DNA of 64,000 nt from Polychytrium aggregatum (Eukaryota; Chytridiomycota; Chytridiomycetes; Polychytriales). The first letter of the stretch is position 1, and each line of letters begins with the position of its first letter. The notes under the pieces are model-generated. The model saw nothing but the letters and a program-made list of their open reading frames with translations, ran no database searches and was not told where the DNA came from. The stretch is from assembly GCF_025602895.1 (NCBI RefSeq), contig NW_026516265.1:186001-250000 (forward strand). Reading direction: 5' to 3'. A program made the position numbers and the translations under genes. Shown here one piece after another: positions 1 to 64,000 of this stretch.

Positions 1-367
1 GGTTAGAGGAGGAGGAGGCAAGAGCTTGGGAGGCGAGAGGCGGAAGCGGAGGCTCAACATGCCGCGACTGGCTGGTGGGGATGGGTGGGAACGCTGTAAC
101 GGGGATCATCAATCATTGAACATCGATCACCAATCATCGATCGCTGATCGATCGTCGTCGAGAACCATCAACTGGCTCTGGGAGGAGGGTGGAACATGGC
201 TGCTTGTGGATAGAGCGCAGTTACCAAGGAAGTATGAGGTTCGGAGGGGGTGGAGGCATGCCTTGCTGCGTCTTCGAAGCGGGAGACAACAGCCAAGGCG
301 AGCCAGTGACGGGGGGAGGGGGGTAGGGAAGTGAGAACGACAGCGGCGTTCCCTTCTGAATCTTGGA
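1..367. other. Intergenic, no gene seen
   Basis: Downstream flank of the first minus-strand gene. It holds a stretch rich in ATCGAT/ATCATC words around 108-165 and no convincing coding frame. Confidence 0.5.
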
Positions 368-3300
368 TTACAACAAAAACTCCAGAGGTGAGGCATCGGT
401 ATCCCGTTGAGGGCCAGCCTTGTTGGGATCCAGCCCCAGTCCGGCGCCGAGGGTCGACAGGAAGGCCTTGACCTCGTGCTCAAAGCGAGGAGGCTCGGGT
501 GCAAGCATGGCGGACAGGCGGTGGAGCATGTTGAACAGACCCAGGGAGCTGACCAGCTCCATGACTCCCACGGGCGAGTTCATGGCTGCGTAGAGCTCTT
601 GGTTGGACTTGGCGGTGTACTCTCGCTTGAGCGTGGCCGATCGGCGGATAAAGTCGAGGGCACAGTCCAGGCGCCGGTCGCCGACACATCCTCCTGCAGC
701 AGCAACGGAAAGAATGTGCTGGGGCACCTTCATCTGATGCGCCAGGAAGGCGGCGTGGCCCTGGAGGAGCTGGTTGCCGGTGTTGGCTGTGTAGACATAC
801 CACAGCAGCACCTTGCCGCCATGCGACCACTCGGCGGGGGTGTCGCCGTTCAAGCAAGGATCGGCAAAGCCCTTGGGACGAAGCAGGAACTGCCACAGGG
901 CAAAGCAGACGGCTCGCTTGGCTTCCTTGTTCACCATGCATCGGATGTATTCGGGAACGAATCCGTGCGTGTACTTGAGCCACTTGTCGAGCTGGCTGTG
1001 GTCTAGAGACCGATATTGTGAGCGGTCAGCGATGGTCTGGGCACACATCACAGTGCATATGTGCATTCCAAGCGAGCCGACCCGTGTCCACATTGCTGCT
1101 GGCAGTCACCACGCATCCACAGGGATCACTTACTCGACGGGAAGCCACGCGTCCAGCGGGACTCGGCAGAGTTGCTGCCTTGCATGACCTTCATGAGTCG
1201 CATCAAATCGCCGATCCGACCAAGACCCTTGTTGGGGACAGACTCTTCGGCTTGGGCCTGCAGCTTGAGATGGACATTTGGGGCATGGGGATCGTATGTT
1301 TCGGGGGCATGGCGATTGCTCTCCCATCCGGCGTCGCGAAGTTGCTCCTCGGCCCACAGGATGGCACCGGCTTCCAGCTCCATGCCGAGCGAGTCCTGAA
1401 AGCAAGTATATGGATATGGATATGGATATGGATATGGATATGTCAGTAGCAAGCTATATCGCCTCAGGGCTTGACCGCGACCAAGACCAGGACCAGGACC
1501 AGGACCAGGACCAAACCCAGCCATGGACCGATACCCTTACCGTGATGGCGTTCGTCCAGCCAATGTATGCAGACATGCAGGCGATCTGCTGATATTCGTC
1601 TTCCTTATAGTGGGCACGGACTTGCTGCTTCAGGCTCGGGTTGACCTTGGACGGAATCACACTGGCAGCGGTAACCAGGAAGAGCGCATCGCTTTCGCCC
1701 TGGCCAAGGCGGCTATCGAACGGATCGACGATGGGGTCCAGGTCGTTCGGATCCTTGGACCGCTTGACCTGCGCTCTCCACGAGCCGTGAAGGGCGCTTC
1801 CTGTTGGACGATTGCCAAACGCAGAATGTAAGCGGTGGCCTTGGGAAGAGCACCGGCTGTCGAAGAACTGGCTCTGTGGCTCTGGTGACGGCCATGGCAG
1901 TCATGTAGATATAAGCGAGCACTCACCGGAGGCGGCCGAGTGGGCAGCGCAGTAGAAGCTGTGCAGGGTCGATTGCAAGACGATTTCTGGGTGTCAGTAT
2001 ACGACTCGCAGTGTGCTCGGCAGCTGGCATCCACGTGCAGACCAACGAGGTGCCGGGGACGCTACCATCGGTACTGGAGACTGCTGATCAGGAGGACTGC
2101 CCTTCTCAGACGTGGAGTTACTTTGGACACCTGGAGGCCAGAGGAGGCACATTCGTGAGCGGGGGGTCCACAGACCAGCACACACAAGGCAGTCGTCATC
2201 GAGGTGGCGTGAGCATACCCTGAGGTCGACGTTTGGGATGCCAAGCATTCTTGGGGCCATATACTGGTACACACGGACACAGGGCGGCCACAGCGCAAAG
2301 AGCGGAAGACCCTTCTCAGGCGAGCCGTTGAACCACTTGGATATGGCGGAAAAGTGCTGACGATCCATGTTCCGGCAGAGGACAGTGGGTCAGTGAGCAG
2401 TCTGGGGGGGGGGCGCTCCATCCAGGCGTCCCAGAGGACAATAGCTTCCAGACGGCATGCGATCAAGGTCGACGACCGTGCAGAGCCACATCAGGGTGCG
2501 ACTCGACGCAGCGGCTCTCACCCAGTATTCCTGTTCGACCTGTTCCGGGCGTTCGCAGCTGCGGCTGAGAAGCTCGCTCAGCAAGGGTCGCTCCTGCTTG
2601 GTCGTGCTTTCCTTGACATATTCGGGGACCTCCACGGGCTTGGGGAAGTACATCTTTTGGATCAGCTGCGGGCGCTCGCATCCATTGGGGCCGCAGGGAC
2701 TGAACGACTCGAGGATGGTGCCGATGCTCTCCTGGGATTCGGCGCTGGGAGGGTACATGGAGCAGTCATCGCTGTGGGCATACTGGTAGTTGTAGTTGCT
2801 CTGGGTGTCCGACTCGACGGTGGGCGCGGGGCTCCAAGCAAATCGCTGCTCGTCGTTCTGCTCCCAGCTCGGTCGTCCGTCGTAGCTGTTGGAGTAGCTG
2901 TTGGAGTAGGCCGGGGAGACGGGCGAGAGACACGAGTACGCCGGGGGTGCTTCAAATGGCGCTTGAGGAAGGGGCATCTGCGGAGGACCAGGCCGATCGT
3001 GGTACGGGACCGACAGGGCTCTGTGCATTTTGATGGGGTTGGGGGCTCTGGGAACGACAGCGACAGCAAGGTCAGCGGGGATACGCTCACCAAGACCAAG
3101 CCAAGCAGATAGCACGATGCATTCGATTGAATTGGCGCCGCTGTGGGATGCAGAGCAATGGTTGATGATTCCTCACCGCTTGTACCTGGGAAAGTACTTG
3201 TGCGTCGGCAGCGCAACCTCCTTCTTCTCGTAGGTGGATGGCTTGGGGCTCTGGAGCGTGCTTGCTCGGTACATGGCCACTCCGCCCGGTGCCTTCATGG

Positions 3301-3601
3301 CCTTGGTCTCGGCGATGAGCGAGGCATTGCGAGGCGGGTGATACGGGGCGGGTCCGTAACCAAGCTGGGGAGACGGCTGGTAGGACTCTGGGTAAGGGGG
3401 CTGATGCGGCGACTGGTAGCCCTCCGGCTGCTGGTACTGGTAGGGGTGATGCGGCTGGTAGAATTGCTGCTGATAGACCGGATGTTGCTGGTAGACCGGC
3501 TGCTGCGTTTGTTGTTGCTGCTGCGTTTGTTGTTGTTGTTGCTGCTGTTGGTAGAGCTGCTGTTGCTCGTGCTGGTAGGTGGGGCTGGGAGATGAGCTCA
3601 T
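368..3601 (-). CDS. Q/P-rich protein with AhpD/CMD-like domain
   Basis: Multi-exon minus-strand gene; exon joins are only partly resolved. The first exon (start ATG 3601-3599) gives a low-complexity N-terminus with runs of Gln, Tyr and Pro. The next large exon (about 3045-2390) is Pro/Ser/Tyr-rich and ends in ordinary sequence. Later exons (about 2368-2220, 1830-1520, 1400-1130 and 1003-368) carry two helical halves resembling the carboxymuconolactone decarboxylase/AhpD fold: a segment ending EDEYQQIACMSAYIGW-like, and a last exon with LLWYVYTANTGNQLLQGHAA and GVMELVSSLGLFNMLHRL. The CxxC redox pair typical of AhpD is not visible; the equivalent place reads TGNQLLQGH. AhpD activity therefore cannot be assumed. 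The Q-rich part could be a separate upstream gene. Family assignment is by pattern only; the function is unknown. Confidence 0.55.
1409..1512. repeat. Two intronic microsatellites
   Basis: A TGGATA-type hexamer array (1409-1442) is followed by a GACCAG-type hexamer array (about 1480-1512). Both lie in an intron of the CMD-like gene; the neighbouring exon starts after an AG just below 1400. Confidence 0.85.
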
Positions 3602-4428
3602 GGTTGCTGTGACCGCACTTGCAGATCCGAACGGAAGTGTCTGGCGGCCGGGACTGAGGGGGGTGACGGCGGATGAGGATCGGCGACAGAGCGGGCCTGG
3701 CTCTGTATCGGCTTCCGAGGATGGCTGGTCGAGCGGGTTAAGACGCAGGACAGCCGCCTCGCTCGACAGCCTCCACCTCAGCCGAATAATCCCCATCAGC
3801 GCGACGGCACGCGTTTCCGGCCAGGGACAAACCAGAAAGGCCCATCTGGTGAGACGCCTTGTGGCGGCCAAGTCTTCCGCCGATTGGTCTTGCCAGACCC
3901 GGTGGCTCGCAGCCATCCTTGCTGCTTGTGGTTAGTGGAAGCCATCGGACCCACCCGCCGCTGCCTCAGCACCTGCGCCAGGAGCGATGGCAATTCCCGG
4001 CGAACAACAAAAGCAGCACAAGGTCCGCGCTGTGCATCGGGAGCGCCGCAAACGACCGCCCCGTATTCTGCAAGCGCGGCGTGGCTTGATAGAGTTGAGG
4101 CCTCAGACAGGGCCCAGCACAATTGTAAGGCTGGGTAGAGCGAGAGAGAAGAGCACACCTTTGGCGAAGGAGCAAGGGTCGATGTCGTTGCGCTGCCTGG
4201 CAGCACGCCTTGCGGTGGGTTGCTGGTGGCTCCGATGAGCAATCCCGGTCGCCCCACGTCCACCCACCCCGCCGTCCACCAACACCCACCCGATATTCGC
4301 AAGCCATCCTTCGCCAGCCATCTTTCCTCCACACCCGTCGCATCCTGCCCCTTCCTCCTCCTCCGATCCGTGCCTGCGCCTGGTCATCGCCATGCACACC
4401 GGTGTGCATTGCTCCGTGTCGCCCAGCC

Positions 4429-4492
4429 GAGTCCATTGCGAATCGATCGCACCCACGGCCGAGTCCATCGCGAATCGATCACACCCACAGCC
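4429..4492. repeat. 32-bp unit, two tandem copies
   Basis: Two adjacent units beginning GAGTCCAT(T/C)GCGAATCGAT differ at only a few positions. They lie in the divergent intergenic region. Confidence 0.85.
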
Positions 4493-5384
4493 CCCCACCC
4501 AGCGGCCAGCAAGTGCGGTGGTGGAGGATGGCGCCGAGCAAGGGGGAGCCGCAGCACAACTCTAATGCACAGAGACTGTGTGGATGTCTGTGGCAACAAG
4601 GGTCCAGCGCGTTGCGACCTGCCACCAATCGCTGGCGCTGTACTGCGCAGCACCCATGGCACGCCAGTGTCTGTGTGACCGCGATAGAGAAAAGAGTGCA
4701 CCAACAGAGGAACATCCGGCGTCGCACGGCTGTCGCGCCTTGCTGCCAGCGGGCTGTGTGCCGACCTTGCGCCACAGTGTGTCCCCATTTGTCCCTGTAG
4801 ATCCCTGTGTGCCGATTTGCTGAGTCCGCGCGTACTTAGAGCCCATGGCAGCCGGCGTTACGATACGGGAGTCGTATACTGTTTTTGCTGCCTTGGGCAG
4901 TGCGGGCAAGGAGCAGCTGGGCTTGCTATGCACTCTCTGCCACGCCGCAGGGTGTTCAGCGGTGTCTGATGCCCGCCCGCTCCGTCTCCTGCATGGTTGC
5001 ACCATCGTCCCGGCGACAGACGAGTGGTGTGATGCCGATACGACTGAGCGGGCGATCCACGGAGCATCCTGCCAAATGCGGCTGGGTCCTGGGTGGGGGC
5101 CATGGTCACTCGTTTTGCATGCAAGGCGCTGCTCCGGCTGTGACCCGGAGGAGGCCGCAACCATCTTGCCTCTTATGCCCCACAGGCATGCGCACGAGCC
5201 GCTGTGTCCGCGTGGATGTCTGCTGCGATCGTCTGCACGATTTGTTTGATCTCCTCCAACCCTCCACAAGAGCCCAAGTGGTTCCTGGCCACCGCACCAG
5301 CCCTGGCGAGGCGATCCCCCTTAAACCGCCGCATGGGGCGACTGTGCGGGTGTCGTTGACTCATGTCGCAACGCCGTCCCCGAG

Positions 5385-5392
5385 TATATAAG
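5385..5392 (+). promoter_or_regulatory. TATA box of halogenase-like gene
   Basis: TATATAAG lies 90 bp upstream of the ATG at 5475. The same spacing recurs before the chitinase and Sel1 genes, which supports the chosen start. Confidence 0.6.
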
Positions 5393-5474
5393 CTGCTGCC
5401 CCTTCCCCCCTTTCTGATCGAAATAGACCGCATCGGCCCTGGCCCACTATATCCCCCTTCCTGTCTCAGATACC

Positions 5475-8400
5475 ATGAAGGCCCCAACCCCTTTCGCTGA
5501 CGCTGTCAAGAACAACCCAAATCTGTCCGAGGACCAGCTCCTGAACGCCAACAACTACCTGGCCCAGGGTGCTGCTCCCGCGACTGCTTTCACCACCCCG
5601 GTCGAGATCCCCGAGAGCGCCGATGTGGTTGTCATCGGCGCCGGTATCGCCGGTCTGTTGTACGCCATCGAGACCAAGGTAACGCCCCCTCCATCACTTC
5701 GCCGCGGCCCTTGCCCACTATGGTGCATCTGCCCTCGACTCGATCCTGCTTCTGCAACACTGCCCGTCGTCTATCCGTTTGCTCACCATCCCGTCCCCTC
5801 GCCACCAACCAACACACCCATCCACAGTCTCTCAAGCCCGACTGCTCCATTGTCATGCTCGAGCGAGCAAAGTCGCCCATCTACCGCATCGGAGAGTCGA
5901 CTCTCTCGCCCTTTGGTCGCTTCACTCGCTCGCGTGTCCTGCCTATGGAGATCATGCTTCGCCTCTTTGCCGTCAAGGAAGGACTCGACTTTCTTTGCAT
6001 TGGCCGAGACAAGATGACCCACGAGGAGATGGACGTGAGTTGATGCAGTGGTGCCCCTGTTATTGATGTGGTGCTGCCTCCAATTCCTCGGGATGTGATC
6101 ATTCCCCTTCATGCTACCCACCACTGTTGCTGACTCTGTCCCTTCCTGAACCCCTCCCGATCGCTCATAGATTGGCGGTCTTGATGTCTCGTAAGTTGCC
6201 ACTGCACCCAACCCCTCGGCCTGCCGTCCCTGGTGCAAGTCTGGCCCCTGGTCGGTCGCTGCTGCCGCTCATCACACTTTGGTCTAACCGTGATTGCCCC
6301 ACAGGTACCAGCTTGACCGTCGTGTCTCCGAGCTCATGCTCACCATGTGGGCCCAACACATTGGTGTCAAGGTTGGTATCTGCCCATGCCCCCAGCTCGA
6401 CCCTCGGTCCCACCCAAGGCCCTCATCGTTGGCTAACTGGCCCGCTATCCCCCTCCTCGTGACTGCAGGTTTACTACGGCGCCCAGGTCGACTCCAGGAC
6501 TTGCGACTTCACCAACGAGAACTACAAGATGGTTGCGATCAAGTCCCATGGCGAAACCCTCACGACCTTTGCTCGTGCCCAGTCGCCCATGCTCCAGAGC
6601 CCCATCCCCCAAAGCCCCATCCCTCAGAGCCCCATCCTGAGCCGCGGCTTTCCCAGTCTCAGCCGTGCCCTCTCATTCCGAGGCCGATCTTCTGCTGCCA
6701 TGAGCCCCACTCCCTCCTCGCCCACGTCGCCCACGTCGCCCAGCACCTTTGACTTCCCCACCCCTGTCAGCATGAAGCGCTCCTCCAGCTTCTTTTCGAC
6801 CTTGTTCCGTGGCATTGCCAGCCGTTCCAGCGGCGCCGTGACTCCTGCTGCCGAACAGCCCGAGCCCGCGCCTGTCAACGTCAAGACTGGCCATTCGATC
6901 AAGGCCCGAATCGTTGCTGATGCCTCTGGCGTCACTCGTGCCCTGGTTTCTCAGAAGAGCAAGGCCGTCCCCTTCCCCAACACCTTCAACTGCAATGCCT
7001 ACTGGGCCTATTTCAAGGAGAATACGGCCCACGAGCCCGAGCAGTTCGCCGAGTGGAAGTAAGTTGGCCCCGCCTTTTTCTCTCGGCTCTCTGGACTCGC
7101 CGTATCGGAGTGCAGTCGCAGTCGCAGTCGCAGTCGCAGTCGCAGTCGCAGTCGCAGTCGCAGTCGCAGTCGCAGTCGCAGTCGCAGTCGCAGTCGCAGT
7201 CGCAGTCGCAGTCGCAGTCGCAGTCGCAGTCGCAGTCGCAGTCGCAGTCGCAGTCGCAGTCGCAGTCGCAGTCGCAGTTGCCTTTCCTTCGTCAGTCGAT
7301 ACTGATCCAGCGCTTTCGCCCTGCCCCCCCCACCAATAGCTACCCTGCCACCAAGCACATCATGTTTGACGAAGGCTGGAGTTGGTTCATGTAAGCTGTC
7401 GATGGTTCTGGTTTCCCGACTGCATCAAACTCGCTGCACCTTCTGTCACTGGTGCTGTGTCTATCGGGCCGCTTTGAATGAACTCTATCGACTCACATGC
7501 CACTGTCCTTCTGGCCGGATGCCCCATACAGCCGCATCATCTGCTGGGAGAAGACCCCGCTTGCCAACATGATGGACATTATTGCCTGGCTGATTGATTT
7601 CCATGTCCAGAAGAAGGACTATGATGACCTGCCCTCGCTCCGCGAGCTCGCAACCATGTTCGATGCCACCTACGACCGCATTGTTTCCATTGGATGGGCC
7701 ATCCGCGAAGACGCCATTCCCATCTCCTATCCCGCCAGCAGAATCGCCCATCTTGGCAAGACCGAGGCCGAACGCATGTTCTGGGCCATTGTCGAGGGCC
7801 AGCCTCTGGTCTCGAAGCTGTTCAAGGAGCACTACACCCTTCTCGAGAACGTCTACGACAACACCACCTTCTGGGTCAAGAAGCGTCTTGCCTACATGCA
7901 CTCTGGCCCGGTCGCCGGTCCTGGTTGGCTCGCCCTTGGCAATGCCTCGGGCTTTACCAACCCGCTCATCTCGCCTGGCATCAACTGGTAGGTTGTTGCG
8001 CCTCGCTCACGCTGCTGCCATCCCAAGGACGGATTGCGGCGATAAGAGGGGATCCTGCTCGTCTGTTGCAGCGGCGTCGGCGCCCGTCTTTGATTCGATT
8101 CGATAACTCACTCGTCCCTCTGCGCCCTCGCTTTGGCAATCACAGCATCGCCCTTCCCCAGGCCAACCTTGGTGCCTTCCTGACCGTCCGATATCTCAAC
8201 GGCGAAGACAGGATGCTCGACTACCACGCCTTCAACCGCTTTGTCAAGGACGAGCAGGTTCCCAGCCTCTTCAAGGTCAACCTCTTCCTCTACAATACCT
8301 TCCGCGACCACCGCCTCTTTGCTCTGCTGTGGCGTGCCTACATTTGTGTTGGAACTGGCGGTGATGTAAGTCGTGAGCGGTGGTGGGCCTGCAGCACTAC

Positions 8401-9316
8401 TTGCTTCTGGACAGGGGACATCGACATCGGACCATGGTCGCTGCGAAGTTTGTTGGTGACCTGTCAGAAAGCGATGGCTAACGCAGCTGTTTGGGTGTGT
8501 ATGACAGGAACCCTGGGTGGCTGAGAAGTATCTCTTCCGTGATCTCAAGTGGTTTATCGGCTACGGTGTTGGTCGATGTGGAGAGATGATCGACAGGGTA
8601 AGCCACGGTCCGCATATGCACTTTGGTGGTTGCAGCCGCTTTGCAAGAGAATCGTTGCCAAGCTGACGGCTGCAACAGAGTCTGAGATCCGCCCCTGACA
8701 CCCCTGACCATTCCTTTGCTGCTGCAGTTGACTCCCTACATCAACCTGCCTGTTTTCCAAGATGTTGACGACGAGACATACGAGAAGCTCAGCGAGATCT
8801 GCGAGGATTACATTGCCGACGCCCTTAAGCGCTACCCCGTGAGTACCATGACCACATCCGCCGTGGCACCGCTGATAGTGTGGACGCTCCGTGAGCTTAA
8901 TTTTGGATGTGGCTCCAAGGCCAAGCAATGTGTGCTGTATTGTGACTGCCCATCACAGATGTACTCGGCTGCTGCTCTAACCTGGTTTTGAATCATTCTT
9001 TGCGCGTGGCCTGGCTTTGCAGAACAACAAGTTTGGATCTCATATTCGCTGGTACGATGACAAGCTCCAAAAGGTCCCTGGAAAGACCCAGAGAGACAAG
9101 GCCGCCAACCTGTGGTGGGCTGTGCGCTGCGCCAACTGCCGCACCTATGGCATCTACCAGCTCAAGAACTGCGTCGAGTGCGGCCACCGCCACGCCTGGG
9201 CCGACAACGTCACCGAGGCCAGTGCCGCCGAGCGCTTCTACACCAAGATGGACATCAACAAGATCGAGCACGCCGGTCTGGCCTATGTCGATCCCGCTAT
9301 TTCCTCTGCGGTATAA
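5475..9316 (+). CDS. Flavin-dependent halogenase-like oxidoreductase
   Basis: Eleven exons can be joined in frame: 5475-5678, 5828-6034, 6171-6190, 6305-6371, 6469-7058, 7340-7390, 7532-7987, 8146-8365, 8508-8597, 8728-8838 and 9023-9316, about 769 residues. The N-terminus has the FAD-binding VVVIGAGIAGL motif, then IGESTL, a signature of the tryptophan-halogenase family. Later comes a second flavin-contact segment, GWLALGNASGFTNPLISPG. The halogenase WxWxIP motif appears across an exon join as WSWFIR, so the Pro is absent on this model. A Ser/Pro-rich insert with QSPIPQSP repeats (about residues 190-260) interrupts the FAD domain. The C-terminus ends in a CxxC...CxxC zinc-ribbon-like segment (CANC, CVEC). 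In this family, FADH2 and oxygen drive halogenation or hydroxylation; the substrate here is unknown. It could also be a non-halogenating monooxygenase relative. Confidence 0.85.
7113..7277. repeat. (CAGTCG)n, about 27 copies
   Basis: A nearly perfect hexanucleotide array fills most of the fifth intron (7059-7339) of the halogenase-like gene. The array has no stop codon in the plus-strand frames, so it opens long artificial SQSQ or RLRL frames on both strands; these are not genes. Confidence 0.95.
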
Positions 9317-10066
9317 GGGGACAGCCACTGTCGTCTTGGCACACCTGCCTCTCAAAACCCGAGCAGGCCGGACTCGAGCTGCAAAATGTAACGAGTGTCG
9401 ATCGTGACGCAGCGAAGGAGAGACAATAGGACTCTCTTGGATCCTTCCTTTGTTTCTCGTTACTCTCATCCATTGCTTATCGATTCCGCTGCTCTCCTGA
9501 TCCATAACTCTGGGACCTCTTCTAATTCGACTTGTGCGCAACCCCCTCCCATATCAGTTACTCCTCCTATCCTCTTGCTGCATGCAGCAAGCCACACACA
9601 CTCCTTTCCTCTTCTTCTCATCAGTAATAGTCTCAGATTCCCCCCTGTCTTCCTTTTATCCTATCCGTTTGTATTGGCACTGTGCTTCCTCTCTGTCTCG
9701 GCGTTGTAGAGCGTGTTGTGTACTCGACAGCGGACAAGTCCGCATTCCCTCCCGAAACCAACACGACCATCGACCATGTGGGGGGGGGGCTGCTGACATG
9801 CAGGCTCTTCCTCATATGGCTCGTATTTGGAATGTAACAAGGCGACATTGGGAGGGAGAAGCAGCGGAAGCCAGTCTTTGGTTCACCACCACGGAATCAT
9901 GAATGACTGGCAGGGCTCGTTGAGGAGCATCTTCAGTCGGTATCATCCATTGGCAGGAACGCGGATGGCCGAGGCGGCCTGGACTCTCGAATCGTTCTCG
10001 TCGTCCTGCTCTTGCATCCTGTGCTGGCCAAGATGCGCAAAGTATCGGCTTGCATTTGGCACATAA
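9317..10066. other. Intergenic region between convergent genes
   Basis: About 750 bp between the ends of the halogenase-like and HD-domain genes. It is pyrimidine-rich at 9430-9720 and has a G run at 9780. No gene is seen. Confidence 0.5.
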
Positions 10067-10738
10067 TCACGAGCTCTCGGTCGCGGTATCCAAGCAATCT
10101 AGTGCTGCCTGCAGATTCGAGCGTGCAGTTTGCTCGTATCGGTCCTGGAAATAGCCCAGGACAAAGATCCTGGGCCGGGCCAGAAACGACCGGAGGACCT
10201 TGGATCGACCGGCTCGGTAGTCGCTCTCGGACACATGTCCATATTCTTTGCGGATGGCATCGTCGTACTCCGCAAAGCGGTCCTCGGGCTGTCCCAGAAT
10301 CGATAGATCAATGTCGAGCATCAGAGCCTCAGCTGTGCTTGAGGAGACATGGGCTTGAGTTGCCATGATCGTGGCGGCAACTCGGTCGATTCGTTCCTGG
10401 GCAGCAAGGCCGGCGGCATGCTCTCTGAAGAGCACGCAGCTCTGATGCTCGTTGTCCGGGTGCCTTGGATCGTAGACGACGTCGTGGTACCAAATGGCCA
10501 TCTCGACATCGTCCCAGGCCTGCCCGTCGAGTGCCGGATGCGACGCGGCTTCAGGACGGACGGCATATGCGGCATATTCATCGAAGCGGGCGAGGCAGTC
10601 GTGGATGTGGTCCAAGTGGTGATATGCTCGGTGCGGCTCGGAATACCGCCGCGAGAGGCTGTCCCAGTTGGCATCGAGCGCGGCCGATGGGGGCGGGCTG
10701 CCGGACCACCGATTCCAGAGCGATATGAATCGGTCCAT
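10067..10738 (-). CDS. HD-superfamily metal-dependent phosphohydrolase
   Basis: Single-exon, 223-residue protein that matches the pattern of the predicted metal-dependent HD phosphohydrolases (COG4339 type). The metal-ligand motifs are visible: RAYHHLDHIHDCL near residue 37 supplies His ligands, IWYHDVVYD near residue 82 is the HD pair, and NEHQSC follows at about residue 96. A later segment, LMLDIDLSILGQP, fits the family's last helix, which carries an Asp. Length agrees with the family (about 200-220). Bacterial relatives are also intronless, so an old bacterial origin is possible. The substrate is not known for this family. It is transcribed divergently from the IQ-motif gene, 254 bp from that gene's start. 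Confidence 0.85.
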   Translation of the reverse strand: MDRFISLWNRWSGSPPPSAALDANWDSLSRRYSEPHRAYHHLDHIHDCLARFDEYAAYAVRPEAASHPALDGQAWDDVEMAIWYHDVVYDPRHPDNEHQSCVLFREHAAGLAAQERIDRVAATIMATQAHVSSSTAEALMLDIDLSILGQPEDRFAEYDDAIRKEYGHVSESDYRAGRSKVLRSFLARPRIFVLGYFQDRYEQTARSNLQAALDCLDTATESS

Positions 10739-10992
10739 GTGGATGCTTGGTGGATGTTGTGGTGGATGTTGTGGTGGGTATCGATGGGGTGGTTTGATGG
10801 AGATGCAACGGCACCTTGATCATCACGGTCTCGCCGAGAGGGACTTTCGTTCTCGGTCCGGGCTTTGGCTCGTGTTCCATCGATCCGTCGCAGACAGCCC
10901 GGCGACATCGCAGTCGGCTCTGCCCTGCATCAAGCTGCTCTTGGCTCCGCTCCCCCCCCCATCCGCATCCCACCCGTCGACTCCCCGAGGAC

Positions 10993-13900
10993 ATGAGCCG
11001 GTCGACGGTGCGCACCAACAGCGCCGCCAGGGCGTCTGCTCCCGCATCGTCGGCTCGACGCACAGCGAACCCGTCGGCCTCCAATCGTCCGCCGCTATCG
11101 TCGTCTTCCTCGTCGGCATCGCTGGCTTCGTCGTCGTCGCAGGGCAGAACACATCCACGGGCACCGCCAAAGCATGCCAAGCCGGCCTCTCCGCAAGTGC
11201 CGCGCTCGATCCTGTCTCCATCGAAGCAGTCGCAGTCCGTCGCTGCCCGGAGCCTGCACAGCTTATCGAATCATCCTCGTGCCCACGAGTCGGGCAGTGG
11301 GCTTTCCGAATCGTTCGAGACAGACGATCTCGAAGACCACCAGCCTGTCGTTGTGTCGTCGGCCGGTCCAGGCTCTCCACGCAAGCCAAATCCAACTCCC
11401 CCGCGCTCATCTTCTCCCTCGCACGAGCCTCTCCAGCCTGGCAAAGTGCCCCGGTCCCCTGAAGCCTCACTTCCCGATAATGTAAGCAAAAGTCGAAGCC
11501 TCAGCGCCTCGGCGACTTTGCAGTGGCTGTCTGGAACACGCATGGCTGATCTCATTAGGTGCCATCGTCTGTGCCTGATCCATCTTGGTTATTTTCTTCT
11601 CCTTTGCCGCGCCTGGCACATCGGATCAACCGACCCAGCTCGACGACTACGATGCTATATTCAAGCCTCGTCCCAAAGTTGTCGACGATCGCCGCATTAT
11701 CCAGACACCTCCTCCTTCGGTACCCGCTGTAGAGGCTTCCATCAGCACCGTCACCCGCACTACTCTGCCATCTCATTATCATCAAGATCGTCCTCAGCCG
11801 CAGCCGCAGCCGCAGCCCCTGCAACAACAGCAGCAATCTCAACTGGCACATCATCGTCGACCCGACGCCGCTGCTGAGCCAATCTCATATGGTAGTCGAC
11901 CACATACTCCTCAGAGTCAACATCAACAGGACCAACGCTATCAGCAACCTCAGCAGGCGTTCCCGTTTCGGAGCCGTCGCGAACCGTTGGCGGAGCAGCT
12001 GCAGCAGATGTCAAGTTACCACCATCAGAACTCTCTACCCAGCCAGAAACAGCAGCAACAGCAGCAGGTGGATCGAACAGCGGCCCAGTTGTACTTTGAG
12101 AGACCCAGTCAGAACTACGCGCCGCAGAGCTACCAAGACCCATCGGCAGCTTGGGAGCTCGCCCATCGTCCTGCGACCGATGCAGCCGCCAACCAACGCA
12201 CGGCGCCTATCGAGCGCTCTCGGTCGCCCTCACCACAGTCGCATTCGCCTCAGTCGCGCTCGGCTATCAGCCCCAGCCATTTATTGCCCTCTTCCCTCCT
12301 ATCCGGCAAGAGCGCTGCCGCTGGCGACCACCGGGCGCTTCCAGGTGGATATGTCTTGCCGGCGGGTTCGCCCAAGCTCCCTGTTCCCGAACTTGCGCCT
12401 ACGTCGCCACGGCAGCCCGAGCCGGTGTCTGCAGCATCGGCGCGATCCCAGTCCGATCTACCGAGCGCTAGGGCCACTTTTGCGCATCCCACAAGAGATG
12501 GATCGGTTGTCCTGGACAACGCAGCGTCAGCCCGTCCCGCCAAGTTGAATGGCATCAGTAGCGCTGCCGACATTACACGAGGCGTCGACACTCTCACACT
12601 TCGACAAGATCCCCCAAAAGCCCCTCCTGCCTCGACGCTATCCCCGACTGCGGAAGAGTCCTCGTCATCCGACTCATCAGCACTGCTGCAGTTCTTCCGC
12701 AATCTGGAGTCGCGGCGAAAGAATCGCAACCAGCGCGACGCTGCATCCAGCAGGAACGAAATCGTGCGCACAACCGAAACTGCAAAAGAGGCCATCGAGC
12801 TCTCCGACCGTCTCGACCAACTAGCGCAGGCCATTCCATCCCGCCGGGTGGGTTCTGAGCTTGCCACCAAAATCGATTCGATTCGGTTGGGCGTCAATCA
12901 CAGTATCCCAAGCCCAGAAGATCCACATGCCACTTCCGGCCCGATCCTCATCAACGGATTAGGCGTATCGGTCAATTCGTGAGTGCTGACGCTGATTAGA
13001 GAGCGATGGTACCACTCAAGCCCGTGGTCAGGGGCTCTTGAACCAGTACATCTTTCGTGCCGCCTCGGCACTAACGGCTTTACTTTCGCGGATACTCGGT
13101 CGAGTATAGGGATGTCCGCTCTGTCCGAGATACTTCCCAGCCGAGCGAGCGTCTCCTTCACTCGACCTCAGAAATGCATCCAATCGACGAAGAGGAGATG
13201 GAGCAACTCAACGAGTCACTGGTTGTGATGGCTCGATTGGACTCCAAGGTAGATCGGATGCAAAAACAGGTACGGCACTGCGTTCTATGGATTAATTGGT
13301 CGAGTCATTGGCGGTGGTGACCCATCGACGAACCTATAAGCTCCTGTCCTCATCTGGATTCTCAACACTGGTCAATCGCAGGTCAAAGAGATGCGGAGAT
13401 ACTTCAAGGCATTGCTGTTGGAGGAAGAGGCCAAATGCTATCCCGCGGTGGTCAAAATCCAAGCCGTCTACCGCGGCTACCGGGTAAGTTGGATGCCTCC
13501 TGAATCGCCAGCCAATTTCGCGTGCTCTCAGCTCTGTCGGATGGGTGTGCATGGAAATGAGTGGGGCAGGCACGCACTTGCTCATTTACCGCTGTGGCAG
13601 ACCCGCAAACTCCTGGGCCCGAATCTCTATTCGTGGATGCGAGACCCGTCACGACCCGACCGGGTGCGATATATGTCTCTCGAGTCTCTGTGGACGACGT
13701 GTGAAGGGATTAGAGGCCCACCATACAAAATCCACAGTACAGGTGAGCACCCAGAGTACCCCTGAGTGCCCCCAGAGCGCGCTGGAGCATGCCTGCGTGG
13801 TTCGATTTGGAAGATTGGGTCGCTGCTGGTTTCCGCGTTCTGAACACTGCTCCCATCTCCCATCGGATCTGCGCCAACATCGCACTGAATTCAACCAAAG

Positions 13901-14754
13901 ACACTCGCGCGCTGAAGAGCTGCATCAAGATCCAAGCGTGCTATCGCGGCCATATGGTGCGCCGCCGAGTCCAGACATACATCCAGGGCCATTATGCAGC
14001 CACAAGGATTCAAGCAGCCTGGTAAGTCCAATGCGCACATCATGTTCGTGCATGTTCGCCATGCAAGCAACATGCTTACCAGCATCGACGAAACAGGCGG
14101 GGCTATTCCGTGCGGACCTTTGAGCACCCTGATCTGCCCTTCAAGATCATGAAGGGCATCGTGAACTCGCAGCACCACGCAATCCGCAAACTCCAGGACC
14201 AGATACAGGCTCAAGGAGACCGTGCCCGGCTGAAACAGCATGCCTTTGAGCAGCAACTGCAGCAGCAGCGCCTCGAACACCAGCGCCAGCTACAGAACCA
14301 TATCAGCCACCATGCCGAGTGCGAGTTGCGTTGGCAGAGCGACCTCGACCAGCTTCGCAGCCAAGTTGCTCATCTTGTCGGCATCATCTGCGGAGGAAAT
14401 ACGCCGTCCGTGACTGCGCCCAAGGGCGAGACCGCTGCTGTGAACGGGCCCGGGGCCTCCATCGAGAGTCCTGCTGTTCTGGTGGATGTATCGGCCCAAC
14501 TTCCTCCGCCATCGCCATCACCGTCATCGTCGTCATCAGCCGCGTCATCTCGCGCTCGACCCCCAGGAGCCCTGCCCCCACGCTCTGCATCCCCGCGCAT
14601 CGTTATATCTGGAGAGCTTGGTGCAGATCTGGAGCTTGGAGCGGCCGTGGCTGCGGCCGTAGCTGCAGCCAGCGCGCCGCAAATCAAAAAGGCCGCCTCC
14701 AAGCCAGGGGAGTTCACAACGCAACCAAAGCGAAGCGGGACACCCCGTTCTTGA
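10993..14754 (+). CDS. Low-complexity protein with three IQ motifs
   Basis: Multi-exon gene. Start at 10993 (MSRSTVRTN) is the first in-frame ATG. Clear exons: 10993-11481, 11639-12978, 13110-13269, 13382-13483, 13601-13663, one ending 14022 (TGG split by the intron), and about 14098-14754. The first half is Ser/Pro/Gln-rich with polyQ tracts and probably disordered. The second half has IQ calmodulin-binding motifs: VVKIQAVYRGYR, CIKIQACYRGHMVRRR and ATRIQAAWRGYSVR, the last split by an intron. A Gln-rich coiled coil follows (QQLQQQRLEHQRQ region), then a Ser/Ala-rich tail. The role is probably calmodulin-like protein binding; no enzyme domain is seen. The exon between about 13664 and 13900 is not resolved. 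The last 13 or so codons and the stop lie in a transposon end. Confidence 0.75.
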
Positions 14755-14820
14755 GTCATGTGTGTCATGTGTGTCACTCTTCTCTGGGTGCTGAATACAC
14801 GCCCATCCGTCCATCGCCCA
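14714..14820 (+). mobile_element. Transposon end relic (TIR family)
   Basis: The left end resembles the 27.8 and 42.6 kb copies: a GAAGCGGGACACCCCGTT core, then TCATG words and a CTGAATACACGCCCATCC block that matches the leader of the other copies. It is truncated; no opposite end was found. It overlaps the last codons and stop of the IQ-motif gene. Confidence 0.7.
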
Positions 14821-15062
14821 GCTCGATCCAGCAGTGCGGCCAAGGAGACTGTCATTGTTGTCCTGGACAAACTGCATTCGGAGACGAAAGTGAAATCGAA
14901 CAGAGCTGTGATCGATTGGGTGCTTCAACCGATATCCGACCGCACTCATCTCCTCCTGTTGCTTTGGTCATGCCAAGGGCGCGGACGCCTCTCGAGCTGC
15001 ATGTGTTGAATGTATTGTACACATATCGGGTCCGGGCAACGACCATCAATGTCCTCAAGCGC

Positions 15063-17383
15063 CTAGGCCTTCTTCTTGACGACCTAGCGAGGCAAAGCAT
15101 TCCAACCCAGGTTGGTGAGAAGCGGTGCGCGCCACTTCGATCGCGCATATCCTCCTCGATCACCAGCGATCATAATAGATCCATTGCAGCCGATAAGGCT
15201 CCTCCGCGGCGACAAGCCACAGATGGACACTCACCTGGATGACATCTTCATCGTCCATGACGTGGTTCATGCCCACTCTCTGCGGGCTGTGCTTGGTCGA
15301 CGTGCCCCAAACGAGAGCGTACTGCGTCCAGAGAGCAAGGTTTGTGGTGCAGAACCATCGTGTTAGCGAGCGAACGACGTCCAACCACTCAAGATCCAGG
15401 ATTCCGCACACGCACAGCGCCCGAGATGTCGCCTCAAAGCCTACGTTGAACTCGTCCAGAAGCGACTTGTGGATGCTGCGGACGACGTCCTGGACCGTAG
15501 ACTGGGCCTTGACGACCAGGCCGCCATCAAAGTCGGGGAATTCTCCGCGCTTTTTGGTATAGACGCGAATGAGACTCAGGTGCTTCCAGATTTGCTCGAT
15601 AAGATAGTTGATGTTGAGATCGGATTCACATGAAATGACAACAGTGTGTGACTAGTGGGTGTTCGACACAAGGGTTAGTTGTCGGCCAACGGCAGGGACG
15701 GATGGATGGGTCGCAGGTTGGCGAGCAGGCCCGCCGGTCGCGCGATGGCCCATACCTGTCGAGCCAGGCGGTCGACTTCCTCGATCGAGACCTGATCGAT
15801 CTTGTTGTAGCAGTACACGCAGGTGAGATACTTGCGGTTGCCCAGGACGACATCAATGAACTCGTCGACGCTCGCATCTTCGCGGATCAGCACATCGGCG
15901 TTGTGGATCTTGTAGTCGTGGAGGATCTGGTGCGGGTTTCAGTCGCCGACATGTAGCGAGATTGCAGAGGCGCATATTCGGGAGGGAGAGGGAAATGTCC
16001 ATGCATCGGAATCAGCGCGAGTGCGGAATGGCTATATCCAGGTGGCCATGTGTGCGTGAGCCATCAGCACTTCAGGTCGGGCTGCACTTGACCAAGTCTC
16101 TCGGGAGGGGTATTGCCTGATGGACATGCGCACCTGGACGACCAGCTTTTCGTTGAGCTGGGTGAGTTTAAGGGTGGCATTGAACGAAATACCGCCGCCC
16201 TTCTTGATCTTGAAGTAAATGTTGGGTTTGTTCTTGTTGACTCGGATGCCGACAGCCTCCAGCTCAGCTTCCAATAGCTCGCGCTGACGAGGGCCCTTGG
16301 TTGCATCGAGCATCATCAGGATGAGATCCGAGGTCTTGGCGACGGCGATGACTGTCGCGAGATCGTGCGCCATGTAACGGTGAGGAGACATTGCGATATT
16401 AGAGCATAGCAGACGGGCCAGCGCGAGGTGCGGTCGCAGTGCCCATCTGTCGAGACAGATCATCCAAGAGATGGCGTTGTATCAAGACGATCGCCTCATT
16501 GTCACTCGAGTCGATTCATCCGGCCACCTTCACCACCAGCATCAGGTGGAGGGATGATCTCCTCGGGGCGGGGGGCTGTGGCTTCCGCTGTTGCTGCAGT
16601 CGTGGTGGTGGTTTCTGCTGTTGCCAGTGTTGCTTACCCTGTCGACCTCTTCCTTTGCCCTGCGAGGCGCCTTCGATGATACCGGGCAAATCGAGCAGCT
16701 GAATCGCCGCGCCGTTGTAATGGATTTTGCCCGGGATACAGGTGAGCGTGGTGAACTCGTATGACGCCTACCAAAATGCAAGAGGGGAGGAGAGCGAGAT
16801 GTGAGACGTCATATGAGTGGTGTCGAGTGGAGTGGGCAGGGACCGAGCGAGCGAGTGAGCCAGATCCGAAACGAGCCCACAAGTGCGAAACGACGGTCGC
16901 CAACATTCGCCTGGGAGGATCGTATGCCGTTGCCTGTGGATCGGGATACTTTACTGCCTCGGATGTAGTGCCGGTGACCTTGCTCAGGAACGTTGACTTG
17001 CCGACGGAAGGGAATCTACGCCGTAGAGTTGGAGGCGGGGGGGGGCGGTCGCCGTCGGATGGACATTGACCAGCAAGGCAAGTGGATTTGGTTTTGCAGA
17101 CGTTGTTAACTTTGACGGCCCACTGGTCTGCTTGCCGGCCGATCGGATGTGGTCTGCCGATCGTATGCGCTGCTCACCCGATAAGCGACACACGAGCATC
17201 GCCCGACCGCACGACTTCGAATCCCTGGCCCTTGGGGCCGGCCTTGGTGGTGGGCTCCAGGAGCATCACTCGGTACTTGGCCAACTTAGCCTTGAGTAGA
17301 CCCAGATGGTACTCGGTGGCCTTGTTTTTCTGGGTGCGGCTGATTTCCGCCTGGATCTCGGCAATCTTTTCGAGGATACCCAT
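15063..17383 (-). CDS. DRG2: Developmentally regulated GTP-binding protein 2
   Basis: Minus-strand multi-exon gene. The N-terminal exon (17383 to about 17183) begins [11 protein letters not shown] and contains [20 protein letters not shown], typical of DRG2 (yeast Rbg2) rather than DRG1. Following exons carry the G1 loop FPSVGKST (about 17010), YEFTTLTC and the G3 segment [11 protein letters not shown] (about 16700), MLDATKG (about 16300), G4 NKID in [19 protein letters not shown] (about 15800), and a C-terminal TGS domain with [16 protein letters not shown]. The last exon is tiny: splice donor after 15235, acceptor before 15083, then VVKKKA and stop at 15065-15063. This restores the conserved DEDVIQ(V/I)VKK terminus. 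Cytosolic translational GTPase that acts at ribosomes with a DFRP/Gir2 partner. Confidence 0.93.
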
Positions 17384-17819
17384 GATGGCACAAACGAACG
17401 AGGGGACGAGCGAGAGAGGTGGTGCAGATGGCTACGAGGATGCAGAGGATAGAGTCGGGCAACAGTGCAAATAACCGAGGCCCGGTGGAGGACAGATTCC
17501 AGTCGGGCAGGCGGGCAGAACGGATGATGGTGCTGGCCTCTGTGGGCGCGGTGGCAAATGTGCGATCAGGGAGATGCAGGACAGAAAGAAAAAAGCCACG
17601 AGAAGACACGATTCCAAGGACGCAAGCCTGCCTTTCTCTGACCAAGTCCCATCACCCCCGACCGGCGACCGACCGATGACCGACCGATGACCGACCGGCA
17701 CGCACCTCCAGGCACAGATTGCAGTCGCTGGATATGTATTCAAAGCACGTCCACTCCCCAAAACATAAACGCATCGGGGCCAGCTGCCGTCATGAACGGA
17801 GGGGCATGGCAAGGCGCCA
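17384..17819. other. Intergenic region upstream of DRG2
   Basis: 436 bp, likely the DRG2 promoter and MCM-binding-protein 3' end. It contains a short GACCGACCGAT tandem repeat at about 17667-17698. No gene is seen. Confidence 0.5.
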
Positions 17820-20602
17820 TCATGCCCGCCGGGTGAGCTGCTCAATCCTGCCAAGTCGCTGCTTCTCCATCTCGACGGCCCGTTCCCAGGTCTGGGGGGT
17901 CAGCACAACTTCACCAGAGACCTTGCTGAGCAGCCGAGCGATTTCCAGCATCCGCAAAAAGTCCTGCGACGTCTTGGCTCCTCGCCCAGACTCGCGATCC
18001 AGCTTGCGAAACTCGGCAATGGAGGATTGAACATGCTGCAGGGTAGAATCACGGGATCGATGAGCGAGTGGATGAGAAATCGCCGATGGAGCACGGGACA
18101 TAGCGGTCGTCCGCACATCGGTTAACAGGCACTGATTCAATATCGCGTAGCATCATGGATGGAAGCAAGTATGTGGATGTGCAAGACTCACCGAAAGCAT
18201 GTCCTCGGGCACAGAGTACTCCGATTCTCTCAGCTTGAGCAGCGTTGCTCTCGCTTGAGCCAGCTCCTCCTCCGAAAGCTGTGTCCTGGCGTCCGGTGCG
18301 ATACCCGAGGGGTTAACGGGGATAACGCAGTCGATCTGGTCAAGTCGACAGAGCCACATCCAGTGAACCAGTCAGTCAGCCAGTCCAGTCCGAGGGTAGT
18401 GATAGGGAAGTGGTGGTTGATTAGAACAGATCAAATGGGCAGGGACAGTAGCGATGCGGTTGGCTTACGCATGTACGAATCGGACAGCATCCGCTTCACT
18501 CATTGGGAAGCACAAACAACACACTCTCTCTCTTACCGGGAACAGAGACTTGCCCTGGCTCAACACAACAATCCCCAGGTCGGCGTGCTGTTCCAGCTCA
18601 GTGTATTCTGACTCGTAAAACAGCGCGGCGTTGTGGATGAGGCCGTGAATAGCCTTCAGGTTGAGAAGGCCCCGTTCCTTGAGGGTACCTTCGTTCATGC
18701 GGGTCTCGTCCACGATCAGGAGCGTTCCATCGGTGAGTTGCAGCTCGCCCGAGAGAAGGCCTCGGTCGTTCTCGAGCCGGGGTACCACTCGTCCCTTTTC
18801 GAGCTTGTCCAGAGTCAAAGGGAGATAGTGGTGCTTTGGCAGTAGTGCCCCCAGGGCAGCAGTGAGCGTGCTGGCAAACTCCTCTCCAAGCGATGAGGGA
18901 GAGACGTTGGTGAGGTTGATGGGGAAATAGCCGAGGTTATCCTGCGAGCGGTTGCGGCTGGAGCAACCAACGATGACGTTAGTTGGGCTTGATCGTGACC
19001 TCGCATCGATCGTAAAGCACATGAACGAGGCCCGGGCACTCGCGATGGCATATTCATCCATGGCTCCACAGCTTACATTTTGGAGAGCGTGTGAAGCAGG
19101 AGATAGTCGGCAGCGAGTTCGTCGCCCTGCAGAACATCGGTCAGGTACGCCCGGATTCTGCTGCAAGTTGCCTCGGCATCGACATCTTCGGCTTGTTCTG
19201 GTATCAGACAACACGAGTGTGAGCTGCTTCGCTGGAGGAGCATTGGGGGTCCTGTCGTCCTCTTTGTGAGGAATCGCCAAGTCGCTGTCTGGCTCACCTC
19301 GAATCGAGTCGAGAACCGAGATATTACGCTTGTATGTGACGACCGTCAAACATGGATGCTGCTTGAGGAGCTTGCCCTGATAGTCAAAATCGTCAAAATC
19401 GTCCTCGCAGCAGCTGGTGTGGACAAGCAGAAGAGTGATGAGTGTCATCGGCGCTACTCAGTCTCCAGCGCTGCTGCCGCGTCAGATGGTACAGCGGTTG
19501 GATGCGACCACCCAGACAAACACACTCACTTGTCGCTGTCGGAGCAGGCTGTCGCCGGGTGCTCGAGTATCCCATAAAAGTCGACCGTCTCATTCAGTTT
19601 GAACTGAGGATCCTCACCAGGGACCTGAAAGGGAGCCAGCAAAGGAGTTGTGTGTGAGCAGATCCACGGGATCTGGAACAGCGACTCTCTGGGATGCCGA
19701 GTGCGTCCAGACGCAGGCTCGGTACCTTGACCACCACGGCAATGGAGTGGCTATCTGAAATGGGCATTCGCTCAGAAGCGGAGGCCGCGGGCGGCGGCGT
19801 GGTTGTGCCAGGCGGCGCCAGCCAGGAGCTCTCGGCAGGGACGTTGACGCAAAAGTAACATTGCTTGGTGTCGAGTTCCGAGTGACTGAAGCTTGGCTGG
19901 ACGACCGTGAAGCCCTGTCGGTGGCAAGCCATTGATGAGTCGGAGACAATCAACACCAACCCTGACAGGCTACGGATGGCAAATCTGGGCTCGCACGGAG
20001 TCAGCGAGGATGCACTGGCAATCAAAGCGCCAGTTCCGTGTAGCGAACCAGCGGACGTACCTCGGGCACCTGGACGTCGTCAATAAAGTAGTTTGGGACA
20101 ACTCGCTCGGAGCCGTCGTTGGTGCTCTGCAAACGCACAGACTTCAAGAACATTTGCGGGGAGAGGCCATTGTCCTGGATCATGGCTCGGAAGCGCACAA
20201 ACGAATAGCTTGGCAGCTCGGAGACCGAGGCCGAGCTGAGCACAGCGATCTGTTGGGCAGCTGGTCAGCAGGAACGCTTGGTAGCGATCGCCAAGCGGTC
20301 AGAGGGATGAGGTTTTCGAAACTCGCTGCTCACCTGACTGAGCACATCGGGTGATTCGAGCCGACGATCGATGATCTGCTTGAACTCGGCAAGAGAGCCG
20401 TTGGCGTCTGTGAACCGAGGGGTTTTGGTCAGGCGCACGGCTACGGATGCTGAAGCCAGCAGCTTAGGGACCAGGAGAGTGCGAGCGACTCGGCCAGATG
20501 CGTCGTCGCTGAAGAGCAGGATTCGGATGAGGCACCTTGCAACAGAACATCATGGAGTGCCGCAGGGCTCGACTGGAATACGGGTACTTTGGCAACGGTC
20601 AT
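17820..20602 (-). CDS. MCMBP: MCM complex-binding protein
   Basis: Minus-strand multi-exon gene; start chosen at 20602 (MTVAKVPVFQSSP). Conserved blocks in order: EFKQIIDRRLESPDVL near the N-terminus; YSFVRFRAMIQDNGLSPQ and SERVVPNYFIDDVQ; FFVNVPAESSWLAPP-like; VPGEDPQFKLNETVDFYGIL; a segment with AYLTDVLQGDELAADYLLLH; KLEKGRVVPRLENDRG; GTLLIVDETRMNEGTL; DLGIVVLSQGKSLFP; and C-terminal FLRMLEIARLLSKVSGEVVL. These match the MCMBP family, a nuclear AAA-like protein that binds MCM3-7 and helps assemble or unload the replicative helicase. The Walker-type lysine is not evident. Its start lies only 135 bp from a Fanzor element, which may affect the promoter. Some internal exon edges are approximate. 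Confidence 0.9.
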
Positions 20603-20836
20603 GCTGCGGCTGCGGTGGGCGAAGCTGAATGGGGGTTGGCGATCAGGATCGGAAGGATGGCCAACGGGCCAGCGGAGAATGAGCGACCGATGTGGGTGCA
20701 GCAGAAAACCGCGTCGCACAACGCCCAAAAAGGATAGAGTCTATCCTATGAAAAACGGGACACCCGTGATTTTGACGATTGATCAACTATTTTGCTACCC
20801 AATACAATCGCGCGCTGGCCATGACCATTCTGTGAT

Positions 20837-21577
20837 TTGAATCAAGGACGCCATTGTGGGAATCGCTTCCAGCTCAAGACGTGCTGGATGAGCACCACAC
20901 CAAGTCCCAAGATCCCCGGGTTGGCTCCCTTCCTGCAATATATTCGCCATGTGTTCGATGGAGACATGCTGGAGAAACAGCTGTACTTCAGCCTGACCCG
21001 GCGACGGCGGTTCAAGCGACTCGATCTCTACAGCAAGCGACAGCGCACCGTCCACGAGATGTGCAAGCAAGTCATCGACCAGGCACCAAAGGAGACCGAG
21101 GTGGTGATTGCCTTTGGGAATGCATCCTGGAAACAGGGGAAGGGATATGCATCCAGCCCACGGAGACTCAGGTTCGCCAAGTACTTTGAGCAGTTCCACC
21201 ACCACCAGAGACGACCACCAGACCGATCCGTCTCCAAGATCCATGTGTGCTCGGTGAACGAGTTCAACACGTCCCAGGTGTGCTCACATTGTCGGGAATT
21301 CAAGCGACTTGAGTCACCCGAGTATCTTGATATCGAGAAACCACACTTTGTCCGGAGCTGTGCAAGCTGCCATACACTGTGGGATCGAGACATCAATGCC
21401 TCAAGGAACATGATCTCGGTATGCCGGTCGATCATCGCCACAGGAGATCGACCGGGTGTATTCAAGACCATGCTTCCCAAACCAACCAAAACCACTCGAT
21501 TGCCAACCAGGACGGGAAACAATCTCACGGCCTGCCCGCTGGGCCTACAAGTCAGTCAGCGGGGTTCAGATATCTGA
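20837..21577 (+). CDS. Fanzor (TnpB-like) nuclease, N-terminally truncated
   Basis: Open frame of 246 residues; the first real ATG is at 20888, so the intact protein started upstream. VVIAFGNASW precedes the nuclease core, then comes the published Fanzor signature: TSQVCSHC, a second CASC knuckle, and DRDINASRN. The zinc ribbon therefore has CxxC...CxxC, RuvC-II Glu is probably the E of VNEFNTSQ, and RuvC-III Asp lies in WDRDINA. No RuvC-I Asp segment is present, and the length is about half that of full Fanzor proteins, so cleavage activity is unlikely. In the family these are RNA-guided DNA endonucleases using an RNA made from the element's 3' end. Fanzor is preferred over bacterial TnpB because of the eukaryotic host, the mariner-like ends and the motif spacing. 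Confidence 0.85.
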   Translation: MNQGRHCGNRFQLKTCWMSTTPSPKIPGLAPFLQYIRHVFDGDMLEKQLYFSLTRRRRFKRLDLYSKRQRTVHEMCKQVIDQAPKETEVVIAFGNASWKQGKGYASSPRRLRFAKYFEQFHHHQRRPPDRSVSKIHVCSVNEFNTSQVCSHCREFKRLESPEYLDIEKPHFVRSCASCHTLWDRDINASRNMISVCRSIIATGDRPGVFKTMLPKPTKTTRLPTRTGNNLTACPLGLQVSQRGSDI

Positions 21578-21609
21578 AGCCAGAAAGGAACTGTCCCGTT
21601 TCTTTCTGG
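21565..21609 (+). other. Two adjacent hairpins at Fanzor 3' end
   Basis: TTCAGATATCTGAA (21565-21578) is a perfect palindrome over the stop codon. Directly after it, CCAGAAAGGAAC and GTTTCTTTCTGG (21580-21609) form a 12-bp stem with one G-U pair and a TGTCCC loop. This is where Fanzor/TnpB guide RNAs end. The second hairpin is largely kept in the relic at 35.3 kb. Confidence 0.55.
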
Positions 21610-21811
21610 ACCTACTGTAGATGACGGATCGGATATTCGCACATCCGCCATTCGTAGGGACTGCCCGTCCCTTGGACGCAGGGCAGACGATGAGTCTCCA
21701 GCCCCCGTCGCCGTCGCCTGGCATCCCTTTTCTACGCTGAGCAGCCCCACCACTCTACATATGGCGACATAACCATGTATATTCGTGATCTAGAGCACAA
21801 CAGGGCTGTGT

Positions 21812-23643
21812 CTATCGCCGCTGCTTCTTCCCGCCCCGGCCCGAGGTTCTGCCGCGGGTGCGGTCGCTCTGCCAGTCCTGCCCGTCAGGGCCGTGCTTCT
21901 TCTTTTTCCGGTCGAGCAGGGAGCTCTGCTTGCCGTACCGATGGTCCTCGTTCTCACGGAGACCGAGGATCTCGTGGTCCTCAACATCCGGGATAACCAA
22001 CGGCGCATCTCCTTCGCCGCCATCGCCGCCATCGCCGCCCAAGAAAAAGTCGTCGGTATCTGGTCACGGCAGTTGGCGATGGGATGCAAATAAACAGAAA
22101 AGCAGCCAGGGTAAGTCAGGGAGTGGCATGCTGTGGCAAGCACACCAACATCCATGGATAAATGACTGCCAGGCGACGGAAGCTGCTGCAAGCTGCGTCA
22201 GCGGATGTGCGGGAGCGAGCACCACCCAGGCTATGAGCGCAAGTGGGAGATGGAGCAACGTACCTTCGAGTGCCGGCTGGTCGCTCTCATTTTCTTCGAC
22301 CGGAGTGGCCGTGACTTGCTCGGCTTTATCTGTCGATGCGGACTTGGAGGCCTTCTTGGTCTTTCGGCTCTTTTTCGAGTCTGTCGCATTGTCAACTGGG
22401 GCGGGGGAAGTTGCTGGTTTGCTCTTCAGGACTGGAGGAGGGACGGCCGCCTTCTTGGTTTTCGTTTTGGCTGGCAGCTGCCCCTCATCGGGGCCGGTTC
22501 CGGGGGCCTTTGCAGACGATCCGAACACATCGGCTTGCCGCAGGACCAGTCCGTCATGGATCAAGCCATCGGTAACAAGCTCGGATATCTTCATCTTGAT
22601 TGCTCGTCGCTCCTTGTTGGTATCCGCCTCGACATCAAAGCCTGCAGTCTCGGCGTCCAGTTCAGAGGGATCGGTTGACTCATCGGGCTCGTTCTTTGGA
22701 AAGAGAGCAATGTATTTCATGTCCCGCGGATAATGCTGGATGTAGTTCATCAGCACCTTGTAGTAGTGCAGCTGGCGTAGTAGTGCCTCGTCCGGCTCGG
22801 TGCTATCGGCGACAAGCTTCTCGGCCTGGCGGAGCTTCCGAGAGACCTTTTTCTGTTCTGTTGAATAGATGGGTTGTGGCGACAGCAGCATGGTGTCGAG
22901 GGGGTGGTGTTGCAGTGAAACACGAGTTTAAGTCGAGTGGCTCAGGACGACACAGCGCCTGGAGCAGACACTGTTGTCGCTGGCCCTGATCAAAGGAAAG
23001 AAACATGGTGATGCCACCGGGAGTGTTTCAATCGACCCGAGCGCGCACTCACCCACGAATCGAAGGTACTTGTACTTCTCGTACAGGGTCTTCTCCTTCT
23101 GCTCCTGGGTGTTCTCGCTGACCTCGAATTTGAGCGATTGGAGGCGTCGTTCGAGTTCGACCCGAACGTCTGCTGCGAGATTGGGCTAGATGCACGGGGG
23201 ACAGACGATGGCTTCCATGTCAGTACTCAGCACGACGGCTGCCGGAGCTCACCAGTCCGGTGCATCCATAGCCATCTGGCGGAGATTGATAGCAGGGTCG
23301 GCGAGGTCCCTGATCTGGCTCGACAGAGGCGAGGTCCCTGATCTGGCTCGACAGAGGCGAGGTCCGTAATCTGGCTCGACAGAGGCGAGGTCCGTGATCT
23401 GGCTTGATAGCGGCGACAACCCACCCGTTTGAGCAGCCGCTCGGTGTCGCGGATCCGTTTCCTGACAGCTGCGCTTGAGTGCGATTCTTGCTGCGGGCCC
23501 TTGACGATCTTTTTGTACTTTTTGGCGTCGGCTGATTTGGCATTGGTGTTGGTAGGCTTTGAGCTGGCATCCAGGTGCTTCTGCTTCTTGGCAGGCTGAT
23601 CGGCGGCCTCGGCCGAACGGGTGCGTTTTTGAGTATCTTTCAT
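21812..23643 (-). CDS. EFG1: rRNA-processing protein EFG1
   Basis: Minus-strand multi-exon gene beginning MKDTQKRTRSAEAADQ at 23643. Exon 1 ends KRIRDTERLLKR. The next coding exon (about 23180-23060) reads NLAADVRVELERRLQSLKFE and leads to EKYKYLRFVG. The following one (about 22860-22265) starts EQKKVSRKLRQAEKL. This order matches the EFG1 domain (PF10153), a nucleolar coiled-coil factor needed for 18S rRNA maturation. A long, charged Lys/Ser/Ala-rich tail follows, and a last exon ends KKKKHGPDGQDWQ...GGKKQRR at 21812. Basic tails of this kind suit a nucleolar RNA-associated protein. The intron after LLKR holds four 28-bp repeats. Confidence 0.88.
23303..23414. repeat. 28-bp unit, four tandem copies
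   Basis: Four head-to-tail units (GAGGTCC.TGATCTGGCTCGA...), the last one more diverged, lie inside the first intron of EFG1. The units are contiguous with no spacers, so this is a minisatellite. Confidence 0.9.
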
Positions 23644-25321
23644 GATGGATGCGTTGGGGCAGACCGCGATTTCGTTGCAGTGTTGTGCAGTTGACGACCG
23701 GATGCGATCGGGACGGATATCAGAGCGATCAAGTCGGATTCGGTACGATCGAGTCCTCAGTCGAGAGCTTCAGCCGGGCAAACGAGATGCAAACAACAGG
23801 GCCGGCGTATCGATAGACCCCAGGAACAGCCAACGAGGATCCGAGGAAGCCACAGCGAAACCACAGCGAAACCACAGCGAAACCTCAGGGAAACCCCAAG
23901 AAAATCCAAGAAAATCCAAGAAAAATCAAAAATGAAAGGGCAATCAGGCGGAAATGAAGCGCCCGGCTCGAGCCGGCGTCGCCCGCGGCTCGATCCGACA
24001 CCAGCAGGGTGTGACGGCGCCGGCGCGGTGTGACACCAGGCGACACGGCGCTTACGTCAGCGCCGCGACCCGCCGCCGCCACGCAAGGTCCGACCGCCTT
24101 TCTCCGACCTGAGAAAGTGCCAACAGACAGACGGGCATTGGAGCGATGCGGGTCGCCGATGCCGTGGGCAGGACACATATCGCATCGAAGAGGGTGGATG
24201 CTGCCCTCGACATGCACTCGACATGCACTCGACAGGGCCGTCTCCACTTGGCAACCCCTCGATGTCTGGCCACTCGCCTTCCACATCGACACTGCAGCCG
24301 GCACCCCCCCCGCGCTGCCAGCTGGGGCAGCACACAGAACAACGGCGCCGATGCGCGCGCGCACACACACACGGCACCCGCCCCGCACGCTGTTTCGCTC
24401 TTTTTTTGCAGCGCTTTTTTTTGCAGAGCCTGCCGGCCAGATGGGCATCGAGCCAACCCAGCGCTTGCCCAGGCGGCCTCCCTGTTGTTCATCTGCGACC
24501 TCTGCATCCCGCACCGGTACTCTCCCTCGCCTGCCTGCCTGCTGTGCCGACTGCCGTGCTGACTGCTGTCCTCGCCTACCGTGACCGCCTCGTCGTCCGA
24601 TCTCGTCGTCCTCTGAATTCAGGTAACCAGCGCCATCGCCATGCCCGGCCTCTCCTGGTCTTTGATCAGACACCACCAATCCACCTTCTATTCGCACACC
24701 AGTGATCGCCCAGTACTATTCCCGCATCCTGGGCTCCTTGCTGCTCGTGCCGTGCTGTCGTTGAGTACCCGGCGAGCTGCCCCGTCCCTTGGCTCTGCCC
24801 ACTCGCCCTCGGGCTCTGTCCGGGTGGCTCCGACGCTTGTCTGGAGAGCTATCCGAGACAGACATTGGCTTGGCCTCCACTCCACTCCCAATCTATCTTC
24901 TGGCATGTTCTGCTGCCGAGAAGTGGATGCCCGCGGCCCCTCTGTCCTGCACCGGATTACTCCCCGGCATCCTGCTGGGTCTGCTCGCGGCAGTGCCCTC
25001 GGTGTCGGCGGGGCCTTGGGTCTCTGCCATCGGAGAATCAAATTCGCACCAGCGACCTCAGCCGCCCGACACACTTCTGACTTTCGATCGGAGTTCCCAT
25101 AACCCGCTCTCACCTTCCCCAGACACGCCGACCCACCACACCCACCCACCCCCGTCCCCATCCGCCCAAGCATATACTCGCCCCCTCCCCAAGCAACCCG
25201 CTGGCCTGTCCATACTCCCATGCGCCGTCGCTAACACCAATCGTCCCTCTGCCTTGTTGCTTCGTCCATTTTCGCCGCCTCGTCGCCCTCCCAGAACGCC
25301 CATCACCGCTCGCGTCCGAGT
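23644..25321. other. Divergent intergenic region
   Basis: 1.7 kb between EFG1 and the Zn2Cys6 gene. It has a triplicated AAACCACAGCG word near 23860-23880, a GCGCACACAC run at 24355 and pyrimidine-rich stretches. No convincing coding frame was found; it is probably promoter and leader DNA of both genes. Confidence 0.5.
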
Positions 25322-27225
25322 ATGCCTTCCATCCAGCACCCTGCCTCTCCGACCATCGTCAAGACTGAAATGCAGACCTCAAACTCCTTGGATGACCTCT
25401 TGCCGCCTACCCCTTCGGCTCCTGCTCCAGATCCGCTCCCTCCATCGCCTCCGCCAGCCTCGATGGTGGATGTCTCGGCCGCCACCGCTTCTGTTTCGGA
25501 CGCTCCCCCGTCGGCACCCTCCCCAACTGCCCAAGAGCCACTGCATGAGCAACAGCAACAGCAGCAGCAGCAGCCGGCACTACCGCAACAGCAGCTACAG
25601 CAACAACCCGCCGCGGCGCTGTCACTGCCCTTCTTTGGCGCTGACTCCATCATGCGTGCTGCCGAGGCCGTTACGGCTTTTCAGTCCGGTGTCCCCATCG
25701 ATCCTGCCATCATCGCCGCCGCCCGCATCCAGCTTGCCAACCTTGCCGAGTCCAGCACCTTTGCTTCCCAAGTTGCCGCCGGTGGCTTCGTGGCCTCACA
25801 GCCCTTTTCGTCGCCGCTTCCGGCTGCTGGATCGATCAAATCGCCTGCCTCGGAGTCGTCCGGCTCGACGCCTACTACCCCTCCCTCGTACCCAACCACT
25901 CCAAATTCGTCGCGAAAGCACCGGGCACGCATCGATCCAGAAACCGGTTTGGTCATCAAGCGCGAGCAAGTCAAGCACGCTTGTGGTGTGTATCGGTGCG
26001 GCAGCAATGTCACCGTCGTCCAGATCAGCCGTAGGCAATGGGCCGATACCGTTGTATCGACAAGCGCTGCCTTCCTGGCTCGATCCGTGGACAGTGGCTC
26101 CTCCAAAGCTGTTATCTGAGCTGACCTGTTCTTGCACATCTCTGTTCCCAACACCGCGATCGCCGGCCTCGCTCCAGTGCACTGCAAAAAAGCATGCAAA
26201 AAGTGCGATGACCAGCGACCGTGCTCGCGGTGTGTCAAGCTGGGATACGATGCGACCTGTGTGGATTCGGAACGCAAGGTTCGCAAAAAGGGTACGTCCT
26301 CATCCAACCACCGACGCCGTTGCGACTCTGCCAGCAGATCTGCACCCTGGGCTGGGCTGGGCTGGGCTGGGCTGGGCTGGGCTGGGCTGGGCTGGGCTGA
26401 ACACGGTGCTCCACTCTGCCTGCCGCATTCCCGTGGTTGTCGCTGAGTCGGCAAAGCTCGGGTCGTATATCTCACCTCGCGTGTACTCAATGTCCTGGCG
26501 CAACTCTTCCCTTCTGTTCCTCGCCTCTGATCCCACGGCCTCAATCATGGCGGATCTATTATGGACCAACGTGGTCACCGCTCTGCTCAACATGGACAAC
26601 GGCCCTCGATCCACGACCCTACTCGGCTTGCACTCCTGCGCGCCTTCCTCTCTCTTCCCTCCAACTCAATCTACGCGAAACCTATCCAGGTGTCCCTCGC
26701 GGCCCCTACAAACCAAAGGCCCCGAGCTCCACCCGCGCGACACCCGAGTCTGATCCTGATGTGCATTTCACCTCCCCACATGCATCTGACGCCCATTCCG
26801 CTCCCCGGAGCCAGCACACAGAGACCAGCGACTCGCTCCTATTATCCCACCGCATTCTGCAGGATAACCCTGGATTCCTGCACCACCAACTCGGCCGAGA
26901 GCACCAGGATGGCGCCTCGCTGCCCTTCCCGTCCTCGGCGGCGTCGGCGATCCATCCGCAGTATCTGCAAGCCTATCAGTACGCAACCGATGTCCGCGAT
27001 GTCCGCAACTTTCGTGGCCCGCAGAGCGCCAGTGTCGGCAGTCATGGTGGCCATTTGCACGGCGCCAGCTCGGCAGCGAGCGCCATGTCCAGCCCCTTGG
27101 CAGACGATACGATTCAGAAAGCAAACTCGGCCAACAGCAGCGGGAACGCCGTTTCCGTCGGCAAGATCAACCCCCTCGACATCCTGGCCATTGTGGCCGA
27201 CGGGGTGTGCTGGGTCAATCAGTAA
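25322..27225 (+). CDS. Zn2Cys6 transcription factor, ERT1/AcuK-like
   Basis: Exon 1 (25322-25983) gives a Pro/Ser-rich N-terminus with a polyQ tract (about residues 77-100) and ends VKHAC. Exon 2 (26178-26291) continues VHCKKACKKCDDQRPC, SRCVKLGYDATC. Together they form a Gal4-type binuclear cluster, Cx2Cx6Cx5Cx2Cx8C, with one extra Cys. The CDDxRPCxRCVKxG pattern resembles the ERT1/AcuK gluconeogenesis regulators, but that subgroup call is tentative. Downstream exons are less certain: an in-frame tail through PYKPKAPSS...LDILAIVADGVCWVNQ ends at 27225. The region 26292-26690 contains a pentanucleotide repeat and an unresolved exon. The product is a sequence-specific nuclear regulator; its targets are unknown. 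Confidence 0.72.
26347..26399. repeat. (GGGCT)n pentamer, about 10 copies
   Basis: A perfect pentanucleotide array in the probable second intron of the Zn2Cys6 gene, shortly after the donor at 26292. Confidence 0.9.
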
Positions 27226-27814
27226 CGACTCTGTCAGCCTCGGAGCCTCCATCGATGAATCCTGCGTGTTTGGCGCCACCGGAGCCGTCAATGGATCTGC
27301 TTCTTTTCACAAGCGCATCTGCTCGCCTGCCCCCCGCCACATTGGCTGAACTTGCTGAATAGCCACCATCTACCTGTATCTCGAGCCAATAATGCACGAT
27401 GCTGATCAGCCGCAAGTACGCAGCCTTACGAGTGCCTCCGGACTGCCACTCCTTCTTTTTCCGTCTCCATCCCGTTTCACTTCTCCCGTCTTGTATCCGG
27501 CTCTTTGGGGCCTGCTTTTTGTTGTTCCGACCTGCTCTGCTGTCTTGTATGGATGTCGTGCTTGTGGGTGTGGGTGTGGGTGTAGGCGTGGGTGTGGGTG
27601 TTTTTGGTGCTTCCTTTGCGTTCTTGAAAACGATGATGGATGCTGTCGATTGCTGATTTCTTGACTTGTCCTTCCATCCCGGGCCGGCTTTCCTTCCAAG
27701 GCTCCCCACCCTCAGCCCTGTCGCGGATGCCCCCCCCCTACTTCGGATGCATCTTTGATCGTCCGCTTATGCCGTCGCTTTCGTTCTTGCTTTCGTTCTT
27801 GCTTTCGTTTCTTA
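27226..27814. other. Intergenic region
   Basis: Likely the 3' flank of the Zn2Cys6 gene. GTGTGGGTGTGGGTGTAGG-type repeats lie at 27556-27600 and a TTCTTGCTTTCG triplicate at 27780-27810, just before the transposon end. Confidence 0.5.
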
Positions 27815-28110
27815 CAGCGTTTCCAAAATGAAATGGAACACCCCCGTTTTTAACCAGGACAGAGTTTTTTCTGTGACGTGAATACACCCGCCCACTCATC
27901 GCATTCATGGCCAAACGCAGCCCCCTCGATTTCCGCATCGCTGCATTGCGTTGCTACACCCTCATCCATAGCCTGCGCAAGGTCGCCACCATCTTCAGTG
28001 TGTCCAAAAGCACCATTCCCCGCTGGCACTCCGAGACCAGTGGGCAGGTCGATTGCGGAGACCGGGGGGCGGCTGGTGGTCTTCACTCGGAGGCGGGGCC
28101 TTCGAAGATC
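27815..28110 (+). mobile_element. Transposon 5' end with helix-turn-helix frame
   Basis: Starts next to TA (27813-27814) with CAGCGTTTCC, then AAAATGAAATGGAACACCC. The leader block TTTTCTGTGACGTGAATACACCC is shared with the copies at 42.6 and 14.7 kb. No right end is visible, so it is 3'-truncated. It lies about 245 bp upstream of the KDSR start. Confidence 0.8.
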
Positions 28111-28140
28111 TGCCTTGCTGGTCGGGCTCATCCAGAGTGA
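27907..28140 (+). pseudogene. HTH N-terminal fragment of transposon protein
   Basis: ATG 92 bp after the element's first base opens a frame with LDFRIAALRCYTLIHSLRKV then ATIFSVSKSTIPRW, a classic helix-turn-helix seen at the N-terminus of IS630/Tc1/mariner transposases. After RWHSE the frame becomes Gly-rich and stops at 28140, so the rest is lost or shifted. The leader is shared with the Fanzor element, so this HTH could be the N-terminus of the intact Fanzor-family protein rather than of a separate transposase. Confidence 0.65.
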
Positions 28141-28354
28141 GTTCTGCATTTGGCCTCTTGTGCTCGGCAACCGCCGCTCGTGGAACACAGGTGGCAGCCA
28201 CCGTGCCCACTCGATTTCGGCTCTGTTCTTGGCCATCTCCAGTCTCGGTCGCCTGCCCCCAAGCCAGCATCGTCCTCGCCCCGACTTGCGTCGATCTGCA
28301 CCGACCCGCACCGACCCGCACCGACCCGCACCAACCACCCCCGCCGCGCCCAGT

Positions 28355-30053
28355 ATGGTCTATTCTTTCCTCAGCAACCCGGCCGAGTTTCTGGTCGCCT
28401 TCCTCGTCTTCGTCATTGGCGTCCCGGTCCTGTCGCTGTCGTTTTTGATCGTCAAGTTCCTGGTGCTCTCGAGACTGAACCCCAAGAAGCTCGAGAAGGC
28501 CGTCTCGGGTCGACACATCCTCCTGACGGGCGCCTCCAAGGGCCTGGGCCGCTCGGTCGCCTTGATCCTGGCCAAGCACGGCGCCCATCTCACCCTCGTC
28601 GCCCGCGGCAACGACCGCAACGAGGATGGCAAGTCGTCCCTGGACCTGATCGTCGAGGAGTGCCGCCGACTCGCCCCCGCCCATGTCGAGCCCGCCCACA
28701 TTGCCGGAATCCCCACCGATCTCATGAGCTTGAGCTCGACCGTGCAGATGGTCCGCGCTGCCATCCAGGCCCGCGGCCCGTTCTACTGGGTCCTTGGCTG
28801 TGCCGGAGGCTCCGTCCCCAGCTTCTTTGCCGACAGCGTCCCCTCAGACCCGACCAAGTTGGCCCGCTTCGAGCGCGAGATCCAATCCAACTACCTCACG
28901 GCCGCCAACGTCGTTGGTGCCGTCATCCACAACTCCAAGCATGGAGGTCTGGCTGGCAACTTGGACGAGGGTGTCGAGGGCCGCGATCTCTGCGTGGGCA
29001 TCCCGATCCAGGACGCCCAGACCCTGCCCAAGCGCTTCGTCTTTGTTGGCTCGATGCTCTCGATCTTGAGCTTTGCCGGCTATTCATCCTACTCGGCCAG
29101 GTGAGTCCGATACCAAGGTGGCTGAGCGAGCGGCATGTAAAGAGTTGCGAGTTGAGGCTGCAGCCCGCGGCCAGCTGGCACATGCGGGTGGATCGGAAGG
29201 CAGAGCTGGTTCGCCTTGGGGCAGCCTCGCTGATTCGGGTCGCTAAAGAACAAGCGTCGCCCACAAACCGATCCTGCACCGTATCTGCGCTCACCGGTCC
29301 TCCATCATACTGATCTCGTATGCTCTTGCCATCTCGCTGCATCCGTTTTCTGACCGACCGACATTGTCGGACACGCCCCAATGCCATCACTGTCGCCGGC
29401 AACAGCAAGTACGCTCTCAAGGGTCTCGTTGACGGCCTCCGCAACGAATTCATCCCCTTCGGCACCAATGTCCAGCTCTTCATCCCCAACAACATCGACA
29501 CCCCTGGCTACGCCGAGGAGATGAAGACCAAGCCTGAGCTCACCAAGACCATCGAGGGTGTCGCCGGACTGCTGTCCCCCGAACACTGCGCCGAGGTCAT
29601 GCTGGCGCTGATCCTCCATGACCGCCCCCTGATCGCCTCGGACCTGCTTGGCGAAATCCTCCGTATCTACGCCCAGTCGATGTGCGTTCGTCCCAGCCCC
29701 GTTACCGAGGCAAGTATTGACGGCTGCTGCGTTATTCTGTCGAGCGGGCTTGGTAGATGGATTGGTTCGCCGTGGAGAAGCCCAGGGCTGATCTCTGCGT
29801 GCGATTTGCATCTGCATTTCGTGTCTGCTTCACCGCTGCTGTCAACAAGAGACTGACATCCTCTGCGATCTCTTCAACTCATCTACGCGCACATATCTGC
29901 ATTCCGCTCCACATCCGGGGTCGGCACTGCAATCTCCTCACACTCCAGGGCTTGGCTCTGCCCCTGCTCAATGTCATTCAAATTTTCTGGAACTTCTTTG
30001 CTGAGCAAGACTGCGCCAAGTACGGACGCAAGATCCTCGGCAAGCAGCAGTAA
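28355..30053 (+). CDS. TSC10: 3-ketodihydrosphingosine reductase
   Basis: Three exons: 28355-29100, 29406-29709 and 29949-30053, 384 residues. An N-terminal membrane segment (about residues 8-38) is followed by the short-chain dehydrogenase fold: LLTGASKGLGRS binds NADPH, VGSMLSILSFAGY supplies the catalytic Ser, and YSASKYALKGLVDGLRNEF supplies Tyr and Lys, split by the first intron. This arrangement, with the late LPLLNVIQIFWNF hydrophobic segment, fits KDSR/Tsc10, the ER enzyme that reduces 3-ketodihydrosphingosine to dihydrosphingosine in sphingolipid synthesis. The second intron needs a GC donor (GAG|GCAAGT at 29710) to keep the frame. The leader abuts a transposon relic. Confidence 0.92.
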
Positions 30054-30924
30054 GCCACCTCATGAGATCTACTTTACCCTTCTCTGGCCCGCCGCCGGCC
30101 TGTCCCCACCAAGATCCAATTCTGCCAGTAGCCGATCGGACACCACCACCACCACCGCCACTGCCATGTTTTCTCGCCGCGGCGCGCCTGGATCTGTTAT
30201 AAAGTTTTGTTGGTCGCTTTGGGAATGCCCTCCCGCTCAGCTTCTGTTCTTTGTTTGTTCTCGATCAGTACTTGTCCCTTTCTCTGTGCCTTTGCTCCAG
30301 TCAATTTTGAGTTGTTGTTTTTGTGCTTCTCCACTCCCGTTGGATTCTTCAGTGCTTGCCTTGCCGTGTCAATCTTGATAAATGCAGTTGTGGCTGTGAA
30401 TGACAGAAGCGGAGCATATACAGCACGAAGCTGGTCATCGTCAATAACAGCCCAGCTCACCTCAGTTCAGTCCAGCCTCCACTCTTTCCTCGGGGTAATA
30501 TTGGGGCTGTGTTGGAGACCATACCATTTCCGGAGTCGTGGTATGGCACAGGAACGGGATGGCCGATAAGATTAGATGTAATGGCATATAGCAGGGGCTG
30601 CAGAGACGGTGGGGTTGGACATATGGTGGGTCGGGGAAGCCAAATCCAAGACGAGGTTTCTGACGGTATCGATATTCCTGAGTAATCAGGGCTCATGCGG
30701 TTGTTGAGGTCGCTGGCGGGGAGGGAGGACCCAACGGTATCGAGCCAGGCTTGTATGTGGGTGAGCGTGTCACCCGATTGATCCCCTGTGGCAGTGCAAT
30801 GATACCGTCGGTATCAACCGCATTATATATTCTCGCCTCGCCCAGGTCTGGCTTGCTTCTCACAACTTCCCTCTCTGTTTCCTATTCATCGCCATCACCC
30901 ACTTGTCTCCCTCACACATTCAGC
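30054..30924. other. Intergenic region upstream of Sel1 gene
   Basis: 870 bp with no convincing coding frame. It holds T-rich sequence after KDSR, GATACCGTCGGTATC-like palindromic words at 30800-30816, and the TATA box of the next gene. Confidence 0.5.
30824..30830 (+). promoter_or_regulatory. TATA box of Sel1-repeat gene
   Basis: TATATAT lies about 100 bp upstream of the ATG at 30925, which supports that start over upstream non-ATG codons. Confidence 0.55.
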
Positions 30925-32496
30925 ATGGCCAACATGAACAAACCTGCTTCAAACACCGCATCCTTTGCCACTCAGCAAATTCAAGCTGAAACCAGCACAG
31001 CCTCTTCGATGCCCGATATCACCCAGCTCTCCCTCGATTACGACCAAGACATCTTCAAAATCGTCTGCTGCAACGACAGCTTCCAGCTCGCTCTCGACCA
31101 CAGCACCATCAAGACCCTGCTCCGAGTGTGCAAACGAGCCCGACCCTTCCTGAGCTCCAAGGTGCCTCGCTTCAACACCTGGTGCCAGAATGCAGGCCTG
31201 TGCAATCCAGAAGGACAGCTGCGAATCGGCCTCACACCGAACGACCAGATTTCCCTCTCCTTGCACTTCGACGATCAAATCACAGCCGACCGATCCTGGC
31301 TCGAAGATCAAGCCGACCAAGGAAACGCTTCTGCCTCGTATCTCCTGGCATACACCCTCCAAGTCATTATCGGTTATTTGAAACGGTCCCAGCAGAAAGG
31401 CCTAAAGCAGCAAATTATCCTCAATCTGATGAGTGCAGCCAAAGCCGATCATGCGATGGCACAGTTCTACTTGGCGGGATGCTATCGCGTAGGATATGGA
31501 GTCGACCAAGACCACGCCAAGGCTATCGAGCTGTACCGCAGTCTGGCCGAACGTGGGATGCCTCAGGCTCAAGTTGCCCTCGGCCAATACTTTGAGAATG
31601 GCGAAGGTGTCAATCAGAGCTTCACCACCGCGATCGAGTGGTATTCCAAGTCCGCCAATCAAGGAAACGACGATGCTCGAGACAGAATGGCGTTCCTCCG
31701 TGGATGGTTCTCGTTCATTGGTCATGGTGTCGAACAGAGTGATGTCGTTGCCTTCAACCACTGGCAGGAGGTCAGTACCAAGTCCACCGATCCAGTCCTC
31801 AAGCCCATCGCCACCCACATGCTTGGTTGGATGCACTACCTCGGCCGAGGAACCGAGCGAAACGAACAGAAAGGCGTCAGAATCATCCGAGAGAACAGAT
31901 CGGATGAGTTCCCTTTCGGAGAGGACGACTGTCTGGCATCGTACTGGAACAACATCAAGTCCAATCAACGCACAGCTCGCAAGTTCTTCGACCTGTGTCA
32001 GCTCGGATCGGACCGAGACTGGTTATGCAGACATCTCATGGCTGTGTGTCTGATGCGTGGATTCGGAACCATCCGAGACCAAGAGAAATCAGCGGCCATC
32101 TTTGAGCAACTCGCCGAGGAAGGCCACAGCGACAGCCAGTTTTGGATCGGAATGTGCTACTACTGGGGCGCGGGAGTATCGCAGGACCACAAGAAGGCAT
32201 TCGAGTGGTATAGCAAGTCGGCCAATCAAGGCAGCTCGTTCGGGCAGTGGATGGTTGGTCATTGCTACTATTTTGGAACCGGAGCTACGCAGGACCAGTC
32301 CAAGGCATTGGAGTGGTATCGCAAATCGACTGAGCAGGGCAATCGATATGGACAATACTACTGCGGTCACTGTTTCCAAAATGGTTGGGGTGTCCCCAAG
32401 GACATCGACACCGCCATCCTCTGGTTCCGCAAGTCCGCCGACCAGGGTTACAAATTTGCCATCGACAGACTCAAGGAACTCGACCAGTGGCCCTGA
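30925..32496 (+). CDS. Sel1-like repeat protein
   Basis: Intronless, 523 residues. After a Ser/Thr-rich N-terminus and a unique region (residues about 40-140), it has at least six Sel1-like (TPR-type) repeats of about 36 residues. Typical units are GYGVDQDHAKAIELYRSLAE, GEGVNQSFTTAIEWYSKSAN, GAGVSQDHKKAFEWYSKSAN, GATQDQSKALEWYRKSTEQG and WGVPKDIDTAILWFRKSADQ. Sel1 repeats are protein-binding scaffolds, used in ERAD (Hrd3) and chitin-synthase activation (Skt5/Chs4), but no flanking domain points to either. No signal peptide or membrane segment is seen. Lack of introns, in contrast to its neighbours, suggests an expanded or retroposed family. Confidence 0.88.
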   Translation: MANMNKPASNTASFATQQIQAETSTASSMPDITQLSLDYDQDIFKIVCCNDSFQLALDHSTIKTLLRVCKRARPFLSSKVPRFNTWCQNAGLCNPEGQLRIGLTPNDQISLSLHFDDQITADRSWLEDQADQGNASASYLLAYTLQVIIGYLKRSQQKGLKQQIILNLMSAAKADHAMAQFYLAGCYRVGYGVDQDHAKAIELYRSLAERGMPQAQVALGQYFENGEGVNQSFTTAIEWYSKSANQGNDDARDRMAFLRGWFSFIGHGVEQSDVVAFNHWQEVSTKSTDPVLKPIATHMLGWMHYLGRGTERNEQKGVRIIRENRSDEFPFGEDDCLASYWNNIKSNQRTARKFFDLCQLGSDRDWLCRHLMAVCLMRGFGTIRDQEKSAAIFEQLAEEGHSDSQFWIGMCYYWGAGVSQDHKKAFEWYSKSANQGSSFGQWMVGHCYYFGTGATQDQSKALEWYRKSTEQGNRYGQYYCGHCFQNGWGVPKDIDTAILWFRKSADQGYKFAIDRLKELDQWP

Positions 32497-33225
32497 TCCT
32501 CGAGTCCTCCCGAGTTGCACTCCCCGAACAACCATGTCGCAACAATGAACTATCAGAGTAACCAAGCAACCACACCGCCCACACACATCCCAGACACCAT
32601 GACACCATAGTGGACTTGCAAAGTGATTCCGATGAAGCAGCAGCGGTCCAGTGGTGTTGTATTTGATATTCAATCCACCCAATATATCCAATATACAAAC
32701 AGTGCTGTCCCACTTTCATCTATTGATATCCATGGTGCGGGGCATCACATTGCCAGCCGAGCCCGATGGATCTTCTCTCCCCAATTCACCATCATTCAGG
32801 GACCACCCCACTCCCCACTCGATCTCTGCCAAACCTCTGTCCACCCACCAACATAGCCAGCACAGTGCCCACCTTCATCGGCTCATGAGTATGCAAGGAT
32901 GCCCTCTGCAGTGGACAAAGTAAACCACCGTGCTGAAGTCATCTTCTCCCTGTCGCAGGACTTCACATGTCTCTACAGACACTTGGTCAATCTCCCTCAA
33001 AAGTACTGCTTTGGCCAAGGTAGCGATGGATGGGTGTATATTCCGATCCCAGAAACCTCCCAACTCTGACCCAAACTCGGGTGTTCCGTTTCAAAATAGG
33101 TACGATGTATCAAGTCGCATGATCGATGCATTCAGTGAATAGGATGAGTGCGCAGACGGACAGGCCAGGGGTTGTCCAAGGACATGCCAGCGATGCCGGT
33201 CATATCAGAACCGAGGACAACTGCC
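32497..33225. other. Intergenic region with transposon relic
   Basis: Between convergent Sel1 and methyltransferase genes. It contains the element relic at 33005-33100 and a weaker TGCTGTCCCACTTTCAT word at 32702. No gene is seen. Confidence 0.5.
33005..33100 (-). mobile_element. Degenerate transposon end
   Basis: Read on the minus strand from the TA at 33101-33102: CCTATTTTGAAACGGAACACCC, then TTTCTGGGATCGGAATATACACCCATCCATCG and TTGGCCAAAGCAG. These align with the end, leader and first codons (ATGGCCAA..) of the copies at 27.8 and 42.6 kb. It is heavily mutated and truncated. Confidence 0.6.
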
Positions 33226-34320
33226 TCACTGGCGCTTGAACAGATAGTGGATGACCTCGAACTCCTGACCTTTGTTGTAGTTCCAGGTCTCTTCGACAAG
33301 GACGTAGAAGGTTCTCCATCGGTTGAACCAGGCAAAACCAAGCTTGGGGTCGCCGTATGCCTTGGTGAGGATCTCAACCGCCTCCTTCTTGTGCGCATCC
33401 AGGCGCTGCAGCCAGTGCGCTGCAGTCTTGCCATAGTTGGTCCCGTTGACGATCCATCGGTTGACGACAGAGACGTGTTCCTGGAAGAACAGGAAGAGGT
33501 CCTCGGATGGCATCGTGCCGCCGGTGAAGAAGTTGCGGGCCATCCAGGAGTCGTCGTCCTCGGTTTTGAAGTCGTAGGGCATCACACGGTGACAGAAAAC
33601 GTGGATGAAGAGACGACCGGTTTCGGGTTTGAGCCACGTCGACACCTTCTGGAACAGGAGCGAGTAGTTCTTCATGTGCTCGAACATCTCGATGCTGAGG
33701 ATGCGGTCAAACTCGACAGGGTGGTCAAAGTTGAAGTAGTTCATATCTGCAGTGATCACCTTGATGTTGTTGAACCCCTTGCTGGCCGCGACGCCAGTGA
33801 TGTACTCGCGCTGGGTGTTCGAGTTGGAAACGGCCGTGACCTGGGAGTTGGGGAATCGCTCGGCCAGATACAGACACAAGCTTCCCCAGCCACAGCCGAG
33901 CTCGAGGATCGACATTCCGTCCTTGATGTCGGCGCGCTCGACATAGAGCTCGAGCATGGCGATCTCGGCCTCTTCGAGGGTCTTGGCGCCCGACTCGTAG
34001 TAGCTGCACGAGTACTTCATTCTGTCGCCGAGATGGAGACGGAAGAAGGAGGTGGGGACCTCGTAGTGCTGCTCATTGGCCTCCTTTGTGTTGAGGGCAA
34101 TGACCTTTTGATTCTTGAGGGCGTGGATGTAATCCAGCTTGACTTGATTGCTGGCCGTCTTGGAGGCGCTGTCGTACTGGCGCTTCTGGCGATGAAAGAA
34201 CTGCCGAGCAACAAATCGAGTCAGCACGTCCGGTACTCGGCCGGCATCTAGGTATGCTTCGTAGAACGGAATCGAGCTGCTCTCTGGAGTGAGTGCGACG
34301 GAGGAATCAGCGGAACTCAT
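33226..34320 (-). CDS. CFA-synthase-like SAM methyltransferase, copy 1
   Basis: Intronless, 364 residues. It shows the class I methyltransferase fold of the cyclopropane-fatty-acid synthase/coclaurine N-methyltransferase family (PF02353): an upstream lid region with EQHYEVPTSFF and MKYSCSYYES, SAM-binding motif LELGCGWGSLCLYLAERFP, acidic loop ITADMNYFNF, and the ILSIEMFEHMKNY segment of the active site. The C-terminus FYVLVEETWNYNKGQEFEV is typical. Fungal members are poorly characterised; lipid or amine methylation is possible. A paralogue 2.3 kb upstream shares an almost identical core of about 190 residues. A CTATAAG element about 135 bp upstream (34455-34461) may be its TATA box. Confidence 0.88.
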   Translation of the reverse strand: MSSADSSVALTPESSSIPFYEAYLDAGRVPDVLTRFVARQFFHRQKRQYDSASKTASNQVKLDYIHALKNQKVIALNTKEANEQHYEVPTSFFRLHLGDRMKYSCSYYESGAKTLEEAEIAMLELYVERADIKDGMSILELGCGWGSLCLYLAERFPNSQVTAVSNSNTQREYITGVAASKGFNNIKVITADMNYFNFDHPVEFDRILSIEMFEHMKNYSLLFQKVSTWLKPETGRLFIHVFCHRVMPYDFKTEDDDSWMARNFFTGGTMPSEDLFLFFQEHVSVVNRWIVNGTNYGKTAAHWLQRLDAHKKEAVEILTKAYGDPKLGFAWFNRWRTFYVLVEETWNYNKGQEFEVIHYLFKRQ

Positions 34321-34969
34321 GGATGCGATTTGGATCGAGGGTCTGAGGAAGTGCTGGCTTTGGAGGTCCTGGGTGGAAGAAAAGGCAGGTGCGGGGATTA
34401 ATCGTCAGTGGATCGAGCGCCCCTTCCACGCAGTGAACGCAGACGAGAACGGTACTTATAGACCGAAACTGACGAGGAGGGCTGGGGAGTGCTGGGAGCT
34501 GAGCTGAAATAGAGCGGCGGCGGCGGCGGAAGAGAAGAGCGGAATGCGCCAGACACTCACAGGCGGAGCTCCAGGATTGCTGGGCAAAGGACGTGGGCAG
34601 AGATCCTGGGCAGAGGAGCTGGGGCTCAGAACCAGAGACGGTCTTGGTAGGTCTTGGGTTGAGGGGACGGAGCAGCGATAGATATGGCCTGGCGATTCAT
34701 TTTTCCGCACATCGAGCCAGCGAAATCATCCGCCGGTTGAGCCGCTTCGCCCCCGCAACCTGGAAACGTGGAGCGAGACGAACACGATGGTTTAGATTGT
34801 CGATCTCGCTGCCAATTGCTGGCGGCCGACCGGGGGTCTGGACTCGATGCTGGAGAAGCGAATGCAGTGGAGAGCAATTGCGCACATGATGTTCAAAAAC
34901 AAACGCAACACTATCCAGGACGAGCAGCCTGGCACATCGCATGCAAGTCGTTTGCATGCGTATTCCTCG
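34321..34969. other. Upstream region of copy 1 methyltransferase
   Basis: About 650 bp with no convincing gene. It is probably the promoter of copy 1; the Fanzor relic begins at its far edge. Confidence 0.45.
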
Positions 34970-35331
34970 CTTCTTCCTCGGCCTGATACACACTCGCAAC
35001 CATGACTAAGCAGCGTGCTCACAATGTCGAAAAGTCAAGCGATTCGAGATGACGACTATCATGATGCCAAGAAATCACGGAGGTATACAGATGGTTGAGT
35101 GCATCACACTCCCATTCGAGGCATCAGTGCCAGTCGATTCGTCGACACAGGAGATCGACCGAGTGTGTCCAAGACTACGCCTCCCAAGCCAAGGAAAACA
35201 AAGAGATTGTCAACCGGGACTGGAAACAATCGGGCGGCTTGCTCACTGGGGCTGACGGAAAAGTTTAGCAGACTTCAGGCCTCTGATGCCAGAGAAAACG
35301 GATACTGTCCCGCCATTTTCTGGATTGACTA
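34970..35331 (+). mobile_element. Decayed Fanzor element, 3' part
   Basis: Matches the 3' third of the element at 20.7-21.6 kb. CGTGCTCACAATGTCG (about 35008) corresponds to the first zinc-knuckle codons. A deletion follows, then the ATCAATGCC..AACATG equivalent, then a frame at about 35144-35260 reading TGDRPSVSKTTPPKPRKTKR. The right end, inward on the minus strand, is TATAGTCAATCCAGAAAATGG then CGGGACAG, with TA at 35332-35333. It lies between the two methyltransferase paralogues. Confidence 0.75.
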
Positions 35332-35521
35332 TACGTATATGCGTGTATTGCGTTCGCATGAAGGCTTATACAAATCAGGAGAGTCCCGTTCATTCGGTGA
35401 ACGATATAAAGCAATGAAATAGAGGCAGGGTTCGGAGCATGATGTACGTATACGGTGGCAGGCACGCGGTCGCTCACTCGTTATCGGATGCGACTGCTCA
35501 GAACGCAGAAACCGAGCTGGC

Positions 35522-36610
35522 TCACTTGCGCTTGAACAGGAAGTGGGCTACGACCCATTCCTGGCCTTTGTTGAAACCCATAGTCTCGCCGCACATCATG
35601 TAGAACATCCTCCATCGGTTGAACCAGGCAAAACCAAGCTTGGGGTCGCCGTATGCCTTGGTGAGGATCTCAATCGCCTCCTTCTTGTGTGCATCCAGGC
35701 GCTCAAGCCACTGGTTACAGGTGGTGTAGTAGTTTGTTCCATCGATGGTCCAGCGGTTAACAAGGGTGATATGTTCCTGGAAGAACAAGAAGAGGTCCTC
35801 GGATGGCATCGTGCCGCCGGTGAAGAAGTTGCGGGCCATCCAGGACTGCTGATCCTCGACCAAAAAGTCCGCAGGCATCTCATGGTGACAGAAAACGTGG
35901 ATGAAGAGACGACCGGTTTCGGGTTTGAGCCACGTCGACACCTTCTGGAACAGGAGCGAGTAGTTCTTCATGTGCTCGAACATCTCGATGCTGAGGATGC
36001 GGTCAAACTCGACAGGGTGGTCAAAGTTGAAGTAGTTCATATCTGCAGTGATCACCTTGATGTTGTTGAACCCCTTGCTGGCCGCGACGCCAGTGATGTA
36101 CTCGCGCTGGGTGTTCGAGTTGGAAACGGCCGTGACCTGGGAGTTGGGGAATCGCTCGGCCAGATACAGACACAAGCTTCCCCAGCCACAGCCGAGCTCA
36201 AGGATCGACATTCCGTCCTTGATGTCGGCGCGCTCGACATAGAGCTCGAGCATGGCGATCTCGGCCTCTTCGAGGGTCTTGGCGCCCGACTCGTAGTAGC
36301 TGCACGAGTACTTCATTCTGTCGCCGAGATGGAGACGGAAGAAGGAGGTGGGGACCTCGTAGTGCTGCTCATTGGCCTCCTTTGTGTTGAGGGCAATGAC
36401 CTTTTGGTTCTTGAGGGCGTGGATGTAATCCATCTTGACTTGATTGCTGGCCGTGCGGTTGCGGCCGTCGACCTCACGCTTGTAGCTGCCGCAGAAGCGA
36501 CGGATGGCGTACCGCAGGAGCCAGTCTGGAACCCAGCCGCCGTCGAGCCAGGCCTCATAGGAAGGGGCGGCGGGCTTGGGAGAAAGAGGAGTCGACTCGG
36601 TGGCACTCAT
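35522..36610 (-). CDS. CFA-synthase-like SAM methyltransferase, copy 2
   Basis: Intronless, 362 residues, same family and motifs as the gene at 33.2-34.3 kb (LELGCGWGSLCLYLAERFP, SIEMFEHMKNY). From about TASNQVKMDYIHALKNQ to GRLFIHVFCH the two proteins are essentially identical and their DNA differs at only a few sites, while the first 55 residues and the last third have clearly diverged. This pattern fits an old tandem duplication with later gene conversion of the core. The N-terminus (APSYEAWLDGGWVPDWLLRY) differs enough that substrate choice or partners may differ. Start at 36610 is the first ATG and aligns with copy 1. Confidence 0.88.
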   Translation of the reverse strand: MSATESTPLSPKPAAPSYEAWLDGGWVPDWLLRYAIRRFCGSYKREVDGRNRTASNQVKMDYIHALKNQKVIALNTKEANEQHYEVPTSFFRLHLGDRMKYSCSYYESGAKTLEEAEIAMLELYVERADIKDGMSILELGCGWGSLCLYLAERFPNSQVTAVSNSNTQREYITGVAASKGFNNIKVITADMNYFNFDHPVEFDRILSIEMFEHMKNYSLLFQKVSTWLKPETGRLFIHVFCHHEMPADFLVEDQQSWMARNFFTGGTMPSEDLFLFFQEHITLVNRWTIDGTNYYTTCNQWLERLDAHKKEAIEILTKAYGDPKLGFAWFNRWRMFYMMCGETMGFNKGQEWVVAHFLFKRK

Positions 36611-37197
36611 GGAAGTCGGACGAGTTTGGGAAGCGGTTTGAAGGCGACGGACGGTACGAGAAGGCAGGCGGACTGGGGGGCACAGCGACGCAGGGCAGAC
36701 ACAGCGGCACGATGGAGGATGCTCTGTGGAGATCTCGTCGGCAGACGGGCAGATGCAAGGGGCTTATGTACCCGCCAGGCTCGCCAGGGGAGACGATGAC
36801 GGAGAGCAACAATCCTGCCGCCATGGGCTGGCGGGCTTTGCCCTTTCTCCGCCCAATTCTCCGGACGAGGCGCTTTTTCCGCCCCCAGCCGGACGCCACC
36901 AACGCGCAAGGCCGGGATGGCAACGAGCCAGCGTGGGGGCAAATCGCATCGGGCGTGTGCAGATCGGGGAGATGTGTTGTGGTGGTGGCAGAGGGCAGGC
37001 CGGCCGGCTGTTCATGGCCAGGCGGCCAGCAACAATGCGGTCGCCATACGAGCTCCGAGTGCTGCTTGGATCCTATCGCATCGGCGGCAAAGCGAGCGCC
37101 CGGCCTCGTGTACGCAACCCAATATGCCTTCGCGGCCAGGGGCAGTTTTGCTCCCCGTTCCCCTGCACGCTCTCGAATAGCACCGCCGCCTTCGAGG
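36611..37197. other. Divergent promoter region
   Basis: About 590 bp of GC-rich DNA between methyltransferase copy 2 and the secreted-protein gene. Open frames here are Arg/Pro/Gly-rich and not supported. Confidence 0.45.
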
Positions 37198-38733
37198 ATG
37201 CCACTCCACGCTCCATCAGCCATGCGCCGAGCCTCGTTCAGCTGTGCAGGACAGCGCCAGTTTGCTGTCCTTTGGTCCGTTGTCATCGCCGTTGCGTTCG
37301 CAGCGCTGGTTCACAGAGCCGAGGCCGCCTCGGCCACACGCTTCTTCGCCATCTCCAAGTCTGTTCCGGTTGGAAGCGTGGGCGTCAATGTCCTTGCCGC
37401 TGTATCGGCCAACTCGACCCTGAGGCTGTCCGAGCCGGTCCAGTTCCAGATCGTCTCTACATGCTTCTTCTTCTACGCGCATCCAGACGGCCAACACATC
37501 CATTGCTGGCGGTACCAAAGTACCGACGACCAGCGCTCGCAGCTGCCTCTCTTGTCGACTTTTCAGATTGCATCCGCCGACGGCAACTGGACGCTCCTGG
37601 AAGAGTCTGCACCGCTGGGCCCAGATGCCAGGGTGGTTAGCGTCATCGCTGTGCCGGCATACGACGTTCTCTTCGTCAGCTTCCAAAATCTCACCAGCCC
37701 GGAGTATGGTATCGCTGCCTTTCGCGTCGATAGGGTATGGTTCGCAGCGCATCGCATTGGAATCGATTCTGGAGAAAGCCCAATGGATTCTGGCACACGC
37801 ACCCCCAGACTCACCACAGGCTCATTGGGATCTGGACAGAGCACCAAGCATCCGCTGGCCGAGTCGAGACAGCTGCTTCTGACGGCCGAGTTTGCATATT
37901 CATGGATGGTTCTCGATGGGTGAGTTGTCCGGAGAGAGCGCATGGGGGAATCGCAGCTGCTCCGGGACCATGTCTCAACGTGACGGCACCCAAACTCGGC
38001 ATTCCGCAGATCCATGAATCTGTATGGCTTCAGCAAGCTCAACGGCGCTGTCGTCAAGCTCAGCTACGACTACCCCAGCAGTGTCTTGCAGCAATCCGAG
38101 CTGGTGCAAGTCCCACCCGGGTTTGCACCAAACTTGTACCAGTCCGTTGTGGAGATCGTGCCCCACCCGGTGCTGCCGATTCTCTATGCTATCAACCGGG
38201 CAGGAGCAGTGTGGTCGACACAGCACGGCATGCTGAATCTGACGCTCGATAACCTCCTGGGCCAGCCCTTTTTCTGGAACGATGGGTCGATGCTGTATTG
38301 TAAGCGGATGCAGCTTGCCATGCTCCTGTCCCAGCACTTGCATCGATCCTGATTCCTCATGACATTCTTCCCTCCGTATGGCCTAGACACCGAAGAGCCC
38401 TCTGACTCGACAAAGACGACGACGCTCCATGGTGTCGAATTTGATGTCGGCCAGGGTGTTCCCACGAGCCGAGAGCGATCCACGCCGCTCATCTGTTCCG
38501 CTGCAAGTCCCAGTCTGGCGAGCGCACATCTTTCGATCAACCAACAATTCCTATTTGGCCTCTGCACCACCGGCACCCCGGTTAACTCTCAAAAGAGCTA
38601 CTTTGTCTACACCATGAGTCGTGACGGCATCGGCCAGAATTATTGCGCGGCCCCGGCCCAGGACTGGAGCGATCTTGTGTTTCCCAGCTCACAGACCCAG
38701 GGATATGAACTCCCCGAGAGTTACTACCCGTAA
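37198..38733 (+). CDS. Secreted protein of unknown function
   Basis: Three exons join in frame: 37198-37919, 38010-38299 and 38387-38733, 452 residues. Start at 37198 (MPLHAPSAMRRASFS); an internal ATG at 37222 would give a shorter leader. FAVLWSVVIAVAFAALVHRAEA near residues 25-45 looks like a signal peptide with cleavage after AEA or AAS. The mature protein has several N-glycosylation sequons (NST, NWT, NLT), scattered Cys and beta-rich alternation such as VVSVIAVPAYDVLFVSFQNL. No known family was recognised. It precedes the secreted chitinase on the same strand. It may be a cell-surface or extracellular protein. Confidence 0.65.
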
Positions 38734-39280
38734 CGACGCTGTCGGCGGGTAGCGAATCGCTACCTGCGGTGTATTGGCAACATGGTTCTGTGGGCATCGC
38801 CTCCTTTTGGGCTTCCACTGCCATTCGATTTGCCCGCCTTCGAGAAGCCTGCAAACTACCCGCGATGCCCGAGGAGCTTCTGCCGCGGCGGGAGCATCGG
38901 GTCGCTGTTGCCAAGGCTGGGCTCAGGCTGCCCAATATACCGGTCCGAGTGACTGCTTCCACCCAGTCTCTCTGTAGCAGAGCCATCGAGCGGGCTTGTG
39001 CTTGTTTTGGCGCCCGCGAGAAGCAGCGGTGCAAATGGGCGGGCTGCTTTTTTGGCGGAGGAGCCAGCTAGCCATGAGAGCGGCAAACCCAACATGTCAT
39101 GACCCCATGCGACACTGCGCATGAAGTCGCTTCCTGGCTCCCCCGACGCCGCCGAGACGGAACGACCCGATGTCAGGGCCCGGCGAGCGAGTATAAAGCG
39201 GAAGGCCCTCGCAGCTGCCTGCTGGTCGAGTTGACTGTATCGACCTTCAGTATCCACGCAAGCGCAGAAGCACTCGCCAT
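38734..39280. other. Intergenic region upstream of chitinase
   Basis: About 550 bp, no gene seen; it contains the chitinase TATA box. Confidence 0.5.
39192..39198 (+). promoter_or_regulatory. TATA box of chitinase gene
   Basis: TATAAAG lies 89 bp upstream of the chosen ATG at 39281. Confidence 0.6.
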
Positions 39281-42200
39281 ATGTCAATGAACGCTCGACC
39301 ATCGACTACTCTATCGAACTGGCCTCGTCGCTGTGTTCTGGTGCTAGCGCTGTTCTTGTTTATCGCGCATTGCACTGTGCTCGCAGAGAGCGTTGTCGGA
39401 GGCTACCTCCTCATCGACAATGTCGAAGGCCCCCTCAAGCTCAAGGCTCTGGCAGACAACGCTGCCACCCTGCCTCTCAACCGCATCTTCATATCGTTTG
39501 TGAGACCAGACCTGTATGTTCCTAATAGCTGCGGCCCGTTCTTTTGGGTTGTAGTTTGTACTTTTGGGCTGCAGACATCCCTCGCTCACATCTCGTATCT
39601 ACGCAAGCCATTCGAGCAAGTCATTCAAGCAACAGACCCGCAAGCTGCGAGGGGGTCGTTTCCCGAGTGCGGCGAGCCGAATAACTCGCCGTCGATCCTC
39701 AAAGTTCGCGGCTGATCCTCTCACTCTACTTGCAGGATCTATGTCTCGGGCTCCAATACCCTGGCCAAAACTGGACTGGGCTATGCAACCACGGGCGACT
39801 ATGGCTTTGCTGAGATCAAGAAATATGTTTCAGTGCTGCGGGCTGCCGGGGTAGAAGTCTTCATCTCTGTCGGCGGATGGAACTACAACTGCTATCCATG
39901 TAAGACGAAATCGCCCCGCAGCAGCAGTGTCTCGCAATGAGCAACACGCACATAGGAAGGGCAGCGATCAATTGTGTCCTGCATCCGCGTTGCTGAAACT
40001 GTGCCATTGCAGATTTGTATATGCGTTTCAGCATCTACAATCCTGGGAACGGCCCCAATTTCTGGAAGATTACCCAGTATGCCAACGGCCAAGCCAGCGG
40101 ATGCACCGAGTCCAACATGTGGTGCTATGTGTAAGTGCCAGTATGGGGTGTGTAGGTCGAATCCGATTGCCCATCATCACACTGCAGACTGCAGACAGCG
40201 TCTTACCTGCCCAATCTGCCTTCCTTGCTCTCAGCTGCGAGCCCCAGAGTGAAAACACAACCTTGTCGAGCTTCACGATATTCCCAGAACCCAGTAACAG
40301 CGCTTCTTGGACAGCGGCCCAGTCCTACATTCAAGCTGGTGCGGCCTCGGGATACGCTCCAACATGGCATCCGCAGCTCTATGGCGGGGCCCAGTACACC
40401 GACTCGAACGGCGTCACAACCATTGTCCCGGGCAACTCGGATTGTGAGTGCAGCACAACAACGCGGGACTGCTGAGTGATTAACAGAGGCTAGATGCGAG
40501 CTGCCAGGGGGGCAGTGCCGTTGAATGCAGTGATTCACAGTTCCCGACAAGTCCCAGAGCGGCAAAGCCCGCCGCTTCGACTCACACAGCGTCCATGCAC
40601 ACATGCCTGGCTAACTCCTCCTGCTGCTGTTCATCAGGGAAGAGTCAGAACCGAGATCCATATCAAGATCTGGTGTTCTTGGCAAAGGACCTGGGACTTG
40701 ATGGCATCGACATTGACTACGAAGAGACCTGGCACGCCGACACCTTCAAGGTCAGCACCTCGGCCTCGTCACCACAAGGCCCGTTCAGCATCCACCAGGT
40801 GAGCCATCTCTATCCATTGGCCCAGGGGAGTCGGCACCACCAGGAGCAGCTCCAAGCCGCAACCGAGACGGTCCAAAGCAACCTGATGCTTAACAAGGAA
40901 AGGCTGTGCCAACTAAGTGTCGGTGTCGCCCATCACTGCCTTCCAGACGGTCTACAAGTATACGGCCATTGCTCGGGATATTATGCTCAACATTCAAAAG
41001 TTCTATCCCACGTGCAAGCTATCGACGGCAGCGGCGGCGACCGGAGCCCAGACGACCAGTTGGTGGGGCGGCAACCTGCATGGGCTGTGGGCCATCATGA
41101 AGCAACTCTACCCAGACACCTTTGCTTTCATGACACAAGGAAGCAACGCCGGCGGGCTCAACATCATGAGCTACGATCTCTCAAGTAACCCGACATTCCA
41201 CGAATGCCCGACGGACAATATATGCGACCTGCCTGGCCAGGTCAACTTTTACCTTAACACATATCAGCAGATCAGTCCCGGTGGTGTCTATGTTGGCTAC
41301 GAAGTCGGTCAGCCGTAAGTCGCTGCTGAAACCCTCGCTTTGGCACGGGCCGTTGTTGGAGCCGAGCATTGACGCCCCCCAATGTTGTTCCGCTGCTGGA
41401 TCGCAGGGCCTATCCCGACTACACCCAGGACCCAACGCACCAGCTGCCCCTCACGTCTTCGGCGCTCCAGCAGATCATCCAGTCTACACAGCCCCAGTAT
41501 CAGGGTGGCTTCTTCTGGGAGCTCTACAAGGGCCCCGGCAATCAGCCAACCAGCGTTAACCCTGTGAGTAGCTCGCTCCGCACGATCAAGCTCCTCTGTG
41601 AGGTGGCGGCTTTTGGCGGATGTCGCTGCCTCGAATGCACTGCTCGCCACGGACACATCCTAACCTCAATTGGCGGCAATCCCAGACGACAACATCACAG
41701 CAAATCTGTAAGGCAGTGCTCGGGTCGCAGAACAGTCGCTGTGCTGGGGTAATTCCCGCTCCCAGCAGCCCGCAGCCTTCCTCATCGACGTCTTCGAGCG
41801 TCAGGTAAGACACAAGCCGACAGGGAAGAGCGTGGTGGCTACTGGTGGTTGCTGGTGGTTGCTGGTGGTTGCTGGTGGTTGCTGGTGGTTGCTGGTGGTT
41901 GCTGGTGGTTGCTGGTGGTTGCTGGTGGTTGCTGGTGGTTGCTGGTGGTTGCTGGTGGCTCGTTCGTGATCCAAGAGTACTGCATCTGACCACAATTTCT
42001 CGACACCCTCCTGCACGGGCTGATGCCTTAGCCGGCCATTCTGCCCCGTTCCCACCTTCAATCCGAGCCCGAGCCCAAACCCAAGCCCCATAGTAACCAC
42101 AACGGCTATTGTCGTAACAACAACGATCCCCGCCCAAGTCACGACAACAACAACCACAGCGACATCAACTACGGCTGTACCGACGTCGAACCCGAGCCAG

Positions 42201-42347
42201 CCCACTGCTGGCAAGCCATGCACCCAGTTCGGTGCCTATGCTTGTGGCTCGGCAAATGACATCTTGATTTGCAGCAGCGTGTGGCTGCAACTTGGGGTGT
42301 GCTCGCCCACACAAAAGTGCATGTCGGGTGTCTATGTGTGTGTCTGA
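39281..42347 (+). CDS. Secreted GH18 chitinase with C-terminal binding module
   Basis: Multi-exon gene; joined exons include 39281-39513, 39736-39899, 40013-40130, and a last exon 42032-42347. A signal peptide (CVLVLALFLFIAHCTVLAES) starts the protein. VEVFISVGGW and LGLDGIDIDYEE (about 40690-40731) are the GH18 SxGG and DxxDxDxE motifs, with Glu as the catalytic acid. Later NIMSYDL and GVYVGYEVGQP fit the barrel. After the catalytic domain comes a Pro/Ser then Thr-rich linker (IVVTTTIPAQVTTTTTT) and a Cys-rich module, CTQFGAYACGSANDILICSS, similar to chitin-binding CBM19-type modules. It hydrolyses beta-1,4 N-acetylglucosamine links, outside the cell or at the wall. Exon edges at 40.2-41.8 kb are less certain. 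Confidence 0.88.
41841..41960. repeat. 10-bp minisatellite, 12 copies
   Basis: GCTGGTGGTT repeated head to tail, with slight changes in the first and last units, fills half of the last chitinase intron (41805-42031). Confidence 0.95.
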
Positions 42348-42425
42348 TATCAATCGGAACGAGGGGTGGGGTGAGGGGAAGGTCAGTGCCAAGTCGATGT
42401 GCATGGGAATGCATGAGTCAATGTA

Positions 42426-42682
42426 CACTGTATTCAGGGGGAAATGAGACACCTGCCCACAACCCATTTGTCAGGGTAGTATGCGATGGCATGCGTCCAA
42501 TGGAGGCGCATGCAATTCAACAGATCACCTCCGAGCGAAGACCACCGGTCGCAGTGCAGCGATGCGGAGATCGAGGTGCTATGCTTGGCCATGATTGCGA
42601 TGAGTGGATGGGTGTATTCAGGTCACAGAAAGAAACCCTGTCATGGCTCAACGGGGTGTCCCATTTCATTTTGGAGACGCTG
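42426..42682 (-). mobile_element. 257-bp MITE with TIRs and TA flanks
   Basis: Bounded by TA at 42424-42425 and 42683-42684. The upper end, read on the minus strand, is CAGCGTCTCC then AAAATGAAATGGGACACCC; the lower end on the plus strand is CACTGTATTCAGGG then GGAAATGAGACACC. The ends agree at about 21 of 32 positions including the TA. Inside, the leader and the start of the HTH frame seen at 27.8 kb are present but with a one-base loss and an internal deletion of about 100 bp, so it is non-autonomous. It inserted about 80 bp after the chitinase stop. Confidence 0.82.
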
Positions 42683-42684
42683 TA

Positions 42685-42956
42685 AAACAAAGCTACAGAC
42701 AACCATCATGAACAATGTACGTGCTTCCACTCCCATCTGAACAAGAAGCAGGGTATCCCCGTTTCACTCGGAAAGCGCTGTGGAAGCGCCGTCTCGCTTA
42801 GTTTCCCTTCGCGCTGGGACAGAGGACAAGTGTCTTTCCACAGGAAAACCGTGTTGCTTACAGATGGGCAAGAAGCTCACATCATCGGAATAGCAAAACA
42901 CATCAAATCGTGGGTTGAAATTATCGAAACCAATGTTTATTGTCAGCGCACACTCT
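42685..42956. other. 3' flank of eL20 gene
   Basis: Short AT-richer region between the MITE and the eL20 stop; no gene seen. Confidence 0.45.
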
Positions 42957-43578
42957 TCAAGCGAAAGTAGAGGGGCGGTTGGCAATGAAGGTCTTGACGA
43001 AGCGCTTGCTCGAGGGGCGGAGGACGCGGTGGGGAAGAGGGAAGCGGACCTTGGGGTCAGCAACCTGCTTGATGTTGGCACGGCGGACATCGGCATCCTT
43101 GACGTGGGCGACCTTGATGATGTGGATCGAGTGGAAGCGGGCACGGTGGCGAGCAGCCATATCCTGGTAGCAGGCCTCGACGGCATCGCTGCGGGTCAGC
43201 TCACGGTACTCCTTGTACATGTTGTGGGTGCCGGAGCGAGAGTTGTAGCGGAGCCAGATGCCAAAGTTCTTGACCTTCAGGGGAGATCGGTCGAAGATCT
43301 GCCGAAACAAGGGGGGGGGGCAAAGTCAGCGATGCAGCATAAGGGGACACCGAGCGACGCAGCGATGCGATACAGCCCGCAACACTCACCTCGTTGACCG
43401 AGACGATCTCGCCAGAAGAGGGCTTGACCTTGTGGGCCTGCTTGATGAAGTACCAGAAACGAGACTTGGCAACAACCTCGTTGGGGGCAAAGAGGCGCAT
43501 GCGCCAGAGCTTGGGGGCCTCGGCACCCTCCTTGGGGAGTCTGCGTCCAACAACCTGGTACTCGTGAAGTCTGCCCAT
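42957..43578 (-). CDS. RPL20: Ribosomal protein eL20 (L18a)
   Basis: Two exons (43578-43390 and 43298-42957), 176 residues, close to the usual length. [15 protein letters not shown] starts the protein; [45 protein letters not shown] and the end [10 protein letters not shown] are hallmark eL20 segments. It is a structural protein of the 60S subunit. The donor follows SVNE and the acceptor precedes [13 protein letters not shown]. The intron has a G run of nine or more bases near its 3' end (minus-strand C run), acting as the polypyrimidine tract. Confidence 0.96.
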
Positions 43579-44730
43579 TTTGATTCTGCGAGCAACAAAG
43601 ACACAGGAGACGAGTCGTTAGCGACGGAGTGTGCCACGAGTGCCAGTCTATCACAGCGCCGAGGGGATATGATCGGCGCACGTCTTGATCGAGGGCAACA
43701 TTCGGCATCGATCTTGCTTGCCCGAAATGCGGCCAACTTGCATTCGTGTCGGAGCAGTGTTGCCGATTGCCTCAATCCGGGAAATGTAGCCACTCCAACC
43801 CAGTCGCACGTCGCAGGCGCTCCGACTGCCTTGCGATGCTCCAAGCCATTATTCGCGGGCCCCGGCGCCGCCTCGTCAGCCAGCCAAGCTGCACAGTATC
43901 CGGTTCTTCCTCGATCCCGACGTAGCACACAGACTGCGTCTGCGTTTGGGCTTCCAGGATGCATCCGGCTGAGCTGATCACGAGAGCACACTGGCCGAGT
44001 CCGCGGACGCCGGTGCTCCGTCTGATATGCGGGCGAACGGGTGTCGGCATGGGCCTGTCGATGTGACCCATAGCCTATAAGGCCAACAGAGACGCTCCAG
44101 ATATTGTAGCTCGTCGTCCGCTTGGATTGTTTCCGAGACCGTCGTCGGATCCAGACTGCCCAGCGATCCACTGATAGCGAGTCGCACATCCTCCGAGTCG
44201 AAGGCGATATACGCCTGTGTCCGGCGTGCCACAATCCGGGCGCTGCCAATACGCAGCAGGCAGAACACGGCCGCAGGCTGGTCGGAGCGGGCAAGGGGCG
44301 ATGCTCTACCTTAATTGATAATTTAACCACGCTAACCGAGACGGGCAACGATTTGGTCCTGACGGGAGAAGAGGAAGGGAAAGAAAAGGATGTTCACAAG
44401 AGCCAACTCTTTTACTCTGGTCTCGGCAACACCGGAGCGAGAGCGCCGAGAGCGCGGCGAGGACACAGCGAGGCGGCCCGGCGAGGCGACAGAAAAATGC
44501 GCCACGTGTGGCTTGTGCGGCCGTGGCGCAGCTATCCGAGCCGGATCGAGCCGGCGGCTGTGCGACATTCCCGTCGCGGAAAACCAGGCGGCCGCGATCT
44601 GGGCTGGATGCACCCAGCATCGGTCCTGCTGGCCATCAATCCATCAACCCATCAATCCGTCGAGCCGCCGAGCCGCCCATCCGATCCTCCGTCGACTCGC
44701 CGATCCGCTCACCCACCGATCCCCACAGCC
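43579..44730. other. Divergent region between eL20 and METTL6
   Basis: 1.15 kb shared promoter region. A minus-strand frame at 43978-44268 (about 96 residues, including QAYIAFDSEDVRLAISGSL) has a balanced composition and might be a small gene or exon, but no family or splice context supports it. Otherwise it is GC-rich with no gene seen. Confidence 0.4.
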
Positions 44731-46969
44731 ATGTCGGAAGCGCCGTCGCTGCAGTCGTCTGCCTCGGATCTGTCGCTGGACGAGCCCGGAGGCGGCCAGA
44801 TCCGGCTTGCCCAGGCCATCGACGACGAAGCCCGAGCCAGCGCCCTTGCCATTCTCGAGAAGGACCAGAAGCCGGTGCAGCCCTTCTTTGCTCAAAAGTA
44901 TATCCGCGAGGCATCCAAGAGCTGGGACAAGTACGTTTGACGGAAGCATCGCCAGGAACCAAGTTCCGGCATCGAGGGGGGGCTCTGCAGCGCGGGGTTG
45001 ATGGCAAGAGCAAACCCTCCCCGCGTGAAGTTCGTGGGCTTACTGTTGCCATCCACGGTCTCTGCAGGTTCTATAAGGTCAGTATCTTGACCAGCATGGC
45101 CATTTTTGGGTTGCGACGGCGATCTGCCAGCGATTGGGGTGAATACAGCAATGCATACACAGCTCAGCAGAGCAGCGCCGAGTTGCTTGGAGGAATCATC
45201 TGTGATGGCGAACCGACACCCCAGACCAACCACGCAAGACTAGCAGCGACATCCGGACAAGCCGGATGAACAGGGACCACGGGATACATCGGATGCAGGG
45301 GTGCATGATTCAATATGGCCAGATGCATCGATCTGGCTTCCAGCACCACGCAGCTCGGAGCGACATTACATGACGACGACGATGCTGACCCGCGATGTCT
45401 GCCACAGCGAAACACCGTCAACTTCTTCAAGGATCGCCACTGGACAGAGAGAGAGTTCCCCGAGCTGCAGTCCACCGGCGAGAAGAAGGTAAGCGGGCCA
45501 GCAAGCACCAACGGCAAAGTCGATTGCAGAATCAATTGGAGTCCGTTGCAGCGGATGGGGATGTGGTAATGGCGACGAACGGTCGAGGGGTGCTCATGGC
45601 ATGTGCTCCCGACCTAACGCTTGTCCGCCATTCTGTGCGCCTTTGCAGACACTCCTCGGTAAGTGTGGTATCAACCTAGATCTTGGAAGCCTTGCATCGA
45701 CACCACTTGCAGTGGCACATTCGATCGATGGACGACTTGCTCGCTCAACGACAGTGTTCTCGCGTTCAATACCCAACACTCGGGAACATCAGAAGTCGGT
45801 AGGTAATAGTTGTTTATCGCCACGAATCGATTCGTGGCGACACTGGAGTCTGGCACGTGAACCTGTGGGACCGTTGCGCCGAATGAATGCTGATGTGGGC
45901 ATTGTGTGGGACTGTCGCAGGATGTGGTGTCGGCAACTTTGTCTTTCCGGTACTGGAGGCCAACCCGGACATGTTCATATACTGCTGCGACTTTTCCAGC
46001 CGAGCAATTGAGTTTGTAAAAGTAAGTATCGAGCAGCGCTTGGTCGGTGCCCAGCCACGGGGGCACGACATGTATTTACTCGTGCAAAGCGGCGATATCG
46101 TCTTGCAACGACGACTGTGTGCCCTTGAGCTGTGTTGTATTGAGAATCCCGTGCTTCCTCTCCCCCCCCCCAGGCTAACGAAAACTACGACGAGTCGCGA
46201 TGCCTGGCCTTTGTTTGCGACATCACCCAAGATCCTCTCACAAACACGATTCCAGCCGCATCGCTGGATCTGCTCTCGTCGATATTCTGCCTGAGCGCGG
46301 TTCCTCCTCAGTAAGCGACCTTCTCCATCCACCTGAACACTGTGCTTACGACATGGCTGGCTCTCAGTCTGCAAGTACGGATGCGGACACTTGGGGAAGG
46401 GAATATCGAGCGACACGGCATTGTGCTGGTTGGGTCTGCCAACAGTTGTCGGGACCACCCAGACTATTTCATCTTGCTGAGTCATATGGACCTGCTGCAT
46501 CCGACACTGATTCGCATCGGTGCGCGTGATACAACCGAGCAGGAAGCTGCAAGACGCCGTTAACAACATCGGCGCGGTGATGAAGCCGGGCGGCCTGGTC
46601 ATGTTCCGCGACTACGGGCTCTACGATGCTGCCCAGCTGCGGTTTAAGCCGGGCCACAAGATCGACGACAACTTCTACGTCCGCCAGGATGGCACGTTCT
46701 CGGTCTACTTTAGCATCGGTAGGCGGCGTGCTCCTGGTGGCAGTCGCTGATGCTGTGTTCGCAGATCCGTGTCTAACATTGTCTCGATCCGCTTCGGGGG
46801 GGGGCGGACTCTTTTGGCGTTGTCGGAAACAGAGCAGCTCAAAGAGCTCTTCGAAAATGCTGGCTTCGAGGCGATTGCGATCGACTATGTCGAGAAGGAG
46901 ATTGTGAACCGGAAACGAGAGCTGTCGATGCAGCGTCGGTGGATCCAGGCCAAGTTCCGCAAGCTGTGA
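44731..46969 (+). CDS. METTL6: tRNA N3-methylcytidine methyltransferase, METTL6-type
   Basis: Nine or so exons. Start at 44731 ([10 protein letters not shown]). Exon 1 ends SKSWDK; a 10-nt exon (45068-45077) adds FYK; exon 45408-45488 gives [20 protein letters not shown]; another 10-nt exon (45649-45658) leads to the SAM motif [12 protein letters not shown] (45921-46021). Then come [10 protein letters not shown]...[12 protein letters not shown] (46174-46310), [20 protein letters not shown] and [14 protein letters not shown] (46543-46718), and a last exon from about 46833 ending [20 protein letters not shown]. [15 protein letters not shown] favours METTL6/Trm141 over METTL2. It methylates C32 in the anticodon loop of serine tRNAs, acting with seryl-tRNA synthetase in animals. 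Confidence 0.9.
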
Positions 46970-47176
46970 GGCGTTCTGTTGGGCGGCATGTTGGTTGTCC
47001 AGAGCCCGCGCCTCCATCGGCTCCAATACACATCCAACTCACGGTGGATTGTCTGAGTCAAGGGCGATACTTTCGTGGTGCTGCTGCAGGCCCAACCATG
47101 ACTCCCGGCGAGCGCCGCCTCGTTGTTGCAGGGTTCTGTATAGTGCACAAGGTTTATTGGATCGGATGGCAGGACA

Positions 47177-49429
47177 TTAAAACTGGGGAGCCTTGCCGGT
47201 GAGGATGGTGTAGACTTCGACGTATTTGGCCATGGTGTTGTCGATGACGTGGACGGGCAGGGTGACGCTGGTCTTTTTGTCAAAGTTGATCGACTCGAGG
47301 TAGTCGCGCAAGTACTGCTTGTCGAAGCTATGGAGCAGGTGTTGAGGCGACGATGTGGAGGATTGCGTCAACATTGATCGTCATCCCTCCACAGGGCAAC
47401 TGCGATTGTGATCGTTGCTGTTTCTGCCAAGACCGGCGGCAAGGGACACCAGGATCGGCAGCGGAGGAGAGCACAGTCGGGGGAAAGGAATCTCTCGCCT
47501 CTCGAACTCACCTGGGCTGATTCTGGCCGACGGTGTACAGGTCGGCAGGCCAGAAACGAGAGGAGTCTGGCCACACGAGAAGCAAAGCGACCGAGTATGA
47601 CGGAGAGACGGGACGCAAGGAAAGGGACGTCAATAAACAGGGCACCTGAGCTGCCTCACAGACACAGTGAGATCGATGGCCGCAGCGGGCAGCAGTTCTA
47701 GACGTACCGGGTGTCAGAACTTCGTCAGCAAGGACGAGATTGCCCTCGGAATCAACGCCGAACTCAAACTTGGTGTCGGCGATAATGATGCCCTTGCTCA
47801 GGGCATAGTCGCGGGCCTGTAGAGTACGGTGATGTGACGGACATGAGCGGCATGCGAGGATCTAGCGGACGGCAGCAGATATGGATGCATCTACTGTCGG
47901 CTGCGCCGGCAAGACAGTAACACCCGCCCACCTTGGAGTAGACCTTCAGTGCAGTTTCGGCGACCAGATTAGAGTACTTTTCGCCAATAATATCGACAAC
48001 TAAAAGGGGATTAGCCAACACAGGTGCGAAAGTGTCAGAGGCGGTGACGTTGTGTTGAACCTGCACAGTTCAGAGCTTGTTCATATCGGAGATGTGGTTT
48101 AGCGCGCAATACTCACGCTTGCTGGGATGGATGTTTTCGTCTGGCAAAGTGGTAAAGTGCAGCATTCATGAGCGAGGCAGCAACGGCGGCTCTCAGAACC
48201 AGGGCGTTCGTGATATGAAAGCTGCATGAGCGAGTCCGGCCCGTCGAGTCGTTGCTCGACATTCTCGACGCCAGGCCGATCATTGACGCCGCAATGCAGC
48301 TTATGCTCCACCGAGCCCCTCCTCCACGGTCTTGTAGCCGTTACTACGATCCTCACCATGGTCTCCGATCTCGGCCTTGGTGCTCGGGGTGAACAGAGGC
48401 TCGGGGAGCTTTTCGCACTCTCGAAGGCCAACAGGCAGCTTGATGTCGCAGACGGTGCCCTGCTTCTTGTACTCCTTCCAGCCAGATCCTTGAGCCGACA
48501 CAGCACAACACAGCACATCGTGAGAATCCAACCCAATTGCGAGATCCTGCCAGCCCAACACACGCCTGGCGGGCCAATCTCAGCATCTCGACACATTGAT
48601 GTGATCATGATTTGTGACTCAAGCACCGTTGCACTGCAACGACTGAAGCTGCCAAAATCATATTCCCATGACGGCGGTGCAAGGCGCTGGAGCCATTATC
48701 CTCCCTCTGGTCCGGCTGCTTACCGGTGATGTAGCCACGAACAATGGCCTCAACGGGCAGGATCTTGAGCTTTTTGACGAGCATCGAGCGGTGCTGAAGT
48801 TGCGCCTTGTACTTGCGGATAGGCTCGGGCATCTCGTCGACGTTGGTGGTGATCAGGTGGTTGGGGACGACATCCTTCAGGAGCTCGAACCAGAAGCCGC
48901 TGATTTCGGTCAGGATCTTGCCTTTGTTGGGAATACCCTGTCGATGACGCAAGGGTGCGGCGATGGTGTCGGTTCAGCGCTTCGCTGGGCTTTGGGTCAC
49001 GCGTTGACTGAGGCAAGCGCGAGCGGCCAAGGACGAGTTTGAGAACCCGGCGAAAAAGCGAGTCTACTCACGTTCTCCATAATGACGTCAAAGGCACTGA
49101 TGCGGTCCGTGGCGACAAAGAGCAGAGAGTTCTCGTCGACATCGTAGAGATCGCGGACCTTGCCTCGGGCGATAAGCTTGAGGTCGGGAAACTCCTTCAA
49201 AAGCGGAAGAGCCAGGCCGGAGGAGATCAGTAAGGGCTTGCCATGGCGGCAGCGTTCCAGGGCGTCCATATCCTTGCCAGGATGTCAAAACGACAATCCC
49301 GCCCGAGCTGAAGTGGGCGATGAAGGTGTCGCTGCAACCGAAAAGCCAGTCGTCGCGAGCAGCCGAGCGCTGCCTCTGGCGACAACGATGAGACGGCGGA
49401 GGACATACGGTCTTGGTCAGGGCGGCCAT
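47177..49429 (-). CDS. ADE1: SAICAR synthetase (purine biosynthesis)
   Basis: Minus-strand multi-exon gene. A short first exon (MAALTKT, 49429 to about 49409) is followed by [35 protein letters not shown] and [17 protein letters not shown] (49270-49075), [20 protein letters not shown] and [13 protein letters not shown] (about 48935-48725), [19 protein letters not shown] (about 48490), [20 protein letters not shown] (about 48000), [20 protein letters not shown] (about 47790) and the end [11 protein letters not shown]...[14 protein letters not shown] (stop 47179-47177). This is ADE1/PurC: it joins CAIR and aspartate using ATP to give SAICAR in cytosolic purine synthesis. The piece between the first exon and RGKVRDLY is longer than in yeast. 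Confidence 0.93.
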
Positions 49430-49941
49430 GGTTGTTTCGGAGCTGGCTTGGCGGTGTGGGATCGGGCAGGATGCTGGATGGGGAGGCAAGCGGCGGATGG
49501 GGAGCAAAAAAAAAAGTGCGGCTGCGTCATTGGGAGGCTGCGCAGAAGGGGCACAAGGCTGCCACCAAACGACGACAAGTCCGCACCAAAGCTCCGAGCA
49601 GCAAATCGGCCGGCTCTCCTGGTCAACCCATGGCCGACTCTCCTGTCCACTCACGGCCGCAACGCTGGATTGCCTCCGCATGACCGTGCGAACGACTCGG
49701 TGTTGCGATGATACGACGGTGGAAGGCGAAAGCGGCTACTGCCGGGTCCTGGCGCAGCATTCGGTGATATTTGTATTTGCTCGGACGCTGGACGGACAGT
49801 TGGCGGTGTGGGTCGCTGTGATATGAATAACCAGAGATATACGACGAAGAGGAAATCGAGACAGCGAACGAACTGGATAGCAGCGGTGCACCGAGCCCGC
49901 TATTCTCGACCTAGATGGGCGACGGTCGAGCCATGCACAGT
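49430..49941. other. Region between ADE1 start and LRRC51-like stop
   Basis: About 510 bp with an A run at 49506 and several alternative frames; no gene seen. Probably the ADE1 promoter. Confidence 0.45.
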
Positions 49942-51060
49942 CTAGATGGCTGGCTCGGCCTTTTCTCTCTTGGCGCGGCCACATCCTCGCTGCTGCAGTG
50001 TGATGGCCACGGCTCGGTCCATCTTGGTGATGGTGCAAAAGTCCAGATGCTTGAGCTGCGGCAGCCTGGCCAGGACGCACTGGCGATAGCCCTTGGCGCT
50101 CTCGACCGGATTGCCGTGCAAAGTCAGCGTCCGGAGACGGGTCAGCGGCGCGAGTTTGTCGACATCTTGCACGGCCGAGATTTGGTTGGCGTGCAGATAC
50201 AGTCCACTCAGATTTGGAAAGCTCAGAAATACCTGAGAAGTAGATATCGATGTGTTACGGCGAGGAATACCAAGATTCAAAGCTCCGACGACCACTCGCT
50301 CTCGCAGCCATACCGGATCGATAGTTTTGAGCTGGTTGAATGACAAGTCAATCCAGGTTATGTTGTCGCAGGCCATGCTGACCTTTTGGATTGCTGGCAG
50401 CAGTCCCTCCAAGGTAGAAATCTTATTGTTCGAGAAGCGAATGGACTGCAGCTGGTTGCCCTGGCGATACAGCCAGGCGAAGGCGATGATTGTGAGGAGC
50501 CGGATGCCCGAAAGAGGAGCGACAAGCAGCAGCCCGACATACCGTTTCCTTGTGAGTGTGAGGACGAGGCTCTTCGGTTTCGGTATCTGTGGGAGTGGTT
50601 GTCGAAGGGTTACGAATGGGAAAGGGTGCCAGTCTCGAAGGTATTCGGCGGTCCCGTCGAGAGTTGTACCTTGCATCGCCGTCATGTCCTTGAACGAAAA
50701 GTCCAGCGGCAGGGCAGGCACAAGCTCCCACTGCTGCGCGATTTTGCTCTTGATCTAATTGCATCGGTATCACCGCGCGAGGTCCAGGCGTGTGCGCCAG
50801 AGCGAGGAATTGATACCACACCCAGGGTTGATACCCGAACGCGGTTCAGGGAGCGTCAGCACGGCGAGTGCGATCGAGCCAGCATCAAGAGGGAGCGGGC
50901 GTGCGCCAAGGGCCCCTGACTTACCTCTGCGTACTTGGAGTCGGCTTTTTTCATGTTGGGAATTGGAAGTGGTGGCGTGGCGAGTCTCACGCGCCGGCAG
51001 AGAGCGTCGATGATGGTGCGGCGATACTTTGGCAAAAGGTAGTCCCTTTCCCACAGACAT
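49942..51060 (-). CDS. LRRC51: LRRC51-like leucine-rich repeat protein
   Basis: Minus-strand gene, at least three exons. The upstream exon (above 50925) reads WERDYLLPKYRRTIID and PPLPIPNMKKADSKYAE; its 5' end and start codon are not resolved. Exon 50755 to about 50316 contains LPLDFSFKDM, SIRFSNNKISTLEGLL and ITWIDLSFNQLKTIDP. After a small intron comes VFLSFPNLSGLYLHANQISA, LRTLTLHGNPVESAKGYR and KHLDFCTITKMDRAVA, ending at 49942. The order PxLDFSF, IDLSFN, LYLHxN, LTLHGNPxExxKGYR, TKxDR matches LRRC51 (LRTOMT1), a cilium/flagellum-associated LRR protein. Its presence fits a zoosporic fungus. Confidence 0.78.
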
Positions 51061-53681
51061 ATTGTGTTGCTCCGCCTGGCGGCTCCCTCAATCAGACATG
51101 GGCAGGAACCACCAGTATGTCGATGCGCGCCGCTGTCGCAAGCGGCTGGGTAAATCCGCAGACGATATCGGCGGAGCCGGCTGGTCTGGGCAACTGGTCG
51201 CTCTCCCGTCTGCGATGATGCTTTGATCTGCCTGGGTGTCTCGGGTATCAACGCTGGCGTTCCATCTATCACCCTCTTCTTGGTCCCGCCACCGTCCCTC
51301 GCCTCCATGCCGTGCTGCCCCAGACACCCTGACGACGGACTCCTCTCGTCGAGGCTCCTGTCTCTGGGCAGTGCGGCACTGTCTCTTGGCAGAGCGGGGC
51401 TGGCTCTCGAAGGCCGTGGGGCGTCGCCAGGGGCACGGTCGATTGGTGGTGCAGCCAGGATCAGCGGGTCCCAACGGAGGCTCGCTGCCACAGGCCTCGA
51501 CTGCGAACCTTGGCCGATCCGACGAAAGGATCGACAATGTGTACGCGTCGACGAGGTCATCTCGACGCAGAGGCGGGGGGTGGAGATGGACAGCAGACCA
51601 AGGGCTTGCCAGCCGATGTCGCCATTGCGCGAGTGGCAGCGGCAGCGGTGTGTCACGCTGACGGAAGTACTTCAAGACGGGAGCAATCGGTGCACAGCCT
51701 CAGGCGGGGCGCTCGGTGATAGGACAGAAGTACTTTTGGCATTCGGCCAATGGGACGGGGGCTCGGCGCGCCAGACCCGAGGAGCGAGAGCCCGGCGAGA
51801 GCCTGGCGAGAGCGAGAGCGAGGGTCCACAGCGGCAACACAGCGGCAGCACAGAGGCGGCTTGTGTCTGGCACGCACAATGGAGTGTGTGTGCCAGCAGC
51901 GATTGCGATCATGCTGGACTGGGATGGCGAGATCGACCGAACGGCCTCAGACGAGGCAGCCGGGCGAGGGGGTGCGACTGGGCAAATTTCGAGATGACCC
52001 CGCAGCGCACCTGCCGGACCAGCTGGCCTGGGCGCGACATGTTGCTGCTGCCCGCCTCTGTCGTCGCAGGAGCGCCGCAGGAGCGTCGCAGCACTCCGGA
52101 GGCTGTTCGGCAGCACTCGCCCTGCCGCCTTGTCTCGTCGGTTCTCGTCTGGTCTCGGCAGGCCCCTCGCTGCTGCTCTGTGCAAGGTCTCGCCCGCCAT
52201 CTCGCTTGCGGTCACTGGGACGCCGCCACGCTCATCCTGATTCGGCGAGACGCAGCCCAATCAGGCTTGCCGGCCACCGGACCGCCCTTGCTCGCGTGTC
52301 TGCTGGCCCGGGCGGCGCTGGCTCGCCGTGCTTGCGGCGGACAAGGCCTTCTGGGTGCGACACAGCCTCCAAAAGCGGCAATCCGGGACGCCTGGCCTGG
52401 CTGGCCGTCCCCCCTGCCGCCGGTCTCTCGCTGGCGCCTCGCTGTCCCCTCGCTGTCCCCTCGCCGTCCTCGCCGTGTGCTCTCGCCCGCCCTCGCGACC
52501 TCGTGCCTCTCTCGCTGCCAGGCTCGCCGACCGCCCTTGTGTGCACCTCCCCGGTCTCGCCGCGTCTCGCTCGCCGTCCTCGCTGCCCTTTGTGGCGGCC
52601 CTCGCTGCTCCTCGCTGCTGGTCGCTCTCGGTGGTACAGCTTTTTCGGCGAGTGGCTTTTTTTTTTCCTCACTCTCTCAATAACAAATAACTCGGTGCGA
52701 AAACAGTGGAGCCCCACAAACACCATCGGCCAACTCAGTCGCCCATCGCCGTATAAATACTTGCCCTCGCGACCGGCCCTCCCATCCCCTCCATCCCGAC
52801 TGCTTTCCGTCGCCTCGGTCCTCCTCTTCATACGATCGCCACCCGCGCCTGTCTCTGCTGATCCAGCTTCCGCCGCCGCCTCTTTTCTCTGCCAACCCCG
52901 AATTCTTGCTTCTCCCGCCATCTGAGCTCGACGCCGACATCTGCGCCTAGTTCTCTGCCCGAGCCTGCTCTCCTCCCTCTTGTATTCCACCCCAGCCCTC
53001 TCTCGTCTACCCGACCTCTGCGTACTGTCCGAAGAACCTGTTCCTTTCGCCGGTTCTATTTGTTATTCTCGCAGAAGCCTCGTCACTCTCATCCAGAGCG
53101 CTTCTTATCCTTCATTATTCTCTGGGTATTCGCCCACTTTTTCGACTTTTGCACTTTTGGGTAACTATCATCCTGCTCTGCCTGCGAGCGAGGCTGGGGG
53201 TGAGGGCGGCAACACGCCTGGCAGCTTGCAATGCACTCGGCGGCCGAGGGAGGGTATCTGTTCTGTTGCTGCCGTCCGGGCTGGTCCGGGCCTCCGCTCC
53301 ACTTGCTGACTGTGACCCCCCCCTGTGCCTGTCCTCCGCGTCTTTCCTCTCGCAGGTGGTCCCGATTGTGCATTGCCTATCACGGCCTTCACTAATCCAA
53401 GAATTAAGTTCGGACTCCTTTTGGGGTTTCTGCCCGGTATGTTGTTGGATCTGGCAGGGCAGTGCGCGGTTGATACCACATACCGGACACTACCGGTGCG
53501 TTGATAGCCGGTGCGATGTCGGGGTCGTCCGCTCTTGTACTGACTCAGGCTCCCCCCCCCTCATCTGCATCCAGAACCACCGTGGGCGGAGGGTCTTCGT
53601 TGACAAGATCTACGTATAATTAATCCGGTTTACAAAAGCCCATAACTATTTAAGCCACCCCAGCACACTACATCCGTAGCC
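51061..53681. other. Long GC-rich region upstream of ODC
   Basis: 2.6 kb with no supported gene. From 51220 to 52640 it is strongly GC-rich with Arg/Pro/Ala-rich open frames in most phases (composition artefacts). A TATAAAT at 52752 starts a pyrimidine-rich stretch up to the ODC start, probably the ODC promoter and a long leader. Confidence 0.5.
52752..52758 (+). promoter_or_regulatory. TATA-like element, possible ODC promoter
   Basis: TATAAAT lies 930 bp before the ODC ATG. If used, the leader is very long, or contains a spliced 5' intron (for example GTAACT at 53160 to CAG at 53355; inference). Confidence 0.35.
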
Positions 53682-55304
53682 ATGCTTGACGTCTCCATCC
53701 CCGTTGATCCACTCTGCCACGAGGCCTTCCCGGCCTACGAGTCCGACACCGAGTCGTTCGAGTACGACCCCCGATCCGTCGATGCCCTCATCCGCAGCCG
53801 CCTCCTGTCGCCCTCCCTGACCGAGGCCGAGGCCGAGGACTCGTTCTTTGTCGCCGACATGGGCGACGTTGTCCGCCAGCACAGCCAGTGGAAGTCTCTC
53901 CTCCCCCGTGTCGAGCCCTTTTATGGTGAGCAGACACAGCCGCCGCACCCCGCAGGAGGGAGTTGCCTCGCGCCCGCTCGCCCTGGAATTCTAAGAGGAA
54001 ATGAATCTGGCTCCCTGGACATGTCCTGCCGTCCGCCTGACACCTGTCGCGACCTACCCGAAGAAGCCCGCTACGCCGACGGACGACCTCCGCCTCAATG
54101 CGCCACGATCTAATCATCCGACGTGTGCCCTTGCCTCCCTCCAACCTTAGCCGTCAAGTGCTGCCCTGACCCTGTCGTGATCAAGACCCTGGTTGATCTC
54201 GGCATCGGCTTTGACTGCGCCAGCAAGGTATGCCGGGCTCTGATCTGGGCGAAGAGGTTTTCCATTGTGTCCTCGATCATGTACTGCCTTTTGGGCATCC
54301 TGGGTCAATCACCCCGAGACTGACTCGGGGCTGTCCCTTGCGTGCTCTAGGTCGAGATTCAGACCGTCCTCGACTACGGCGTCGATCCCTCCCGTGTGAT
54401 CTACGCCAACCCCTGCAAGGGCCCCACCCACATCCGCTATGCCGCCGGCAAGGGCGTCGACATGATGACCTTTGACAACGCCGACGAGCTGCACAAGGTC
54501 AAGGCCATCAACCCCAATGCCAAGATGGTGCTGCGCATCTTGACCGACGACTCGCGCTCCGTCTGCCGCTTCGGCGTCAAGTTTGGCGCTTCCCTCGCCG
54601 TCGTCCCCCACCTCCTGCAGACCGCCAAGGACCTGGGCGTTGATGTCGTTGGCATCAGCTTCCACGTCGGCAGCGGCTGCTACGATGCTCAGGCCTTTGG
54701 CGACGCCGTTGTCCTTGCCCGCAAGGCCTTTGACATTGGCGCTTCCATGGGCTTCAAGTTCAGCCTCCTCGACATTGGTGGCGGCTTCCCCGGCAACAAG
54801 AACAAGGGCATCCAGTTCAACGATGTCGCCGCCGTCCTGCGCCCCGTCCTCGACGAGCTTTTCCCCGAAGATATCCGCATCATTGCCGAGCCTGGCCGCT
54901 ACTTTGTCTCGGCCGCGTTCACCCTGGTCGTCAGCGTCGTTGCCCGCCGCGTCGTGCAGAAGAGCGACGACGAGAAGCCCTCGTTCATGTACTATATCAA
55001 CGACGGCATGTACGGCAGCTTCAACTGCATCACCTTTGATCACGTTCAGTGCGAGCCCAACATTCTCATCAAGAACGGCTCCTACCTCTACGGCGCCGAG
55101 CTCAACGAAGTCGAGTACGACTGCAGCATCTGGGGTCCCACCTGTGACTCGATCGACTGCATCACCCGCACCGCTGTGCTCCCCAAGCTCGACGTCGGCG
55201 ACTGGCTCTATTTTGACAACATGGGTGCCTACACCCTTGCCGCTGCCTCCCAGTTCAACGGCTTCAAGAAGAGCACCATCCTCTACACCAACACCGAGCA
55301 ATAA
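53682..55304 (+). CDS. SPE1: Ornithine decarboxylase
   Basis: Three exons: 53682-53925, 54151-54227 and 54351-55304, 424 residues. The PLP-lysine segment FYAVKCCPDP is assembled across the first intron. IGFDCASK, ANPCKGPTHIRYA, VGSGC, LLDIGGGFPG (phosphate-binding glycine loop), IIAEPGRYFVSAAF, YYINDGMYGSFNC and WGPTCDSIDCI (active-site Cys at the dimer interface) identify a eukaryotic ODC and distinguish it from antizyme inhibitors, which lack these residues. It makes putrescine from ornithine, the first and rate-limiting step of polyamine synthesis, in the cytosol. Control by antizyme and a long leader is usual for the family; an antizyme gene is not seen here. Confidence 0.97.
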
Positions 55305-55648
55305 ACCACGAGCCCACTGCCGCCGCCGCCGCCCCTCCCTCCACGGTGGGACCACGGTGGTAGCCAGATTGCCCTCGCATTCTTTTCCAGCCAAACCATG
55401 TTTGTTTGTGTTGCCATGTATAGTAAGCGATACTTTCAATAGATCATGTGTGGCTGGAGCACCTGTAACATAGACAAACTCACGCCGGCCCCAGTCCTCA
55501 TTGCTGCTCGAGTGGGGTTGTTGTCGGTCGGGCACAATTGGGGTAAAGTGCATGGATTCGACCGTGTTTCTCCAGACATGCGAGACGATGGTGTTCCACC
55601 GCCACCCTTGGACTGGCTGGCTGGTTCGGTCGGCGGCAGGTGCATGAA
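55305..55648. other. Convergent 3' region of ODC and PGLS
   Basis: About 340 bp, no gene. Probably the two terminators and polyadenylation regions. Confidence 0.45.
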
Positions 55649-56581
55649 TTACAGCTTGTAGGATGCTGTGGGAGCGGCGAGCTTGGCAGCGGCAGCCTCA
55701 TCAATGAACCAAACGAGGTTGCCGGAAACAGGGCGGACTAGAGAGAGAGGATGCAGTTTGGGAGCGGATGCCAGCAAAGTCAGTCAAGTCCATGCGAATG
55801 CGAGTCAAGGGCAGTGCAGATGGCTCGGCTCCTTTGATGGCAACATTCGCCGCGATCCTTCGGGTCCTTCGGGTCCGCGGCACAAACGGCATCACCACAC
55901 CAACAGCGGGCACTCACCCAGACCAGAGGGATAGGGCACGTTGAGGTCAAAGATCTCGTGCAGAATGTCGGCCTTGGAGCCACCTGTGGCCACAAAGGCA
56001 ACCGTCTGGGCTCGGTTGATGACGGGGAAGGTCAGGGTGATGCGGGCCGGAGGCGGCTTGGGCGAGTCGGCGAGCGAGGCGACCCAGGACTGGTGGTCGC
56101 TGAGCAGCGCATGGCCGGGGAACAACGAGGCCGTGTGGCCGTCGGGTCCCATGCCCAGCAGGATCAGGTCAAAGACAGGGAACTCATCGGCCGTGCCAAA
56201 GACCTGCCGCAAGACCTGGTCGTATGCCTGCGCGGCCTTAATGTGGTGGGTAGCCAGCTCGGGGTCGATGCTGTAGACTTGGCTGGCGGGGATGGGCACA
56301 AAGTCGAGCAGGGTCTGCTTGGCGAGCAGGAAGTTGGAGTCGGCGTGGTCCAAGGGAACGCAGCGCTCGTCGGCAAAGAAGACGTGCCACTTGGAAAAGT
56401 CGACGCTCTTGTTGTGCTTGAGGGTCTGCGACAGGATCGAGGGCAGCGAGCCACCCGAGAGCGCAACGGTGAAGCGGCCGGATCGGGCGATAGCCTGGGC
56501 AGAAAGGCCTTGGACAAAGTCGTTCAGGGCATCTGAGATGGCGGCGTTGGACGGGCCGACGTAGATGGTGGGGGCAGACAT
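55649..56581 (-). CDS. SOL3: 6-phosphogluconolactonase
   Basis: Two exons (56581-55918 and 55737-55649), 250 residues, the normal length. FTVALSGGSLPSIL near residue 40, WHVFFADERCVPLDHADSNF near residue 70 and LILLGMGPDGHTASLFPGH near residue 140 are diagnostic. The short second exon restores the terminal VSGNLVWFIDEAAA segment. The cytosolic enzyme hydrolyses 6-phosphogluconolactone to 6-phosphogluconate in the oxidative pentose phosphate pathway. Four 15-bp repeats lie just upstream of the start, in the leader. Confidence 0.95.
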
Positions 56582-56610
56582 GGTGGCGGGCCGCTAAACA
56601 GGTTGATAGA

Positions 56611-56670
56611 CAAGCAGACCGATGGCAAGCAGACCGATGGCAAGCAGACCGATGGCAAGCAGACCGATGG
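56611..56670. repeat. 15-bp unit, four perfect tandem copies
   Basis: CAAGCAGACCGATGG repeated four times, beginning 30 bp upstream of the PGLS start codon, so probably in its 5' leader or core promoter. Confidence 0.95.
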
Positions 56671-57041
56671 CTGTCTTGGATCTTGTTTGATCTCAACGCG
56701 ATCTGACAGCCACACACACACACACACCGCCACCCGTCCCGGTTTCGGCGTCGCGCGGTTTCCTTTTTGGGGATGCGGCTGCTTATGAAATCTTCATTTC
56801 CGACGTGGAAGTTGATCCTGCGTGGCCGGCCAGCAAACAGCCAGCCCGCACACCCCCCCCCAGCCGAGAAAAGGGGCGGCGGCGGGTCGTCTCTGCCTGA
56901 TGCCATCCCGACCGGCAACGTCCTCCGCTGTTGCTGCATCATCTGCCGCGCACCTGCTGCCATCGCTGGCCCGCCGACCTACCCGCCTCGCCATCCGAAG
57001 CCCACGCTGTCCCTGCCGTGTGAGAGACCTAACCCGACACC
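56671..57041. other. Divergent promoter region PGLS/SEC13
   Basis: About 370 bp with a CA run at 56712-56727. No gene seen. Confidence 0.5.
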
Positions 57042-59245
57042 ATGGTGAGTGCTGCGACCCGCTGGCACTCAGCGGCAGCCCCCCTCCATCTCAACTCTTG
57101 GATCTGGCGCGAACCGAGGCCAGCAGCCGGATCTAGCTCTCCAAGATTCGACGGCACTGGGATGAGAGTGGCTGCTTACGATCTCGGGACAAGAACCAAG
57201 CCGACTGCACTTTGAACAATGCGAGAATCAAGATCGAGCCGCAAGCAACGGTCGAGCAATCGCCATATCTGTTCAGCCCCTCGGCTCCCAAGACATGATC
57301 TCGAAAGCAGCAGTGATCTCGGCGGCATCACGCACGACACATGGGCGCAGGCTTTATCGGAGCGGCTAGTCCCCGATATGTCGTCAGGCCCAACTGACCC
57401 CCATGTGCGCCGACTCGGCAATGTGTCGTCTCGTTCCTCTTGTCGCTAGGCCACCACTGCCGCATCCACATTCGACACCCAGCACGAGGACATGATCGTC
57501 AGTATATCCACAATGCCGTTTGCTCTGCATTTGACCCCATTGGCATCGACCTGCCGCGTTGACTTGAGCTCCCTCCCCCTCGGCCATCTCCGACAGCACG
57601 ATGCCCAGCTCGACTACTACGGAAAGAAACTCGCTACGTGCTCCTCGGACCGCAGCATCCGCATCTTCGAGGTCGAGGAGGAGAACCAGCGCCTCGTTGC
57701 TACTTTGCCTGGGTAAGCCTCGAGATAGCGAGCAGCGGTTTCTACATACCGCCGGCGTCATTAGTGTCGATACGATGCATTGACGCTGCTGGAGCGGAAT
57801 GGTTCTGGTATTGGTGGGCTTGGTCATGCGGCACGCCGTTCTGGATTGACACTGCCAGGAACGGTTTGGTTGACTGGTCAAACCCGTCAACGGACGTGGT
57901 ATGGTTGGGAAAGCCGATGAGACACGATGCAGTCGCTGATCAGTTCGATTCACCTTTGCTTTGGTCGATGAATGCGCTGTACACGATGTGCTGCACTTGA
58001 TGTGCTGTGCTCGATGCACTGCACAGTCACCAAGGCCCTGTCTGGCAGGTCGCTTGGGCCCACCCGAAATTTGGCAACCTGCTGGCCTCATGCTCATACG
58101 ATGCCACCGTTATCATTTGGAAAGAAACCAACGGCACATGGGCTCGATTCTACGATCATACCAAGCACACCGCGTCAGGTGAGACTGGGGGAGGAGGCTA
58201 TGGTTGAGCTTTGGGGAACGTGCGCACGTTACGACTCTCTCAGCAGACTGTGCGTACTGAACATCGGGATGCACAAAGTGCTGAAACTGTGTGCACAAGC
58301 TTCGTCGCTTAGAATGCTTTGTCATGTTGCTGCGAGCGCGGAGGCTATCTTTCGACTTGCTCACTCACTCACTCACTCGCTCACTCACTCACTCACTCAC
58401 TCACTCACTCGCTCACTCACTCACTCACTCACCCACTCACTCACTCACTCACCAGTCAACTCGATTGCCTGGGGTCCCCATGAATATGGCCTGACTCTGC
58501 TCTGTGGTTCGGCCGATGGCACGGTCTCGCTCCTGAGCTTCAGCGACGAGATGGGCTGGTACCCCTCTGGCCCCTTCAGCACCAAGTCGGGTGCCGGCAT
58601 CAACGCTGTCTCGTGGGCGCCTTCGTCCATCTCTGGCTCGATCATCAACTCGGCGCCTGCCAACTCGACTGCGCCTGGCCGCCGCTTCGTCACGGGTGGC
58701 TGCGATACCCACGTTAGACTCTGGAGGTTGGTATCGAGTCAATGCGATTTGGCGCTGGCAAAGACCGCCGAGGCACTCTGCACCGGAGCCGGGATGGCGC
58801 TCTCAAGTTCGCCATGATACACGCCGGTACCTTCCCTTGGACTAGAGTCTTGACACAGCCCACCACATACTGACAACGTGCTGCTGCCCATTGCCACAGA
58901 GAGGAAGGAGACAAGTGGGAAAACTACGAGACTCTGGAAAAGCACAGCGACTGGGTTCGCGACGTCAGCTGGGCCCCGAACCTCGGCATCGGGCCAAACA
59001 CGATCGCCACGGCTTCCCAGGACAAGACCGTCCTGATCTGGACCGAGACGAGCCCGCAGCAATGGACCTCGACTCCCCTCCGAAGCGATGGATTCCCCGA
59101 TGTCGTCTGGCGAGTCAGCTGGTCGGTGTCGGGCAACATCCTTGCCGTTACCTGCGGCGACAACACCGTGACCCTGTGGAAGGAGAACCTCGATGGCGTC
59201 TACAGCCAGATCGGCGAGCTCAAGGACCAGGCCGCGTCCAACTAG
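57042..59245 (+). CDS. SEC13: SEC13, COPII coat and nuclear-pore WD40 protein
   Basis: Multi-exon. The ATG at 57042 is followed at once by a donor (ATG|GTGAGT), so exon 1 codes for Met only. Exon 2 (about 57451-57498) gives [16 protein letters not shown], then [20 protein letters not shown] (57597-57714), [20 protein letters not shown] (about 58028-58180), [20 protein letters not shown] through THVRLWR (58453-58728), and [20 protein letters not shown] to the stop at 59245. Six WD40 blades match Sec13, which pairs with Sec31 in the outer COPII coat, with Nup145C/Nup96 in the pore and in SEA/GATOR. An intron carries a long tetranucleotide repeat. Residue order [10 protein letters not shown] and [12 protein letters not shown] is a Sec13 signature. 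Confidence 0.95.
58361..58452. repeat. (TCAC)n tetranucleotide array
   Basis: About 22 units with occasional TCGC variants at the 3' end of a SEC13 intron. The array runs directly into the acceptor CCAG before VNSIAWG, so it forms the polypyrimidine/branch region of that intron. Confidence 0.92.
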
Positions 59246-61522
59246 AAATGTCTGCGGCAAGGACCCGATGCGGATGTGATGCATTGGATGTCGTGCCGCG
59301 AGCAAGCTTGGGCTGCAGCTGTCCCACAACCACGACAAAAGTCCTCGTGCATCTCGTTGGGTGGGTGCGCCTGGACGACTTGTGCCCGACAGCCTCATAG
59401 ATCAGCTTGCCCGTTGGTGTTGATCACAAGCCGTGGGTCTTGCGTGCGAGATGAATGACCTGTCCAAATCAAGTTGGCGCGACCTGGATTGATGTGGGCT
59501 TTTGTTGGCATGCTTCTCTGTTCTCAATACACACACCGATCGCAAGAATGGGTCAATAAGTTTGATCGCCCCTGCCTTGGGTAGCCGGCACATCATGAGG
59601 ATCGAATGGGCGGATGCAAACGGACTGGTGGCTCGTGTGTCTGAGACGGGGGGCAGTTGGAGGATGCAGCAAGAATTTGATGCAGCGAGAGCTGACGCAG
59701 TGTGCATCCGGTGGCAGGGCACGGTGGTCGCCAGGCCGTCGCTGTGTCATATGTAGTCTCCGCGGCATATATTGTCTCCGTGGCTTGGTTATTTTTCATG
59801 TTTTCTCTTCAGGTGGTCACATCGCAGACCCCTCGTCAGCTGCCGCGACCGTTCCCACGGTTACCACCGACAGGGTCGATGAGCACCCCCAACGCCGCCC
59901 GACGCGATCGGGCCACGCGGCACCCTTGAGCAATCTCGGGCGGCTGGGCAGGACATGGGCTGTGCGATCTGAGGGAATATTCCGACTGGGCCAGCCCCGT
60001 GTGATGCGGCATCATCTGGCTGCAGAGCCTCGAGCGCAGGCGGTTGGTGGTCGGTTGAAGGCGCGGGCCGAATGGGTGAGCCGGACCCATTGAGCAGCGG
60101 GGGCGCTGATGCAACCCGCCTGACCGACCTGCGCAAGACAACCTTGGGGGGGGGTCTGTCCACCCCAAGAACAACAGCCAGGTGGCTTGAAGGCGCTAAT
60201 GCAGAAAGGCGTCATCTGGCCGTGGTGTCTGGGCCTGGTGTGCCCGGCGACGCGATGTGGGGAACACATGCAGGCGGCTGTGGCCGGTGCCGCCGATTGT
60301 GCCCCCTGCACGAGTGATTTTTGCGGCGCTGCTGCTACGGGGTCAGTGTGGGGCTCAGCGCCCAGGGTCATCCACCCAGTAGCGCAAGAAGCAAGTCCTG
60401 TGGCTGCACGATCCTTGTGGGTGTTGCTCTGGATGCCGCTGGCGAACGGGGCCGCTGCCAAGACAGATCTGGCGAGCGATGCAGGCAGAAGCGACAGCAC
60501 CCGCCTCAGCGTGCGTGCCTGATAGTACCGCGGCTCGCGGCTCGCAGCGACCAGAACCAAAGTTGACGCAGCCGCGGATCCGGCTCGCGGGCATGGGCGG
60601 GTGCGACGCTGAGCGGCATCGACTGTCCACGTTGCTGGGTCACGCTGGATCTGATCGATTTTTGCGGCTGGTTCGGACACGGCCACAGATCCTGTGTGAC
60701 CGCGCGGTGGAGCAGAGCAGGCGCGCGGCGGCGCCCGTTCTTTCTTTTGCGACCTTGCTCTGAGGCGGCTCCACCCTTGCCTGCACAGTGCCGGTGTGGG
60801 AAAGCGAGCTGTCTGCTGTGTCTGCACTGTCTGCTGTGTCTGCACTGTGTCTGTGGGCGGTCGTCCCATTGACTGTGGGCAGTTCTGTGCTGTTGCGTGT
60901 GTCTCGTTCTTTCTGTTTTTTTCGGTCGGTTGTCTCTGGCGCTCCTCCCGCCTCGCTCTATTCTGCTGAGCGAACAGGCGAGTATTCAGACAATTCCATT
61001 CGCTTGATGATACCGTCCGATTAACGATACGCTCGCTGAATGATGCGCTCGCTTGATGATACGCCTACTTGATAATAACCCATCCGGTCGAGTCCGTCCA
61101 CATTGGTGTTCGGCCTGTCTTTCCAGCCCACCTCTCCTTGACAGTGATGCCGGCCACCAGCCGCTTTCGCTGCTGCTGTTCTTGCCTTCTCTGTGCGCCG
61201 GCCTGTCGCCTGCTCGGCTTGTGGCGAACAAGCCCGCTGATCCACGCCCCAGCCGAGTCAGCTGCCGGCCCTTTGTGGAGGCACCTCGTTGCGCGACTCC
61301 AGCCCCCGTGGCATGCGGCTCTCAGCAACGGCCCGGCTGCCCATGCCCCAGAGCAGAAGCAAACATAAAACCCAATCCAACGCCCGCACTCATGGAAATA
61401 TCGACCGAGCGAAAGACCGATCACCGTCGCCGGAAAGAGGGCTTCCTTTTCGCTTCTCCCCACCACTGTTGGAGCCACCCTCATCCCTGGACTGCTGCTC
61501 AATCCCCTCATCCCACCCCGCC
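59246..61522. other. Intergenic region upstream of laccase
   Basis: 2.3 kb with no supported gene. Features: TGTCTGCTGTGTCTGCAC repeats at 60807-60850 and loosely repeated CGCTTGATGATAC words at 61000-61075. The long minus-strand frame at 60012-60869 is Ala/Arg/Gln-rich and not convincing. Confidence 0.45.
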
Positions 61523-63804
61523 ATGGCCCGAGCCCTGTTTTCGCTCCTCTCCTTCCTCCTGGCCGTGCTGCCGCTCTGCTATGCCGCCACAAAAACCTTC
61601 ACCCTGAATCTGGCCTACAGCACTGTCGCCCCCGATGGCTTCTCGGGCCGTATGATGCTGGCCAACGGCCAGATCGACTACCCGATCTCTGTCAACAAGG
61701 GTGACGATGTCGAGATTACCGTCGTCAACAACCTCGACGTTGCCACGACCATCCACTGGCACGGCATCTTCCAGAAGGTAGGTCGCCAGAATCGGTGCCA
61801 TTCGCGACAGCACCGCCAGCCGCGTTCTCAACGCAAGTGTGCGATCGGTACATGGCCAGGTTCTGTCAACCAATCACCGAGATGATTCCGACCCTGATGG
61901 ATGCCCAGTGGATATACCCGATCGATCTGTCGCTCACATTTGCCTTTGTCGTCCTGCTTCATCGCACTTCTCGCATTCCCACAGGGCACTCCCTTCATGG
62001 ACGGTGCTGGTGGAGTCACCCAGTGCCCCATCCAGCCCGGAGCCACCTTTGTCTACAAGTTCAACGTTGGCGACCAGACCGGCACTTACTGGTGGCACGC
62101 CCACTACAAGTCGCAGTATGTCGATGGCCTGCGCGGCCCCTTCATCATCAACGACCCCAGTGACCCCTACAAGTCTCAGTATGACACCGATCTCACTGTC
62201 ACTCTCTCGGACTTTCATCACAAGCCCTCGCAGGAGCTGCTCAACTACTACTTCACTCCCAACGAGGGTAAGCAGCGCCACGAGTGCACTCGCTGGACTT
62301 TTGCATCGCCATCCTCTGCCTCGGTATCCTTCGTGTTGCGTGGTGTTCAGTTGCTGCTTATTATACCCTTGATGCACCTCAATGTTGTCTGTATCGTTAC
62401 GACTTGCTGACGCTGTGTACTTTCGTCATTGCAGGCGCCTTTGAGCCCGTTCCCGACTCTGGCCTGATCGGTGGCGCCGGCCGCTTCAACTGCAGCTTTG
62501 CCCCCGCTGGTTCGACCTGCAAGGACAGCAACCCTCTTACCGTCTACAACGTTGTCCCCGGCAAGCGCTACCGTCTCCGCTTGATCAACACCAGCGCCAT
62601 GGCAAAGTTCAACTTCACCATCGACGGTCACAACATGACCATCATCGAGGCTGACGGTGTCTACACCAACCCCACCGTCGTCAACATCCTCCCTATCCAC
62701 ACCGGCCAGCGCTACTCGGTCATTGTCACCGCCAACGCTCCCACGGCCATCGGCAACTTTTGGATGCGCGCCGACATCAACAACCTGTGGGATCCCGCTC
62801 CCTGGCTCGCTGGCGGTCTCAACCCCCAGGTCCGCGCCATCTGGCGATACCAGAACGCTCCTGTCGTCGACCCCACCACCCAGATCGCCACCGACCTTGG
62901 CTTTGACGTCTACTCCCTCGGCGAGCTCAACGGCATTGCCGTCGGCAACAACCCTTCGTGGAACTCGTCCATCTACCTGGACTTTTTCATCGGCCCTCTC
63001 GGTGATCAGAACATCACCACCGCCACCACCACTCTCTCCGGCCCCCCGGACTGGACTTCGGTTCAGTATTTGATGCCCAGCGTTCCCAGTCTCTACACTG
63101 CCCAGCAGAACCAGGCCCTGCCCAACAGCTCCGCCCCCATCCCCGTCGACGATGGCTCCTGGGTCTACATCGAGATCCACAACGACGACGCCATGGAACA
63201 CGTCTTCCATCTCCACGGCCACACCTTCTATGTCGTTAGCCATGGCCGCCTTCTCCACGCCCCGACCGCCACCGCCACCCTGGCTCGTCGTGACAGTATC
63301 CAGGTTCCTTCTTGTGTCGGTGGCCACGGTGGCACCGGTGAGCAGGGCTGTTTGAAGGGTTTCCTCGGCATCCTCGTCAACTTCAACAACCCCGGTACTT
63401 GGCTCATGCACTGCCACATGGAATGGCACATGGCCGCCGGTCTCGTCGTGACCTTTGTCAACAATGCTGGTCTCTCCAGTGTCGACTTCCCTAGCGGCTT
63501 CTACGACCAGTGCAACGCCCCTGTCACCACCACCACCACTACCGCTGTTATCCCCACCACCACAACTACTACCACCACAACTACTACCACCACAACTACT
63601 ACCACCACTACTACCAAGCCTACCACCAAACCCACCACCACCACCACCAAGCCCACCACCACCACTACTACTACTACTACCAAGCCCACCACCACTACTA
63701 CCAAGCCCACCACTACTACCACTACTACTACCAAGCCTACTACCACCACTACTACTACAACCACCACCACCAAGCCCACCACTACCACTAAGCCGACCAC
63801 CACC

Positions 63805-63836
<32 letters not shown>

Positions 63837-64000
63837 CACCAAAAAGAAGACCACCACTTCCAAGACTACCACGACCACCCCTTCGGTTAGTCCCTCCCCT
63901 ACCGCTGGTGACTCGTGCAACAACTACGGCCAATATGCCTGTGGATCTGCCAACGATGTTCTCATTTGTGTCGACTACTGGATCAGCATTGCAACTTGCA
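61523..64000 (+). CDS. Laccase-type multicopper oxidase with binding module (partial)
   Basis: Exons 61523-61777, 61985-62267 and 62435 to beyond the window end. The signal peptide is MARALFSLLSFLLAVLPLCY. All four copper motifs are present: TIHWHG (L1), GTYWWHAHYKSQ (L2), EHVFHLHGHTFYVV (L3) and HCHMEWHMAAGL (L4, with Cys of the type-1 site and Leu at the axial position). The oxidase is followed by a linker of about 120 residues, mostly Thr with Lys-Pro interruptions (63523-63890), and a Cys-rich module SCNNYGQYACGSANDVLICV, cut by the window end, which resembles the chitinase C-terminus. It oxidises phenols or similar substrates with oxygen reduction to water, secreted. A ferroxidase is less likely: no membrane anchor is seen in the window. 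Confidence 0.92.
63523..63862. repeat. Thr-codon repeat tract (ACC/ACT/ACA)n
   Basis: About 340 bp of ACN codons encoding the Thr-rich linker of the laccase-like protein. It is in frame throughout and broken by AAG CCC (Lys-Pro) codons. O-glycosylation of such linkers is usual. Confidence 0.93.

Follow-up and report, generated by a model that had tools for sequence, protein, structure and literature searches.

A Fanzor1 gene remnant between mariner-type inverted repeats in the genome of the chytrid Polychytrium aggregatum

The genome of Polychytrium aggregatum, a saprotrophic chytrid, exhibits an 881-bp element with mariner-type inverted repeats, a TA on both sides and the C-terminal codons of a Fanzor1 gene. 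It lies at positions 20737-21617 of the stretch of 64,000 nucleotides analysed here (the window; contig 379, 186001-250000). There can be little doubt that this element is non-autonomous and arose by internal deletion from a Tc1/mariner-type transposon carrying Fanzor1. The features that define Tc1/mariner transposons are all found in the family: a TA target, terminal inverted repeats and, in a relative, a DDE/D transposase. Relatives were searched for in the 64.7-Mb P. aggregatum assembly (418 contigs).

The left terminal inverted repeat (20737-20762, plus strand) adjoins a TA at 20735-20736, and the right one (21592-21617, minus strand) a TA at 21618-21619, these two TAs representing the target duplication. 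The sequence thus confirms both ends and their adjoining TAs, as described in an earlier note. The two 26-nt repeats are identical at 17 positions, a level that 8 pairs reached when 200,000 pairs of 26-mers next to TA were drawn at random from the window. The consensus repeat occurs with up to three mismatches at 472 places in the genome (245 + 227) and the left-end pattern at 413, with no occurrence of the reversed control in either case. Because the window copy departs from the consensus by three mismatches in the right repeat and by its outermost left base, it may have lost its mobility. The region from the left TA to just past the transposase start codon (20735-20830, plus strand) is as in full-length elements, being 85% identical to the initial 96 bp, counted with the TA, of the element at locus L038. 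A residual leader follows (20831-20884, plus strand), which in the parent lies between the transposase and Fanzor genes and is here flanked by two deletions; positions 20828-20889 match at 77-80% the leader of the copies in a CACTA-like shell described below. Next come codons from about 631 to 860 of the full-length Fanzor1 protein (20885-21574, plus strand). In all, the element is made up of a left end of about 94 bp, a 54-bp leader, the final 230 Fanzor codons and a short 3' end, and codes for no transposase itself.

A genome search with the window protein gave 1632 candidates, of which the best 150 were scored. We examined 30 loci fetched automatically (3.7 kb) and 20 loci picked from the best 150 for their long frames (9-9.5 kb), five of which overlap the first 30. 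Four architectures were found among them. Class A is a full mariner-type element with both repeats and TAs (L038, 3784 bp; L050, 3655 bp), in the order left repeat, Tc1/mariner transposase, Fanzor and right end between the TAs. In class B a long Fanzor gene lies within a different repeat of 3.4-3.8 kb, the CACTA-like shell. Class C is class B with an internal deletion, two of its loci (L023, L024) being without the right end of the B repeat, and class D is the window type. The first 30 loci comprise 10 B, 12 C and 7 D (four distinct sites including the window's), and one locus, L021, that fits no class; the 20 long loci are 2 A and 18 B. Intact relatives elsewhere in the genome had been predicted, and L038 and L050 answer to this prediction with both ends, a transposase and a full-length Fanzor between TAs; the search with ends and protein also recovered other copies sharing both ends.

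The transposase piece of L038 matches the DDE_3 profile (PF13358) at 1.3e-17, and the class A transposase has a helix-turn-helix-like start (HTH_23, under its cut-off). Relatives with a Tc1/mariner transposase between ends of the same kind thus bear out the earlier reading of mariner-like ends and a TA target. The transposase frame is broken in both full elements. A genome search with the transposase gave 478 candidates; the best 150, all but the query, are 95-97% identical, and many of them exhibit open frames of 325 aa. The left-end pattern is located 83-84 bp upstream of at least 45 of these 150 matches (100 of the 413 left ends were compared). For the window element, a transposase supplied in trans is very probable.

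TA is present on both sides at all six distinct sites of classes A and D. Empty counterparts were searched for with the joined flanks of 18 insertions (6 A/D, 12 B/C), 40 of 79 candidates being scored. The L050 insertion has four gap-free empty sites (174-180 nt, 97-98% identity), each with a single TA; among the scored candidates no counterpart was found for the other 17 insertions. The proposed TA duplication is therefore seen against an empty site for L050; for the window insertion no empty site was found among these candidates, the site being filled in both contigs with the locus (C379 and C124). No conserved dinucleotide or TAM was seen before the TA, the second base before it varying at the six left flanks. 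An A or T before the TA, present at all six sites in hand, was considered as a TAM and rejected, since it precedes 10 of 16 exact left ends genome-wide. In contrast, a CA is conserved ahead of the left repeat in Spu-1 of Spizellomyces punctatus (TAM CATA).

An open frame of 246 codons spans 20837-21577; it starts with TTG and has its first ATG at 20888. The window protein matches PF07282 in a profile search (E-value = 2.5e-10), and scores 1.9e-6 against the NCBIfam model guided_TnpB, well under the cut-off of that model. From gapless matching to relatives and the sequence itself, the alternative RuvC-II glutamate is placed at 21260 and the RuvC-III aspartate at 21383/21389. The C4 zinc finger and RuvC-III are retained. 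The segment VNEFNTSQVCSHC in the window protein and its relatives places the alternative glutamate six residues before the CxxC zinc finger, an arrangement described as a Fanzor1 fingerprint (PMC10711439). The Fanzor signature read earlier from the sequence is therefore supported by the profile match, the glutamate, the zinc finger and RuvC-III. So is the loss of the N-terminal half with RuvC-I: the DPG motif, present in the full-length copies (residue 561) and in two distant relatives, lies upstream of the retained part and is deleted from the window copy. Compared with the search expression given in PMC10711439, the DPG-to-E spacing is longer (192 residues versus 120-160), as is that between the CxxC pairs (22 versus 12-18).

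The C-terminal half, as modelled, is a Fanzor fold with the S. punctatus Fanzor as best match, the four best Foldseek matches of the model being SpuFz chains (E-values of 3e-11 to 2e-9). A full-length model, built from 12 near-identical sequences, was discarded (pLDDT 36). Sequence searches against the PDB returned no Fanzor1 match: the window protein alone retrieved the mimivirus protein 9b0l (named Fanzor2) and Cas12m (E-value = 0.06-0.08), and the full-length profile Cas12m alone (E-value = 0.26). At its N-terminus (residues 30-90) the full-length protein of this family has two CxxC...H...C motifs, presumably zinc-knuckle-like, for which a library search gave no match.

A second Fanzor family (II) is 38-41% identical to that of the window (I) in the N-terminal stretch searched, and frequently exhibits open frames of 809-851 aa. 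The best 150 of 354 matches in this N-terminal search comprise 78 places of family II and 72 of family I. The transposase is found 1.2-1.5 kb upstream of at least 41 of the 78 and at least 6 of the 72 Fanzor N-termini, compared with 0 and 1, respectively, when the transposase coordinates are shifted by 7.8 kb. Since one transposase family accompanies two such dissimilar Fanzors, an exchange of Fanzor modules is suggested. The C-terminal half of a second-kind Fanzor, 52% identical to family I there and with DPG and the alternative glutamate present, was seen at L046:8295-9455 (minus strand) and is taken to be family II. P. aggregatum gene models match the family-I Fanzor at 77-93% over the matched part. 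Six of the gene models (P0001-P0005, P0010) have Fanzor inside larger proteins (kinase-like, male-sterility type and others), by exon capture or misannotation.

The shell of classes B and C resembles CACTA/EnSpm transposons in that its ends begin with CACTA and are associated with 3-bp duplications; this likeness does not extend to the window copy. All 18 class B loci among the long 20 have the right terminus TTTTTTCATAGTG or one change from it, and 14 of the 18 the left terminus CACTATCAAT. Identical 3-bp flanks (TCA, TTG, TCG, CAT, TAT) occur at 11 of the 15 distinct sites with both ends; of the other four, one has 4 bp duplicated and three none. The left shell end occurs at 73 places in the genome (control, 0). 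A listed family-I match lies downstream of at least 54 of them, and at least 5 of the other 19 were matched in a second list. The left mariner end was not found in the examined copies of this shell, whereas the right mariner repeat persists about 300 bp inside the right shell end. Unlike CACTA/EnSpm elements, the shell could be linked with no CACTA transposase. Of the 29 partial PF02992 matches in the genome, none comes closer than 11.8 kb to a listed left end (73 in all), and no autonomous element was found. The Fanzor carriers named in the parts of PMC3627910, PMC10432273 and PMC10711439 that treat them are Mariner, Sola, IS4, Helitron, MuDr, hAT and Crypton, with CACTA absent. We found no report of Fanzor in a CACTA shell in the open-licence PMC literature.

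The last 91 nt of the window element and its TA (21529-21619, plus strand) are predicted, from folding and alignment, to form three stems resembling an omega RNA and terminating in the right repeat and TA (MFE -35.1 kcal/mol, z = -2.35; an MFE this low in 2 of 200 shuffles). In the predicted fold the right repeat pairs with a stretch just inside the element. This would agree with the prediction for Fanzor1 that repeat and duplication are part of the scaffold of a three-stemmed guide RNA (PMC10711439). If the RNA extended past the TA as in known Fanzor1 systems, the flank at 21620-21636 (plus strand) would be the guide (PMC10432273, PMC10711439). The right ends of five copies gave z-scores of -5.1 to -1.0, that of L014 (-1.0) being not better than its shuffles, and the last 62 nt of 29 distinct copies a mean of -2.5 (range -5.2 to -0.4, mononucleotide shuffles). 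The right end is not alone in folding: three of six left ends (L012, L014, L015) do so as well, with z-scores of -3.5 to -2.9 on the plus strand. The changes in stem 1 of the right-end alignment, inspected by eye, are not compensatory. Like a ghost copy, the window element retains both ends and the predicted right-end stems and has no working Fanzor ORF. We read it as a ghost-like copy with a guide-RNA-like right end. That this end acts as a working guide RNA is an analogy to the known systems, and we give it somewhat short of an even chance.

The explanation that we favour as a whole, and hold to be probable, combines a deletion derivative, mobilisation by mariner transposase in trans and a right end of guide-RNA type. 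The transposase of other copies would move the mini element by cut and paste at TA. Its right end would be transcribed as an omega RNA with the flank after the TA as guide, and this RNA would be loaded onto full-length Fanzor made from other copies. The loaded Fanzor would then cut the empty allele, and repair from the filled allele would retain or spread the element.

The strongest rival is a fossil: a defunct deletion copy that mariner transposase mobilised a single time and that has no RNA or protein role, its right-end structure being a by-product of the symmetry of transposon ends. The probability of this lies only just below one half. Open frames are not generally retained: 17 places match the entire junction peptide at 79% or more, and of these 8 have at least 225 codons open and 9 do not (two further places, at 70%, have frames of 120). 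The damaged right repeat of the window copy, the folding of left ends in three copies and the lack of a visible TAM point the same way. However, the family has many intact members, and the right repeat is conserved within the CACTA-like shell, which has lost the left mariner end and in which this repeat should be dispensable for mariner transposition.

The mini class itself is numerous, its deletion junction occurring at 34 places with up to three mismatches, at 27 with up to two and at 21 exactly (control, 0). One might suppose that selection acts on a truncated C-terminal protein made from such copies, which could serve, for example, as a dominant-negative regulator of Fanzor. The dN/dS of the C-terminal part is about 0.24 in seven mini copies (19 pairs) and equally low in full-length ones; for the other classes it is 0.24 (B), 0.23 (C) and 0.36 (the single pair of A). 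Class C, moreover, retains nearly the same C-terminal stretch as class D. However, the copies in this dN/dS sample were chosen by protein similarity to the open frame, and only 8 of the 17 places retain it. In a tree of the 615-bp C-terminal part, moreover, the classes are intermixed: C as a single clade is rejected (p-AU 0.0115), and D as a single clade, although 48.5 log units worse, is not rejected (p-AU 0.06), and neither is A. The low dN/dS is attributable to conversion from full-length copies and to sampling; selection on the truncated protein was accordingly rejected, and we consider it very improbable.

The patchy differences between the window locus on one contig and on the other also weigh against such selection. 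Among 3738 positions compared, eight differ, seven of them within the 881 bp and six in two patches; these six sites present 12 states, and 11 are found in other copies, the exception being the T of L002 at one site. Other contig pairs vary. Between L003 and L004 there are 26 differences, six of which fall in a stretch of 31 bp that covers the end of the right repeat and the sequence after it, and L015/L019 has 26, of which 15 are inside the element. The pair L007/L011 has 55 differences, L023/L024 four, and L012/L013 none inside the element. In 12 B elements the pairwise distances of different parts are uncorrelated or weakly correlated (Spearman -0.47 to 0.34). From the intermixed tree, these patches and the weak correlations, sequence exchange among copies looks frequent.

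An origin of the ends from a different superfamily or from unrelated repeats, with the Fanzor remnant there by chance, is scarcely conceivable: the repeats of the window copy match at no more than 17 of 26 positions, but like ends surround a DDE_3 transposase, TA is found at 6/6 sites, the L050 empty sites are precise and the junctions are shared.

A variable block follows the mariner right end in classes B and C. Of 33 copies examined, 30 have all three anchors (a few being contig duplicates). In these, the 29 nt after the right repeat and TA occur in 18 forms of four lengths (29, 24, 25 and 17), the next 31 nt in 6 forms of one length and the following stretch in 4 forms of two lengths; the right repeat has 6 forms and the 28 nt preceding it 16. 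In 12 B elements, pi is 0.155 at +1 to +30, 0.013 at +31 to +130 and 0.023 beyond, and the 28-nt right repeat with TA (0.018) is an island between diverse stretches. Third codon positions reach 0.116; within the shell, pi is 0.06-0.07 over the first 180 bp, 0.008 at left-hand positions 181-360 and 0.039 over the last 30 bp. Divergence in the block is thus similar to that in the Fanzor gene, and most of the shell is far more uniform, so that the cargo would appear to predate most of its carrier.

The cuts made by SpuFz1 lie beyond its TAM, after bases 16-17 and 20-21 (PMC10432273), distances that would fall within the 29-nt block. The block could be a genomic trace of Fanzor at work, the segment from the ORF to 30 nt past the mariner right end having suffered repeated cuts at the guide position, with other copies as templates for the repair and with the minis supplying extra guides to Fanzor made elsewhere. 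If true, the end of the omega-RNA scaffold would be constant and the 29-nt guide site variable in sequence and length, and the Fanzor gene would be more divergent than most of its carrier transposon. We consider this unlikely. Slippage between short imperfect direct repeats (AGTATYTCG) would be a simpler source of the block, and ectopic conversion in a shell that has spread recently might also account for it. Self-targeting by a fixed guide was rejected as its cause: TGTA precedes the block in nearly all copies (CGTA in one), so a TAM sparing one copy should spare nearly all. We found no report of guide-site variation next to Fanzor right ends in the open-licence PMC literature.

Fanzor1 in TA-flanked or mariner elements, and its ghost copies, have already been published, and the window element is of such a kind. 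The earlier note's reading of a Fanzor in mariner-like ends therefore stands, as an instance of a type known since 2013. SPu-1 of S. punctatus was described in that year as a Fanzor1 element with inverted repeats and a putative TA duplication, together with Fanzor1 in Mariner elements of other hosts (PMC3627910), and ghost copies of Spu-1 in 2023 (PMC10432273). The P. aggregatum family resembles SPu-1, as described there, in its chytrid host, its Fanzor1, its inverted repeats of about 30 bp and putative TA duplication, and its many Fanzor-less or partial copies retaining the right end. According to Saito 2023 no transposase was found between the Spu-1 repeats (PMC10432273), whereas P. aggregatum relatives have a mariner transposase inside the same ends. 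Unlike the Spu-1 ghosts as reported, the window copy still has 230 Fanzor codons. PUl-1 and PGv-1, as presented by Bao and Jurka 2013, likewise combine mariner transposase and Fanzor1 in one element; the P. aggregatum family differs from them in being high-copy, in its second, CACTA-like shell and in that two Fanzor families, with N-terminal halves about 40% alike, accompany one family of transposases.

The family bears on the question of why eukaryotic transposons carry RNA-guided nucleases. Since the genome of P. aggregatum holds together a transposase and Fanzor in one element, minis with the right end, empty sites for one copy and a second shell, the idea of homing by repair becomes testable in one culturable chytrid.

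The window contains other sequences of the same kind. A related mariner left end lies at 27815-28029, with TA and the first 41 or so transposase codons (78% identical), and beside it a reading frame with a short-chain dehydrogenase domain (27854-29101). A right-repeat-like sequence adjoining TA, with six mismatches, occurs at 35306-35331 (minus strand). Finally, a MITE-like sequence of 257 bp (42426-42682) is flanked by TA and has ends of the same family as the window element.
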